A stretch of DNA of 64,000 nucleotides, taken from positions 1 to 64,000 of the forward strand of contig VBBS01000034.1 in assembly GCA_005888745.1 (NCBI GenBank), in the 5' to 3' direction. Positions 1 through 64,000 of the stretch are shown here, in pieces. This DNA comes from Candidatus Bathyarchaeota archaeon (GTDB taxonomy: Archaea; Thermoproteota; Bathyarchaeia; 40CM-2-53-6). Positions within the stretch are counted from its first letter, which is position 1. Every line of letters starts with the position of its first letter. A model generated the notes under the pieces. It had not been told where the DNA came from. It did no database searches and saw only the letters and a program-made list of their open reading frames with translations. The position numbers and the translations under genes are program-made.

Positions 1-42
1 AGAGCTCTGCCCTCTCCTAGGTCAAGTATTGCAGTAAAATGG

Positions 43-203
43 TGCGGGGGGTGGGATTCGAACCCACGAAGGCCTACGCCACAGGATCTCTCCTGAAGCC
101 GGATCTTAAGTCAAGCACCACTCCCCATCGGAGTGGTCCTGCCCCTTTGACCTGAATCCCGCCCTATAGGACAGGATCCCATAGTGGTCTCGGGAACCCC
201 CGC
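43..203 (-). tRNA. tRNA-Leu (anticodon UAA), apparently with three introns; CCA encoded at 40-42
   Basis: On the minus strand, GCGGGGG (203-197) pairs with CCCCCGC (50-44); T-arm GTGGG-TTCGAAT-CCCAC (67-51); variable region GGCGTAGGCCTTC; anticodon stem/loop CAGGA-CTTAAGA-TCCTG can be built only if ~154-188, ~112-137 and ~88-104 are removed, leaving ~83 nt. Confidence 0.85.
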
Positions 204-382
204 TTTCGGCTTCACGAGGCAATGTCCATTCTTAAAGCCAATCTAGCAAAGGACCCGTGCTTAGGGCACAGGTCGTCCGGAAGTCTCCGATCAAGACCCC
301 CCTGTTCCGGGGTTTGAGATACAATCTCTACAAATCCCGCGTGTGTCCGCTTTCTTCTTGCAGAAGGGCCTGGCGCAAAGAG

Positions 383-841
383 ATGTCTCCCAGCAGGACC
401 GGTCAGAGGTCCGTTACGCCAGATTCTGTCAAAGCCCTCATGATCATCGAGGCGATCGTCATCGCTTTCTTCTCGTTTTGGCTTGCCAATGAGTACGTTT
501 ACAACGCCTATTTTCGAGCATATGTGAATAGTGTTCTTGTCGAGCACTTCACGACATACACAATCGCGCTGGGCCTCGGAATTGGCCTCGCAGGAACCGC
601 GGCAGCAGCCGCTCTCTACAAGAATCTACGAGAAGCAAAGGTGAAACTAGAATCCGTCACTCCTAGAATTAGAGGCTCTATCGAGAAAATGCTAGCTAGT
701 GTTCCAGCAATAGAGGGGAAGACGGCCATTCCCTCCATCAGCCCTGTTCCAGTCTCTCAACCTGCACCTGAAGTCCCGGGAACTACTGTCATCCCCGTTC
801 CCCCGGCGCCTGCTCCGCCACCTACAGAAGAGAAGAAATAA
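383..841 (+). CDS. hypothetical membrane protein (two predicted TM segments, Pro-rich C-terminus)
   Basis: ORF 257-841; ATG at 383 gives MSPSRTGQRSV followed by two hydrophobic stretches; upstream extension looks non-coding. Confidence 0.5.
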   Translation: MSPSRTGQRSVTPDSVKALMIIEAIVIAFFSFWLANEYVYNAYFRAYVNSVLVEHFTTYTIALGLGIGLAGTAAAAALYKNLREAKVKLESVTPRIRGSIEKMLASVPAIEGKTAIPSISPVPVSQPAPEVPGTTVIPVPPAPAPPPTEEKK

Positions 842-847
842 TTTCTT

Positions 848-1963
848 TTAGGGTTTCTCGCCTATTTCTCTGGCGAACTCTGTCAACAATTCCTTCTGTC
901 GACGCGAGAGGTCCCTCGGAATCTCAACATCAACTCTTACAAGCTCATCTCCTCGGCCCCACCCTCCGACTCTTGGGAAGCCCTTGCCTTCCAGGCGAAA
1001 CACAGTGCCGGGTCTTGTCCCGGGTGGAATCTTTAGCTGAGCCTTGCCATCGATCGAGGGCACTTGAAGCTCTCCTCCAAGGGCGGCTTTGGGAAAACTG
1101 ACTCTGGTCTCATAGAGAATGTTGTCTCCGTCGCGTTTGAACTCTGCGTGAGGCTTCAATCGTATCCGGACATAGAGATCTCCACTGCGCCCGCCCTGGG
1201 CAGCGTTCCCCTCTCCCCGGATCCGAAGGCTCTGACCTTCATCAGCTCCAAGGGGAACTTTCACTTGTAGTTTGGTCCTAGTTCGCGCAAGCCCGCTTCC
1301 ATTGCAGTTCTTGCACGGCTTGTCGATGATGCTTCCTTCCCCTCTGCACTTTGGACAGGTGGTTATCTGGACGAGTTGGGCGAACCCGGCTCGACGGACA
1401 GTTTGGACCTGGCCCCGGCCATGACAGTTGCCACAAGTCTTCCTAGAGCTTCCGGGCTGCGCCCCGGTCCCGTTGCATTCTTTACACTCAGCAAGTCGGG
1501 GAACCTCTATCTCTCTTGTCGCTCCGTGCGCGACTTCCTCGAAGCTAATCTGCAAATCGTAGAGTAGGTCCTCGCCTCTGGAGGGAGCGCTTGGGCTTTC
1601 GAAGTTCTGAAAGCCTCCGAATCCGCCGAGAATCCGTTCTACGAAGCTGCTGAACCCACCTCCGAATGCGCCGAATCCCATGTCTCGGAAGATAGAGTCG
1701 AAGTCCGCGCCCCGGAAAATATCTTCAGTATTGTATTTCTGGTAGATTCCCTCTCGCCCGAACTGGTCGTACTGTTTCCGCTTCTCTTCATCGGACAATA
1801 TAGCGTAGGCTTCTGAGATTTCCTTGAACTTCTCAGTGGCTTCAGGCGCTTTGTTCCTGTCCGGGTGATACTGTAGGGCGAGTTTGCGGTAGGATCCCTT
1901 TATGTCGTCTTTGGACGCGTTTCGAGGAACCCCGAGCACGTCGTAATAGTCTCGCTTCTCCAT
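848..1963 (-). CDS. dnaJ: chaperone DnaJ
   Basis: J-domain with HPD ([22 protein letters not shown]), four CxxCxGxG zinc repeats, C-terminal substrate domain. Confidence 0.97.
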
Positions 1964-1984
1964 TCTTTCCGATTCATCTCTGCT

Positions 1985-3862
1985 CTACCGAGAGCCTTCG
2001 TCCTTTACCTCTCTAAACTCCGCGTCTACGACGTTATCATCCTTGGACTGGTTGGCTCCGGGCGATGTTGCCTGTTGGGCGGGCTCGCCCGGCTTCTGAG
2101 CGACCTTCTGGTAGATTTCGGCCCCGATCTTCTGAAGTATTCTTGAGAGATCGTCGCTGGCCGATTTTATCCTATCAGGCTCCTTCCCAGATAGAGCCGC
2201 TCGCAAGGTGCCTGCTGCTTTGTCGATGGCTTCGACCTGTTCTTTCGTAATCTTGTCTTTCAACTCGTCTTTTGTCTTGTCAGCGGTGTAGAGCATACTT
2301 TCTGCAGTGTTCCTGAGTTCGACCTCTTCCTTTCGTTTCTTATCATGATCCGCGAACTGCTCTGCTTCGTGGACCATCTTCTCCTTCTGATCCTTCGAGA
2401 GTTTGGTCGAGGCGGCTATCGTGATCTTGTTCTCTTTCGATGTTGCTAGGTCCTTCGCGGACACATTTAGGATACCGTTTGCGTCGATGTCGAAGGTCAC
2501 CTCGATCTGGGGAATACCTCTCGGTGCAGGCGGGATTCCTGTTAGGTTGAACATGCCTAGGGATATGTTGTCTGTGGCCATGGCGCGCTCCCCCTGGAGG
2601 ACGTGAATAGTGACAGTGGTTTGGGAGTCGGCTGCTGTCGAGAATGTCTGGCTGCGTTTTGTCGGGATGGTCGTGTTTCTCTCCATGATCTTTGTGGCAA
2701 CGCCTCCCAGTGTTTCTACGCCAAGTGACAATGGTGTGACGTCCAGCAGGAGGATGTCCTTGACCTCACCTGCGAGAACTGCGCCTTGAATCGCTGCACC
2801 AACAGCAACGCATTCCATCGGGTCGACTCCACGCTCAGCTTGCTTGCCGATTATGTCCTCAACGAATTTCCGGACGAGCGGCATGCGAGTCTGACCACCA
2901 ATGAGGATGATCCTGTCTACGTCCTTGGGCGTAAGTTTCGCGTCATCGAGAGTTCTCTTGATCGGTGTCTCAACTTTTCGGACTATGGGATTAGCGAGCT
3001 CTTCCAGCTTGGCTCTCGTCAGGGTCGTGTGGAGGTGCTTGGGCTGGGATGAGTCTGCTGAGATGAACGGCAGATCGACATCAGTTGTGAGAAGGGTGGA
3101 AAGCTCGATCTTCGCCTTTTCCGCAGCTTCTTTGAGACGGGTCATGGCCATGCGGTCGTTTCGGAGGCTGATGCCCGTCTGGCGCTGAAACTCGGTGAGC
3201 AAGTACTCGACTATCGCGTTGTCAATGTCAGTTCCGCCTGTCTGGGTGTCCCCACTGGTTGATAGAACTTGGAAGACTCCGCCGCCGAAGTCCATTAGCG
3301 TGACGTCATGTGTTCCGCCTCCGAAGCTGAACACCATTATCTTCATCTCCTTGTCCGCCTTGTCCAACCCGTACGCGAGACATGCAGCGGTGGGCTCGTT
3401 GATTATTCTAGCAACCTCGAAACCCGCAATTTCTCCAGCGTCCTTGGTTGCTTGTCGCTGGTTATCGTTGAAGTGAGCCGGGACGGTGATTACAGCCTTC
3501 TTGGTTGGTCGTCCAAGAAACGTTTCGGCGTCTTGTCTTATCTTCTGAAGTATGAACGCGGAGAGCTGCTGTGGAGTATAGTCTTTCCCGGCGAGATGAA
3601 CCTTGTAGTCGGTGCCCATCTTCCTCTTGATCTCTATGATGGTCCCGTCGGGGTTTGTTGCTGCCTGCCTCTTTGCAGGTTCGCCGACTATCAGCTGACC
3701 CTCTTTGGTGAATGCAATGACCGATGGGAACATCTTTCCGGCCGCGGTCTGTCCTTCGGCACTTGGGATTACGACCGGGCGTCCGGCTTCCATTATAGCC
3801 GCAGCAGAATTCGTCGTTCCTAGGTCTATTCCTATGATCTTCTCTGTCTCTGGCTTACTCAT
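1985..3862 (-). CDS. dnaK: molecular chaperone DnaK (Hsp70)
   Basis: [35 protein letters not shown], typical substrate-binding domain; ORF reported to 3871 but ATG at 3862 gives [11 protein letters not shown]. Confidence 0.97.
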
Positions 3863-4478
3863 GGTCCCCAATCTCCTCTAGAGATGACTTCTCGGATTTA
3901 GACTCACGCTCAGCAGAATTCTCAGCCACTTTGACTATGCTGGGTCGCAGGACCTTCCCCCTCAAGGTGTACCCCTGGCGAATCTCTTCCACGATGGTTC
4001 CCTCCTCCTTATCCGACACAACTCGAAGCGCCGCCTCATGGAGGTCAGGGTTGAATCTTGACCCTAGGCTGTGAATCTTCTCCACGCCCTCTTTCGATAG
4101 GATGCTCTGTAACCGTTTGTGGACCATTCCGACTCCCTCCACTATCGTAGGGTTCTCTCCACTTTCCTCTGCCTCCCTGAGAGCGAGTTCCAGCTCGTCG
4201 TTGACCACTATGAGGTCGGATAGGATGCGTTGGTTTCCGAACTGTCTATTGTCAGACATCTCCTTCTCCACTCTCTTTCTGTAGTTTTCAAGATCCGCCT
4301 GAAGGTACTGCAGACGGCGCAGATAGTCCTCCGATTTCGTCTTCTCTTTCTCTAGCTCTGCACTGAGCTCCCTCAACGTGGCTTCAGGGTCTTCGCCTTC
4401 AACGGAATTCTTGGAAGGCGGTTGAGCCTCTACAGTTTCAGTAGCAAGATGTCTCTTTTTCTCGCTCACCAAAATCAC
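3855..4478 (-). CDS. grpE: nucleotide exchange factor GrpE
   Basis: GrpE-like coiled coil and C-terminal signature ([16 protein letters not shown]); overlaps dnaK start by a few bp. Confidence 0.92.
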
Positions 4479-4529
4479 TCCTTTCTGCCCTCTCCGAATT
4501 CCATTAAGCTTTAGCTACAATCGATCTGG

Positions 4530-4556
4530 AGCGTCAGGGAAAAATTAAACCTTCTG
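4530..4556 (-). promoter_or_regulatory. putative TATA-like promoter of grpE-dnaK-dnaJ
   Basis: Minus strand reads ...AGAAGGTTTAATTTTTCCC about 60 bp upstream of the grpE start. Confidence 0.35.
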
Positions 4557-4614
4557 ACACGCCGACCAATGACATGGGACAATAGCGACGAACCGATGTC
4601 AAAGCGAACCAGTT

Positions 4615-5436
4615 TTGTCAACTTCCGGGAAAGGACGTCTTGTGTTTCTCATAAAAGGCTGGCTTGGTTACGCTCGACTGATAGCCCACATTGAACGTGA
4701 TAGAATCCATTCGGAGGATCATGTTCTGGGCCTATTGAGTCATCTTACCCATCCAAAAGGCAAGATTTGGATCGCTCTTGACAAGGGGACTTTCCAAGAG
4801 GGAGAGCCGGTCGTGGGCAAGATCCACGTGGAAGCAGAAGAGTACATCCCATCCATCGGATTGAAGGTTGAAGCGAGGGTTGTTGAGAGCTGGAACGAGA
4901 TGGTCTGGGTCACTCTCCCCAACAACCAGAGGATCCAAGAGAACCAGCGTCGGACCAACAATCTCTACCAACGCGATGTACAAGTCACCGGGGCTACAGA
5001 TTTCGGAAAAGGCCCAGCCCGAGAATTTCCGTTCAGTGTCGGTATTCCTCCTTGCAAACCAACGCGCGGTGGATCTTCCCTCCAGAACTTATTGAAGGCG
5101 GTCTTGCAGGTCAAAGGAAGACCTGATATGACTAATGAAACCCAAATCGCGTTTGTCCCAGCGGGAGCCTATGGCTCAATGCCAATGAATGTCGGATATG
5201 GTCCCGGACCGATGCCCGCCGGCTATGGACCAAACCCCGGTTATCAGCCAAATCCTGGCTATGGAATGCCACCCATGAACCAGGGTTATCAAGGCTATCA
5301 AGGCTATGGTCAGCCTGGATACGGTGTTCCGCCACCACAACAGCAAGCGCCGTCAGTGAAAGTCCGCTGCAAGTACTGCACCGGATTGATGGACTCGAAC
5401 GCGCCAAATTGTCCTACTTGCGGTGCTCACCAGTAG
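4615..5436 (+). CDS. arrestin-like/Spo0M-like domain protein with Gly/Pro/Tyr-rich linker and C-terminal zinc ribbon
   Basis: KIWIALDKGTFQEGEPVVGKIHVEAEE...; GYGPNPGYQPNPGYGMPP linker; CKYCTGLMDSNAPNCPTCGAHQ. Start uncertain (TTG at 4615 or TTG near 4735). Confidence 0.6.
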   Translation: MSTSGKGRLVFLIKGWLGYARLIAHIERDRIHSEDHVLGLLSHLTHPKGKIWIALDKGTFQEGEPVVGKIHVEAEEYIPSIGLKVEARVVESWNEMVWVTLPNNQRIQENQRRTNNLYQRDVQVTGATDFGKGPAREFPFSVGIPPCKPTRGGSSLQNLLKAVLQVKGRPDMTNETQIAFVPAGAYGSMPMNVGYGPGPMPAGYGPNPGYQPNPGYGMPPMNQGYQGYQGYGQPGYGVPPPQQQAPSVKVRCKYCTGLMDSNAPNCPTCGAHQ

Positions 5437-5446
5437 AAGTCTCGTT

Positions 5447-6265
5447 CTAGGACGAGGACGATACTAAAAGGACACCAGCGATTATCAGTACAGCGCCTGT
5501 CCCAGAGTATACGTTGAACGGATCATTGAAGATTATCACCGATAGCGTGACAGCGACGATCACCTCTATCGGGAGAATGATCGAGGACACTGTAGACGAT
5601 ACAGTTTCTAATCCTTTCATTAGGAAGTAGTAAGCTCCTACGGTCGCAACGACCGCCAGGAACGCGGTGTAAGAGGCCGCTTCCCAGCCCAATTTGATAG
5701 GGGCACCTTGGTCCAACGGAATGGCGAGGACAAGAAGAAAACTTGTGATAAGAATCATACCTCCGGTGACCGCTCGTCCCCCTTTTTTGACAACGAGATC
5801 CTTGGAATAGATGAAAACCAAAGCTATGGTAACTGCGGTTCCAAGTATCAGCACGTCACCTAGAAACTGGTCTTGGCCCAAGCTCACGGCCTGACCTCGG
5901 GTAACTACCATGCTCGCTCCAAGAAAACCTGACAATACTCCAAGACCTTTCTTCGCCCCTATCACTTCGCTTCCACGAGCCCAGGATAGAATCGGGATCA
6001 TCAGAGCCGCCGTGCTTATGACGAGGGCCGCATCCGAGGAAGTTGTCAACCGCTGTCCCTGAAACTGCAGTACATATCCGAGAGCATTGACGAATCCCAC
6101 AACCCAGATGGGTCTTGTCCGGAGAAGGGTCCAGTCAACCCATCCCTTTCGACGAAGAAACAACAGAACCAGAACAGAGGCTAGTGAAAACCGAAAAGCC
6201 ACGAATAGATCTGCGGGAAGGAGATTCAGCCCGAGCTTGATTATCGGCACGCTTGTACCAAACAA
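5447..6265 (-). CDS. EamA/DMT-superfamily transporter
   Basis: ~9-10 TM segments, EamA-like repeats. Confidence 0.8.
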   Translation of the reverse strand: MFGTSVPIIKLGLNLLPADLFVAFRFSLASVLVLLFLRRKGWVDWTLLRTRPIWVVGFVNALGYVLQFQGQRLTTSSDAALVISTAALMIPILSWARGSEVIGAKKGLGVLSGFLGASMVVTRGQAVSLGQDQFLGDVLILGTAVTIALVFIYSKDLVVKKGGRAVTGGMILITSFLLVLAIPLDQGAPIKLGWEAASYTAFLAVVATVGAYYFLMKGLETVSSTVSSIILPIEVIVAVTLSVIIFNDPFNVYSGTGAVLIIAGVLLVSSSS

Positions 6266-6437
6266 AATCCCCGAGAAAAGTGCTGCCAGGATTCCAGTTC
6301 TGGACGCCGATTTTCCTCGCCTTTAGATGAGCTGGTCTTGCGCGCTGGCTTTAGAGTATAACTCGAGCTTGAGAAGGCTAAGTGTGAGAAGAATCAGCTA
6401 GGCTTATCTTCTGGTAGAACCCTAATTCCAGCGCGAC

Positions 6438-6650
6438 ATGAGCGATACAAGTCTCTTGGAGAGGGAAGAAGTAGAGTGCGCTTACTGCAAGGATTCAAAG
6501 CCAGCTTCAGAGACAACATGGTTCATGGCTGAACCGGGCGAAAAATCAGTACGGTTGTGCGATTTCTGCTACGAGGAAGTAAGGAAACAACTCCGCCTCC
6601 TCCGGATAGTCCGAAACCGAGGAGACTACCCGTTAGAAGCATCATCCTAA
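6438..6650 (+). CDS. small Cys-rich (zinc-finger-like) protein
   Basis: CAYCKDSKPASETTWFMAEPGEKSVRLCDFCYEEV: two CxxC pairs. Confidence 0.55.
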   Translation: MSDTSLLEREEVECAYCKDSKPASETTWFMAEPGEKSVRLCDFCYEEVRKQLRLLRIVRNRGDYPLEASS

Positions 6651-6780
6651 AGAAACAACAACCTCTGCAAAACACTGTCATGAACACTTTCATTAGCGTA
6701 GCTTCTAGCTGAAGTCTTCGGCTCCCCTCGGTTCTGTTAACTCTTTGTCGGTTGAGTTAGCTTCGGGGCATTGACTCCAG

Positions 6781-6804
6781 GGATTACCGTAGGCGTCGGG
6801 TTCC
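6781..6804 (+). repeat. 24-bp exact repeat GGATTACCGTAGGCGTCGGGTTCC, copy 1
   Basis: Identical to 11611-11634, same orientation. Confidence 0.9.
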
Positions 6805-6875
6805 AATCCGTAAAGACTCGTTAACCATCCTCCTGAACACTTCCAACAATCGGAGAACATCGCCTGATGGAACAT

Positions 6876-6976
6876 AGTATTGCCAGACAGACTTGAAAGC
6901 CAACATGACAAAACGACAAACGCCCAAACTCCGGGTATAAGCCAGAGAGGCATCCGACGACAAGTTAACAGAGCCC
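6876..6976 (-). repeat. dispersed ~100-bp repeat, copy A (inverted relative to copy B at 40594-40693)
   Basis: Reverse complement GGGCTCTGTTAACTTGTCGTCGGATGCCTCTCTG...TTGGCTTTCAAGTCTGTCTGGCAATACT matches 40594-40693 at ~84% by hand alignment. Confidence 0.85.
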
Positions 6977-7029
6977 CCCTCTACAAAGGGTTATTGCCTT
7001 TCCCCATCCTCAACCTTCGAGCACTACCG

Positions 7030-8175
7030 TTGTCATCCAATGACAGAGTCGTCGTCCTCGGTTGCGGAATGGGAGGTCTGGCAACATCAAGCCTCTTGGC
7101 CGAACGTGCTCCGTCAGCATCGATCACGATTGTCGAGCAAAAGAAGACTTTCGAGTTCTCGCCCTCCTTCTCCTTGCTGGCAATAGGCCGCCGCGAACCT
7201 GGAACAGTTAGACGAGCCCTCTCGATCCCGAAGAAACGGAGACTCCAACTGATCAATGATCGGGTCCGCTCTATTGTGACGTCTTCTAAGATGGTCAAGA
7301 CTAAGTCGGAAGAGCTGCACTATGATCATCTAGTCATTTCGATGGGCGTCGACTACTCGCTTGGAGAGGTTCCAGGACTGGAGAAATACGCTCACCAGTT
7401 TTACGATTTCGACTCGGCGATGAAACTGCGTGACGCGCTAGAAGGTCTTGAGAATGGAAGGTTGTTAATTGGAATATCTCGACTGCCTATCAAGTGTCCT
7501 GTTGCACCCTATGGTTTGGCGCTGCTCCTACAGGATCACTTTGCAAGGGCGAAGAAGAAGGTCACGATTGAGTTTTTCACTCCGGAGCCTCATCCAGCTC
7601 CAGCTGCAGGTCCTGTGATCGGTAAACAGGTGGAGAGGCTCTTGGCAGCCAAGGGAATAGCATTTCGACCGAAGGTCAAGCTTTCAAAAGTAGAAAAAGA
7701 AACGGTGGTGTTTGAGGGAAAGACAGAGCTCCCATACGATCTGCTGATCGTTGTTCCGCCCCACAAATGTCCAAGCGCCGTCGTTGAGGCTGGATTAACC
7801 GACTCGTCCGGCTGGGTTCCAGTCAGTCCGCAGACCTTGGCCACGAGGTTTGAAAGAGTCTACGCGATTGGAGATGTCACTGCAATTGAGACGCCTCACG
7901 CGCACGTTCCGTTTCTACCGAAGTCAGGGTCGTTCGCCATCGGGCAGGCTGAAGTTGTATCAAACAATATTGCAATGTCAATAACGGGGAGAGGAGAACG
8001 AAAGATTTGGGATGGGACTGGATCTTGTTTTCTCGAAGTTAACAGGGGAGAAAGCGCCATGCTCAGGGGCGAGTTTCTCTCAAATCCTCCGCGGCTGGAA
8101 TTTCACCCGCCTCGCAGAAAATGGCAGGTGGAGAAGACGAAGCTAGAGGACTACTGGATGACCCGTCGATTCTGA
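7030..8175 (+). CDS. FAD/NAD(P)-dependent oxidoreductase, sulfide:quinone oxidoreductase-like
   Basis: RVVVLGCGMGGLATSSLLAERAPSASITIVEQ dinucleotide fold; VYAIGDVTAI motif near the C-terminus. ORF opens at 6880, but TTG at 7030 is a more likely start because the upstream part overlaps the repeat. Confidence 0.75.
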   Translation: MSSNDRVVVLGCGMGGLATSSLLAERAPSASITIVEQKKTFEFSPSFSLLAIGRREPGTVRRALSIPKKRRLQLINDRVRSIVTSSKMVKTKSEELHYDHLVISMGVDYSLGEVPGLEKYAHQFYDFDSAMKLRDALEGLENGRLLIGISRLPIKCPVAPYGLALLLQDHFARAKKKVTIEFFTPEPHPAPAAGPVIGKQVERLLAAKGIAFRPKVKLSKVEKETVVFEGKTELPYDLLIVVPPHKCPSAVVEAGLTDSSGWVPVSPQTLATRFERVYAIGDVTAIETPHAHVPFLPKSGSFAIGQAEVVSNNIAMSITGRGERKIWDGTGSCFLEVNRGESAMLRGEFLSNPPRLEFHPPRRKWQVEKTKLEDYWMTRRF

Positions 8176-8253
8176 GAAGCCGCCACTCCCTTGGAAAGAT
8201 CGCCCAAAATCACTCCCTTACCCCGAATCTGGGACCCGTCATGCGTGGGAGAG

Positions 8254-8655
8254 CTAGGCTTCGGCTTCGATTTCTCCGCGGTGGACCTCGTGCCCGCACG
8301 AACCCAGGAAAACGTCCAGCCCGTCTGGCACAGCATCACTTCGGAATGGGCTCACATGTACAAACACTCCCTCGTGGTGATCTATAGGGCATTCTGCTTT
8401 GATGAGATTCTTCGCCTTGGTTCTAGGCCTCTGCCTGGAAACCGGGTCCAATCTAGCAGACAGCTTTTCGATCTTAAGCCCTAGGAGCCCTGCGTAGAGC
8501 CCGCCTATGCAAAAGATGCCGCTTCCCGCTAACAATCCTACAACGCCAGTCAGACCTAGTGCGTCGCTGGATGTCATCGCAAAGTATAGAGCGACGACAG
8601 GGGCTATGACCGCTACGCCGATGATGATCTTGCCAATAATAGAGAGAAACCCCAC
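8254..8655 (-). CDS. hypothetical membrane protein
   Basis: Two hydrophobic segments at N-terminus; ORF 133 aa. Confidence 0.4.
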   Translation of the reverse strand: MGFLSIIGKIIIGVAVIAPVVALYFAMTSSDALGLTGVVGLLAGSGIFCIGGLYAGLLGLKIEKLSARLDPVSRQRPRTKAKNLIKAECPIDHHEGVFVHVSPFRSDAVPDGLDVFLGSCGHEVHRGEIEAEA

Positions 8656-8700
8656 GGTCTTTAGACCCTAGGGAATTTCCTTCGTTTGAGAGGCATGGTT

Positions 8701-9144
8701 TTACCGTTTCTTTTTCGAGTCTCTCTCGCTCACAACGCCCTCGACATGCTCGATGATCGTCTTTAGAGAGGTACCCGGCCCGAAATTGCCGGTAATCCCC
8801 TGCTTCTCCAGGAACGGCTTGTCCTCGTCTGGGATAATACCGCCCCCCACCAGTAGAATGTCGTCTCCACCCTTCTCACGTATGAGCTTGGCGACCTTCG
8901 GGAAAGCAGTCATGTGAGCACCGTTCAAGAGACTCATGGCCACGACATCCACATCCTCGTCAACCGCCATCTGGGCAACTTGCTCAGGTGTCGCCAGAAA
9001 ACCTGTGTAGATTACTTCCATTCCTGCATCTCGGAAGGCCCGTGTAAGGACCAGCGCACCCCTATCGTGACCATCTAATCCAGGCTTCGCTACCAAGATC
9101 CGAATTCTCCTCGTAGGTTTGGAGGCTGGTTTCCGCGATGCCAT
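8701..9144 (-). CDS. methylmalonyl-CoA mutase small subunit / B12-binding domain
   Basis: RILVAKPGLDGHDRGALVLTRAFRDAGMEVIYTGFLATPEQV: DxHxxG cobalamin-binding motif. Confidence 0.93.
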   Translation of the reverse strand: MASRKPASKPTRRIRILVAKPGLDGHDRGALVLTRAFRDAGMEVIYTGFLATPEQVAQMAVDEDVDVVAMSLLNGAHMTAFPKVAKLIREKGGDDILLVGGGIIPDEDKPFLEKQGITGNFGPGTSLKTIIEHVEGVVSERDSKKKR

Positions 9145-9263
9145 CGGGAGTGTTCTGATCTTCCGGAGACTCCTTCCGCTAATAAGGGCACTGGAGAATG
9201 TTCGGTTCGGTCGAAGATTACTTACGTTGAACTCCCAGAATAAGATATCGCACCGTTATCGCG

Positions 9264-9455
9264 ATGAATAGTTTGCTAGCGATAAAAGTCCGTGAAACAG
9301 CGCTACGAGTCTATCCAGAGGTGATAAAGCTACTCGAAATCTTTCGACGCATGATCAATGACTCTATCAAGATCGGGCTTGAGACTAATACATCATCGCT
9401 AAACCCCGGCTCGCCCATTTCACATACTCTAAACCGAGACTTGACGGAACCATAA
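9264..9455 (+). pseudogene. possible N-terminal remnant of an IS605-type TnpB
   Basis: LAIKVRETALRVYPEVIKLLEIFRRMINDSIKIGLETNTSSL resembles archaeal TnpB N-termini from memory; ORF only 63 aa, nothing downstream. Confidence 0.4.
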
Positions 9456-9496
9456 GCACTATCGAAAATTCGAAAAGCTCGGTTCTGCCCAGGTCT

Positions 9497-9718
9497 TCAT
9501 CGGAGAAAGAAACGTCTTCGAATGAACTTGAGGAATCCAATCGCCAGTATCACGATCCCAACGACAACGGAGGATGTCCCGACCAACTGGAGCAATGTTC
9601 CCTCATTCCCGTACAGGGATGATAAGTAAGACGAGGCGATGATGGAATCAGTTACCTGAAGCCCGTATCCTATCACAAGGACGAGGAATCCACTGATCAT
9701 CACGTTCTGATCACGCAA
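9497..9718 (-). CDS. small hypothetical membrane protein
   Basis: Two TM segments, 73 aa. Confidence 0.35.
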   Translation of the reverse strand: MRDQNVMISGFLVLVIGYGLQVTDSIIASSYLSSLYGNEGTLLQLVGTSSVVVGIVILAIGFLKFIRRRFFLR

Positions 9719-9763
9719 TCGTATTCACGAACGGTTACACGCCGATTGTCCTAGGCTAGACCG

Positions 9764-10831
9764 TCAATTGTACAGCTCGTCATACCGCTTGTATTTCCAG
9801 TAGGCCATGGAAGCAAGCCATGATACCACGAATATGCCGATTATTCCGAACCCCATCGTCGCGAAATCGAGGGTCCCAAGCCACATCCAGAATGGACCAC
9901 TCAGCTTCAGCTCGTCAGAGAGGACCTGCAGAAGTTCGACTCCGCCGATCGCAAAAGCAACCGCGACGGATATGATAGTCACAGTAAGGTTGTAGTATAT
10001 TTTTCGAATGGGCCTCAGAAACGCCCAGCCATACGCAGTAAGCATTGTAATCCCATCAGTCATATCGACCAGGACCATTCCACAAGTGAACATGAAAGGG
10101 AGCACAAGGATCATCCAAAGAGGAACTGCGGACGATACTCCGACTCCAACGGTGATAGCTATTAAGGCAATCTCGCTGGCAGTGTCGAAGCCCAGTCCGA
10201 ACAAGACACCGATAGGGTAGATCTGCCAAGGCTCACGGACGATCTTGAAGAGTCCTTTGAAGTAGCGGTTTAGAAATCCCCGGTTTTCCAAGAGACTATC
10301 CAGCTCCGACTCGTCAACCTTTCCCTGTTTGAGGGCCGTGAACACCCGATAAATTCCTACGACAATGATGACGTTGATGAGTCCAATTAGAAACAGGAAG
10401 ATTCCTGAGACAGTTGTTCCGATTATCGCACCACTGCTTCGAAGTGCTGGAATCTGATCTCTTACCGCGTTGGTGGCGAGAATGAGGGAGACGATAAGGC
10501 CGACGACTACAGTCGAGTGGCCTAGGGAGAACCACATGCCAACGGTAAGGGGGCGCTTGCCTTCCTGGAGGAGTTTCCTCGTAGTGTTGTCAATCGCGAC
10601 AATGTGGTCGGCGTCGACTCCATGACGCAGTCCGAAGGTAAAGGCGAGGACTCCTAGTCCCGCGAGCAGGGCTGACAATTGTCCTATGATAATTGAAGCC
10701 GCGAGGCCAGCGAGGGTGGAGATGCCGAGGGCCGAGTATATGATTAGGATTCTGAGTTTCTCTCCTGTTGAGAGCCCGAGCTTTGAACGATCTGATTGGA
10801 GTTCAGTCAATTCAGAAGACGCCCTCTCCAA
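9764..10831 (-). CDS. NiCoT-family high-affinity nickel/cobalt transporter
   Basis: Signature RHGVDADHIVAIDNTTR, multiple TM segments; divergent from a NikR gene. Confidence 0.9.
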   Translation of the reverse strand: MERASSELTELQSDRSKLGLSTGEKLRILIIYSALGISTLAGLAASIIIGQLSALLAGLGVLAFTFGLRHGVDADHIVAIDNTTRKLLQEGKRPLTVGMWFSLGHSTVVVGLIVSLILATNAVRDQIPALRSSGAIIGTTVSGIFLFLIGLINVIIVVGIYRVFTALKQGKVDESELDSLLENRGFLNRYFKGLFKIVREPWQIYPIGVLFGLGFDTASEIALIAITVGVGVSSAVPLWMILVLPFMFTCGMVLVDMTDGITMLTAYGWAFLRPIRKIYYNLTVTIISVAVAFAIGGVELLQVLSDELKLSGPFWMWLGTLDFATMGFGIIGIFVVSWLASMAYWKYKRYDELYN

Positions 10832-10889
10832 GAGCCTTTATTGCTCACGGCACATATCGACAGGTTGTCTCGATCTGGCCCGTCTATGT

Positions 10890-10950
10890 GGTAATATAAA
10901 GTCTTAAGTTGGTAATACTTTTAGCTGACTCGGCCACTCTTGAGTAATAC
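10890..10950. promoter_or_regulatory. putative NikR operator region (repeated GGTAATA / AGTAATAC)
   Basis: GGTAATA at 10890-10896 and 10911-10917 (21 bp apart), AGTAATAC at 10943-10950. Confidence 0.4.
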
Positions 10951-10968
10951 TGTGAGGCGAGTTATGAA

Positions 10969-11394
10969 TTGGTATTGAGTGATGAAGGGGCTACCAGAAT
11001 AAGCATGTCTCTGCCCCCTGAGCTTCTCGACGCCTTCGATAAAGCCTCCGACCAGAGCGGCTATAGAGACAGGTCCAAGGCTCTGCAGGCGGCCATGAGA
11101 TCTTTCATCTCAGATTTTGAGACAGGCGTTAGAGGAGGCCATGTTGTCGGGTCCATCGTCATGGTCTACAACCATGAGACTCACGGCGCCGATGAGGGTA
11201 TCACAGAAACATCTCACCACCATAGACAATCCATCCTCTCATCACTGCACGCCCACATCGACGCCGCACACTGCCTTTGCGCTCTGCTAGTCCGCGGCAA
11301 GGCCCAAGATATCACGATATTAGAGGGAGAACTGAAGCGACAGAAGGGAATCATGCAAGTCAGATCCTCTTATCTCAAGACAGAATCGGTTTAA
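10969..11394 (+). CDS. nikR: nickel-responsive transcriptional regulator NikR
   Basis: RHH N-terminus RISMSLPPELLDAFDKASDQSGYRDRSKALQAAMRSFI plus ACT-like domain with HETHG/HHHRQ/HAHIDAAHCLC metal-site residues. Confidence 0.93.
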   Translation: MVLSDEGATRISMSLPPELLDAFDKASDQSGYRDRSKALQAAMRSFISDFETGVRGGHVVGSIVMVYNHETHGADEGITETSHHHRQSILSSLHAHIDAAHCLCALLVRGKAQDITILEGELKRQKGIMQVRSSYLKTESV

Positions 11395-11483
11395 GAAACA
11401 AGTCCTGAACTCCCAACGGAGAAACAGCTTAGGAAAAATACAGGAAAGGGACCATCAATCTCCAATACGGCGATGGCTGGAGT

Positions 11484-11654
11484 GAGAAAATATTCGTTAC
11501 GGAGTTTGTCTCATTGGACGGGGTAATGGAAGATCCCGGTAGCGCTGAGAAGTTCGTCGGTTCTGTCAAGCCTTCGATTGGAGGACCTGGCTTGCTCTCA
11601 TCGACTCTGAGGATTACCGTAGGCGTCGGGTTCCCCTTCACTGCTTACACCTGA
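11484..11654 (+). pseudogene. fragment of dihydrofolate reductase/RibD-C-like protein, decayed
   Basis: Frame reads EKIFVTEFVSLDGVMEDPGSAEKFVGS... (N-terminus typical of this family) without a start in frame, and runs into the 24-bp repeat. Confidence 0.5.
11611..11634 (+). repeat. 24-bp exact repeat, copy 2
   Basis: GGATTACCGTAGGCGTCGGGTTCC identical to 6781-6804. Confidence 0.9.
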
Positions 11655-11925
11655 GAGCCCTTGCGTCTCAGAGACGAGTAGTCTCTTTTCGGCAGGGAAC
11701 GGTCGAACTTCAACCACTCACGCCCGTAGCGTGGTAGCTATCGCCTAACGACAACCGAAGAGTTGGCAGTGTTCGTCATCCAAAGAACTCAAGGGACTGT
11801 CGAGCCGACTCATCGATATCGGATTCAAGAACGTTTTGAAGCTCGACCTTTAGCAGAGCACGTCTGTTTTACCGGATCGTGAAAGACTCTTTAGACGAGC
11901 ACGCAATACCATTCGTGAGCCTGAC

Positions 11926-12990
11926 TTGGAACAGCTTCAGAAGGAAAGCCTTGTTTCCCCGACCGTCTTGAGATGGCTGCTGGAAGAGAACGAACCCTCG
12001 AGTCAATACTTCACACTCACCGAGCTAATGGGACACGACAAACAGGAAGCTTCAGTCCGAAAGGCAAGAGAGAGAATTGGGCGAGAAGGATGGGCCGCGA
12101 AGATTTTCGCGAAACAAAAAGAGAGCACATACTGGGAGAACAAGGAGTCTTGTTACATTCCAAAGTTCAGCTCTACAGGATGGCAGCTAGCGGTCCTCGC
12201 GGACATTGGAGTAACATCAGCTGATCCAAGATTTGCAAGCGCGGTAGAACACTTTTTCGAGCTTCACAACGTCGAGACCGGCGGATTCTCTATGCGTCCC
12301 CAGAATCAGAAACCGTTCGAGCCACATGTTTGCAACACCGGCAACATGGTTAGAGCTCTCGCAAAGGCGGGATATGCAAAAGATGACAGAATTCAAAAGG
12401 CTATGAATTGGCTGCTCTCGAAGCAACTATCCGACTCCGCCTGGAACTGCTCTCCATCTGGGAAACACGGGTCCTTCCTAGCAACCGTTGAGCCCATGTG
12501 GGCCCTATCTGAGATGATCTCGCAAGAGCCGAGAGCGGAATGGAAAGAAGCCGCGGCTAAGTCTTCCGAGTTTGTTCTCAAACACAAGATCTACAAATCT
12601 GACAGAGATGATTCGGTAGTCCTATTCGACTTTCTAAAGATACACTATCCCACACACTATTGTTACGATTTCCTGCACGGGTTACGTGTCCTATCAGAGC
12701 TAGGGGTCCGAAGAGACGAGAAAATGGATGACGCGCTCAGAATGCTGCGCGCCAAGGAACTTGTAGATGGACGATGGCCGCTGGAAGCGGTCTACCGAGG
12801 CTGGCGTCACTCCCACCCAATGCATGGGACGGAAACTGTGTCAAGACCTGAAGAGCGAGAACTTGTGACAGAGGGATGGGGGAAGGATCGGACCTTGCAA
12901 CTGGAAGAGGCAGGCAAGCCCAGCAAATGGGTGACGCTCCAGGCGTTGCTTGTCATGAAACGATTGGGACTGCTTGAACCGTCATCTTAG
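11926..12990 (+). CDS. alpha/alpha-toroid protein (prenyltransferase/squalene cyclase-like repeats)
   Basis: Repeats such as VETGGFSMRPQ..., NTGNMVRALAKAGYAKDDRIQKAMNWLLSKQLSDSAWNC. Confidence 0.6.
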   Translation: MEQLQKESLVSPTVLRWLLEENEPSSQYFTLTELMGHDKQEASVRKARERIGREGWAAKIFAKQKESTYWENKESCYIPKFSSTGWQLAVLADIGVTSADPRFASAVEHFFELHNVETGGFSMRPQNQKPFEPHVCNTGNMVRALAKAGYAKDDRIQKAMNWLLSKQLSDSAWNCSPSGKHGSFLATVEPMWALSEMISQEPRAEWKEAAAKSSEFVLKHKIYKSDRDDSVVLFDFLKIHYPTHYCYDFLHGLRVLSELGVRRDEKMDDALRMLRAKELVDGRWPLEAVYRGWRHSHPMHGTETVSRPEERELVTEGWGKDRTLQLEEAGKPSKWVTLQALLVMKRLGLLEPSS

Positions 12991-12994
12991 GGGA

Positions 12995-13789
12995 TTAGAA
13001 GACGGATCTAACCAGTCCTCCATCGATCGCGAGCATTGTTCCGTTGATGTAACTGGCTCTATCGCTGGCGAGAAATGCTACGAGATAGCCAACTTCCTCC
13101 GACGAGCCATATCTTCCCGCGGGCACATCTTGGAGCATTTGTTTCATCGCCTCGTCCACGCTTTTCCCCGATCTTGAGGAAATGTCTTTGGCGACTTGTC
13201 TCTGTCTATCGGTGAGTATGTGTCCCTGCATGATTCCGTTCGAGGTTATTCCTTTCGAGCCATACTCTAGCGCAAGAGACTTTGACAATCCGGCAAGGCT
13301 CAACCTTACCGTGTTGGACAAGACAAGATTCGGAACCGGCTGCCGCAGCGTGGAAGAAGTGATGTAGATCAGCCTCCCCCACTTCTTCTGAACCATCCCT
13401 GGAACAATCCGTTTTGTGAGCCAGACGGCGCTCATAAGCAGCAGTTTCACTCCTTGTTCCCAGTCAGCATCGTTGAGATCGGCGAACGTCCCTGGTTTCG
13501 GCGGGCCGGTATTGTACGCGAGAATATCTATAGTCCCAAATTTGCGCGTTGTCTGTTCAACGAGAAGATCAACGTCTGTTTTGACAGCAAGATCTGCCCT
13601 GACAGAGAACACGTTTTTGTTTCCTGTTTCCTTTACTATCGCGTCCCTGGCCGTTGAGATTGAGTCTTGATCCCTTGAAGAGATCACTAGCTTGCAGCTT
13701 TCTGCGGCGAGAACTTTGGCCACGCCGAGCCCTATTCCCTTGCTCGAGGCCGGGACTAGCGCTACTTTGTCTTTGAGTCCGAGTTCCAA
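12995..13789 (-). CDS. SDR-family oxidoreductase
   Basis: N-terminal Rossmann segment PASSKGIGLGVAKVL; C-terminal SYINGTMLAIDGG. Confidence 0.9.
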   Translation of the reverse strand: MELGLKDKVALVPASSKGIGLGVAKVLAAESCKLVISSRDQDSISTARDAIVKETGNKNVFSVRADLAVKTDVDLLVEQTTRKFGTIDILAYNTGPPKPGTFADLNDADWEQGVKLLLMSAVWLTKRIVPGMVQKKWGRLIYITSSTLRQPVPNLVLSNTVRLSLAGLSKSLALEYGSKGITSNGIMQGHILTDRQRQVAKDISSRSGKSVDEAMKQMLQDVPAGRYGSSEEVGYLVAFLASDRASYINGTMLAIDGGLVRSVF

Positions 13790-13847
13790 GATGGTCTCTG
13801 TCTACTTATCTAAGGAGATTAAAGTTGGTGCGAGTTGAAAGGCGGTA

Positions 13848-14603
13848 ATGGAGCCTAGGGCCTACCTGGAACGAGTTGGCTATCGTGGGCCCACTCGGCC
13901 AAACGTGAATGTTTTGCGCAGACTACACAGGAGACACCTGCTCTCGATCCCCTTTGAGAATCTCGATATTCACCTCGGCCGGCCAATAGTCCTGAGCGAG
14001 AAAGCGTTCTATGATAAGATCATCAAGAATCATCGCGGAGGATTCTGCTACGAACTGAACGGTTTGTTCGCTAGTTTGCTAGACAAACTAGGTTTCAAAG
14101 TATTGATGCTTTCAGCGCGAGTCGCGAGAAAGAATGGAGAGTTCAGTCCAGACTTCGATCATATGACTCTGCTTGTGCGGCTCAAGCATCCGTGGATCGT
14201 CGACGTGGGATTCGGCGACTCTTTCACAGAACCAAAACGACTCGAAATATCAGGCCCACAAGTCGACCATGGGAGAGAATACCGTTTTACGCGAAACAGG
14301 GGCTTGACCCTCATGTCTCGGAGGCTGAAAAGAAATGGTGTCTGGGTGCCCCAATACCTGTTTAGCCTGCGGCCTCGAAAGCTGGAGGATTTCATTCCGA
14401 GATGCCGTTGGCAACAAACCTCTCCGAAGTCTCACTTTAGAAAAGGCCGCCTTTGTACTCGCCTCACTTCCAACGGGAGACTAACGCTTACTGATACGAA
14501 GCTCATTGTGACCCGAGGCAGTAAGAAGGTTGAGCGACCGGTCAAGAACCCTGAAGAGTTCGCCGTGCTGCTACGACGCCATTTTGGCATCGACCTAAAC
14601 TGA
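13848..14603 (+). CDS. arylamine N-acetyltransferase
   Basis: LSIPFENLDIHLGRPI, RGGFCYELNGLFA (catalytic Cys), VDVGFGDSF. Confidence 0.92.
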   Translation: MEPRAYLERVGYRGPTRPNVNVLRRLHRRHLLSIPFENLDIHLGRPIVLSEKAFYDKIIKNHRGGFCYELNGLFASLLDKLGFKVLMLSARVARKNGEFSPDFDHMTLLVRLKHPWIVDVGFGDSFTEPKRLEISGPQVDHGREYRFTRNRGLTLMSRRLKRNGVWVPQYLFSLRPRKLEDFIPRCRWQQTSPKSHFRKGRLCTRLTSNGRLTLTDTKLIVTRGSKKVERPVKNPEEFAVLLRRHFGIDLN

Positions 14604-14609
14604 TGTGAT

Positions 14610-16100
14610 TCAGTTCACTGCGAGGTACTTGTTCTCGAGATACCCGATGAGCCCTGATGGATCGTATCCTTTGCCAAAGACCCGGTTGAGCAGCTCCTTC
14701 GGCGAATATGTTGATCCTGGTTTGTGGATGTTTTCCGCTAGCCAGCTCTTTAGAGGTGCAATGCTCTTGTCTCCCTTGATCGGGAGCAATCCCTTCTTTG
14801 TCAAAGCGCTCCACAACATTCCGGCGATGATGTTTCCGAGAGAATAGCCGGGGAAGGTGGCGAACTGTCCCCAGCTCCAGTGAATATCCTGGAGGACTCC
14901 GTCCGCATCCTTCTCCGGTCTCATGCCGAGATAGTCCTCTATCATGTCATTCCAAACTGAGGGGAGCTCTGAGACTTTGATCTTTCCTTGTAGGAGTTTC
15001 TTCTCAAGCTCATACCTCATCGCGACATGGAAGTTGTATGTCAACTCGTCGGCTTCCACTCGGATAAGGCTCGGTTTTACCGAGTTGAAGTAAGAGTAGA
15101 GTTGCTTCTGATCGTATCGGCTAACAAAGCTCAGGTTAGCCTTCAGAAGGGGGTAGAGCAACGGGACGAACTCTTTGCTCCTTCCAACGATGTTCTCCCA
15201 GAATCTGGATTGCGATTCATGAACTCCCGCAGATACGCCCGAGGCTGTCGGTGTGAACTGTAGCTCGTGATCTACTTGGAGCTCGTAGAGGGCATGTCCG
15301 CACTCGTGCATTAGTCCGAACATTGATGACTTGAAATCCTTAGGCTCATACCTTGTCGTTATCCTCACATCATCGCTCCCGATCCTGATCGCGAAGGGAT
15401 GAGTAGAAACGTCCTGCCTGAATCTCTTCTCCGGCATGCCGAGCAGTTGAAGAATTTTTTGGTTTACCTGCTTAAGAGAATTGACATCGTAGTCAACGTC
15501 TTCCAGTGGATGTTTCTTTGGAAAAATTTCTTGGGAGAGAGTTTTGGAAAGGATCTTCTTGAGCTGGGGGATAAGTTCGGAGAAGATCTTGTCAAGGTCG
15601 ATGGTTGTGAGTCCTTCCTCGGACAGATCTAGGAGTGCATTGTACGGGTTTCCGGACGGGTCGAGATGGTGTGCTTCTTCCCGTTTCAGCCCAGTTATTT
15701 TCTCTAGATGGGGCCTGAAGATATTGAAGTCGGATTTCTTTCTCGCTTCTCTCCAAGGAATGTTCGCATCGATGGTGGCCCTTTGTAATTCTTCAACTAG
15801 TTTCGGCGGGACTTTCTGGTAGTAGTTAAGTTCCCTCTTTACGACGCGGACAACCCCTTTTTCGGCATCGTTGAGCGCCTTCAGCTTCTCAGCTTTCTCA
15901 ACAGACCCCGTCAAATCTATGGTCATTTTCTGGCGGAGCAATTCGATCTCTGATTGCGCTTGCCCTCTGGCAGTTGCCCCGGCCTCAGGCATATTGATCT
16001 CAAGATCCCATCCTAGGAGGGAGGAGGCATGGGTCATCGCCGCGACCGACTTGTATCTGGCAAGAAGATCTAGGACAACGGGATTATTGAACGGGCTCAT
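14610..16100 (-). CDS. carboxypeptidase M32 (thermostable carboxypeptidase Taq family)
   Basis: HECGHALYE zinc motif, DVRITTRYEPKDF, HESQSRFWEN; ATG at 16100 (ORF extends to 16268). Confidence 0.93.
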   Translation of the reverse strand: MSPFNNPVVLDLLARYKSVAAMTHASSLLGWDLEINMPEAGATARGQAQSEIELLRQKMTIDLTGSVEKAEKLKALNDAEKGVVRVVKRELNYYQKVPPKLVEELQRATIDANIPWREARKKSDFNIFRPHLEKITGLKREEAHHLDPSGNPYNALLDLSEEGLTTIDLDKIFSELIPQLKKILSKTLSQEIFPKKHPLEDVDYDVNSLKQVNQKILQLLGMPEKRFRQDVSTHPFAIRIGSDDVRITTRYEPKDFKSSMFGLMHECGHALYELQVDHELQFTPTASGVSAGVHESQSRFWENIVGRSKEFVPLLYPLLKANLSFVSRYDQKQLYSYFNSVKPSLIRVEADELTYNFHVAMRYELEKKLLQGKIKVSELPSVWNDMIEDYLGMRPEKDADGVLQDIHWSWGQFATFPGYSLGNIIAGMLWSALTKKGLLPIKGDKSIAPLKSWLAENIHKPGSTYSPKELLNRVFGKGYDPSGLIGYLENKYLAVN

Positions 16101-16270
16101 GGGAGAGACGGGCCTCTCGACGTCTAACTGCCTAAAAACATTGAAGCGCACTGCTGGGAATGGAGACCGATGAGACCTTTCTTCGGGGATATTGCCGATA
16201 GGAAACTGAACGCCTACGGGGAGGGGTCCTCTAGCAAGAGCTATTACTCGTCGGAAACTGATAGCCAACT

Positions 16271-16597
16271 ATGGCGAAGAGCGTGTCTGATTTCGTCCGT
16301 GTTGCGTCTATCAACGACATTCCTGAAGGAAAGATGAAGAAGGTTGTCGCCGGGAGTCAACAGGTTCTAGTTGTCAACGTGAAGGGCAAGTACTATGCTA
16401 TTGGAAATGTCTGCACCCACCTTGGCGGACCCTTGGACAAGGGGATTCTTGAAGGTCATGAGGTAGAATGTCCCCTGCACCGCTCCCATTTTGATGTCAC
16501 CACCGGCCAGGTGAAGAGAGGACCCGCTACAAGGCCAGAGCTGGTCTATGACGTCAAGATTGAAAGTGGTGCTATTCTAGTGCGACCGAAGCAGTAG
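16271..16597 (+). CDS. Rieske [2Fe-2S] ferredoxin
   Basis: CTHLGGPL...VECPLHRSHFD. Confidence 0.95.
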   Translation: MAKSVSDFVRVASINDIPEGKMKKVVAGSQQVLVVNVKGKYYAIGNVCTHLGGPLDKGILEGHEVECPLHRSHFDVTTGQVKRGPATRPELVYDVKIESGAILVRPKQ

Positions 16598-16625
16598 CTA
16601 ATGCAATCTCCTCAATTCGGTAGGG

Positions 16626-17297
16626 CTACGACTGTTTTGCACCGCAGCTGGTGCAGAAAACCGCAACACTAGGAAGCCTAGCACCGCACTTAAGACAGAA
16701 TTTTGACTCAACCTGAGCCTGCTCCTGGGACGGTGCTGGTTGCTGTGATACTGGAACGGACGAAAAGGTCTGCGGGGCAGGCTGACCCCAGCCCGGTGAT
16801 GGTGGCCGATCTTGGATGGAGAAGTACGCGACGACTTGGAAGATCAAGGCAACTAGGAGGATCAGGAAGCCTACGAATACAATCGTGAGGGCCGCTCCAA
16901 TTAGGTAAAGTAAACCTGTGGTTGCGAACGCGCTTACGTTTAGTCGCTGTGATATCTTCTCGTATGAACGTTTGAGAAATATGGCAGATATGATCGTGAA
17001 GATCCAGAACGCTCCAAGTATGCCAAAGAATAGTAGAAATCTGGGGAAGCCGAAACCAAACGTAAACAGTCCTGCAATGGATCCTGTAACGATAAACGCG
17101 ACAAAAACAACCGCTCCAATTATTGCTGTTATGGCGGCGAGAAGGGCGTCGTCGAAGATACTCTTGTCCTGAACAGTCTCGGATATTTCCTTTGTCGCCA
17201 GTAGAATTAGTATCCAGCCAACAAGGCTGAGGAAGGGGAAGAACACGAGAATCCCGCCAACTCCCCCAAGGGTCTTGGCCGGTGACAAGGAGCCCAT
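16626..17297 (-). CDS. DUF996-like membrane protein with C-terminal zinc ribbon
   Basis: Multi-TM N-terminus; FCLKCGARLPSVAVFCTSCGAKQS. Confidence 0.7.
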   Translation of the reverse strand: MGSLSPAKTLGGVGGILVFFPFLSLVGWILILLATKEISETVQDKSIFDDALLAAITAIIGAVVFVAFIVTGSIAGLFTFGFGFPRFLLFFGILGAFWIFTIISAIFLKRSYEKISQRLNVSAFATTGLLYLIGAALTIVFVGFLILLVALIFQVVAYFSIQDRPPSPGWGQPAPQTFSSVPVSQQPAPSQEQAQVESKFCLKCGARLPSVAVFCTSCGAKQS

Positions 17298-17357
17298 GAC
17301 GAGGGCCTTTATTGTCCCGAATTTAAGGCTGGAGTTATCTTAGTCGTTACGGAAGGA

Positions 17358-18476
17358 CTACTCTTCTTTCCAATTCATGAGTACACTGCCTAGAACGATG
17401 AAGAACGCTGCTAGTCCTAAGGCAATGATGGTGTTCGTCAGGGCTTGGGCCGGTTCCGCGTAGATTAGTGCATCTCGCAGTCCATCGTTCACGTAAGTTA
17501 GTGGCATGAAATTGGCTATGATCTTCATGATATCAGGCAATGTTTCGCGCGGCCAGAACGTTCCGGCCAAAAACATCATAGGGAAGGTTATCGCGTTAGC
17601 CGCAGCGTCCGCGCTCTCCGCCTCCTTTACGAAATTTGCGAGCACCATTCCTATACCTGGGAAGAGGAGGGCCGCAGCAACTACCAATCCGACCGTGTAC
17701 AAATCTATAGTCGCTGTGACCCCGAAGATGGCATAGCCGAAGAAGAGGATTACAACGAGCGAGATTGTGGCTAGAATCATCTGGTAGCCGACCATTCCCA
17801 GGATCCATTCGATCTTGCTGAGAGGTGTGGTCGCGAGTTTCTTGATGATCTTCAACTCTCGATACCTGCCGTTCGTGTTGACGGCTCCAAAGACGCCTGT
17901 GGTGAGAAGGGTCATGCCGATTACTCCAGGTATGAAGAAGTCGATGTAGCGGATGTTCCGGGTTACGATGCCGACTTGTTGGACACTCACGTTGTCTGCA
18001 GTAGGAGACAAACGGGCCGCGTAGGAGACCGTCGCAGCGTTCACTATTCCGGCTAACGAAGCAGAAGCCTGGTCACTTTGGTCCATGTATAGCTGAATCT
18101 TCGCTTGGTGTGTTGTGTTCAGGGTCGTCTGGAAACCTAATGGAATTACCAGGAGCCTTTGGCCTCGATTGTGGAGTTGAGCGTCGTTCTTGATGTATGT
18201 GATCGGATCTGTCTGTTCCGCTGCAACCACGTGGATACTGAATGCTCCAGTACTTGTTAGGTTGTTTACGTAGCCCTGTGAGAGGGACGTCGGAGCATTT
18301 GCTACTAGGTCTTGGTTCTGGACGTAGAGGTCGAACTTGGTGCTTCCGTTGCCGAAGATTGCTCCGAAGAGGACGATCAGGAGTAATGGGAAGGCGATGG
18401 TCCAGAATATGTTGCTCTTGCTGCGGTACCAGCTCTTGAAATGTCCACTGATGATAGTGTAGATTCGGCTCCTCAT
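17358..18476 (-). CDS. ABC-2 type transporter permease
   Basis: ABC-2 membrane topology, FFIPGVIGMTLLTTG..; adjacent to ATPase. Confidence 0.9.
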   Translation of the reverse strand: MRSRIYTIISGHFKSWYRSKSNIFWTIAFPLLLIVLFGAIFGNGSTKFDLYVQNQDLVANAPTSLSQGYVNNLTSTGAFSIHVVAAEQTDPITYIKNDAQLHNRGQRLLVIPLGFQTTLNTTHQAKIQLYMDQSDQASASLAGIVNAATVSYAARLSPTADNVSVQQVGIVTRNIRYIDFFIPGVIGMTLLTTGVFGAVNTNGRYRELKIIKKLATTPLSKIEWILGMVGYQMILATISLVVILFFGYAIFGVTATIDLYTVGLVVAAALLFPGIGMVLANFVKEAESADAAANAITFPMMFLAGTFWPRETLPDIMKIIANFMPLTYVNDGLRDALIYAEPAQALTNTIIALGLAAFFIVLGSVLMNWKEE

Positions 18477-18478
18477 GA

Positions 18479-19438
18479 CTAGTTTCCCTCCTCCGAAACC
18501 CTACGCCCGGTAAGATTGAGAAAGACGTCGTCTAGAGTAGGGCGTCTTACTTCTATCTCCTTATCGTGCAATGGAGTCGTGCCCAAGCTCATTAGGATGC
18601 TTGTGAGCTCTCCATTGTTTAGGGGAACGGCAATATCCCCCGCGTTTCTAAGCTCGGCTTTAGGTAGGCCAGGTGGTAACTGTTTGAGTCCTTCTTGGCC
18701 TGCATCTCTGATGATGAGTGTTTTCTTTCCACCATGAGCATCTATGAGCTGGTCTGGTGTCCCGGACGCGATTATCTGTCCGTGGTCGATTATCGAGACG
18801 ATATCCGCTAGGTACTCTGCCTCGTCCATGTAGTGTGTTGTGAGGAAGACTGTTTTTCCTTGGCTCTTCAACCGCTCCACGACCCCCCAGACATCCCTGC
18901 GAGCTCTCGGATCAAGACCAGTGGTGGGCTCGTCAAGGAAGACGACATCAGGATCGTTTACTAGAGAAACGGCGAGGCCGACTCGCTGTTTGAGGCCCCC
19001 TGATAGGCTTTTGAACTGCTCGTCGCGCTTATCCTTCAGGTCAACTAGCTCGATGAGCTTGTCCGCGTCGAGCTGGCGTTTGAACATTGCTCCGAAATAG
19101 TTGATGTTCTCCCGGACGGTAAGACGATCGATGGCGTTGAAGTCTTGCGGGAGGACGCCGATCCGTTTCCGGATCTCCGCCTGATCTGAGCGTTTGCTGA
19201 CATCGTAGCCAAGGACATTCGCCTGTCCCCCCGTTGGGTTTCGGAGACATTCTAGAATCTCGACCGTGGTGGTCTTTCCCGCGCCGTTTGGGCCTAGGAA
19301 GGCGAAAACCTCGCCTTTTGTTAGGCTGAATGATATACCGTTGACGGCCACGTTCTCGCCGTACTTCTTTGAGAGATTGTCTACCTGGACGATCTTGTCG
19401 GATTGCCCTGGGAATGGTGTCGGTTGGCCGTTGGTCAT
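18479..19438 (-). CDS. ABC transporter ATP-binding protein
   Basis: Walker A GPNGAGKTT, LSGGLKQRVGLA, Walker B VVFLDEPTTGLDP. Confidence 0.96.
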   Translation of the reverse strand: MTNGQPTPFPGQSDKIVQVDNLSKKYGENVAVNGISFSLTKGEVFAFLGPNGAGKTTTVEILECLRNPTGGQANVLGYDVSKRSDQAEIRKRIGVLPQDFNAIDRLTVRENINYFGAMFKRQLDADKLIELVDLKDKRDEQFKSLSGGLKQRVGLAVSLVNDPDVVFLDEPTTGLDPRARRDVWGVVERLKSQGKTVFLTTHYMDEAEYLADIVSIIDHGQIIASGTPDQLIDAHGGKKTLIIRDAGQEGLKQLPPGLPKAELRNAGDIAVPLNNGELTSILMSLGTTPLHDKEIEVRRPTLDDVFLNLTGRRVSEEGN

Positions 19439-19659
19439 AGAGGAGCCTCTCCTACCGAGCGATTCTCAAGAGGTTCGTAATAATTATCGTCGCCGTGATT
19501 GCGTCCGGCTTCGACCGAGTGCGAGTTTCCATCAGATTTCACCACAATTACATTATGGAGGTCGTTGTTGCTTTTAATGGTCGGGCACGTTTCGTAGTCA
19601 CACAATGTGATTACATCCGACGAAGTCAAGAGATCTATTCGATTCATCAGTGGAACACC

Positions 19660-20532
19660 CTATGAAAGACGAGTTAGTTTTGCACTGACATCCCATAGCC
19701 TCTGGGCAATCTCCTCGTCATAGGATTCGTCTGAAGACTTCTTCACCTTGCGCTTCTCTACATATTCTCCGTTGAGACCTTTTGCGTCAGGTGAGGAGGC
19801 AAGATAGACAATTGTCTCCGCACCCTGCTCGGGGCTTGTCATGAACATTTTCGGCAGGGCCATAATGAAGCCTACTGGACCTAGTGGTCTACTCCAGATG
19901 TTGGTCGCGACTGTTCCCGGGTGTACCGCGTTGACTGTTACACCTGTTCCTTGGAGTTTCTTGGCGAGTTCATGGGTGAAGAGGACGAGGGCTAGTTTGG
20001 ATTGTCCGTAGGCCTTCCATCCACCATAATCGTTCTCCAGAGTGAGATCGTCGAAGTTGATGTGCCCATTGTAGTGTCCCACTGATGATACGTTGATGAT
20101 TTGGCTTGGAGCGCTGGCCTTCAGCAGGTCAAGTTGGAGGTTTGTTAGGAGGAAGGGGGCGAGATAGTTTGTAGCGAAAGTATTCTCGTAACCGTCGGCG
20201 CTGACGCGTCGTCTTTGGTTGAAGAGTCCAGCGTTGTTGATTAGGACGTGAAGTTGGGAATATTTCTTCTGGAATTCCGATGCGAGGATCCGCACCGACT
20301 TGAGAGACGATAGATCGGCTAGCAAAAGGTCGACTGCGTTGTTTTGCGATTTTCTGATTATTTCGGACCTTGCCGCTTCGCCTCTTTCCTTGCTACGCGC
20401 GACCATAACTATCGTGGCGCCCATTTTGGCGAGTGCTAGGCTGGCTGCTTTTCCGATGCCGGAGTTGGCTCCGGTGACCATGACAACCTTGTCTTTCATC
20501 GTTGTCGTGTCTGGGACTCTTTCGTTCAGCAT
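19660..20532 (-). CDS. SDR-family oxidoreductase (retinol dehydrogenase-like)
   Basis: TGANSGIGKAASLALAKMGA, NNAG, YGQSKLA. Confidence 0.92.
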   Translation of the reverse strand: MLNERVPDTTTMKDKVVMVTGANSGIGKAASLALAKMGATIVMVARSKERGEAARSEIIRKSQNNAVDLLLADLSSLKSVRILASEFQKKYSQLHVLINNAGLFNQRRRVSADGYENTFATNYLAPFLLTNLQLDLLKASAPSQIINVSSVGHYNGHINFDDLTLENDYGGWKAYGQSKLALVLFTHELAKKLQGTGVTVNAVHPGTVATNIWSRPLGPVGFIMALPKMFMTSPEQGAETIVYLASSPDAKGLNGEYVEKRKVKKSSDESYDEEIAQRLWDVSAKLTRLS

Positions 20533-20556
20533 TGTTCGTCACTAAACTGACTGCTG

Positions 20557-20590
20557 GGTCATTATTTAAACGCGTCGGTCATTTTTAAAT
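20557..20590. promoter_or_regulatory. putative TetR operator / overlapping promoters: direct repeat GGTCATTWTTTAAA
   Basis: GGTCATTATTTAAA (20557-20570) and GGTCATTTTTAAAT (20577-20590) between divergent SDR and TetR genes. Confidence 0.45.
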
Positions 20591-20621
20591 ACAACGCACG
20601 GGTACATGTCACAGTATAACG

Positions 20622-21236
20622 ATGCCACGGGTCGTCCCCGAATACAAAGAAGAAGCCAAGACACGGATTCTCGCAGCTGCAAACCAGGTCTTTGGCGAGA
20701 AAGGTTACCGCCAGGCAACCATGGATGACGTGGCTAAGAAGCTGGGTGTCAGCAAGGGAGCGCTCTACCTCTACTTCGCCAGCAAGGAGGAACTGTTCGA
20801 GGCGATCGCCCGAGCAGAACCCCTGGCATTCAAAAAGATCCTATACTCCACTTTTGGCGAGAACAAGAACCCCCTAGAGAGCGCTGGCGAATTCTTCGAC
20901 AAGATGCTGAAGCGCTACGGATCTAACTCGGGACTTAGCTTCGAAATATTCTCAGAAGCCTCACACAACCCTGGACTTCGAAGGGTGCTCAAGAAGACCC
21001 AGGACGAATACGCCGCTACCCTGCAGAACTACTTGGAGGAGGGAAGGAAAAGGGGGTTTATCGATCAAGACTTGGACTTGCGATCCATAACTTATGCCCT
21101 GATTGCCTTGTGGAACGGGATCGAGACAATAGTCGTTACTGGGTTGCCGGTCGAGGACGCGAGACAAGCATGGCTTGAAGGATTCAAAGCCATATTTCTG
21201 CCAAAGAATGACGTTCACGCATCGCGAAATCGCTGA
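20622..21236 (+). CDS. TetR/AcrR-family transcriptional regulator
   Basis: RILAAANQVFGEKGYRQATMDDVAKKLGVSKGALYLYFASKEELF. Confidence 0.95.
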   Translation: MPRVVPEYKEEAKTRILAAANQVFGEKGYRQATMDDVAKKLGVSKGALYLYFASKEELFEAIARAEPLAFKKILYSTFGENKNPLESAGEFFDKMLKRYGSNSGLSFEIFSEASHNPGLRRVLKKTQDEYAATLQNYLEEGRKRGFIDQDLDLRSITYALIALWNGIETIVVTGLPVEDARQAWLEGFKAIFLPKNDVHASRNR

Positions 21237-21454
21237 GCCAGCGCCTGCCGTTAGGATCATCTGGGGATACCGATTGGCTCCCGAAGACTCTTGCGAAACG
21301 CTACGCGATATTTTCTCGGGACCACATGGACTTTGATATGAACAACGTCGTCGGGGGTTGCTCGTAGTTTCAAAGGCATGGTCAACCAGCCATTCTCATT
21401 GTTACGTGAGATAGACATAAAACTGATTTCTCGAAGCGCTCTGGAGTGCGCCAC

Positions 21455-22468
21455 ATGTCTGCAGCGAAGCAACAGCCGGGCGGCATAGGCTCTGGCAAGG
21501 TTGACCGTGTTGTGATCATTTTCAAGGAGAATCATACCTTCGACAATTACTTCGGCACTTTTCCCGGCGCCAACGGGATGATCATGCCAAGATCGCCTAA
21601 TCCACCTCCCAGTGATCCGGACCATCGGCACGGTGCATGGCTGACTCGCCAGACGACATCGGTCCGCCAACAGTTCGTAGAAAGTGATATTCCCACATAC
21701 TTTGCATATGCTAGAAAGTTCACCCTTTGCGATCAATACTTCACAGATGTCGCTGGACCGTCAACGCCAAACCATTTGATGGCGGTGGCTGCCGATTCTC
21801 CCTTCATCGACAACCCTCACCCAGGTGACCCGTCCAGAATCGCTTCTTCACTCCCCCAGAGCCTCGAATCACAAAAGCTAACCTGGGGAAACTACGGGGG
21901 ATACGCGTTTCAATATCTGAGCGGTGTTGGAGGCAGAAACAAGTTCACTTCTGACCGGTTCGCCAAGGATGCGGCCTCAGGAAAACTACCCAACGTCTCA
22001 TGGGTCTATGCCACGAGTCAGTTTGACGAGCATCCTCCGAACCCCGGGAAGGGTCCGATGGGGAACGTGACAACAGGTATGCAGTGGACCGTGGACCAAG
22101 TGAACGCGATTGTGAAAGGAGGGCTCTGGGGAAGGATTGCTATTTTCATAACGTGGGATGACTGGGGAGGATGGTACGACCACGTAAACCCGCCAAATGT
22201 TGAGACTTGGAGGCTCGCAACTCCACAGCCCTCATACAACGGGACCCAGTTCCGATACGGATCACGGGTCCCATGCTTGGTATTGGGTCCATATGCGAAG
22301 AGCGGATACGTTTCGAAGACGTTGCATTCGCACGTCAGCCTACTAAAATTCTGCGAATCCCTGTTCGGGTTGCCTGCGTTGAACCAGCGTGATGCACAAG
22401 CTGACGACATGTCGGACTGTTTTAGTTTCCAGCAAACGCCGGCCCAGCCGGCGCCACCAAAACCTTGA
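21455..22468 (+). CDS. alkaline phosphatase/phospholipase C-family phosphoesterase
   Basis: VVIIFKENHTFDNYFGTFPGANG, FITWDDWGGWYDHVNPP. Confidence 0.88.
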   Translation: MSAAKQQPGGIGSGKVDRVVIIFKENHTFDNYFGTFPGANGMIMPRSPNPPPSDPDHRHGAWLTRQTTSVRQQFVESDIPTYFAYARKFTLCDQYFTDVAGPSTPNHLMAVAADSPFIDNPHPGDPSRIASSLPQSLESQKLTWGNYGGYAFQYLSGVGGRNKFTSDRFAKDAASGKLPNVSWVYATSQFDEHPPNPGKGPMGNVTTGMQWTVDQVNAIVKGGLWGRIAIFITWDDWGGWYDHVNPPNVETWRLATPQPSYNGTQFRYGSRVPCLVLGPYAKSGYVSKTLHSHVSLLKFCESLFGLPALNQRDAQADDMSDCFSFQQTPAQPAPPKP

Positions 22469-22480
22469 CCGGCCCCCGTA

Positions 22481-22915
22481 TTATCCCTGGACCAGAATCG
22501 TCCCTGTCATCTGCGGTGGATGAAATTTACAATGGAAGGCAAAGCTTCCTGCTTGGCTCGTTGTGATTGTTATGTTTGCGTTCTGGATTACCGTGGATTG
22601 GGCTGCCACGACCACATCGTTTGCGTACGGCGCGCCGATCGTGAATGAGTGAGCTTTGTCAGTGGGGTTGTAGAAGTGAATGGTCACAGTGTCGCCCTTG
22701 TTCACTGTGATCTGGGTCGACGAGTAGATGTAATCGGAGCTCAGGTTTGATTGTGCGCTGAAGCTTAGGTCTTGCGCGAACAGATAGATGTCTCGTGTTT
22801 GCGGCGCCGGACTGGAATGCGCAAGATAGCTGGCTGCCAACCCCGTAGCCGATCCAACGATCGCCGCTAGCAAAACGGTTGCGATTAGGAGGTTGCGGGT
22901 GCTCCAGGGAGCCAT
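22481..22915 (-). CDS. membrane-anchored cupredoxin-domain protein
   Basis: N-terminal TM; HSFTIGAPYAND...GSFAFHCKFHPPQMTGTILV type-1 Cu ligands. Confidence 0.85.
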   Translation of the reverse strand: MAPWSTRNLLIATVLLAAIVGSATGLAASYLAHSSPAPQTRDIYLFAQDLSFSAQSNLSSDYIYSSTQITVNKGDTVTIHFYNPTDKAHSFTIGAPYANDVVVAAQSTVIQNANITITTSQAGSFAFHCKFHPPQMTGTILVQG

Positions 22916-22928
22916 GGTCCCATCAACT

Positions 22929-22957
22929 AACGACGTCGTTAAAAGGTTTTACCTTTG
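22929..22957. promoter_or_regulatory. palindromic elements upstream of cupredoxin gene
   Basis: AACGACGTCGTT (22929-22940) perfect palindrome followed by AAAGGT-TTT-ACCTTT inverted repeat. Confidence 0.4.
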
Positions 22958-23057
22958 TAGTGCCTTTCACACGCCCAGGGCAGAGTGTGGTTCTTTGTAA
23001 TCGCTTGTAGACGCGCCGAATATATCCACTGATAACTCCTGTCCCCGGGAATAATCT

Positions 23058-24545
23058 TTGAACAACAATCTCAACCCACGGAACAAAATAGACATCCTAA
23101 CGCGCGTCCTACGATTGTCGACGATTCTGCTCGTAATAGGACTTAGCACACTATACTCTATCGGAAACGCAAAAGCCGCAAGCTTCACATTCAACAACTA
23201 CGAGCTTGGAAACACCCCTGGAATAACCTGCCCCAATACATTGGCAAACTGTTACAATTTCGCTGCAGAGCCCGCAATACGAGCCGACCCGGCCGGCAAC
23301 TTCTACTCTTCCTCAGAGAACGGGCTGTCAGGAGGAACTGACGCCTGGAAATCTACCGACGCCGGGCTCCACTACATCTCGCTAGCATCTCCTAACAGCG
23401 CGTCCGCGGCGGGAACGCAGTTCTCTCCAGCGGGCGGAGACACGGACTTGGCTGTCGCATCAGCCCTGAACGGGAACGGATTCTACAACGTCTACGTAGC
23501 AAGCCTCGCACTGACCAATGTTTACGTGAGCACTAGCACTGACGGCGGTAGCACATGGCTTCTCAATCCGACAGGTGCTTCTGTACCGGGCGACGACAGA
23601 CCGTGGATCGCTGCCGAGGGGGCTGGCAAAGTCTGCGTCTCCTATCACAGCATCACTGCCACGAACGACATTTTCGTCACATGTAGCAATGACGCCGGCA
23701 TGACCTTCGCCCAGACAGGAAACGCGTTCGATGCGAACCATCTCTGGTTGGCGTCCTTCCAGAACGCGATAGGAAATCTCGCAATCGACCCAGGGAACCA
23801 CAACATCTACCAGTCCCTCAGCGGAATCGCAAGCGCAACAGAGACCACATGTCTCAACTGCGGTCTTCATACGATCTGGTTAGCAGTATCCACTGATGGC
23901 GGCATAACATTTACTGACCATGCGGCGTACGTCAACCCGAACACGTCCGTCTCCTACGGACACCAGTTTGTCAACGTCAGCGTTGACCTGGCAGGAAACA
24001 TTTACCTTGTATTCACCGATGACCACAACCTCTACTATAGTTTCTCCACCGATCATGGAACAAGCTGGTCAGCTCCATCACAGATCAACCAGAGCCCGTC
24101 CGCTACCGCCATCATGCCTTGGAGTATCGCCGGTGGAGCGGGCAAACTTGACGTTGTTTGGTATGGAACATCCTACTACGACGGCGTGAAAACTCCCGAC
24201 AACTATCCCTCAAGCGCTGCATGGTACGTCTACTTCGCACAGAACCTCCAAGCAACAACCCCCGGAAGCATATTCTCTCAGCAAGCAGCGACACCAGTGA
24301 TCCATAACGGTGGAGTGTGTGAGTCCGGGGCCACTTGCACCGGAAACCGAGACCTGTACGATGACTTCGGAGTAGCCGCAAGTCCAACGACAGGTCTAGC
24401 ATCTATCGTCTACAGCGATGACCAGTACAGCAACACGCCAACACATCCTGCCGGGCCCTACTGTACACCTAGCCGGACCAACACAGGCTCCTGCGACAGC
24501 ACCAATATCGCAACGCAAACATCTGGCACAGGAATATTTCCCTAA
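23058..24545 (+). CDS. secreted BNR/Asp-box (sialidase-like) beta-propeller protein
   Basis: Signal peptide; Asp-boxes STDGGSTW, SNDAGMTF, STDGGITF, STDHGTSW. Confidence 0.75.
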   Translation: MNNNLNPRNKIDILTRVLRLSTILLVIGLSTLYSIGNAKAASFTFNNYELGNTPGITCPNTLANCYNFAAEPAIRADPAGNFYSSSENGLSGGTDAWKSTDAGLHYISLASPNSASAAGTQFSPAGGDTDLAVASALNGNGFYNVYVASLALTNVYVSTSTDGGSTWLLNPTGASVPGDDRPWIAAEGAGKVCVSYHSITATNDIFVTCSNDAGMTFAQTGNAFDANHLWLASFQNAIGNLAIDPGNHNIYQSLSGIASATETTCLNCGLHTIWLAVSTDGGITFTDHAAYVNPNTSVSYGHQFVNVSVDLAGNIYLVFTDDHNLYYSFSTDHGTSWSAPSQINQSPSATAIMPWSIAGGAGKLDVVWYGTSYYDGVKTPDNYPSSAAWYVYFAQNLQATTPGSIFSQQAATPVIHNGGVCESGATCTGNRDLYDDFGVAASPTTGLASIVYSDDQYSNTPTHPAGPYCTPSRTNTGSCDSTNIATQTSGTGIFP

Positions 24546-24634
24546 GAAAATACCAATACAGAGCTCGGAGGCATCAAGCCTCCTCACCCCCTTTTTTTCC
24601 CTACGTCTCCTAGTGTCCAGAGCGGGTTCGGATT

Positions 24635-25312
24635 CTAGCTGCGCGATACGGCCTGTCTTGGGGACGGCTGAGCGTATGGAGGCTTCAGCTCATCAGGAGT
24701 GATTTCCCCTACAGTTAGTTGTTGGTCAGCGTTCTGAACGAACAGCTTTGCGACGATCTGGTCTTCACTTTCTTCCAGCTCAACCTTCATGTTAAGGAGT
24801 GAAAAGACTGATCTGACGAACTCAGCGTAGAAAGCTGAAGCAAGGGGTCCACAATCATGCCTGAGAATCGCGACATAGGCTCGTCCGTCATGGGTGCACT
24901 CGAATTCGAAATTGTGATTGTAGTGCGAGGCTACCCGGTCCAACGACTTTATCACGTTTTCCAAGTTGAAATCCTTGAACCAGAAAGCGACCAGAGCGAC
25001 TCCCTCATGTTCACCTGTTCTCTTACCAATAGTCCTTGCCTGCTCTTCCGACATCAGACTGAAGAATGTCTTCAGGAGCCCCCTGGATATTGTGACTAGG
25101 CCGAACTTTTCCGCGAAGGCGTCGTACTCCACCTGCTTTCTAAGCGCCTGGTTTGCAATGACATTGACACTGATCTTGTCCTTCTGCGCGAGTTCGTCGA
25201 GTTGCTCGCCTACGTCAGTGTCGATGCGGAAGATTCGGGTCTCGATTCGCCTCATTTTCGTACCGTAACAATCCTCGAGGAAAATAGATACGGGAATCGT
25301 AACCAAACCCAT
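24635..25312 (-). CDS. hypothetical protein with RHH-like N-terminus
   Basis: RIFRIDTDVGEQLDELAQKDKISVNVIANQALRKQVEYDAFAEKFG; ORF 225 aa. Confidence 0.5.
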   Translation of the reverse strand: MGLVTIPVSIFLEDCYGTKMRRIETRIFRIDTDVGEQLDELAQKDKISVNVIANQALRKQVEYDAFAEKFGLVTISRGLLKTFFSLMSEEQARTIGKRTGEHEGVALVAFWFKDFNLENVIKSLDRVASHYNHNFEFECTHDGRAYVAILRHDCGPLASAFYAEFVRSVFSLLNMKVELEESEDQIVAKLFVQNADQQLTVGEITPDELKPPYAQPSPRQAVSRS

Positions 25313-25405
25313 AATCGCCTGGGACTCATTGAACCTCGCAAAGGGGACCGTACGGATTAATTATAGACGGCCAAACCAGCGATCCCAAGTCGAAAATCTG
25401 GTTTC

Positions 25406-27100
25406 TTGATGAAAAAACCGACACATGTAGGAGAACGAACGAGCCAACAGCAATCAGAAACTGCCGCTCAGCTTCTTGTTGAATGCTTAGAGAATGAAGG
25501 TGTCAAATACGCCTTTGGAATACCGGGCGAGGAGAACATACACGTCATCGACGCGCTGAACAATTCGTCTATCCACTTCGTTCTCGTTCGTCACGAGCAA
25601 GCTGCCTCGTTCATGGCAGACATCTACGGCCGCCTGACCGGTCAGGCAGGAGTATGTGTGGGGACTCTTGGGCCTGGAGCCATCAATCTCCTGCTAGGGA
25701 CGGCAGACGCCAACACGGACAGTGTGCCACTTGTTGCAATAAGCGCCCAGGGTGGCTTGAATCGGATCTACAAGGAATCCCACCAGATAATCGATCTCGT
25801 CAGCATGTTCAAGCCCGTCACAAAGTGGGCTGAACTAATCCCAAGACCAGAGGCTGTACCGGAGATGGTACGGAAAGCGTTCAAGCTTGCGCAGACCGAG
25901 CGTCCCGGAGCCGTCTATCTTGCATTGCCAGAGGATGTAGAAAAAATGCCCGTGCCGCCGGGTCATCGTCCGTTAGAAATCAATGTGGTGCGCGATACCT
26001 CTCCTTCTCCTGCTCAGATAACGCGGGCTGCGAAAGTAATGGAGGCTGCAAAGAGACCTGTCCTGCTTGCAGGACACGGTGCCGTGCGCAATCACGCTCG
26101 TGAAGCGTTGGTTCGTTTCTCAGAGCACCTCCAAATTCCGGTCGCGACGACGTTCATGGGCAAGGGAGTCTTTCCCGATAACCATCCCAATGCGCTAGGC
26201 ACGATAGGATTCATGGTGCACGACTATGCCAATTTCGGCTTCGACCAAGCGGACGTCATTGTATGTGTTGGGTACGACATGCAGGAGTTTGACCCGGTAA
26301 AGATAAATCCGAAAGGGGAGAAGCAGATCATTCACATCCATCGCTATCCGGCTCAGGTTGACGCTCACTACCACCTGGCCGTCGGTATTCAAGGTGACAT
26401 TTCAGAGTCGCTTGACGCCCTAGCCCGGGAGACTAAACCCAATCCGGCATCGAACCCGACAGGTCAGAAGATTCGTCGTCTGTTACAGGAGGAACTTGAG
26501 ATGGGAAGAAGCGACAACTCCTACCCTGTCAAGCCCCAACGGCTCGTCGCGGATATTCGAGCGGCGATGGGCGAGAAGGACATCGTGCTTGTTGACACGG
26601 GCGCGGTGAAGATGTGGATGGCCCGGTTGTACCCGACCTATCAGCCGAACACTTGCATCGTCTCCAACGGGCTCTCGACAATGGCCTTCGCTCTCCCGGG
26701 AGCGATTGCCGCGAAGCTTGCCTTTCGCGACCGCAAGGTGTTGGCTGTCGCTGGCGACGCCGGTTTCTTGATGAACTCGATGGAGCTTGAGACTGCTGTG
26801 AGAGAGAAGATGCCTCTTGTCGTGTTGATCTGGGTGGACGGGTCCTATGGCATGATCAAGTGGGAGATGGACCTCGAGCTCGGACACCACTCCCATGTCG
26901 ACTTTGGCAATCCAGACTTTGTCAAGTTCGCCGAGAGCTTCGGGGCCAAGGGCTACCAGATAGCACGAGCTGGAGATCTACTTCCCACGATGAAGAATGC
27001 GCTAGCCGATGACCGCGTTTCCGTCATAGCCTGCGCAGTCGACTACACCCAAAACACAGCGCTAACGAACAAGCTGGGAGATCTCACCGAACCCATGTAG
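25406..27100 (+). CDS. acetolactate synthase large subunit-like ThDP enzyme
   Basis: Starts AAQLLVECLENEGVKYAFGIPGEENI; RHEQAASFMADIYGR; GDAGFLMNSMELETA ThDP motif. Confidence 0.9.
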   Translation: MMKKPTHVGERTSQQQSETAAQLLVECLENEGVKYAFGIPGEENIHVIDALNNSSIHFVLVRHEQAASFMADIYGRLTGQAGVCVGTLGPGAINLLLGTADANTDSVPLVAISAQGGLNRIYKESHQIIDLVSMFKPVTKWAELIPRPEAVPEMVRKAFKLAQTERPGAVYLALPEDVEKMPVPPGHRPLEINVVRDTSPSPAQITRAAKVMEAAKRPVLLAGHGAVRNHAREALVRFSEHLQIPVATTFMGKGVFPDNHPNALGTIGFMVHDYANFGFDQADVIVCVGYDMQEFDPVKINPKGEKQIIHIHRYPAQVDAHYHLAVGIQGDISESLDALARETKPNPASNPTGQKIRRLLQEELEMGRSDNSYPVKPQRLVADIRAAMGEKDIVLVDTGAVKMWMARLYPTYQPNTCIVSNGLSTMAFALPGAIAAKLAFRDRKVLAVAGDAGFLMNSMELETAVREKMPLVVLIWVDGSYGMIKWEMDLELGHHSHVDFGNPDFVKFAESFGAKGYQIARAGDLLPTMKNALADDRVSVIACAVDYTQNTALTNKLGDLTEPM

Positions 27101-27157
27101 TAGCCAGGAGCGATTCTCTTGCCGTCATGTTCTAGCGCAAGGGTCTTAGCCATCTAA

Positions 27158-28372
27158 GTGGCTAGACCATCAAGTCTGGTTCTTGTTTTGAAGGAGAAAA
27201 AATTCAAGCATATTGAGACCAAGCTGATTCATTCAGGTGAGCCAGAGCCTCGGGTCCAGGGGGCTGTGAGTATGCCGATTTTCCAGTCGGCAATGTTCGA
27301 GACCCGCAAAGAACCCGGCTACCATGATATCGAGTATATTCGCCTGAATAACACACCGAACGCGAAGGTGCTCCATGAGAAACTGGCCGCGGTTGAAGGC
27401 GCGGAGGACGCCCTTGTGGCCGCGAGTGGAATGGCGGCCATCTCTACTACCATGCTCACGTTCCTCCATAACGGGGACCACCTGCTCATCCAGAACTGCT
27501 TGTACGGTGGGACCCATGATTTTGTCACCAAAGACCTTCACACGTTCGGGATATCCTATGATTTCATCGATGGCAACGACCCCGAGTCTTGGGAAAAGAA
27601 ACGACGTCCCAACACAAAGGCGATCTATGTCGAAACGATGACAAATCCAATGCTGGAGGTGGCAGACCATAAAGCGGTTGTCAAATTCGCAAGAGCCCAC
27701 GGACTCATATCCATGATCGACAACACTTTCGCCAGCCCGATCAACTTTCGCCCCATCGAACACGGATACGATCTCTCACTCCACAGCGCCACGAAGTACC
27801 TGAACGGCCATGCGGACATCGTCGCGGGGGCCGTTATTGGAAACTCTGAGTTGGTGAGTAAAGTCAAACATCGACTGGATCATCTTGGTGGAAGCTTGGA
27901 CCCGCACGCTTGTTTCCTGTTGCATCGCGGTATGAAGACGCTGGCGCTTCGTATGAAGCACCACAACGAAAGCGCTCTCAAGATTGCGAGATTTCTAGAG
28001 GACCATAACACCGTTGCCGGGGTGAACTATCCAGGACTCATGAGCCATCCTCAGCATAGCCGGGCGGGAGAGTTGTTTGACGGTTTCAGCGGCATGCTTA
28101 GCTTCGAACCAAAAGGAGGAAAGACCGCTGCTGAGCAATTCATGAAAAACGTCTCTATCCCGATAATCGCGCCGAGCCTTGGCGGAGTCGAGAGTCTACT
28201 CACTCGACCCGCGGCCACCTCTCACTCAGGAATGACTCCAGAAGACAGGAAGAAACTCGGGATTACAGACGGACTAATTCGAGTATCCATTGGAGTCGAA
28301 GCGACAGAAGACTTGATCGCGGATTTCGGAGAGGCGTTAGAAGCAATTAGAACCGTAGCCAGCGTCCCTTAA
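27158..28372 (+). CDS. PLP-dependent trans-sulfuration enzyme (cystathionine gamma-synthase/beta-lyase/methionine gamma-lyase family)
   Basis: LSLHSATKYLNGHADIVAGAV PLP-Lys motif, DNTFASPINFRP. Confidence 0.92.
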   Translation: MARPSSLVLVLKEKKFKHIETKLIHSGEPEPRVQGAVSMPIFQSAMFETRKEPGYHDIEYIRLNNTPNAKVLHEKLAAVEGAEDALVAASGMAAISTTMLTFLHNGDHLLIQNCLYGGTHDFVTKDLHTFGISYDFIDGNDPESWEKKRRPNTKAIYVETMTNPMLEVADHKAVVKFARAHGLISMIDNTFASPINFRPIEHGYDLSLHSATKYLNGHADIVAGAVIGNSELVSKVKHRLDHLGGSLDPHACFLLHRGMKTLALRMKHHNESALKIARFLEDHNTVAGVNYPGLMSHPQHSRAGELFDGFSGMLSFEPKGGKTAAEQFMKNVSIPIIAPSLGGVESLLTRPAATSHSGMTPEDRKKLGITDGLIRVSIGVEATEDLIADFGEALEAIRTVASVP

Positions 28373-28391
28373 GAGCCCAAGGGAAGCTCGA

Positions 28392-28991
28392 TCAAACAAG
28401 CTCGTCAGAAAGACGTTTCAGATCCTCACCAACGATCTGCATGACGCGCCAGTGCTCTCTGAAATGACCCCCCAATCGGTGATAGACGTCTATGGCTTGA
28501 GTGTTCCAATCAAGCACTTCCCATCGCATCCCATAACAGTTCTCTGTGATGGCGATTCGTGCCAGATGAATCATCAAAGCCTTTCCTATGCCCTTGCCTC
28601 GGAAAGGCGGCCGCACAAAAAGATCTTCTAGGAAGAGGCCATGCCTTCCCTGCCACGTTGAATAGTTCTGGAAAAAGAAGGCCATACCGGCCGGGTTACT
28701 ATCCCACTCAGCAATCAGTACCCTGAACCTAGGATTCACAGCAAAGCCATCCCTGATCAAGTCGTCTTCTGTCGCTCGAACGGCATCGGGTTCCCTCTCA
28801 TACTCCGCCAACTCGCGAATGAAAGACAAGATCAACGGGACGTCTTCCAATGTCCCCCTGCGAATCCTCAACATGGCTTGCAGCTTCACGTTTTTCTTCT
28901 CTCTGGTTTGCGGGCTTGCTTTCGGTTGCAACCCAGTCCGATGCGGCCACAGCAATAAGCCCGCGACATGAATGGCGAGGGAGCAGTCCAA
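28392..28991 (-). CDS. GNAT-family N-acetyltransferase
   Basis: LFVRPPFRGKGIGKALMIHLA. Confidence 0.9.
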   Translation of the reverse strand: MDCSLAIHVAGLLLWPHRTGLQPKASPQTREKKNVKLQAMLRIRRGTLEDVPLILSFIRELAEYEREPDAVRATEDDLIRDGFAVNPRFRVLIAEWDSNPAGMAFFFQNYSTWQGRHGLFLEDLFVRPPFRGKGIGKALMIHLARIAITENCYGMRWEVLDWNTQAIDVYHRLGGHFREHWRVMQIVGEDLKRLSDELV

Positions 28992-29018
28992 GTTAAATCT
29001 CCAATCCGACTTGATGAA

Positions 29019-29969
29019 CTAACAGCAGCACTTTGGGTTGTCATAATACTCGCGGGCGATGGTTGTCATGACCGGGTCGTCGCTTACAATCGCATGACAC
29101 TTGTCCGAGCCCCAATTTGACACAGTGACAAGTTTCGAATCATCAGAGAGTAGGAGGTTGCATTTACAGATCAGTTCTTTGACGTGGCCCATGGTTTCGG
29201 CCGTTTCCACAAGTTCCGGTGTCACTGCTGAGCGTACCTTCACCTTTCTGGCTCTAGCCTCGAGTAGTGCTGGATGTACTGCTTCGAGAAGGTCTTTGTC
29301 GAATGTTAAGAAGAGAATTTGTTTCTTGGAATCTTCGATCGCACTTCGCAGTCTCTGGATCACGTTGGGCTTCCCCTTGACTATGTAGGCGATCTCCAGC
29401 TCTCCGGGAGTCGCAGCTCTCTTCGCTAGAGGCTCGATAGATCTCTTGACGCTTGCCAGCGTCTTGAGCTTTTCAACATGTTCCCTCTCTGCATTCTTTT
29501 TCAGACTGTCAACTATCTGATCAGGATCTAGGGCTCGGTACATGCTAGGATTTCCTCTGCTTACATGTATGAGATTCCATTTTCTCTCAAGATCGTCGAG
29601 CGCCTGATAGATCTTAGAGTCGGGTATGCCGGTAAGCTTGCAAAGTTGGCTGGCCGAGGCTCCCGGATTTTCGATCAGCGCGGTGAGGACCCGGGCGGGA
29701 TAGCCTGCGACGCCTAGCTCCGATAACTTCGTTACAAGATCTTGCTTGAGGGGGCTTGGCTCGTAAACTGTTGTTGGTCTCGACGTTCTATGTTCTACCT
29801 TCTTCTTCGGTGAGGTAGGAAGAGATCGCTTAAATAGTTTTCTACTACTGGAGCGTAGTAGAGAACATATGATAGGAAAATCTTTTGCTAGAAAGCTCGG
29901 ATTGTTTCTGGCAAGTAACAATTGCGGATCTTGGTGCTTGGCCGAAGGCATTTGCAAACTCACAACCAC
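29019..29969 (-). CDS. TrmB-family transcriptional regulator with Cys-rich C-terminus
   Basis: wHTH LGVAGYPARVLTALIENPGASASQLCKLTGIPDSKIYQALDDLERKW; C-terminus ...EYYDNPKCCC; divergent from arsM. True start uncertain. Confidence 0.85.
   Translation of the reverse strand: MVVSLQMPSAKHQDPQLLLARNNPSFLAKDFPIICSLLRSSSRKLFKRSLPTSPKKKVEHRTSRPTTVYEPSPLKQDLVTKLSELGVAGYPARVLTALIENPGASASQLCKLTGIPDSKIYQALDDLERKWNLIHVSRGNPSMYRALDPDQIVDSLKKNAEREHVEKLKTLASVKRSIEPLAKRAATPGELEIAYIVKGKPNVIQRLRSAIEDSKKQILFLTFDKDLLEAVHPALLEARARKVKVRSAVTPELVETAETMGHVKELICKCNLLLSDDSKLVTVSNWGSDKCHAIVSDDPVMTTIAREYYDNPKCCC
29841..29862. promoter_or_regulatory. inverted repeat TCTACTAC-N6-GTAGTAGA, putative operator
   Basis: Perfect 8-bp arms immediately beside TATA-like AACTATTTAAG (minus strand) in the TrmB/arsM divergent region. 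Confidence 0.5.
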
Positions 29970-30044
29970 GCGCGTTCCGACACCTACTCAATTCGGCCTT
30001 CCAATAACAACGACAAAAACCATCTGTGAGCGAGCCCGATAACC

Positions 30045-30773
30045 GTGGAACCAGAGAACAGTATTCGTGAGGCTATCCGAGACACCTATTCAAAGATAGC
30101 CACTAGAACCCCCGGCGTTTGCGGCTGCTCGTGCTGCTCGAACACAGAAATTGAAGGATCCAATGAAGCAGAATCGCTCCGGGCAGGCTGCGGGCACCCG
30201 GTAAACGAAGCGAATATCAAACCAGGAGAAGTCGTGCTGGATCTCGGGTCCGGTGCCGGTGCGGATGCTTTTCAGGCTGCGAAACTGGTCGGACCTACGG
30301 GCAAAGTAATCGGTATCGATGCGACTCCCGAGATGATCTGGAAGGCCCGAGATCTAGCCTCGAAACAGGCCTTAGAGAACGTAGAGTTTCGGCTAGGAGA
30401 AGTAGAGCACCTGCCTGTTGAACGAGATTCAATAGACTTGGCCGTCAGCAACTGTGTGTTGAATCTTCTACCAGACAAGCTCATGGGCTTTCAAGAAATA
30501 TTTCGAGTTCTAAAGTCCGGTGGTAGAATCCGGATATCAGACCTCGTCACCTCGAACCCGGTTCCGCGAAGCAAAGTGCGCGCTGAGTCCTGGGCGGCTT
30601 GTGTCGGGGGCGCCGTACCCGAAACCGAATACTTGCAACTACTGAAACAAGCTGGGTTCGAAGATGTTCAGGCCGTAAACGAAGAAGCATGTGGCAACGA
30701 ATGCTGCAGTGGCCAAAGTTCCGAGATTCGAAGTGTTGCAATCTCAGGAATCAAACGACAAGTGTCTAGGTAG
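30045..30773 (+). CDS. arsM: arsenite methyltransferase ArsM-like
   Basis: CGCSCC N-terminus, VLDLGSGAGADAF SAM motif, conserved SNCVLNL and WAACVGGA cysteines. Confidence 0.9.
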   Translation: MEPENSIREAIRDTYSKIATRTPGVCGCSCCSNTEIEGSNEAESLRAGCGHPVNEANIKPGEVVLDLGSGAGADAFQAAKLVGPTGKVIGIDATPEMIWKARDLASKQALENVEFRLGEVEHLPVERDSIDLAVSNCVLNLLPDKLMGFQEIFRVLKSGGRIRISDLVTSNPVPRSKVRAESWAACVGGAVPETEYLQLLKQAGFEDVQAVNEEACGNECCSGQSSEIRSVAISGIKRQVSR

Positions 30774-30830
30774 GAATGCTCAAGCTTCATCTTTAATAAC
30801 GACAGTTTTGGTCCCGCCTCGCGATCGGCT

Positions 30831-32108
30831 TTGCCTCAAGCGATCCTTAACGATGATTCGCTTACTTTTGCTGAGAAAATCATCAGCGTCAAGTCCGACG
30901 GAGGTGGGAAAGTCCACCGTGCTGGAGAGATTGCCGTCATTGGTGCTGACATGGCGATGGCCCAGGACAGCACTGGACCTTTGGCAATCAAGGTCTTTCG
31001 TGAAATGGGCGTTCAGAAGGTCTGGGACCCGAAGAAAATCCATCTTGTGATCGATCATAGCTTTCCTGCGCCTGACGAGAAGATCGCTAATCTCCATATT
31101 CTGATTCGAGAATTCGTCAAGCAACACGGTGTTCGGCTTGTCGAGGGAAGCATATCCCACCAGCATCTCCTTGAAAATCATGTCGTGCCGGGTATGGTTC
31201 TCTTTGGCGCTGACTCTCACACCTGTCAGGCCGGCGCAATCGGTGCCTTTGCTACAGGTATTGGCAGTTCGGAGATGGCCGCTGTCTGGGCGAGCGGCAG
31301 GCTCTGGGTCCGAGTCCCAGAATCGGTTAAGATCAATCTGACTGGCCAGCTCAAGAAAGGAGTCTATGCCCGGGACATCATAACCCACTTCATCGGAATG
31401 GTCGGCGAGGACGGCGGGAACTACAAGTCGCTTGAGTGGAACGGTCCCGCGGTCAAGAATCTCTCCATCGCTTCACGAGCTTGTATCAGCAACAACTCGA
31501 TGGAGTGCGGCTGCAAACTCTCCATCTTCGAAGTCGACCCCGTAACCCAGGACTATTTCAAAACGGCAAACCGGAAAGCGATCTTCGAGATCCACGCGGG
31601 ACAAAAAGCCCACTACAAAGAAGAATACGATATAGACCTGGCAAATCTTGAGCCCCAGGTTTGGGGTCCGGGGAACGAGAGCAAAGTGCGCAGTGCTAGC
31701 GAATTTGGTGACGGTCACCTAGACGAGGTTTTCATCGGCTCCTCCACCAACGGACGATACGAAGACTTGCAAGTTGCTAGCAAGATACTGAAAGGTCACA
31801 AGGTCAAGGCCGGGACCCGCTGCATAATCACCCCCGCCTCCAGAAATGTATTCGAAAAAGCAATCCAGGGTGGCCTAGCGGAAACGTTTCTCGAATCAGG
31901 AGCAGTATTCACCAATGCTACATGCGGCGCATGCGTCGGAACACACCTCGGAGTCCTCGGCGAGAATGAAACATGTCTCTCCACTTCTCCACGAAACTAC
32001 GTGGGACGAATGGGAGCAACAACCGCCAAAATCTACCTCTCATCCCCAGCAACAGCAGCCGCATCAGCCTTGGAAGGACATATCGCCGACCCTAGGAGAT
32101 ACCTATGA
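30831..32108 (+). CDS. leuC: 3-isopropylmalate dehydratase / homoaconitase-type large subunit
   Basis: GADSHTCQAGAIGAFATGIGSSEMA, IGSSTNGRYEDL, ATCGACVGTHLGVL Fe-S cysteines. Confidence 0.92.
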   Translation: MPQAILNDDSLTFAEKIISVKSDGGGKVHRAGEIAVIGADMAMAQDSTGPLAIKVFREMGVQKVWDPKKIHLVIDHSFPAPDEKIANLHILIREFVKQHGVRLVEGSISHQHLLENHVVPGMVLFGADSHTCQAGAIGAFATGIGSSEMAAVWASGRLWVRVPESVKINLTGQLKKGVYARDIITHFIGMVGEDGGNYKSLEWNGPAVKNLSIASRACISNNSMECGCKLSIFEVDPVTQDYFKTANRKAIFEIHAGQKAHYKEEYDIDLANLEPQVWGPGNESKVRSASEFGDGHLDEVFIGSSTNGRYEDLQVASKILKGHKVKAGTRCIITPASRNVFEKAIQGGLAETFLESGAVFTNATCGACVGTHLGVLGENETCLSTSPRNYVGRMGATTAKIYLSSPATAAASALEGHIADPRRYL

Positions 32109-32656
32109 GCGTCCCAGCACCGTCCACGATAATCCGGGGCAGAGCTTGGGTTTGGCCTGACGATGTGAACACTGACATCATCATACCGTTCCGGTTCAAA
32201 GCCCGCACCAACGACCCGGTCGAAATGGCGAAATACGCCATGTACGGATTCGACCCCGAGTTCTACAAGAAAGTCAGGCCAGGAGACCTGTTCGTTGCCG
32301 GAAGAAACTTCGGAGGAGGATCCAGCCGCGAACAAGCACCAGTCGCCATCAAATACTCAGGAGTAGCAGCAGTGATCGCAGAGAGCTTCGCAAGAATATT
32401 CTATCGGAATAGCTTCGCCATAGGCCTACCAGCACTAGAGGTCCCAGGAATAACCAAACAGGTCAACCAATTCGACGAAATATCCATCAATCTTCAAGAC
32501 TGGTCGGTCACGACCAAAGATGGAACCGAGTATCATGCGTTGAAGGTTCCAGAGTTCCTTCGAGGACTCATGCGGGAAGGAGGCCTCGTCGAGTATTACA
32601 AAAGGCACAAATCCTTCCCATGGGAACAAATGCAAGCAACCCCAGGCACCACATGA
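32105..32656 (+). CDS. leuD: 3-isopropylmalate dehydratase-type small subunit
   Basis: [33 protein letters not shown]. Confidence 0.93.
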
Positions 32657-32678
32657 GCCTAAGGTCCTGGTTTGGAGC

Positions 32679-33311
32679 TCAACTGCTCGGCCGCATTCCT
32701 TCCAGTTCCTTTTGTAACTGGTTTACTGTGGTAATACGTGCGAAGCGTCGTCGCAGAGCATATTCTGTTCGTTCCCGTATAGCTTCGACTCCAAGTTCTT
32801 CCCCTGGTTTGTCCCAGTTCGGAATTGGAAAAGTCATCGTGGCTTCGGTAACAAAGTCTACTGCATAACCGAGGTCTGCTGCGATCCTCGCGGTCGTCTC
32901 GCAGCACTGCTCCATCTGGATACCAGCGATACCGAGGCGTCGCACGCCTTTTTCGATCAGGTACGGTTGCAAAGTCGTGCTCGTGAAGCAGTTCCGCGTA
33001 TTCTTGACCATTACAGGCTCATCTTTTCTTGGCTTGAGAAAGTCCATCAGCCTGAACGACGGGCTGTCCTTACCGAACGCCTCGTCGATGTCAGTATGTA
33101 AGAAGAACACGACAGGCAGATGGGCAGCACGATAAGCTTCGACTAGAGTACTAACATTCTTTTCAAAAGCAGGGTTGTTACGCCTTGCCCATCGAGGGCC
33201 GACTTTGAACGAGTCTTGAGCATCTATCACCAGCAAAGCCGACTGTTCAATAGGAACCTTCTCGGGGTCCAGCATACTTCGATCTAATGCGACGACATCG
33301 TATATACTCAC
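32679..33311 (-). CDS. isochorismatase-family cysteine hydrolase
   Basis: ALLVIDAQDSF, GIQMEQCCETTARIAADLGY. Confidence 0.88.
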   Translation of the reverse strand: MSIYDVVALDRSMLDPEKVPIEQSALLVIDAQDSFKVGPRWARRNNPAFEKNVSTLVEAYRAAHLPVVFFLHTDIDEAFGKDSPSFRLMDFLKPRKDEPVMVKNTRNCFTSTTLQPYLIEKGVRRLGIAGIQMEQCCETTARIAADLGYAVDFVTEATMTFPIPNWDKPGEELGVEAIRERTEYALRRRFARITTVNQLQKELEGMRPSS

Positions 33312-33354
33312 TGCCGCGGATTTACGGAATTATCCTGAATAACGGTGCTGTGCC

Positions 33355-34302
33355 ATGAGTCTAGAGCGCGAGAGTTCTAAGGATGCCCCAAGTGTCCGGG
33401 TTTTCTTCGGCGATTTCAGAAAGATGACTTCGACGGAGGTCGCGAATGGCGAAGTCTCTCTGATCGTCACATCTCCTCCGTACTTCAATGCCCCTTTCGA
33501 TTATCCAGATCTTTTTCCGAGCTACGAAGACTACCTCGGCTTGATCAGGACCTTCGCCTCTCAGAGCAGAAGAGTCCTAAGAAAAGGTAGAATCTGCGCC
33601 ATAGTCACCGATGATATGCTGGTGAAAGAGGGAGGTGGGAGTCGCGCACGAAAATATCCCCTTGTAGCCGACACGACCAGAATCTTCTTGGATGAGAGGT
33701 TTCTTTATCGCGACAAGATAACTTGGGTAAAGCCAGCGGGTTACACTAGAATCAGCAGGCGGAGCGGCGTCGTCCTTCAGCATCCATACCCGATGTACTT
33801 CTACCCTGATAACATTCAGGAATCTATTCTCCTATTCCAGAGCGGCGATTTCGACTATGGCCTCTTGAGGGATGCACCAAAGAAAATATTGAAGTCGTCC
33901 AAAATAGACACTGTTCAACTCAACAAGGAGAGATGGAATCTGACGGTCTGGAACATAACCAACGTTCTACCAATCCCCGGCCGTGTCGAGGAAGGAATCG
34001 CCGCCTTTCCCGAAGAAATTCCCAGACGATTAATCAAACTGTTCACGATGTATGGAGAGACGGTGTTCGACCCTTTCGCAGGGTCAGGAACGACCCTGAA
34101 AGTCGCTGTGGAGCTTGGGAGGAAAGCTATCGGATATGAAATTGACCTCGAACTAAAACGAGTCATAAGGAAAAAACTCGGAGTAGAGAATTTCGTTATC
34201 GAAGAGAGAGGAGGAGCTAGGAGACTCAGAAAATCTCTTCAAACCAAGATTCGTCAACGGAGAAGCGTTGCCAAGTCGCCTATTCCAAAACTAATCCTTT
34301 AG
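33355..34302 (+). CDS. solitary site-specific DNA methyltransferase (N4/N6 amino-methyltransferase)
   Basis: Motif IV TSPPY (LIVTSPPYFNAPFDY) and motif I FDPFAGSGTTLKVAVELGRKAIGYEID. Confidence 0.93.
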   Translation: MSLERESSKDAPSVRVFFGDFRKMTSTEVANGEVSLIVTSPPYFNAPFDYPDLFPSYEDYLGLIRTFASQSRRVLRKGRICAIVTDDMLVKEGGGSRARKYPLVADTTRIFLDERFLYRDKITWVKPAGYTRISRRSGVVLQHPYPMYFYPDNIQESILLFQSGDFDYGLLRDAPKKILKSSKIDTVQLNKERWNLTVWNITNVLPIPGRVEEGIAAFPEEIPRRLIKLFTMYGETVFDPFAGSGTTLKVAVELGRKAIGYEIDLELKRVIRKKLGVENFVIEERGGARRLRKSLQTKIRQRRSVAKSPIPKLIL

Positions 34303-34601
34303 AGCCACCAGCACCTCTCCCGGTCAAATCAGCTAGAGAAGCAGTTGCTCGACATTGGCCCAGCGCATTGGTTGCGATCACTTCTGGCGTTCATTCAAAA
34401 ACGTCAAACTACCCGAAGAACGGGTTTTGGCACAGTCGCAGATATTGATCCTGCCGCAACCTAACTCAGGACTGACGATTCGCACCAACTCAACCCTAAT
34501 CGTAATTTTCAGATCTTTCTTCGATACTTCGACTTAGAGCCAGAAGTTACGACCCACTTTAGTCGCTGACAGAACTATCCTCGCTCAACATCGACGCTTA
34601 G

Positions 34602-36176
34602 AGAGGACAAGCCACGCGATACTCTAGAATCAGCAAATGCACGCTTCTGCTGGCGCTCGTTGTCTCTGTCCCTCTTCTATCGATCAACATCGTTCCTATA
34701 GTTCATGCTGATCCTCCCTTTTCTCTGAACTCCGTTCCGGCCGCGACGTCAGAGGGAAACACTGTCAGCCTTGTCCTATCTGCAAACGGTGCCGCTCCCA
34801 ACCTCCAATACAGGTTCAGGTTCTCCGTAACCGACCCCTCAGGGAAGACTGCTCAAACGCTGGCGAACTATACGACCGCATCCGGCCAGTACACGTTTAC
34901 CCTGATAGTCGTCTACCCAAGTCCTTCATTCCAGGGATCGAACACGCTAGTAGGCCAATACACCGCCAAAGTCGATGAACTATGGCCTACCGCAGCACCA
35001 GGTATAGCTGGGACTTCGTTCATACTCAGCATCACGGATGGTTCATCATATCAGAGAACGCAGACTGTGTTCATACAGGCAAGCGGATACAGCGCTTCAG
35101 AGAGCGTTACAGCAAACATCAGGACCCAGACAACCTCAACCCTCGTCTTCTCCCAAACCGTACTAGCGACCGGCACGGGAATCGTGGCGACAAGTTGGAA
35201 GACACCGAGGAACGCCACAATAGACACTTACATCGTTACCTTGACCGGGACCAGCACCGTCAAGAATCCAGTTGATTCGCAGTCTTTCTCTCTCGGACGT
35301 GCGATTATGATCATCGGCTCGATCACGTCCATCAAATCAGTCTATCAGAGGACTGAGATCATGGACTTCTTCTTTCAGCCTGCTTATCCAGACGGGTCCA
35401 TTCCCTCGACGGGAGTCGCTCTTCTGAGCCTATCGGGAAACGGTGGTAATAGCGTCACTCTGACGGCTACATACGATAGTATGTCTCAGACTTTCGATGC
35501 GTCTTACCAGACTTCGTTGGATAATCAGACTGGGACTTGGACTGCAAGCTTAGGGGGACATGCCTATAGCGACGCGTACGGGAACAATGGTCCCGGAACA
35601 AAAGTCAGCACTAGCTCGCAGCTTACAAGTCTCCCTCTAACAGTTAGCGTAACTACCAACTCGACCATAGCTGTTGGTCAACAGCTCAAGTTCAACGCGA
35701 CAGTTACGTACCCTGATGGAACAGTTTTCCAGCCGGGTACTGTGAAAGCCTACCTTCTGTACAGTGGAACGCCGGTGGTTAACGACACGGTCCCGGTTGT
35801 TTTCGACACAACCTTCGGACTGTGGATCGGAACTTACACAGTGCGGCCCTCGGACACCGGTGGACTGTGGTCCCTAGTCGTCAAGGCATCAGACTCCCCG
35901 ACACCTCCCAACACTGGCTCTGCGACGCGAGCTATCACTGTTCAGAATGCGTCTGGCGGGAATGCGTCTTTCCCTCTCTACTATTTCGGTATAATAGCCG
36001 CCCTACTAGCCTCGCTACTAGTCGCGGTATTCTTCGCGTTCAGACGACGCAAGGTAACACATGCCAGGTTAAAAATTGACCTGGACGCGGTCCGGTCGGA
36101 AGCTGGACGAATAGAAAATACCGATTTCTTCAAATCAGTTAAGGGTCAGGTGAACAAGGAAAAGGACGACAAGTGA
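34602..36176 (+). CDS. secreted/membrane-anchored protein with N-terminal signal peptide and C-terminal TM; no canonical start codon found
   Basis: Frame open from after TAG at 34599; reads ...RYSRISKCTLLLALVVSVPLLSINIVPIVHADPPFSLNSVPA... ; C-terminal FPLYYFGIIAALLASLLVAVFFAFRRRK. ORF track starts only at GTG 35067. Confidence 0.6.
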   Translation, partial: RGQATRYSRISKCTLLLALVVSVPLLSINIVPIVHADPPFSLNSVPAATSEGNTVSLVLSANGAAPNLQYRFRFSVTDPSGKTAQTLANYTTASGQYTFTLIVVYPSPSFQGSNTLVGQYTAKVDELWPTAAPGIAGTSFILSITDGSSYQRTQTVFIQASGYSASESVTANIRTQTTSTLVFSQTVLATGTGIVATSWKTPRNATIDTYIVTLTGTSTVKNPVDSQSFSLGRAIMIIGSITSIKSVYQRTEIMDFFFQPAYPDGSIPSTGVALLSLSGNGGNSVTLTATYDSMSQTFDASYQTSLDNQTGTWTASLGGHAYSDAYGNNGPGTKVSTSSQLTSLPLTVSVTTNSTIAVGQQLKFNATVTYPDGTVFQPGTVKAYLLYSGTPVVNDTVPVVFDTTFGLWIGTYTVRPSDTGGLWSLVVKASDSPTPPNTGSATRAITVQNASGGNASFPLYYFGIIAALLASLLVAVFFAFRRRKVTHARLKIDLDAVRSEAGRIENTDFFKSVKGQVNKEKDDK

Positions 36177-36444
36177 GACTGCCAAGCATCTCACTCGCTT
36201 CCAGACATGATTCGCCCATTTCAAGCCCCCCGATCTCGAATCTGAGACCCCTCCCCCACAGGACCCGTAAATCGTTCGGAAATCGTTGAAGACATCCGTC
36301 CTTCGCCTTGCCATCTAGGCCATGAGTACCCCTGAATCGCCTATCTCGCCCAGAATCGATGCTAGACAGCAAATCTCCTCGTCAAAAGGGAGGGGATAAG
36401 AGCAGAGCAACTCGCGACGCAAGAGCGGCGTCTCCAAACGGGCA

Positions 36445-36476
36445 AGACCTCTTTCGCATTGTATGCGATAAGGTCT
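36445..36476. terminator. hairpin between convergent genes
   Basis: AGACCT..TCGCAT-TGT-ATGCGA..AGGTCT, in the gap between genes ending at 36176 (+) and 36487 (-). Confidence 0.35.
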
Positions 36477-36486
36477 GAGCCGAGAC

Positions 36487-37728
36487 TCAGGGAATTATTC
36501 CGCCGATCTTCGCCAAGGTCACTAGTCCAGGCTTCTTCTCGAAGATTCCGGCAGTAATCTCCAACGCCTTCTTCTGCAGCTTCTTGTCCTTGTTCAGCTT
36601 CCGAAGCGCTCTCCTGTTCAATCGTTTTATCAGCCAGTTATCGCTCAACGCATAAGTCACCGTGTAGTTCGCGTGCTTTCCGATCACTTCCGCACGCATC
36701 TTGCGCTCCTTCTCGTACTCTAGCAACGAAGCCTGCGAGAAGTCCCCCGCCACCTTACACTTGTCAATCGTCTCCGCCAAGGCCACGGCATCCTCCAAAG
36801 CAAGGTTCACTCCCTGTCCCGCATGCGGATGAATAGTATGCGCTGAATCGCCGAGCAACGCAACCCCGTTCCCAACCCACCTGTTCACATGTATGAAGGA
36901 CGGTGTGAAGTAGGCCATCCTGGTCCACGCCTCCACGCCGGTAAACGCGTCCGCCATCTCCGGCGCCGCCTGGACAACCTCAGCTCTGAAAGAGGCCAAG
37001 CCCTCCTTCTTCACCATGTCAAAGCTGCGAGGTCCGACACAGTAGAAGAAGTACGTGGCCTCGGGACCAGAAGGCATGATTCCCAACATCTTCCCCGGAT
37101 GCTGGTATTGACGAGCCCTGCCTTCCGAGCCCGAGATCGGGCCGGCGAGTCCGACGAGAAACGAGTCAGGATACTTTTTCGTCTTCACCTCCACGCCAAT
37201 ACTAGTGCGAATTCGTGATTGCGGTCCATCAGCCCCCACAATGACCGAAGCTTGAATCTGGTCGGTCACACCATCCGTTTCAAAGACCACTCCATCTACT
37301 TTGCCGTCGGTCATTGTTAGGTCATGGAAGGATGACCCCCAGAGAACCTTCGCCCCCGCCTTTTCGGCCAGATAGACCAGCAACCGTTCTATCTCGGTCG
37401 CGTTGGCCGTCAAGAGATAGTTCTGAGGATGCTCCAACAAGCCATAATCCGCTTCTAACAAAATTTCTCCCTGCCAGCTCTTTACCTCCAAGATCTGAGA
37501 AGCAGAACCAACCTCTTTCGCTCTGTCGAGCGCTCCAAGCTTTTCTAGAACAGCCAAGCCATTAGGCTGAAACGTCAACCCCCGCGGAATCCCTTCCGGA
37601 CTCTTCTGCCGCTCAAGAAGGATTGTTGAGATTCCCTTGTTCTGCAATTCCACTGCAAGTGCCAGAGCAGCGATTCCTGCTCCTACTACCGCGACATCGG
37701 CCTTCCCGGGCAATTCTTTCCCTCCCAT
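36487..37728 (-). CDS. FAD-dependent monooxygenase (UbiH/PHBH-like)
   Basis: ADVAVVGAGIAALALAVELQNKGISTILLER, VGADGPQSRIR, ALLGDSAHTIHPHAGQGVNLALEDAVAL. Confidence 0.92.
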   Translation of the reverse strand: MGGKELPGKADVAVVGAGIAALALAVELQNKGISTILLERQKSPEGIPRGLTFQPNGLAVLEKLGALDRAKEVGSASQILEVKSWQGEILLEADYGLLEHPQNYLLTANATEIERLLVYLAEKAGAKVLWGSSFHDLTMTDGKVDGVVFETDGVTDQIQASVIVGADGPQSRIRTSIGVEVKTKKYPDSFLVGLAGPISGSEGRARQYQHPGKMLGIMPSGPEATYFFYCVGPRSFDMVKKEGLASFRAEVVQAAPEMADAFTGVEAWTRMAYFTPSFIHVNRWVGNGVALLGDSAHTIHPHAGQGVNLALEDAVALAETIDKCKVAGDFSQASLLEYEKERKMRAEVIGKHANYTVTYALSDNWLIKRLNRRALRKLNKDKKLQKKALEITAGIFEKKPGLVTLAKIGGIIP

Positions 37729-38366
37729 TTCGACCGGTCCCTAGGTGATTATTAGCCTCTAGGGAACGCTGGGATTTTATGGTATGGGTTGGAAGAGTTC
37801 ATTCGGGATGCAGGAAAGGGTCATCGAGCAAGATCTTTGCGCGGCCTTGTCATGGACGACGACGTTATGGAACCTCATCGAGCTGCAGTTAGCTGCGTAA
37901 CTTCGCTACCGCACTTACTAAACGTCCATGGGCCTACGAACGGTGGCCTGGGGCTGGCTACGTTCTATGGGATTGACAGCACGTCCAGACTATCCTACGA
38001 GGCACTCTATTGGAAGCGACTCAGCCCTCAAGAAAACAATCTTCGGTGCCAAACTCACACTCATAGCGAAACGGTCTCCATGGAGGTCTTTCTACGTAAA
38101 AGAGAAGGAGCGGTTACCGATGAAGGTCTTAGTTGGGCAGAGCTGGGCGAGGTTCATTGAGGATAACCTCAGACGAAAGGGCGTTCAACAGGGTGACGAC
38201 GAGGATCGTTCTGGAAATTGGCGAACTAGCAAGGAAATGGGCGAAAGAACGAATCTGGGAACCGCCTTTTCGCAAAGTCGAACCTGAATAGCTTGCCCGC
38301 TAAGTCGGCATTCACCCCCACCAGCCTTAAAATCATGCTGGAAACCATTGTTCGAGCAGAGTTTTC

Positions 38367-39005
38367 TTGAGTAGAATTCATGGCCAGGGTTCCACCGAGA
38401 AGTTAAGGCTCTATGATCCAGGCATGTCGGTCGCGCCTCACGTCTACAACAGCGACCGACGATATGCTATCCTTGTCGTTGACATGCTCTACGACTTTGT
38501 TTATGGAAAGATCAAGACCGATCGTGCGTTGCCGATAATCCCGAAGTCTGGAGAGCTAGCGGATGCGGCACGCAGCGCGGACATCCCTGTCTTCTATCCT
38601 AACGATTCACATACCCGTCGAGATTTCGAGATCCAGCGCTGGGGAGAACATGCCATGAGAGGCACAAAGGGCGCAAAAGTGATCAGCGCGCTTAGACCAA
38701 GAAAGAAGGATGTTGAGATCCCGAAGACCACGTACAGCAGCTTTCACGACACGAGATTGGAAAAGAACCTGAAGAAGGCCTACGACGGCAAGGGCGCAAA
38801 CACCTTGATACTCGCAGGGCTCCACGCGGACTGTTGCGTAAGACATACTTGCGCAGACGCCTTCTTCAAGGGATACGAGACAATCGTTGCGGAGGACGCC
38901 GTCAATTCCTTTACAGAACTGCAATACAGGACCGGATTACAGTACATCAAATTCTGGTATCTGACGGACGTGCTGCCGACAAAGAAAGTTACGAAATTAT
39001 TCTAG
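38367..39005 (+). CDS. isochorismatase/nicotinamidase-like cysteine hydrolase
   Basis: YAILVVDMLYDFVYGK, LAGLHADCCVRHTCADAF. Confidence 0.88.
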   Translation: MSRIHGQGSTEKLRLYDPGMSVAPHVYNSDRRYAILVVDMLYDFVYGKIKTDRALPIIPKSGELADAARSADIPVFYPNDSHTRRDFEIQRWGEHAMRGTKGAKVISALRPRKKDVEIPKTTYSSFHDTRLEKNLKKAYDGKGANTLILAGLHADCCVRHTCADAFFKGYETIVAEDAVNSFTELQYRTGLQYIKFWYLTDVLPTKKVTKLF

Positions 39006-39973
39006 GAAGGGGCTCGGGCTCGAAGAAGCCCACCCGTGTCATCATCGATCAAGATGGAGGAATAGATGATGCTCTCGCCCTCATCCTCGCACTAAGATCC
39101 CCGGAGCTTGAAGTCACAGCAATAACAGCAGTCTCCGGCAACGTAACAGTAGAACAGGCGACACTGAATGGATTGCGAGTCGTTGATCTTCTCAATAGAG
39201 GAGACGTGCCGGTTGCTAGAGGACTGGGAAACCCGCTTGTACGAGACGCAGTTCGAGCTACTAGTTTCCACGGAAAAAATGGGCTAGGCGATTCCAGTCT
39301 TCCACGTTCAAGGATTCCTCCTGCGGAGAAGAATGCTATAGACACGATCTCCGACGAGCTAGCTATCTCAAAGCGTCGCGACCTAACCATAATCTGCACA
39401 GGCCCTCTAACTAACATCGCCGCTCTCCTAACAGGTTTCCCCGAGTCCGCCAAAATCATCAAGGAACTTGTGATTATGGGCGGGGCCTACGAAGTAACAG
39501 AATATGGCATTGGCAACGTGACTCCCGTGGCCGAGTTTAACATCTACGCGGACCCGGAAGCCGCAAAGATCGTGTTCGAATCTCGAGTCCCGTTAACGGC
39601 GATCGGCCTCGATGTGACAACGATTCCCAAGAACCAGTTGACACTAACAGATTATGCCGATATCAGGAAGAGAAAGGCCCGAGTTACCACCTTCGCCGCG
39701 ACCATCCTAAACAAGAACATACATAAACATCGAATCTTCGCGTTGCACGATCCAATGACCGTCGCCACCAAGATCAAGCCCTCACTCTTCGAATATGCCA
39801 GCTACAAAGTCCAGGTCGAGACAAGAGGCGAGATCACTGCAGGCATGACCGTTGCAGACAGGCGTGAATCGCCACCGGAAGGCAAGACACCAGACAAAAG
39901 AATGAAGATTTGCAAGAGTGTAGATTCTAGAGGTTTCAAACGGCTCTTTCTAGATCGCTTGACCGGGGCCTGA
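38834..39973 (+). CDS. inosine/uridine-preferring nucleoside hydrolase (domain begins ~39035)
   Basis: TRVIIDQDGGIDDALALILALRSPELEVTAITAVSGNV, LTIICTGPLTNIAALL. No ATG/GTG/TTG in frame close to the domain start. Confidence 0.88.
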   Translation: MRKTYLRRRLLQGIRDNRCGGRRQFLYRTAIQDRITVHQILVSDGRAADKESYEIILGRGSGSKKPTRVIIDQDGGIDDALALILALRSPELEVTAITAVSGNVTVEQATLNGLRVVDLLNRGDVPVARGLGNPLVRDAVRATSFHGKNGLGDSSLPRSRIPPAEKNAIDTISDELAISKRRDLTIICTGPLTNIAALLTGFPESAKIIKELVIMGGAYEVTEYGIGNVTPVAEFNIYADPEAAKIVFESRVPLTAIGLDVTTIPKNQLTLTDYADIRKRKARVTTFAATILNKNIHKHRIFALHDPMTVATKIKPSLFEYASYKVQVETRGEITAGMTVADRRESPPEGKTPDKRMKICKSVDSRGFKRLFLDRLTGA

Positions 39974-40053
39974 GCGGTCGATACGTCAAAACGACCGTTT
40001 CTGAGCCTCGTGTGAGAACTTTTAAACTCAATATTTGGCAATATACAGCTACT

Positions 40054-40404
40054 ATGGGAAAGGAAATCGGCCACATAGAACTGACATCCAAGGACCTCAT
40101 GGCGACAAAGAAGTTCTACTCCAAACTCTTCGGCTGGAAATTCGAGATGTTCGGTGACGGCTACGCAATGTTCAAGACCTCGCAGAAAGGCGTCGGCGGC
40201 GGCTTCCAACTAGGCAAGAAAGTCAAACCCGGCTCAACAACATTCTACGTCAACGTCGACACAATACCAGCAACCCAGCAGAAGGCAAAAAGCCTCGGCG
40301 GACGAATCCTGAAGAGGCGCAAGTCTATCGGCGGTGGAATGGGCTACTGGGGAACCATCGGCGACCCGCACGGCAACGTCATTGGCCTCTGGAGCAAAAA
40401 GTAA
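40054..40404 (+). CDS. VOC-family (glyoxalase/bleomycin-resistance-like) protein
   Basis: IGHIELTSKDLMATKKFYSKLFGWKFE...IGDPHGNVIGLW. Confidence 0.9.
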   Translation: MGKEIGHIELTSKDLMATKKFYSKLFGWKFEMFGDGYAMFKTSQKGVGGGFQLGKKVKPGSTTFYVNVDTIPATQQKAKSLGGRILKRRKSIGGGMGYWGTIGDPHGNVIGLWSKK

Positions 40405-40593
40405 CCATTCAACGCGCGCCAGCGTTCCTCGTCACGCGCTAGCCTAGCGCAGAGTATCAAACTCCCCTTTTTCGCCTCATACCGACCCTCTTCAAAGGGT
40501 CCGACACTGGAATCGTCAAACCTCACGAAAGTCTATCGAAAACCCAATTGTCGATCACTTTCATTCACCTATCGGTAAATAGATTACTGTACA

Positions 40594-40693
40594 GGGCTCT
40601 GTTAACTTGTCGTCGGATGCCTCTCTGACTTATGCCTAGGACTTTGGCTCTTGTGGTTTGTTGTGTTGGCTTTCAAGTCTGTCTGGCAGTACT
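40594..40693 (+). repeat. dispersed ~100-bp repeat, copy B
   Basis: See copy A 6876-6976 (opposite strand). Confidence 0.85.
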
Positions 40694-40711
40694 GGAACCC
40701 GTGTCCCACCT

Positions 40712-41339
40712 CGTCTAGAGTCACTGGCATCCAGATCATACAATGGGTCGTCGAGTTCTAGAACAGCTCGATCTGAACCTCCGAGAGAGGACGAAAACGA
40801 TCACCGACGTCTGGCTACCGTCTTGGATCCGCGAGGACTTTCGAAAAATGCTGGGTCTAGAGGATCACTTCCAGTTCTTTGAGAAGATGGGGATCGTGCG
40901 GATTCACGAGTTCGGTGAGGATGAAGCGATCAAGCTTGGCAACACAACAGTGAAGGCGTTCCGTATGACTCAGCCCGGTCTCGCATCCTACCTATTTCAC
41001 TGGAACGGGAAACGGGTCGTGCTTGCCCTTGATGAGATCAAGGAGTGGAATCCTGGGAGTGAATTGTTGGAGCCGGATGTGCTGGTCCTAGAGACAGGCT
41101 GGTTCGAAAAAGATAAGCAAGGCAAGCAGATTATCCCAGTGGGTCACTGGATTCGCAAGTCAGAGGCCTCTTTCGATGAGACTCTCGAACTTGTTCAGAA
41201 GGTGAATCCGCGGCTGGCGATTGCAACGCATATCGAAGAGTTGAACGGTCGCTCATACGCAGACTATCTTGAACTTGAGAAGAGATTCAGGAAATACAGA
41301 CTCCGCTTTGCGTATGATGGGTTTCGAGTCTCACTCTGA
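40712..41339 (+). pseudogene. MBL-fold metallo-hydrolase, N-terminally truncated
   Basis: Frame reads V-stop-SHWHPDHTMGRRVLEQLDLNLRERTK...; HxHxDH motif preserved but preceded by TAG and then repeat B; ORF track starts at 40743. Confidence 0.65.
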
Positions 41340-41439
41340 GGTTAGTCGAGAGGTCGGAATCTTGACTCTCCGGGCTTGAGCGAAAAAGCGGGTTTAGCGC
41401 TGGGAATGTTAACATAACGCCTGCTAGTTTTGGGATGGC

Positions 41440-42417
41440 ATGTCTGGACAGAGGACTCTCTCCCTTGCGACGAGGGAGTTCGATCCCGCCGACTATGCTA
41501 GCCTGGTCGAGATCTACAATGCAAACTATCCAGGCTATGCTCGCAGCGCTGGCGAGTGGCGTTCTAGAGATGAGAGTTTGGACAGGTCGAAGTACTATCT
41601 TCAAAGATACTCCTTTCTCGAGAATGATACGATTGTCGGATTCGGGGTCGTGTCGCATATTACTGACATGTTTCATCCGCGCAAATTCTGGATCGAGATT
41701 CTTGTCGATCCAGTGTCGCAGGGTAGAGGGGTCGGGGGAGCGATATACGAGAGACTGGATGATGAACTGAAGAAGCTGAACGCTATTACAGGGTGGGCTG
41801 GAGGCAGAGAAGATCTGCCGAGACTCACCGGTTTCTATCAGCGGCGAGGTTTCATGGAAAAGCAGATTGCGTGGGAGTCACGTCTTGAGGTGTCCAGGGT
41901 GGACTTTGAGCAATTCCGAGAGTATCCTGAGAAAATGCAGAGGCAGGGAATTACACTCACAAATCTCGCCAATGAACGCAGAGATGGCCAAGAATCGCTG
42001 AAAAAGCTACACGAGCTTGTTCAGATCATCTCTGCTGACATGCCCAGCGTCGCGTCTTTCACGCCGACCTCGTATGAGCAGTGGGACGCGTTCGAGCTCA
42101 AGAATCCGAACCTCCTGCCTGAGGGTTACATGATAGCGAAGGATGGTTCCAAGTATGTTGGACTCAGCACCGTCTGGAGGATCGATAGGGAGCCTAGAGG
42201 CCTCGTGCAGGGAAATACGGGTGTTAGACGTGAGTATCGTGGAAGGGGAATAGCCGTCGCATTGAAGCTCGGGGTCATCGATTTCGCGAGACGGAACGGG
42301 TACGATAAGGTGAAGACGTGGAACGCATCCGATAACGCGCCTATGCTAGCGGTCAACACAAAGCTCGGCTTCAAGCGAGAAGTCGGCTGGATAACGCTGG
42401 AAAAGAACCTCGCTTAA
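41440..42417 (+). CDS. tandem-GNAT N-acetyltransferase
   Basis: EILVDPVSQGRGVGGAIYERL and GVRREYRGRGIAVALKLGVIDFARRNGYDKVKTWNASDNAPML. Confidence 0.85.
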   Translation: MSGQRTLSLATREFDPADYASLVEIYNANYPGYARSAGEWRSRDESLDRSKYYLQRYSFLENDTIVGFGVVSHITDMFHPRKFWIEILVDPVSQGRGVGGAIYERLDDELKKLNAITGWAGGREDLPRLTGFYQRRGFMEKQIAWESRLEVSRVDFEQFREYPEKMQRQGITLTNLANERRDGQESLKKLHELVQIISADMPSVASFTPTSYEQWDAFELKNPNLLPEGYMIAKDGSKYVGLSTVWRIDREPRGLVQGNTGVRREYRGRGIAVALKLGVIDFARRNGYDKVKTWNASDNAPMLAVNTKLGFKREVGWITLEKNLA

Positions 42418-42528
42418 CGTAAGGAAGACGTTTCCGGATCCGTTTTTTACCTCTTTGCGTCGTCGACGGAGTAGGTACTCCGAGAAACAAGTCACTTCGA
42501 GGCTGAGGCTCCGGTAACGACCAGCAAA

Positions 42529-42843
42529 TTGGCTAACTATGTCAGCCTTGTATGGAATACTAGGGCGGGGAATGCGGGGATCTTGGCGACCTGGGAAGAG
42601 CCTAGAGAGCTGGACACTGACAATGAGGCTGTGATCAGCCTCTACGATGGTATCAAGAAGATACTGGAAAAGCAACCGAAGCCTAAGGCCAAGCCAGGCT
42701 CTGGCATCCCAAGAGAAGCAAGACACATCTTACGTTGCGGTCGAATCCTAAAGGTCGACATAGAACGCAAACTCGTCATCATCACGGTAATGAAAACGGA
42801 CGGCGAACTGCACCAGCTTCGAATAGAAGCAAACCAAGACTGA
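42529..42843 (+). CDS. hypothetical protein
   Basis: 104-aa ORF, coding-like composition. Confidence 0.4.
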   Translation: MANYVSLVWNTRAGNAGILATWEEPRELDTDNEAVISLYDGIKKILEKQPKPKAKPGSGIPREARHILRCGRILKVDIERKLVIITVMKTDGELHQLRIEANQD

Positions 42844-43129
42844 CCGAAGACTGCATCGGATAGAATATTCGGTGTACTCACTTCTCCCACTCTTGCGGCG
42901 CGAGACGCGATCGCTAAGACCCCCATTTTTCCAAAAACAATTTCCCGTCTGGCATGGATAGTCGGCGAGTCTTGTGATTCAGGGTACGATACGGGCTTAA
43001 GTGATGGCAAGAAGACTGGGAGTCAACGTCATTCCCGAACGATTTGTGGGCAAGATTGGACCTCGGTCCCAAATTCGAGAACAGGGTTGATTGGGCGATT
43101 CCTAGACATATGATTCTTTACAGGTAACG

Positions 43130-44710
43130 TCACACTTCGAGCCTTACCCGGTATTCGCCGAACGAGTCTCTTAGGACGTCGCTGATCTCGCCCACGGTGC
43201 AGTCGGCTCGGACCGCGCGCAATATGTCAGCCACCAAGTTCTGATGATGTCGTGCCGACCTGCTCAGCTGTCCAAGGGCACTCCTTACGCTAGAATTGTT
43301 TCTGGCCTGCCTCATCTTCTTCACCTGTCTTATCTGAACTCCCTCAAGCTCCGGGTCGATCCGCTGGATTCTTGGTCCGCTACTTCCTTCAGTAAACTTG
43401 TTGACTCCGACGATAATCGTCCGACCTTCGTCAACGGACTTCTGGAACCTGTATGCGCTTTCCTGTATCTCGCGATGGACAAATCCGGATTCTATCGCCT
43501 TTCTAGCGCCGCCTAAATCTTCTACTTTCTCTAAGAGACGAGTCGCGTCGGCCTCTAGATTTCTTGTTAAGGATTCCAGATAGTAGCTACCAGCTAGCGG
43601 ATCCGCTGTCTTTGTCACTCCTGATTCGTGAGCGATGATCTGCTGGGTACGCAAGGCAATCTGAACCGATTCTTCGGTAGGCAGAGAGAGTGCCTCGACT
43701 CTGGAATTAGTATGGAGAGATTGTGTTCCACCGAGGACTCCTGCAAGGGCTTGGATTGCGACCCGGACAATGTTGTTGTCAGGCTGTTGCGCGGTCAAGG
43801 TTTCACCACTCGTCTGGGTGTGAAATCGTAGCTTGCAAGATTCAGGATCCCGGGCCTTGAAATGGTCCTTCATGATGCGGGCCCAGATTCTACGCGCAGC
43901 TCTGAATTTCGCGATCTCCTCCAAGAAATCGTTCCTGCAAGCAAAGAAGAAAGAAAGTTGGGGCGCGAACTGGTCTATCCTGAGCCCTCGATCTAAAGCG
44001 GCCTTAACGTATTCGATCGCGTTTGCAAAACAGAAGCCCAGTTCCTGGATCGCGTTCGCCCCTGACTCGCGGATATGATAGCCGCTGATGCTGATCGGGT
44101 GCCAGCGAGGCATTTTGTGGGCGCAGTATTCTATGAGGTCGATGGAGAGTTTCAGCGATGCTTCTGGAGGATAGATGTACGTGTTCCTCGCAATATACTC
44201 CTTCAGAATATCATTCTGAGTCGTTCCCCTCAACTTGTTCTGAGGAATCCCTTGTTCCATTCCAACGGCAACGTAGAGAGAAAGCAGAATCGGAGCGGTA
44301 GCGTTGATCGTCATGCTGGTGCTGACCCTTCCGAGGTCGATGCCCTCGAAGAGACGCCTCATGTCATGTACGCTGCTGACTGCGACCCCAACCCTCCCAA
44401 CTTCCCCCGCCGCCCTCGGATGATCAGAGTCGAGACCGAGCTGTGTTGGCAGGTCGAATGCTGTACTGAGCCCTGTCTCACCGTGAGATATCAGATACTT
44501 GAAGCGGCGATTGGTTTCTTTCGCGGACCCGAAACCTGTGTATTGACGCATGGTCCACAACCGGTCCGAGTACATTCCATCGTAGATGCCACGCGTGTAT
44601 GGGAATTGCCCTGGTTTCCTCAGTGACCTTGTCCAGTTCAGTGGAACATCTTTGTTCTCGTAAACTTTCTTGACAGGTATCCCAGAGTCTGTTGTTACAG
44701 GATCAGTCAA
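43130..44710 (-). CDS. methylmalonyl-CoA mutase large subunit (Tyr/Arg signature)
   Basis: [63 protein letters not shown]. Confidence 0.93.
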   Translation of the reverse strand: MTDPVTTDSGIPVKKVYENKDVPLNWTRSLRKPGQFPYTRGIYDGMYSDRLWTMRQYTGFGSAKETNRRFKYLISHGETGLSTAFDLPTQLGLDSDHPRAAGEVGRVGVAVSSVHDMRRLFEGIDLGRVSTSMTINATAPILLSLYVAVGMEQGIPQNKLRGTTQNDILKEYIARNTYIYPPEASLKLSIDLIEYCAHKMPRWHPISISGYHIRESGANAIQELGFCFANAIEYVKAALDRGLRIDQFAPQLSFFFACRNDFLEEIAKFRAARRIWARIMKDHFKARDPESCKLRFHTQTSGETLTAQQPDNNIVRVAIQALAGVLGGTQSLHTNSRVEALSLPTEESVQIALRTQQIIAHESGVTKTADPLAGSYYLESLTRNLEADATRLLEKVEDLGGARKAIESGFVHREIQESAYRFQKSVDEGRTIIVGVNKFTEGSSGPRIQRIDPELEGVQIRQVKKMRQARNNSSVRSALGQLSRSARHHQNLVADILRAVRADCTVGEISDVLRDSFGEYRVRLEV

Positions 44711-45657
44711 TCGTTTTCTCCTATCTTAGAGATAATTCCTACAAGCCTCAAGGCAGCTGTCTCCGGATCCAGTTCGCGTCTGACAACTCGTCCAACCAGA
44801 GAGTCGAGTTCTTTCTGATCTCCGAGACGCTTAACGGTTTGATGATAGAAATCTGAGAAAGCAGCATCCACCAGCTCGGACTGGATCCTCTTGCTCAATC
44901 TCTTCTCCCTGAGGCTTCCGGTATCCAAATGCTTCTGGAATTTTTCGATTGCATCAACAACCGCTGAGACACCCACTCCTTTGATTGCTACTGTCTTCAG
45001 AACTGGTGGCCTCCATCCATCTCTCTCTTGCAGACCGCTTGCGATGTTGTAGATCGTCTTTGCTGGGTTGACTAAGTCTGACTTGTTGATGACGAACAAG
45101 TCACCAATCTCAGCGAAGCCTGCCTTGAACGCTTGAACCTCATCGCCTAGCTGAGGCATCAAAACGACTATTGTCGCGTCCACCGTAGACGCGATCTGTA
45201 CTTCCGTCTGGCCCGCTCCCACAGTCTCCACGATGACAACGTTCATCCCAGCTGCATCCAATACTCGTATTGTGTTTCTTGCAGCTCTAGCAAGTCCTCC
45301 TAGGTCACCTCGGGACGCCATGCTTCGAATGTAGACTTTCTTCTCCAGGCTATGGTCCATCATCCTTACCCGGTCTCCCAACAACGCACCACCCGTGAAT
45401 GCGCTGGACGGGTCGATTGCCAAAACTCCAACGCTTCGTTCCCTCTCGCGATACTCTCCAACCATCTTGTCGACTAGAGTGCTCTTACCGGTCCCGGTTG
45501 GACCGGTAACGCCGATGGTGAATGCGTTGCCCGTATGCGGATACAATTCTTGAATGAGCTTTCGGCTAGGTTCACCGCCAGCTTCGATTATCGAAATCGC
45601 TTTGGCTACGGCTCTATGGTCCCCTTTGAGCACTTGAGAAGATAGCTCCCGAGCCAA
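44707..45657 (-). CDS. meaB: MeaB/ArgK-type mutase-associated GTPase
   Basis: [18 protein letters not shown] Walker [18 protein letters not shown]; overlaps mutase start by 4 bp. Confidence 0.94.
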
Positions 45658-45777
45658 GTGAAATTCTCGGTTCTGTTCTCGCCTCCAGAGCGTATTTCAA
45701 GATTCGGCGATGAAGGGCGTCAGGATAATAGAAAAATAGGAACCTCCAGGCATCATCTATTGTTTCGTGATCGTGTT

Positions 45778-47526
45778 TTGGCAAAGGGTTACTGGAAGAA
45801 AGTTCTAGACGAGATCAAGCAGGAACGAAGGGCTCCACCGACTACCTTTGACAAGAAGCAACTTGCGAAGATCAGGCGAGAGAGGGTCCGGTGGGAGGGC
45901 AAGACGCTGAAACCATGGACTCGCGCTAGCCCTGAACAAAAGGAGGAGTTCAGAAACCTATCGAATATTCCGGTGAAAAGAGTCTACACTCCAGAGGATG
46001 TGTCATACCTCAACGAGTCTGAGCAGATCGGGCTTCCAGGCGAGTATCCCTATATCCGTGGGGTCTACCCGACGATGTACAGGGGACGACCGTGGACGAT
46101 GCGCATGTTCTCCGGCTTCGGAACCCCTGAAGACACAAACAAACGTCTACACTACTTGCTGGAACATGGAGAGACTGGTCTGAGCATTGCATTCGACATG
46201 CCGACGCTCTACGGGTATGACCCCGACAGCCAGCGTGCCGAGGGAGAGGTGGGACGTTGCGGTGTGTCGGTGGGCTCGTTGAAGGACATGGAGGTCATTC
46301 TCGAAGGTATACCGTTGGAGAAAGTGAGTACTAGTATGACGATCAATGCTCCTGCGTCGGTTCTAACCGCGATGTATGTTGGCGTTGCTGAGAGACAGGG
46401 TGTGAAACCCAAGGAGCTTAGAGGGACAGTTCAAGCGGACATTCTCAAAGAGTACATCGCTCAGAAGGAGTGGGCCTTCCCTCCTGAGGCGCATCTCAGG
46501 ATCATCCGTGACATGATGGTGTATTGTACGAAAGAAATGCCTCAATGGAACTATATCAGCATCAGCGGCTACCACATCCGTGAAGCAGGCTCCAGCGCAG
46601 TCCAGGAACTCGCATTCACACTCGCCGATGGCTTTGCGTACGTTGACCTTGGTATCGAAGCAGGGCTCAAAGTCGAGGATTTCGCGCCCCGCCTCTCCTT
46701 CTTCTTCAACTGCGGAATGGACTTTTTCGAAGAAGTCGCAAAGTTCCGGGCTGCCCGGCGAATCTGGGCCAGGGTGTTGAGAGACAAGTACAAGGTCAAA
46801 GACCCAAGGTCACTATTACTCAGGACTCACGCTCAGAACTCAGGTGCATCCCTCACCTGGCAACAACCCCTCAACAACATCGTACGAACCACCATCGAAG
46901 CACTCGCGACTGTACTCGGTGGAACACAATCTCTTCACACGAACTCCTATGATGAGGCTTGGGCGTTGCCGTCTGAGGCTGCGGCAACGGTCGCGTTGAG
47001 AACCCAGCAGATAATCGCGGAAGAGACCGGCGTTGCTGATACGATCGACCCGCTCGCTGGGTCGTACTATCTGGAATGGCTGACTGATGAAATGGAGGAA
47101 CGCGCCTTCCAGTACTTCGACAAGATAGAAAGAGCTGGCGGATTGTTGGACGCGATCAAGACCGGCTTCATCCAGAGAGAGATCGCTGAGAACTCCTACC
47201 GTTTCCAGCAGGAACTTGAGAGAGGGGACAGGGTTGTCGTCGGCGTGAACAAGTACCAGATCGAAGAGAAGAAACCAATTGACACTTTGAAGATCAACGA
47301 GGAGGCACAACGACGACAGGTTGCAAGGATAAACATGGTCCGGGAAACACGGGACAACGGCAAAGTTGAGCAAGCGTTGGATGAGCTACGGAAGACGTTC
47401 AAGGATGAGAAAGCGAACTCCATGTATCCTATGGTTAGAGCCGTCAAAGCCTACGCCACACTAGGGGAAATCATGGATGTGGGACGGAAGGTTTTCGGAG
47501 ATTACAAAGAGCCGCCGATCCTCTAA
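45778..47526 (+). CDS. acyl-CoA mutase large subunit (MCM/isobutyryl-CoA mutase-like, Phe/Gln signature)
   Basis: [64 protein letters not shown] extends to 45658 but TTG at 45778 ([17 protein letters not shown]) is a plausible start. Confidence 0.9.
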
Positions 47527-48172
47527 GCAGAGAGGAAATCCGACAACGAAGACAACAACTAAGCCAGAGCCGGAGCGGCTCCACTACACAATCAAAGAGC
47601 TAGACTCCAAAACCTGGCCTGACTTCGAGAAGTTCTTCGCTAAACACAACGGGGTTCAGGGCGGTTGTTGGTGCACCTTCTATCACCACCCAGAAGGCCG
47701 TTTACTGAAAGAAGGCTTGGAACGGAAAGACGCGATCGCCTTCAATCGAAAGGAAAAGAAGACTCTAGTCACCAAAGGCCGATCTCATGGAATTCTCGTC
47801 TACACAGGCGGTCAAGCTGTCGGATGGTGCCAATATGGTCCAAAGGAGGAACTGCCCCGGATCGATTCAGGCCGCAACTACAGCAATCTAGACCTACCGG
47901 GTGAACGAGGCCGAAAACTCTGGCGTCTCACATGCTTCTTCGTAGACAGGGATTTCCGGAAAAAGGGCGTAGCAGGAGTTGCGCTGAAGGCAGCGCTAGA
48001 TTCGATACGGGAGCAGGGCGGAGGAATAGTCGAGGCCTACCCGTCCACTTCCAAGGATGGTGGAACATGGTCTCTTTGGTTTGGAACTGTAGCCATGTTT
48101 GAGAGGGAAGGCTTCAAAGCACAAGCAAAGCTGGGCGAGAAACACTTGCTCATGTGCAAGACGTTAGCGTAG
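47477..48172 (+). CDS. GNAT-family N-acetyltransferase
   Basis: [40 protein letters not shown]. Confidence 0.8.
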
Positions 48173-48180
48173 AGTGTCCC

Positions 48181-48783
48181 ATGTCGTCAAGAGAGAACCT
48201 GAAGTTTCGTAGGACGCCGACACCCTGGAAGACAGTGGAGAGCAGAAGGATCGCGTCGCTGGGTGACTTGAAGCTTCACCGCGACCGGATCGTCTCCAAA
48301 ACCGGTTTCCAAATGGTCCATCCACGATTATTCGTCGACGATTTCTCAATAGTGATCCCGGTTCTTGGACGGGACAAGCTTGTGATGGTCTGGAACTATC
48401 GACATGCTATCCAAGGCTGGGAGCTGGAACTGCCAGCGGGCCACATCGAGAATGGCGAGAACCCCGAAGATTGCGCTAGGCGCGAGTTAGAAGAAGAGAC
48501 CGGGTATTCTGCCGGCTCGTGGAAGAAGATAGGATGGTTCCATCCCTCCCCGGGAATGTCCTCTCAGAGAGCCCACGCCTTCCTTGCGCGTAATCTGAAG
48601 AAAGGAGTCTTGAGTCGAGAGCCGTACGAGTTTGGCATGGAGGTCAAGACCCTCGGATTGCGGGATGTTTACAAGCGGTTGTGGCGTGGTGAGATTGTCC
48701 ATTCTCCCACCGCATCCGCCTTGGGCATAGCCCAGCCTGGGATTCTGAGAACGAAAAGGGCTACTGTTTCGCGCCGCAGTTAG
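48181..48783 (+). CDS. NUDIX hydrolase
   Basis: GHIENGENPEDCARRELEEETGYSAG Nudix box; ATG at 48181. Confidence 0.95.
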   Translation: MSSRENLKFRRTPTPWKTVESRRIASLGDLKLHRDRIVSKTGFQMVHPRLFVDDFSIVIPVLGRDKLVMVWNYRHAIQGWELELPAGHIENGENPEDCARRELEEETGYSAGSWKKIGWFHPSPGMSSQRAHAFLARNLKKGVLSREPYEFGMEVKTLGLRDVYKRLWRGEIVHSPTASALGIAQPGILRTKRATVSRRS

Positions 48784-49408
48784 TGCAGAACGTGTTGCCT
48801 GGAGCGAGAGGGACACCGCAGGAACGACACTTCCCCGTTGCTATAGCTAGCACTGGTGCTGGTGTAGAGGAGACAGGAGTGTACTGGAGAGATGGTTGCG
48901 CTGCTGGAGCGTACTGAGTTTGCGATTGGAGCGCTGGGGCGGTTCTCATTGTAGGTTGCATGTTCATTGCGGGCATGTAGGTTGGAAGATTTCCTTTGCC
49001 GAAGAAGGCCTTGACGCGTGACCTGGTGAGGTAGATTATCATCAGAACCCAGAAGCCTAGGGCGTAGCCTGCTTGGTAAAGCCCGGTAAACGCGACGTAG
49101 GCGGCGCCGAGAATTGAGAGAACTGTGAAGATCATTCCTAGGGTCCACGCCCAGCCCTTTCCGTGGAGAAATCCCACGCCTGTGGCCAGCCAGACGAGGC
49201 TAAAGAAGAGAAAGACTCCGCCAATGACGAGTCCCACAGTACCGATTAGGGTTCCGACCGTGGGAAGGGTTGAGAAGAGGGCCGACACGCCAATTATCGC
49301 GATGCTAACCAGAAATCCAAGGACCCCGATTAGGATCTCGATTATTCCAAGGATTGTAATTCCGATCGGCCGCGGAGGCCTCTGCATCATGGGAAAATCG
49401 AGTCTCAC
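48761..49408 (-). CDS. membrane protein with C-terminal zinc ribbon
   Basis: Four TM segments; KCRSCGVPLAPGNTFCTNCGAKQ. Confidence 0.7.
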   Translation of the reverse strand: MRLDFPMMQRPPRPIGITILGIIEILIGVLGFLVSIAIIGVSALFSTLPTVGTLIGTVGLVIGGVFLFFSLVWLATGVGFLHGKGWAWTLGMIFTVLSILGAAYVAFTGLYQAGYALGFWVLMIIYLTRSRVKAFFGKGNLPTYMPAMNMQPTMRTAPALQSQTQYAPAAQPSLQYTPVSSTPAPVLAIATGKCRSCGVPLAPGNTFCTNCGAKQ

Positions 49409-49523
49409 CGGAAGATGTTAAGCGGACTGTTACCAAACTCCTTCCCGGAATGTGAGCTAGTTCGGAATGGGTAGGCAGAACGGAGAGAAAGCCTGCTCCT
49501 GATTGCTTGAGATATCGGCTCGA

Positions 49524-50057
49524 CTAGGGTTTCGAGGAACCCGTTCCTGGCACAGTAGAGGGTGATGCCATCGGGGTTCCCTTGCCGAAGAAGACTTTGA
49601 CGTGCGGTCTCATTAGATAGTAGATTATCAGTAGCGAGATTATCAGCGAGAGGATACTACCGTAGTTGCCTCCAATCATCTGAATTACGTCGAGAATTAT
49701 TCCGATGACACTGACTATGATCCCTAGGTTCCACGCCCATCTTTTTCCACCGAGGAACCCAATTCCGACGGCTAGATACAGGATTCCGAGAATCAAGATT
49801 GCTGCGCCAAGACCGATTATTAATGCCGATATGGTTCCTACGCCGAGCGAGCTCAGTCCGGGATAGCCAGCATTTGTAATTGCGCTTGTAATATCAACAG
49901 ACGCGGTTAGCGTACCAAGGAGGAGCCCAAGTCCGATGAGCACTGCTCCGCTAAACAGTAGCACTATTGCTCCTAGAATTGCTAGTACGGCTAGAACTGT
50001 TACGCCTGTTGGTCGCGGCGGCTTCGGTTGCATAGTTGCTAGAGACCCGCTCCGCAA
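49524..50057 (-). CDS. multi-TM membrane protein, similar layout to 48761-49408
   Basis: PKPPRPTGVTVLAVLAILGAIVLLFSG...; YYLMRPHVKVFFGKG shared motif with neighbour (YLTRSRVKAFFGKG). Confidence 0.65.
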   Translation of the reverse strand: MRSGSLATMQPKPPRPTGVTVLAVLAILGAIVLLFSGAVLIGLGLLLGTLTASVDITSAITNAGYPGLSSLGVGTISALIIGLGAAILILGILYLAVGIGFLGGKRWAWNLGIIVSVIGIILDVIQMIGGNYGSILSLIISLLIIYYLMRPHVKVFFGKGTPMASPSTVPGTGSSKP

Positions 50058-50545
50058 CTAGGGCAACGTGTTGCCCCAGCAGGAATACTTGCTCCACAGT
50101 TCTTGCAGGTCATGCCCATCGATCCCATCGGTGCTGAGCCCATTGGCATTGACGAGCTCATCATAGGCGGAGGCGTCGCGCCTGGAACAATTGTTGGCTT
50201 GAAGGTTAGTGCGAGTATGCCGCCGATTAGTCCGAGAAGGAAGCCGATGAAGAAGCCTCCGAGTGCGGTAACCCAGCTGATTATTGATAGTACTAAGACG
50301 ATTACGCCCCACATCTTGGCGCTGGTTGGTTTGGAATACAGCATGAATCCTCCAACAACCATGATTAGTCCCATGATGACGCCTACGATTCCTAGTGCCA
50401 ACACGGTATTGCTAGCGGAAGCTGCACCTGTAACGTTGAATGAGCCAATTATCGATCCAGCGAAGGCAAGGGCGGCTCCCCCGAAGATAACGAATAGTCC
50501 GCCTATCAGGGATAGTACCATTGCGGCTGTTGGTTTATCGCCCAT
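50039..50545 (-). CDS. DUF4064-like membrane protein with C-terminal zinc ribbon
   Basis: MGDKPTAAMVLSLIGGLFVIFGGAAL...; TCKNCGASIPAGATRCPSCGAGL. Confidence 0.7.
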   Translation of the reverse strand: MGDKPTAAMVLSLIGGLFVIFGGAALAFAGSIIGSFNVTGAASASNTVLALGIVGVIMGLIMVVGGFMLYSKPTSAKMWGVIVLVLSIISWVTALGGFFIGFLLGLIGGILALTFKPTIVPGATPPPMMSSSMPMGSAPMGSMGMTCKNCGASIPAGATRCPSCGAGL

Positions 50546-50554
50546 TTCAGATCA

Positions 50555-50573
50555 GTCTGAGCGACGCTCAGAC
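50555..50573. promoter_or_regulatory. perfect inverted repeat GTCTGAGC-GAC-GCTCAGAC next to a TATA box
   Basis: Adjacent to TATATATTTA at ~50576-50585 and 10 bp upstream of the 50545 start (minus strand). Confidence 0.5.
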
Positions 50574-50684
50574 AGTATATATTTAACATATTCCGCTCTC
50601 ACCGAATTTCGGCGATTCTTGCGAAATTTGGGAGGCTTTTCCGGTTTTGAAGCTGTCTAGCGGTGTTGCAGTAGCCTTGAAAGT

Positions 50685-51086
50685 CTAGGAGCCCGTCGGC
50701 GTTGGAGAGGTTGCGGCTGGGGAAGCAGACGGCTTGAACACGATTGCCATGATGCCTCCGACCAAGCCTAGTATGAATCCTATGACGAGGCCGCCGATAG
50801 CAGTGATCCAGCTGAGAATTGAGAGAATCAATATGATGACTCCCCACATCTTTGCGCTACCGGGTTTAGAGTACATCATGAAGCCGCCGATGATCATGAT
50901 GAGACCCATGATAATTCCAACGACTCCGAAGGCGGTTACCAGAGTGCCGCCCGTTGTGCCGCCGTTGGCTAGATAGCCGAAAGACGAGACCAGGGAGCCA
51001 ACGAATGCTATTAACGCCCCTCCAAGGATCACGCATATTCCACCGATCAGAGACAAGACCATTGCGGCTGTTGGTTTATCGCCCAT
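50685..51086 (-). CDS. DUF4064-like membrane protein (paralog of 50039-50545, lacking the zinc ribbon)
   Basis: MGDKPTAAMVLSLIGGICVILGGALIAFVGS; near-identical N-terminus to neighbour. Confidence 0.7.
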   Translation of the reverse strand: MGDKPTAAMVLSLIGGICVILGGALIAFVGSLVSSFGYLANGGTTGGTLVTAFGVVGIIMGLIMIIGGFMMYSKPGSAKMWGVIILILSILSWITAIGGLVIGFILGLVGGIMAIVFKPSASPAATSPTPTGS

Positions 51087-51700
51087 GCCGTGTCGCAACC
51101 AGGCTCGCGGTCATGATATATAACACATTTACATTCTCGCCGAATTTAGTCAATTATCACCGGTTTTAAGGAGCTTTCCAAGTTTTGAAGCCGTTTAGCT
51201 ACGGACCTGATCGCAATCTCGGAGAGGTGCTCTCGTCTTCGCGAAGGGCGGGCCGCGGGAAAAATAGACCCCCCGGGGGTCACAGATAGTTAGCAGAAAA
51301 GTCAGAGAGAAAGAATTGTTACAGAAAGAGAGCCGATCAGGGGGGAGAGAAAGAAGAGTAGGATCGGCTTTCGAGATTCTGTCAACTCTTCGGTTGTTGA
51401 CTCATCTGTATCGACTTTCAGGATTGCCAGCTAGACCATTTTGCATGTCAGAGTTTTACGCCTGGTCATGGCAACCTTCTAGCCCAGCATCGTCCAGTCG
51501 GCTCCTACGGGCCACAGCCCACATTTCGCCTCTGGACTGGGCCTCATCGACTGATGACTACTCACAAAGATGTCCTGGAGAACTATTTTACCGAATATTC
51601 TTATCCTGTAAGGTAACCTTTCTCTGTGCCTGGAATAGGGTTGGGAACTAGATGATGCAGCGTCTTCCCCGAGGAGTCGCTGGCCCGGAATGTATATATG

Positions 51701-51724
51701 CCATAGGGGCTATAGCGGCTATAG
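51701..51724. promoter_or_regulatory. putative VapB operator, direct repeats GGCTATAG
   Basis: CCATAGGGGCTATAGCGGCTATAG; upstream TGTATATATG TATA-like element. Confidence 0.4.
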
Positions 51725-51733
51725 GAACGCTCT

Positions 51734-52000
51734 TTGGCCACAACGATTCAGCTAAGTGAGGAAACCCAGGGCAAGCTATTCCAACTGGTCGCCCGGCTGC
51801 AGTCGGAAACGGGGCGAAGGGTCAGCTACGATGAAGCGATTGCCTTCCTGATGGAGCAAGCCCAGGGAACTCGGGAGGCAAGAGACCGTTTCGGGAAGCT
51901 CTTCGGGGCTCTGCGCGGAGAGAAAGGAGTCTGGCAAGATCTCCGGCGGTTGAGGGCATCGGAGAATAAGAGACATGAAAGGCTCGCCAGATCTGCCTAG
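51734..52000 (+). CDS. VapB-like antitoxin
   Basis: TIQLSEETQGKLFQLVARLQSETGRRVSYDEAIAFLMEQ; overlaps PIN-domain ORF. Confidence 0.75.
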   Translation: MATTIQLSEETQGKLFQLVARLQSETGRRVSYDEAIAFLMEQAQGTREARDRFGKLFGALRGEKGVWQDLRRLRASENKRHERLARSA

Positions 52001-52436
52001 CAAGCTCGCTATTGATTCAAGCGTCCTGATAGCATACTTCCTCGGCGAACCTACCGGGGAACTTGCTAAAAGGGAGATTCTAGGACAGCGTAGAGCCACC
52101 TATTGCAGCCACGTAACTCTCTCCGAGACCTTCTACATCCTCTGCAGAGCACGGGACCATCAGTTCGCTCTGGACGCTCTCGAGACCCTCGAGAAAACAG
52201 GCTTCGTTAAGTTCTACGATTCCACCCAGCTTGACTATGAAGCTGGGATGCAAAAATGTGCCCGCAGGATTTCCCTAGCAGATTGCTACGTCCTTGCTCT
52301 GGCAAAGAACATCCGAGGCGCAGCCGTCTTTGCCCACCATGAAAGAGATGTCAACGCGGAGGTGAAGAAGAACCCGCCACCGGTCGCTGTGCTCTTCCTG
52401 GAAGACCTCATTGCGCGGTCGAGTCTCGCCGCATAG
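51975..52436 (+). CDS. vapC: PIN-domain toxin VapC-like
   Basis: LAIDSSVLIAYFLGEPTGELAK..., SLADCYVLALAKNIRGAAVFAHHERD. Confidence 0.88.
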   Translation: MKGSPDLPSKLAIDSSVLIAYFLGEPTGELAKREILGQRRATYCSHVTLSETFYILCRARDHQFALDALETLEKTGFVKFYDSTQLDYEAGMQKCARRISLADCYVLALAKNIRGAAVFAHHERDVNAEVKKNPPPVAVLFLEDLIARSSLAA

Positions 52437-52636
52437 CAGCACTGCTGGAAGCAAAGTCTACTATTGGTCATCGACCCATCGAGCGAAATCCCCAAACGTG
52501 GCCACCCATGTCTTAACCATAGACACAGCACTGGAATTTCCGGGAAGAGACTCCGGTCCCCCGCCAAGCTAGCTCTCTCCGGAGGCTTCGGCAACGCCGA
52601 ATTCTTATCGTCGACCCACTCGCATTCCCCAGGCGA

Positions 52637-52825
52637 TTAAAAGGATACTACGTACAGCAAGTCGGCACCCGTGAAGAAAACACTCGGTCCGTTACGTGAA
52701 TATCTTCCACGTTTCTGACGCGCTTCCGTGCAAATCTCGCACAGACATCCCACACGCCGAGTGCAATCTGCACCACCAGTCCCCAGGAATACAAGAGCTG
52801 GATCGCTTGACCTTGTTGATCGCAA
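52637..52825 (-). pseudogene. N-terminal fragment of an MBL-fold metallo-hydrolase
   Basis: ALVFLGTGGADCTRRVGCLCEICTEARQKRGRYSRNGPSVFFTGADLLYVVSF then stop; no HxHxDH region follows. Confidence 0.6.
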
Positions 52826-53008
52826 CTATCGACCGCAGCGAGGAGATCGGCTTAAGTCACCATACTTACGAATTACGAACAAGACCTCCTCGACCAATCA
52901 AATTTCAACCCTCACATCTGATAGAGTAGAAATTCTCGAGCATTTCCTACAGCGAACGTGTCTCCAACCTTGTCCGAGTCCTAACCCCTATCCCTAGAGA
53001 GTACTCCC

Positions 53009-53527
53009 ATGCCCAAATCGCCGTTCGGCCCAGAGAATGATGGGGGACTAGCAAATTTGGGGTCTGATTCGAAGAAACCCCCGAGGCCAAAGCACCGGTT
53101 CAGTTTTTCCGGTCAGAGCAAGCAATCTGAAGGTTCCGCTACGCCTCGCACCGCTAACGTTACAAAAGGTGATATTTTGAATAGCCTGACAAAACATGCT
53201 CATCCACTAGAATCCGAAGAAACAGGTCCTGAGACAGAAAACGCCGTTCAATTCCAGGAAACAAACCAGACCACTGATCCCGCCCGAGCCCGAAACCGAG
53301 GTTCCGCTCGTGGTGCACTAGTAATCTTTCTCGGCGGCTTCCTCGCCGTGTGGCTATACGGATATGTTACAGCAGCCTATGAAATACCGTACTTACGAGG
53401 GATCACCGAGAGCCCAGTAGTGAAGGTAGGCGTTCAGCTGGTGTCTTCGAATCCAATCCTGTTCGGCGCCGCGGCAGCATCGATTCTATTGGGAGCTCTA
53501 TACCTCCAGCATAGGAAGCGGTCCTAA
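53009..53527 (+). CDS. hypothetical membrane protein (two TM segments)
   Basis: Disordered N-terminus, two hydrophobic C-terminal segments. Confidence 0.5.
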   Translation: MPKSPFGPENDGGLANLGSDSKKPPRPKHRFSFSGQSKQSEGSATPRTANVTKGDILNSLTKHAHPLESEETGPETENAVQFQETNQTTDPARARNRGSARGALVIFLGGFLAVWLYGYVTAAYEIPYLRGITESPVVKVGVQLVSSNPILFGAAAASILLGALYLQHRKRS

Positions 53528-54363
53528 GTTGTCGCTATCTTTCGAGACGAAAAGTAGAGGAAAACCGAGCCAACTGCAACGAAAGCGTAGATGAAGACCC
53601 ACACACCTGTCACCAAGGTGCTTGGGCTCTGAGATGATATCACGTCCCAGTGAATCGCGACAGCTAATAGCGCAAGGCTTGGAAAGATCACGTCGAGCGG
53701 CAGTAGAACTCTGATTCTACCCAAATCCGTCTGCAAGGAAGCCCAGCCAGTCGCGAGACACGTTGCCAGGAACAAGCCTGCGAACATTTGCAGAGTCGGA
53801 GTCGCTACCAGCCATGGCCAGAACTGGTGCTGGGCGACATCTGGCAGCAAGAGCATCATAATGCCGAATATTCCAACAATGACGGTTTGGATGCGAAAGA
53901 ACCAACGGGCAGTCTTCCAAGGTCGATCAGAGCCCAATCTATCCTGAGGCTTCCGAGCCCAACCATACCTGTTCAACAGGTAGAAATTCCCGAGACTTGC
54001 AATAAGGAAATATCCCGCCCAAGCGGAGACGACGTATCCGCCACCCTCTGAGGCAGCGAGGACTACCGAGACAAGCGATGTTATTCCGAAGAACGTTCCT
54101 CCGACCAGGACGAGAATCTTCGCTCTTTGCCAGATCTTAGCCCTGAGAGCGGACCAGCAGCCAAACGCGATCGCGAGAAAGATTGCCCCAATGAACCGTA
54201 CGGCCAGAGCCTTCACAGACCAAGGCCACAGACTTACCACCAAGCTCGGATAGACAAAGAACAGCCCGCCCATGACAAGGTTGATTTCTGAGAGGAAGAG
54301 AAGGAAGAGCCTCACGTCTCTACCGAGCTCAACGGGACGTTTTGACGACATGACATAGACCAA
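53524..54363 (-). CDS. hypothetical multi-TM membrane protein
   Basis: ~8 hydrophobic segments. Confidence 0.55.
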   Translation of the reverse strand: MVYVMSSKRPVELGRDVRLFLLFLSEINLVMGGLFFVYPSLVVSLWPWSVKALAVRFIGAIFLAIAFGCWSALRAKIWQRAKILVLVGGTFFGITSLVSVVLAASEGGGYVVSAWAGYFLIASLGNFYLLNRYGWARKPQDRLGSDRPWKTARWFFRIQTVIVGIFGIMMLLLPDVAQHQFWPWLVATPTLQMFAGLFLATCLATGWASLQTDLGRIRVLLPLDVIFPSLALLAVAIHWDVISSQSPSTLVTGVWVFIYAFVAVGSVFLYFSSRKIATT

Positions 54364-54364
54364 G

Positions 54365-54784
54365 CTAAGCGGACATTATCAGCCACGTCCCACTGCACTT
54401 CGCTACAATCTCCTTCTTCATGTTCGTGAGAACCGCCTCGGTGAAAGCGATACGTCGGCCCCTCTTTGCAATCGTCCCCTCGGCAACCAACCGCCCTTTG
54501 ATGTGAGGACGCATGAAACTTATCTTCAACTCGATAGTGGTCATATCCTCATTCTCCTTCAACGTGGACGCCACCGCAATCCCCATCGCAGCATCCGCAA
54601 TATCCACCATAACTCCGCCATGCATCGTCCCGGACAAGTTGTGCAGATTCTCGTCCACGTCCATTTCGAGAACCGCTCTGCTCTCTCCTATACTGCTAAC
54701 TCTAATCCCCAGCGTCCCGATGGCCGGGCTAGGAGGCTTGCCCGCTTTCCATGCTGAGTAGACCTTGTCCCGGACCCCTCTCAT
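54365..54784 (-). CDS. PaaI-type hotdog thioesterase
   Basis: NLSGTMHGGVMVDIADAAMGIAVAS. Confidence 0.9.
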   Translation of the reverse strand: MRGVRDKVYSAWKAGKPPSPAIGTLGIRVSSIGESRAVLEMDVDENLHNLSGTMHGGVMVDIADAAMGIAVASTLKENEDMTTIELKISFMRPHIKGRLVAEGTIAKRGRRIAFTEAVLTNMKKEIVAKCSGTWLIMSA

Positions 54785-54829
54785 ACCATTCCCGGTCTAT
54801 CAACGGGTATAATATGAGTTCAGACGAAG

Positions 54830-55204
54830 TTGTTCAAATTCGAAGCTTTATCTTCAAAGGATGCTTCTCTAAGGTCAGAGATGTCAGAAAAGAAGAATGT
54901 GCGAGATGAGGTTCGTCGCGAGGCCAGGGAAGCTCTCGAGGCGATGCGAAAAGACCTTCAGCTATTGAGCAAGGATCTAGTTGCCGCAAGCAAGACACTG
55001 AAAACTTCTACAGAGAAGTTTGTACAAGACACGGGTCCAAAGGTGTCAGCCGGACTAGATGAGACTGTGGAGACCTTCCGCAGAACCATGACTACGATTG
55101 ACAAGCAGACTAAGCCCCAGAAGGCAAGACTTCTCAGAACCTACAAGAAATTCCTAACAAAACAAGTAGACTTCATAGAGAAGAAGCTCAAGCAGACAGA
55201 ATAG
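54830..55204 (+). CDS. hypothetical coiled-coil protein
   Basis: Highly charged helical 124-aa ORF. Confidence 0.45.
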   Translation: MFKFEALSSKDASLRSEMSEKKNVRDEVRREAREALEAMRKDLQLLSKDLVAASKTLKTSTEKFVQDTGPKVSAGLDETVETFRRTMTTIDKQTKPQKARLLRTYKKFLTKQVDFIEKKLKQTE

Positions 55205-56681
55205 GCCCTTCTCCTTTTTCAGGACCTAAGGTTTCCCGCGGTTCGGGAGGCGCACGTCCACGGAGAGGCAAATGATTCTTGCGCCTGAAGTAGACGAACA
55301 GTCCCATTCCCATTATGACCCAAACAATTCCTAGTTCCCTTCCAAGCTCGTGCGTCACGATCACCGCAATCCATATCGCACTAGTGGCCAGCAATCCGAG
55401 CAGCGGCAAAATAGGAAGTTCCAGCATCCCCGATCCCCTCTTGAAACGAAGAGTTAGCGGGACCCGGAAGGGTCTGAACCTTGGCTTGTCATTGTTGCGG
55501 GTGACGATGAGACTCGCGTGCGCGGAGACGTATGCGACCAGGGCTCCTACATTGTAGAGGCTTCCAAGTAAGACGAGAGGGTCCTCGCCTCCTGTTAGAT
55601 AGACAAACGTGCTGAACAAGACCAAGAGTATGCTTCCGAAGCCGAACGTCAGTACGGCAATGTGAGGCGTTCTGAACTTTGGATGTATCTGACCGAATCG
55701 TCTCGGAAGTAACCTGTATCGAGACAGCGCGAAGAGAGTTCTCGAAGACCCGATGATCCCAGCGTTCGCTCCAATGATGCTTATGGCGCTTCCCAATAAC
55801 GCGATCCAACCCGTGATGAGTGCCCCCGTTCCAGGAAGATTACTTGCAACTCCTGAAAGAGGATCATTCTTCCATTTGCTCGACAAAATGGTCGGCGGAA
55901 CCACATTGACCGCAACCAAGGAAATTGCGAGATAGAGTGCAATTACAATTAGTAGGGTCAACATCGTTGCCCGAGGAATCGTCTTTCCCGCAATCTTCGT
56001 TTCCTCTGCTGCCTGGGCCAACGCTTCTATTCCAAGATAGGAGACCATAGCCAGGGTTATCCCCTGAATGAGCTGGGACCAAGTGGGAGTAGTGCCGAGG
56101 TTGAACGTCTGCGGCCAATGGAAGAGGCTGCCGTTGGGTATTATGAGCGCGAGTCCGAGGATAATCAGTGCGATCTCGCTGAGGAGGCTAAGAATACTAA
56201 GCCCAAGGGTGAAATTCGCGGACTCTTTGATTCCGACTACGTTGAGGAGAAGGAGACTAACTAGGAGAACGATCGCTCCTGTACCCAGCCAGATAGGCTC
56301 TTTGAGGAGCGGCGTGAAATAGGATAGGTAACCGATGGCTGGGATGGAGAAGATTGCTGCAGTGACGACGTAGTCTAGGCAGAGCATCCACCCCGCGAGA
56401 AAGCTTACGGTGTCTCCGAATGCTGCCTGTCCGAAAGCCGCGGACCCGCCCGCGGTAGGATAGGTTGAAGACAGTTCCGCATACGTGAGTCCAGTTAGAA
56501 AATACGCGATAGCGGCTATTCCAATCGCTATTGGCGTTGCATAGCCTGCATGCAGGGCGACCAGGCTTAGCGCGAGGTATATTCCAGCCCCCACATCGGC
56601 ATATCCGATCGAGAACAATCCGCCGATTCCAATAGTTCTCTTCAGTCCCCTCCGTCGAGCTGGCTTCTCAGGCTGTGTCAA
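55188..56681 (-). CDS. APC-superfamily amino acid permease
   Basis: GIGGLFSIGYADVGAGIYLALSLVALHAG..., 12 TM-like segments. Confidence 0.88.
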   Translation of the reverse strand: MTQPEKPARRRGLKRTIGIGGLFSIGYADVGAGIYLALSLVALHAGYATPIAIGIAAIAYFLTGLTYAELSSTYPTAGGSAAFGQAAFGDTVSFLAGWMLCLDYVVTAAIFSIPAIGYLSYFTPLLKEPIWLGTGAIVLLVSLLLLNVVGIKESANFTLGLSILSLLSEIALIILGLALIIPNGSLFHWPQTFNLGTTPTWSQLIQGITLAMVSYLGIEALAQAAEETKIAGKTIPRATMLTLLIVIALYLAISLVAVNVVPPTILSSKWKNDPLSGVASNLPGTGALITGWIALLGSAISIIGANAGIIGSSRTLFALSRYRLLPRRFGQIHPKFRTPHIAVLTFGFGSILLVLFSTFVYLTGGEDPLVLLGSLYNVGALVAYVSAHASLIVTRNNDKPRFRPFRVPLTLRFKRGSGMLELPILPLLGLLATSAIWIAVIVTHELGRELGIVWVIMGMGLFVYFRRKNHLPLRGRAPPEPRETLGPEKGEGPILSA

Positions 56682-56763
56682 GGAAAGGGTTTCCTCTACG
56701 ATTCCGCGAACTGTAGAAGCCGGTTCCCGAAACCCCGCGCTAATATGGCTTAACGTTCACTGG

Positions 56764-57531
56764 CTACTTTCGAGCGTTGAGTTCAGGGAGGAGTTCGTAG
56801 AATTTCTCTTGAACATCTGATATGAGCTGGTCGCGCTTGGCCGGGTTGCTTATCCGGAGCATTAGGACGAGGTGGGCTTGCTGGGAAGTCAACTGCGTAA
56901 CCCTTACTTGGGGAGGAGCGTCGGGGACGAGGTCGGTTTTCATCCCTTGGCCAATTTCCAGCAGGTTCTTCTCCACATCTTTCAGGTCAAACTTGCTGTC
57001 GACGGTCACTGGAATCTGGACCCGCAAGCCGCCGGATCGGCTTCTGTTCACGACGGACCTCTTCAACAAGGTTGAATTGGGGACTATAACGATCTCGTTG
57101 TCCGTGGTCAGAATCTTCGTCTGGATCAGGTTTCTCTCAAGGACCCTGCCATAGTAGTCCTGGATTTCTATCCACTCTCCCACTTTGAACGATTGGTAGG
57201 TTGAGATGAACTGGGACGCGGCCATGTCTGTGAGAATATTCCTGTAAGCGACGATTATTGCAATCCCTCCAAGGAACAATATGAGGAGTAGCACATTGAT
57301 CGCTACGGCGAGCTGGCTGAGGACGATGATTATTCCGAGAATCCAGATGGCCCAAGACCCGATCTGCTGAAGACTGGCTACTAGCCCGGAAGGGACGGAT
57401 CCTGCTGCTCTCTGGATGATGATCCGGTAAAAACGGACGACCAAGAGGGTGATGAGGAGGGTTACGACGACTCGGAGGAGGCCGATCGCGAAGTCGCTCG
57501 TCAAGAGGTCGTAGATTGTTGGAATAGCCAT
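56764..57531 (-). CDS. MscS-family small-conductance mechanosensitive channel
   Basis: FKVGEWIEIQDYYGRVLERNLIQTKILTTDNEIVIVPNSTLL. Confidence 0.92.
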   Translation of the reverse strand: MAIPTIYDLLTSDFAIGLLRVVVTLLITLLVVRFYRIIIQRAAGSVPSGLVASLQQIGSWAIWILGIIIVLSQLAVAINVLLLILFLGGIAIIVAYRNILTDMAASQFISTYQSFKVGEWIEIQDYYGRVLERNLIQTKILTTDNEIVIVPNSTLLKRSVVNRSRSGGLRVQIPVTVDSKFDLKDVEKNLLEIGQGMKTDLVPDAPPQVRVTQLTSQQAHLVLMLRISNPAKRDQLISDVQEKFYELLPELNARK

Positions 57532-57564
57532 AGTAATTGGGCAAGACCTTTCTTATGATCGAGC

Positions 57565-58338
57565 CTAGGCTGATTCACTCGATCTTAAGAGTTCCACGGT
57601 TCGTGCCACCGATGGCGCGTCGCCAAGGAGCAATACCTTGTCACCTGATTTCAACTCAAGCTCTGGTTCGGGAAAGACGAAACCGTTCTCCCGGCAAACG
57701 AGGCCAACCCTGCACTTCTCTGGCAATTGTATCTCATGAATTTTCTTGCCTATGAGCGAGGCGTTCAGTGGGATAATCGCCTCGGCCACCCGTAGATTCT
57801 CGGCAGACCGGTACATGAGCGTGATAGAATGGTCTTTCGAGAGGACGTTCTCAAAGTCGCGGAGGGCTAGGTCAACAGGACAGATTACCACGTCGGCTCC
57901 TGCTTGCATAAGACGCTCCTTGTTCTTGGGGCTGTTTGCAACCGCAATGACCCGCGGGATGCCGAACTCTTTCTTTGCAGCTCTCGTAGCGGCAAGGTTC
58001 GCTCGATCATCATCTGTAGCCGCGAGCAACAAGTCGGCTTGAGAGGCATCAGCTTTTTTCAGAATGTCTAGCTTCGACCCATCTTCGTTTAGAATGATAG
58101 CGTCGTATTTGTCGGCGACATCCTTGCATCGTTCTCCCTTCTTCTCGATAACCGTAAGCTGGTTCTCATCGCTCGAAGATAAGTAGCCAATCAGGTGCAT
58201 TCCAATTCGTCCCGCTCCAACGATAAGTGTTCTCATTAGCTGGGTTCCAACTCTTGTTCGGGAATGTAGGTAATAGCTGGAGGCCGGTTGAACGCACCGA
58301 GTAATAAGCTTCCGTTCCCGAAAAGGCGTCTGAGACAA
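57565..58338 (-). CDS. TrkA-type K+ transport NAD-binding/RCK protein
   Basis: LIVGAGRIGMHLIGYLSSSDENQLTVIEKKGERC; TrkA-C-like C-terminus. Probable start at MRTLIVGAG. Confidence 0.9.
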   Translation of the reverse strand: MSQTPFRERKLITRCVQPASSYYLHSRTRVGTQLMRTLIVGAGRIGMHLIGYLSSSDENQLTVIEKKGERCKDVADKYDAIILNEDGSKLDILKKADASQADLLLAATDDDRANLAATRAAKKEFGIPRVIAVANSPKNKERLMQAGADVVICPVDLALRDFENVLSKDHSITLMYRSAENLRVAEAIIPLNASLIGKKIHEIQLPEKCRVGLVCRENGFVFPEPELELKSGDKVLLLGDAPSVARTVELLRSSESA

Positions 58339-58586
58339 TCGGCACCTCAGGAGCTATTCATAATTCGGCTGAAACGAACCCCCTTTCCCAATCGAAACTC
58401 TATTTCGACCGATTCAAGAGGACGCGGGAGACAACCGTGGAAACACCGTTATTCAAGCGAGTACGGCCTTGAACTATGAGGACTAGGGCATAATCCACGC
58501 TTTGTTTCCATGATCTAGCTTGAAACATGAAGATCCAAATCATCCCGAAAAAAGGAGAAGATGGGACCGGATGTCCCACCATAGGT

Positions 58587-58940
58587 CTACATTTGAACTG
58601 GGCTCGGCCCTGAATCGTGGTGTACAGTATTGTCGTGGTCTTTGTGAAGAAGTTCGTAATGGGTATTGCATAGGTTTCTATCGCAGCTCGTGCAGAATTG
58701 TGTTGCACGCTGAGAGCATCGCGTCTCTCGCTCCATCCGTTCCTCGCTAGTGATTCCGAAGCCGCCGATATCTCCAACTTCTACCTCTTCACATGTCTTG
58801 AAATCGCGACTGAGGGTTGGAGTTGGAACCGGGGTCGGCCTCGTGGCCGGCCTTGCCCGGGTTGTTCGACGCGTCTTGGATTTCGCTCTGGTCTTAGGTT
58901 TCGACCTTGTCTTCGCCTTGGCTTTGTGCTTCGCTTTCAT
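58587..58940 (-). CDS. B-box-like zinc-finger protein with basic Lys/Arg/Thr-rich N-terminus
   Basis: MKAKHKAKAKTRSKPKTRAKSKTRR...; RCSQRATQFCTSCDRNLCNTHYELLHKDHDNTVHHD. Confidence 0.6.
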   Translation of the reverse strand: MKAKHKAKAKTRSKPKTRAKSKTRRTTRARPATRPTPVPTPTLSRDFKTCEEVEVGDIGGFGITSEERMERETRCSQRATQFCTSCDRNLCNTHYELLHKDHDNTVHHDSGPSPVQM

Positions 58941-59126
58941 TGTTGAGTCGCTAGGCCCGTTGGTAAGGTCAGTGATAGCCAGAGTCTAACCCTGACGATA
59001 GGAATCAGGTAACACTAGTCCGACTCTCGACACACAGGGCCATCAGGAATACGCTCCACGTGCCTGTCTAAGTGCTGGTAACGTCCAAATCTTACGAGGT
59101 TAACGGTTGAAGATAGGGCCAGCCAT

Positions 59127-59630
59127 TTGGTCGACGTTGGATCGGATGTCAGAATCACCCGAGCGCAACAAGGCGATCTTGATTCGGTTCTGGAAATTCT
59201 AGAGGAAGCTTCTCGATGGTTGTCATCGAAGGGCCTTGAAAGCCAGTGGCGGCCCAACCCGGCTTTCCGCCAAACCATCAAGGACAATATTGTCCGCGGC
59301 GAAGTATACGTCGTGAAAGGGGGAGAAGGGATCGTAGGGACAATCACCCTCCAGTGGAGCGATAGGAAGTTCTGGGGCGATCTTCCACTTGAGGCGGGAT
59401 ACATTCACAAGCTAGCCATCAAACACGCCTATAGCGGTCAACATTTAGGACTTCGAATGCTTCAATGGGCTGAGACCAAGACACGAGCCGAGGGAAAGAG
59501 ATACCTGCGACTGGATTGTCTCGCCAGCAACAAGACAATTCGTGAATATTACGAGAAAATCGGATTCGTCCATGTTAGAGATACGCTGGAACCGGGCTGG
59601 AAAGCTAGCCTCTACGAGAAGAAGCTCTGA
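59127..59630 (+). CDS. GNAT-family N-acetyltransferase
   Basis: IHKLAIKHAYSGQHLGLRMLQWAE. Confidence 0.9.
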   Translation: MVDVGSDVRITRAQQGDLDSVLEILEEASRWLSSKGLESQWRPNPAFRQTIKDNIVRGEVYVVKGGEGIVGTITLQWSDRKFWGDLPLEAGYIHKLAIKHAYSGQHLGLRMLQWAETKTRAEGKRYLRLDCLASNKTIREYYEKIGFVHVRDTLEPGWKASLYEKKL

Positions 59631-59632
59631 CT

Positions 59633-60796
59633 TTACGATGGATGGAGAATATTCTTCGAGATGATTAGCCTCATGATCTCCGAAGTCCCCTCGCCGACAG
59701 TCATTAGCCTCGCGTCTCGCCAATGCCGGTGGACATCAAACTCGTCAGCATACCCGTAGCCGCCGTAGATCTGAATGGCTTCATCACACACCTTCAGCGC
59801 ACCCTCGGTGGCCAAGAGCTTGCCTTGAGCAGCTTCTGACTCGAACGGCTTCCCCTGACTCTTCAGGTGCGCCGCCCGGTAAACCATCATGCGTGACGAG
59901 TTGATCATTGTCAACATGTCCGCCAGCTTGGCCTGGGTCATTTCAAACTCGGAAATCGTCTTTCCAAAGGCAGTCCGCTCCTTGCTATACTTCACCGCCT
60001 TCTCGAAGGCCGCTTGAGCAATTCCAGTTGAGAGCGCTCCGATCGTCACACGTCCACCCCACAGCATCCTCTTAGCATACTCGAACCCTTCTCCCTCTGT
60101 TCCTACCAAGTTTTCTTTCGGAACCTTTGCGTTTTCGAACACCACCTCAGAGGTCACTGACCCTCTCACACCAAGCTTCTCAATATCCTTGCTCGACTTT
60201 GCCCTCTTCGAATCGACCAGAAATGCCGACGGACCCTTGGCGGTCTTGGCGAAGAGAAAATACAGGTCGCAGTAACCACCGTTTGTAGTGAACATCTTCG
60301 TTCCATTAATCACCCACTCGTTGCCCTCCAATCGAGCCTGCGTCTGCATGTTTCGCGCGTCCGACCCCGCACCGGGCTCCGTTAGAGAAAAAGCGGCGAA
60401 AGTTTTCCCGCTGATCATTCCGGGAAGAAACTGGTTCTTTTGCTCCGGACTACTGAACTGGCGTACCCCTTCGCAACAAGTTCCATGAATCGCTAGGGAG
60501 AGAGCAGTGCTGGCGCAAGCCTTGCCGACCATCTCCATCGCGGCAACGTAAACCGGCCAAGGAAGCTCAAGCCCTCCGTACTCTTTGGGAAAACCCATGC
60601 TTGTGAAGCCTTGTTCGAACATTCTGGTAATGTTCTCGCGTGGAAACCGAGCGTTCACGTCGATCTCTCGCGCAGTAGGCTCGATCTCTTTCTCGATAAA
60701 ATCCCCGAGAGAGTCTAGAAGGAGAAGATAGTCTTCGGAGCCGGACCCGTACATCATCTGGATGAGTTCTTTCTGCTCGTTCCCGAAGAAACCCAA
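59633..60796 (-). CDS. acyl-CoA dehydrogenase
   Basis: FAAFSLTEPGAGSDARNMQT, QIYGGYGYADEFDVHRHWRDARLMTVGEGTSEIMR. Confidence 0.95.
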   Translation of the reverse strand: MGFFGNEQKELIQMMYGSGSEDYLLLLDSLGDFIEKEIEPTAREIDVNARFPRENITRMFEQGFTSMGFPKEYGGLELPWPVYVAAMEMVGKACASTALSLAIHGTCCEGVRQFSSPEQKNQFLPGMISGKTFAAFSLTEPGAGSDARNMQTQARLEGNEWVINGTKMFTTNGGYCDLYFLFAKTAKGPSAFLVDSKRAKSSKDIEKLGVRGSVTSEVVFENAKVPKENLVGTEGEGFEYAKRMLWGGRVTIGALSTGIAQAAFEKAVKYSKERTAFGKTISEFEMTQAKLADMLTMINSSRMMVYRAAHLKSQGKPFESEAAQGKLLATEGALKVCDEAIQIYGGYGYADEFDVHRHWRDARLMTVGEGTSEIMRLIISKNILHPS

Positions 60797-60943
60797 GCGA
60801 TTCTCCTCTAGGAGATTCCTTTTTTGGAAGCTTCGGTTTATACCTTAGCCGAGAAACAGCCAACGATTGAGAGCGATAGGAAGGTTTCATACTCCTAAAA
60901 TCCGAAACATACCTTACTCCAAATGGTTAAAGGCGGATAGACT

Positions 60944-62572
60944 CTGAAGACGAGAAATCTGCGGATCATAATAGTCGCTCTTGGGATCGCGCTAGGCCTT
61001 CAATCGAACGCTCTTCTCAACTACAACTCTTCCGATGCGGTTTCTACCTCTGCTGCTGTCCCTCAGCTAGTCAGGCAAGGTCCTCTGGAAACCACGTTCG
61101 CCCCCAACGGATATTATTGGTATCAAATCGGCGCCATTGGTGACGCGAGCAGCCACAACTCCGACGGCAGCAATGTCACAATCCGAACCGTCTACGATCA
61201 AGTCCGGAACGATGCCCACTCTTATTGGATTGGCACCTCCCTGTCAACAGGCGGTTTTGTCCAAGTAGGATATCTCAACGGTCTAAGTACAACCGGCCAA
61301 GCCTATTGTTGCGCCTGGTTCTTCGAAACCTTCAACACCCCGAACTGTGACTGTCCACCCATAATCGGCCCCGAAGGATCAGCTGGCCCCATTGGGTCAT
61401 GGCACACATACTCAATGGTTCACAATGGGAACGGCATCTGGTCATTCTACATGGACGACAACCTACTTGGAAGCTCACCGCCATCAACAGATCCAAACTA
61501 CCTCGGAGCCGGGGCAACTAGCTCCGGCAGCCATGCACCGGCCGGGGTCGCTGAGGTCGCTCAAGCCATCGATAACAAGGACATCATCGGACCCGCGGAG
61601 TTCAAGGACATCGAGATCCGCCAAGGTGGAGCATGGAACCAAATGCCGTCTGCTAGCAGCTACTGCTGTACAGGCTACGGCAGTCAGACGAGTCTACCGA
61701 TCGCGTATGGAATACAGGAGGTTGAAGGGCACGATGATGATTTCCTCGCGGGAAGCAACATTCACCAACCGGCCTCTTCCACACCTCTTTGGCCAACGTC
61801 GATTCTGTTCCCTACGCAAGTCACTCTCAACTTCATCGACCACAGTAGAAATCCCTTCACACCCGATTGGATTTCGATGCAAGCTCCCGGCAACGGCAAC
61901 TTCCTATACCTTACCAGTTACCGATCTCAGAACATTCCTCAATCCAGCTCCTACGAAATCAACTACGAGTACTGGCACGGCGTGAATGTCGTAAATAGTT
62001 CCTTGGTCTCCGGCTCGGCATCGAGCCAGACAATTCAGGGAAATGTCTTCTCAATTCCCGTCCGGGTAGTCGGTCGATTCTACTCTCTGCCCGTTAGCGG
62101 AGCTACCGTTCTCACCTTCCTCCCTGACTCGACGAATCAGACGGTAAAAACTGGTCCTGAAGGAAACGCGACTCTTGCACAATTACCCCCAAGCAGCTAC
62201 AACTTGCGCGTAACAGTCCCCTACGGAGTACGATCCGTCGTTAGTACCAGTGTTCTAGGACCAGTCAACATCTCGATCCCCGTCTTCAGCATCGCAGAAC
62301 TTCTCACAATAATCATGCCTCCGATCGCCGTCGCTATCGGAGTCGTACTCGTGGCCTTGAAGAGAGAACACGCTCGCCGAGCCGCCCTGCCAACTACTCT
62401 ACCCTACCCAACTGCAACCCCTGCAGCCTATTGCGGAGTTTGTGGAAAACCTCTCAGTCCAGCAGAATTCTTCTGCACGACCTGTGGAACGCCCAGAGCT
62501 AGGTCTCCGCAACCCTCGGCCCCACAGCAACTGCCTGCTTCATCATCAGCCCCACCTCCGCCACCGCAGTGA
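60944..62572 (+). CDS. secreted/membrane-anchored protein with C-terminal TM and zinc ribbon; apparent CTG start
   Basis: Frame from TAG (60938) reads T-[CTG]KTRNLRIIIVALGIALGLQSNALLNYNSSDAV...; TM near C-terminus then YCGVCGKPLSPAEFFCTTCGTPRAR. ORF track starts at ATG 61415 only. Confidence 0.65.
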   Translation: MKTRNLRIIIVALGIALGLQSNALLNYNSSDAVSTSAAVPQLVRQGPLETTFAPNGYYWYQIGAIGDASSHNSDGSNVTIRTVYDQVRNDAHSYWIGTSLSTGGFVQVGYLNGLSTTGQAYCCAWFFETFNTPNCDCPPIIGPEGSAGPIGSWHTYSMVHNGNGIWSFYMDDNLLGSSPPSTDPNYLGAGATSSGSHAPAGVAEVAQAIDNKDIIGPAEFKDIEIRQGGAWNQMPSASSYCCTGYGSQTSLPIAYGIQEVEGHDDDFLAGSNIHQPASSTPLWPTSILFPTQVTLNFIDHSRNPFTPDWISMQAPGNGNFLYLTSYRSQNIPQSSSYEINYEYWHGVNVVNSSLVSGSASSQTIQGNVFSIPVRVVGRFYSLPVSGATVLTFLPDSTNQTVKTGPEGNATLAQLPPSSYNLRVTVPYGVRSVVSTSVLGPVNISIPVFSIAELLTIIMPPIAVAIGVVLVALKREHARRAALPTTLPYPTATPAAYCGVCGKPLSPAEFFCTTCGTPRARSPQPSAPQQLPASSSAPPPPPQ

Positions 62573-62630
62573 GTTTTTTTCCCGGAAGTCTTATAGTAAA
62601 CGCGTTCGTGCCGTCGCTTCCGATCGATTC

Positions 62631-63782
62631 TTGCCTTTGAAAGTGGGAATTGTCGGAGTCGGATATTCGGGCTTTGACTCGATGACTCCTGGTCTCTCAA
62701 CCCGGGAGTTAATGTTCGAGGCCGCAAGCCGATCCTATGAGGACGCTGGCGTAGATCCGCGAAAGGAAGTTCAGAGCTTCATCTGTTGCACCGAGGACTT
62801 CTGGGAGGGAATCAGCATAACTGACGAGTACATGCCCGACCAGCTCGGGGCTGTCCTCAAGCCATTGTGCACCATATCGTCCGACGGAATTATCGGTCTT
62901 GCAACGGCTTACATGCACATCATGTCCGGGATAGCAGACGTTGCGGTTGTTGAGTCTCACAGCAAGATCTCAGATGTTCTGAACCCGGACGAGATCTCAA
63001 GCTTCGCCCTAGACCCAATCTACGATCATCATGTTAACGCGGACCCGAGATTTGTGGCTGGCCTGGAAATGACTCGCTACTTGAAAGACACTGGAACAAA
63101 GAGAGAGTACTGCGCGCAGGTTGCCGTCAAGAACAAGAAGAACGGCTTGCTGAACCCTCGCGGAGTTCACGGGGCGAGTCTGGACAAAGACGCGGTGCTC
63201 AATTCCAAGGTTGCGTCTTCACCACTCACTGAATTGGAATCAAGCAAGGCTATCGATGGTAGCATTGTTTTCGTGCTAGCCTCAGCCCAGAAGGCCAAGA
63301 AGCTAGGAAACAATACTATCTGGATAAACGGCATAGGTTGGAGTTCTGATACGCCCTGGATAGAGGATCGCGACATGGCGAGGGCCGCGTACGCGGAACA
63401 GTCAGCCGCTCGCGCGTACAAGATGGCAGGAGTGCGGAACCCAGCGACCTACTTTGATCTCGCGGAGGTGGATGATACTTATTCGTACAAGGAACTTCAG
63501 AGCCTCGAAGCCCTCAAACTTGCAGCGAAAGGCAAAGCGGGCAAGATGGTTGAGTCAGGCACCTTCGACAGGGATGGTCGCTTGCCTGTAAACGCGTCGG
63601 GCGGATCACTTGGGGTTGGACACCTGCTAGAGGCAACTGGTCTTCACAGAATGCTTGAGGCGGTTCTACAACTCCGAGGACAAGCGGGACGCTTGCAGAT
63701 TCCAAAGGTGAAGAAAGCTGTCGTTCAGAGTTGGAGAGGAATACCAACCGCGACCGGAGCCGTAGCGGTGTTAGGAAACTAG
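62631..63782 (+). CDS. thiolase-family acetyl-CoA acetyltransferase (SCP-x-like)
   Basis: KVGIVGVGYSGFDSMTPGLSTRELMFEAASRSYEDAG..., NASGGSLGVGHLLEATG; TTG at 62631. Confidence 0.88.
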   Translation: MPLKVGIVGVGYSGFDSMTPGLSTRELMFEAASRSYEDAGVDPRKEVQSFICCTEDFWEGISITDEYMPDQLGAVLKPLCTISSDGIIGLATAYMHIMSGIADVAVVESHSKISDVLNPDEISSFALDPIYDHHVNADPRFVAGLEMTRYLKDTGTKREYCAQVAVKNKKNGLLNPRGVHGASLDKDAVLNSKVASSPLTELESSKAIDGSIVFVLASAQKAKKLGNNTIWINGIGWSSDTPWIEDRDMARAAYAEQSAARAYKMAGVRNPATYFDLAEVDDTYSYKELQSLEALKLAAKGKAGKMVESGTFDRDGRLPVNASGGSLGVGHLLEATGLHRMLEAVLQLRGQAGRLQIPKVKKAVVQSWRGIPTATGAVAVLGN

Positions 63783-63795
63783 GAGGTATCTAGAA

Positions 63796-64000
63796 ATGAA
63801 GAATCGAGTAGCGATTGTTGGAGCAGGCATGACCCTGTTCCGACGCCGAATGCTAGAAAGCCCGAAGGAACTCTCTTTTGAAGCGACGAGAATGGCTCTC
63901 GACTCTGCAGGGCTTGAACTGAAAGACATCGAATCGGTGGTATCCGGATCGGCACCCGATGCGTTTGACGGTATGCACATGAAAGGAGAATACCTTCTAG
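63796..64000 (+). CDS. second thiolase-family protein, truncated by window end
   Basis: AGGAGGT ribosome-binding site then ATG: MKNRVAIVGAGMTLFRRRMLESPKELSFEATRMALDSAGLELKDIESVVSGSAPDAF. Confidence 0.85.
   Translation, partial: MKNRVAIVGAGMTLFRRRMLESPKELSFEATRMALDSAGLELKDIESVVSGSAPDAFDGMHMKGEYLL

Follow-up and report, generated by a model that had tools for sequence, protein, structure and literature searches.

Three bulge-helix-bulge introns in a tRNA-Leu(UAA) gene of the Bathyarchaeia, in a genome rich in tRNA introns

Introduction

Can a tRNA whose parts are spread over 161 nucleotides still be a working gene, and if so, how would its pieces be brought together? The question is raised by the very start of contig C59 in a 2.2-Mb, 93%-complete Bathyarchaeia assembly, of which the first 64,000 nucleotides form the window analysed here. 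The class is known through another of its genomes, G059, whose tRNA-Leu match agrees in contig coordinates and in sequence with that of Candidatus Hecatella orcuttiae. A sequence-only reading had recognised all the parts of a tRNA-Leu(UAA) on the minus strand at 203..43, interrupted by three introns, and direct reading, a blind search and comparison with relatives each lead to the same result: the locus is a tRNA-Leu(UAA) gene with three bulge-helix-bulge (BHB) introns and an encoded CCA. These are ordinary archaeal BHB introns in a known kind of gene; what is new is the lineage, Bathyarchaeia rather than Thermoproteales, and we believe the main interest lies there and in the rest of this genome's tRNA genes.

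Results

Layout of the gene

Acceptor, D-arm, anticodon loop (CTTAAGA), long variable arm, T-arm and discriminator A can all be read directly on the minus strand, and the identity of the tRNA is given by its UAA anticodon, its 14-nt variable arm and A73 ahead of CCA. In order of transcription, the features are as follows.

231..236, minus strand: TTTAAG, a candidate TATA box 28-33 nt upstream of the gene, proposed from the sequence only
189..203, minus strand: exon 1, tRNA positions 1-15 (GCGGGGGTTCCCGAG), near-invariant in 21 genomes
156..188, minus strand: intron 1, 33 nt, in the D-loop at tRNA positions 15/16
138..155, minus strand: exon 2, tRNA positions 16-30 (TCAGGTCAAAGGGGCAGG)
112..137, minus strand: intron 2, 26 nt, in the 5' anticodon stem at tRNA positions 30/31
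105..111, minus strand: exon 3, tRNA positions 31-37, ACTTAAG, including the anticodon UAA
88..104, minus strand: intron 3, 17 nt, at the canonical site 37/38
43..87, minus strand: exon 4, tRNA positions 38-73, comprising the 3' anticodon stem, variable arm, T-arm, 3' acceptor strand and discriminator A
40..42, minus strand: encoded CCA, followed by TTTT (39-36), a likely terminator

Removal of the introns leaves an RNA of 85 nt plus CCA, not the roughly 83 nt proposed earlier, and this RNA is predicted to fold as a perfect cloverleaf. The introns at 137-112 and 104-88 lie exactly where the sequence-only reading had placed them. An intron in the D-arm had likewise been foreseen, at 154-188 and about 35 nt long; its end and length need correcting, since relatives of family f4 that lack intron 1 read CCCGAG-TCAGG-CCAAAGGGG (CCCGAGTCAGGCCAAAGGGG) at the empty site and thereby set the boundary at 188-156, giving 33 nt. 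The gene ends 39 nt from the end of the contig and its 3' context falls off the contig, which we count against our preferred explanation. A dnaJ, dnaK, grpE cluster (window 848-4478, minus strand) adjoins the tRNA gene.

BHB folds at the junctions

As a BHB we took a four-pair central helix between the 5' exon and the 3' part of the intron, with a 3-nt bulge on either side cut after its second base. Such folds, on which the earlier interpretation hinged, occur at all three junctions, with four of four central pairs at introns 1 and 2 and a relaxed three of four at intron 3, which rises to four of four in some relatives. At intron 1 the central helix is CCCG(194-191)/CGGG(161-158), paired in 97.6% of cells. 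At intron 2 it is GGCA(143-140)/TGCT(117-114), the latter being TGCC in relatives, and an outer helix joins residues 22-24 with 32-34. At intron 3, CTTA(110-107) faces GGAG(93-90) in three pairs and an A-G mismatch in this genus, and relatives with TGAG in place of GGAG form four pairs.

For the full precursor, the fold of lowest free energy is a different one from the BHB fold: the BHB of intron 1 lies 0.5 kcal/mol above the minimum and those of introns 1 and 2 together 3.2 kcal/mol above, and at intron 3 a competing fold is better by about 4 kcal/mol, a point that we also count against the preferred explanation. Strong hairpins had been noted inside introns 1 and 2. The one in intron 2, CCACTCC(136-130)/GGAGTGG(124-118), holds up well, with compensatory changes at all seven of its pairs. 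The hairpin of intron 1, ATCCTGTCC-TATA-GGGCGGGAT, can form as well, but only in competition with the BHB; as f5, f6 and the remaining members of the order do not conserve it, we rejected it as the functional fold.

Blind search and comparison across relatives

With the answer withheld, a decoder that searches all BHB-like introns, run with a lowered BHB threshold and with scoring of the variable arm, returned exactly the three Leu junctions as its top solution (score 25.8), a value reached by none of 60 shuffles (maximum 21.6) and, in a second run, by none of 100 (maximum 22.0). All three junctions are kept across 21 genomes with orthologous loci (14 from the genus, one from elsewhere in the family and six from elsewhere in the order), where the exons are near-invariant and the introns diverge in both sequence and length. 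In this set 96.3% of cells in the BHB structure are paired, a share that drops to 42-53% if the partner is shifted by 1-3 columns. Double changes are seen in 36 cells, where shuffles give 9.6. The cloverleaf and the intron-3 helix say less, because they are almost unchanging across the orthologues.

The same comparison supplies natural empty sites beyond that of f4: intron 2 is absent in G027, f10 and f14, and G066 and others have no intron at 30/31 or 37/38. Thus the gain and loss of introns can be traced directly, single introns being present or absent among close relatives. In a wider sample of the phylum, 398 genomes searched with a strict pattern that covers sites outside the D-arm and whose absences carry no information, the introns at 30/31 and 37/38 co-occur in family f30 and are found singly elsewhere, and on that ground these two introns look old. 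One member of the genus carries two three-intron tRNA-Leu(UAA) genes (G009:C110:152-319 and 6250-6417), 6 kb apart and with diverged introns.

Alternative explanations

Could the locus instead be a decayed tRNA-Leu pseudogene filled with random insertions, the cell relying on another UAA-reading tRNA? ARAGORN and Rfam at its gathering threshold both miss the gene at 203..43, as expected of an interrupted gene, and an assembly that is 93% complete could lack another Leu(UAA) gene. Nonetheless, no second UAA-reading Leu gene, which would have favoured a pseudogene, was found in that assembly, either among the tRNA genes recovered through their T-arms, where the Leu anticodons are UAA (this gene), CAA, GAG, UAG and, twice, CAG, or among the decoded tRNAs. 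The same three-intron form recurs in the sister genomes G005 and G015, each 95% complete, and neither the near-constancy of the exons over 21 genomes nor the covariation of the introns is what decay would leave. We therefore regard a pseudogene as very unlikely.

Slightly less likely again is a gene with only two introns, in which an unusual mature tRNA would retain the D-arm insertion as an enlarged D-loop. The stable hairpin that the insertion can make for itself, as part of the energy minimum, speaks for this, but the CCCG/CGGG pairing is kept order-wide even as intron length varies between about 14 and 35 nt, and f4 has the same gene with a normal D-loop and no insertion. The isoacceptor also calls to mind a self-splicing intron, since it is tRNA-Leu(UAA) that carries the classic group I intron of cyanobacteria and plastids. 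At 17-33 nt the inserts fall far below the roughly 200 nt or more that a catalytic core takes up, Rfam gave no group I match, and both the sites and the BHB motifs are in keeping with introns spliced by proteins, which makes this origin extremely improbable.

A proposed splicing pathway

The genome encodes two paralogues of the splicing endonuclease. In sequence comparison, alpha resembles the (alpha-beta)2 enzyme of Aeropyrum pernix (E 1.6e-42 against PDB 3p1z chain B), sharing its Tyr/His/Lys triad and, in the specificity loop, a lysine that aligns to K44; beta lacks the triad. Judged on these features, the pair is predicted to form a crenarchaeal-type (alpha-beta)2 endonuclease, and K44 is the source of that enzyme's broad substrate specificity (PMC6379350). 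The ligase RtcB is also encoded; its two matched pieces lie inside one open frame of 1006 aa (G000:C2:17455-20262, minus strand), which suggests an intein.

Overall, we consider it highly probable that the gene is functional and the genome's single copy of tRNA-Leu(UAA), with BHB introns at 15/16, 30/31 and 37/38 that would be cut by the (alpha-beta)2 endonuclease and exons that would be joined by RtcB. From the sequence, junctions, folding potential and conservation of the gene, and from the enzyme genes, we infer transcription, splicing and a partial order of events. The heterotetrameric endonuclease would cut each of the three BHBs, and RtcB would ligate the four exons into the 85-nt tRNA. 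Intron 2 would leave before intron 3, because the outer helix of intron 2 takes residues 32-34, which the central helix of intron 3 needs, and because the outer helix of intron 3 requires an uninterrupted anticodon stem. Removal of intron 1 would precede formation of the D-stem, since its BHB uses residues 10-13; introns 1 and 2 are not expected to clash.

tRNA introns across the genome

Among 39 tRNA loci examined, 32 decode cleanly and above all shuffles (the low-scoring L225 was set aside). By the uncurated output of our purpose-made decoder, these 32 genes hold 62 introns, or about 1.9 per gene; 30 are interrupted, 21 with at least two introns and 10 with at least three, leaving only Arg(GCG) and one Leu(CAG) intron-less. 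The excess length of the genes by itself supports the conclusion that nearly all tRNA genes of this genome are interrupted. A probable initiator tRNA-Met (L212, G000:C43:113450-114050) has an insertion in its T-arm.

The tRNA-Phe(GAA) gene (L243/L126, G000:C18:156973-157139, plus strand) decodes with four introns, at 8/9, in the D-loop, at 37/38 and in the variable arm, scoring 32.9 where shuffles reach 19.3 at most. Five members of the genus have the four introns and eight lack the one at 8/9, their empty site reading GCCGAGG-TA-GCTC by eye. In family f4 the tRNA-Phe genes (L259, L260 and L261), also read by eye, seemingly have four introns of a different set, one of them in the T-loop. The published maximum is three introns per tRNA gene (PMC8450103, PMC4033280), and the phrase 'four introns' was not found in the literature searched for such genes, a search limited to papers outside subscription whose silence is no proof.

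Copies of the acceptor strand in tRNA leaders

Three genes, tRNA-Phe (L126), tRNA-Asn (L114, minus strand) and tRNA-Cys (L131), carry an exact 7-nt copy of their own 5' acceptor strand 11-20 nt upstream, and each has an 8/9 intron whose BHB occupies acceptor bases 3-6. None of the 36 other genes examined has such a copy, where chance would give 0.11. Across the genus the copies are unchanged and the spacers vary (orthologues among L243-L255 and L275-L310), and in predicted folds of all three genes it is the copy that pairs with the 3' acceptor strand, with an advantage of about 7 kcal/mol over the true strand. A reading of the Phe copy as an additional intron, 11 nt long and at 7/8, was rejected for lack of BHB complementarity.

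Two observations speak against a simple model: tRNA-Ser(UGA) is decoded with an 8/9 intron yet has no leader copy, and the eight species that have lost the Phe 8/9 intron still keep theirs. Some Phe leader copies probably belong to genes that formerly had an 8/9 intron. We give an even chance to the broader proposal that the tRNA set of this Bathyarchaeia lineage is among the most intron-laden known, that it includes genes with four introns, and that it uses a new precursor device in which, where an 8/9 intron occupies the 5' acceptor strand, the leader copy would pair with the 3' acceptor strand, hold the tRNA body together and be displaced after splicing. If so, processing of the 5' end would wait for splicing. 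The leader copies next to 8/9 introns point to a step of strand exchange during tRNA maturation that can be tested.

Discussion

Regardless of how the leader copies act, heavy non-canonical tRNA splicing extends well beyond the Thermoproteales, into the mostly uncultured Bathyarchaeia. Gene finders miss many of these tRNAs, so the tRNA complement of such genomes is probably misjudged, and the broad-specificity loop of the endonuclease accords with co-evolution of enzyme and introns. We found no record of tRNA introns in Bathyarchaeia in the literature outside subscription papers, where absence is again no proof. That three introns in one gene would be unusual outside the Thermoproteales, as the sequence-only reading had it, fits the literature, but in this Bathyarchaeia order the multi-intron Leu(UAA) trait is standard, and there is a precedent in another lineage: the tRNA-Leu(UAA) of Caldiarchaeum subterraneum, the same isoacceptor, also has multiple introns (PMC3293823).

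The closest likeness is to Pyrobaculum and its relatives in the Thermoproteales, which have several short BHB introns per gene, up to three, at canonical and non-canonical sites including 30/31 (PMC8450103, PMC4033280, PMC4090602), the published extreme being Pyrobaculum calidifontis with 71 introns in 46 genes (PMC8450103, PMC4033280). The system described here differs in its host, an order of Bathyarchaeia in which the sites are shared by descent, and in an intron density that, at the value given by our own decoder, looks higher than that of the Thermoproteales.
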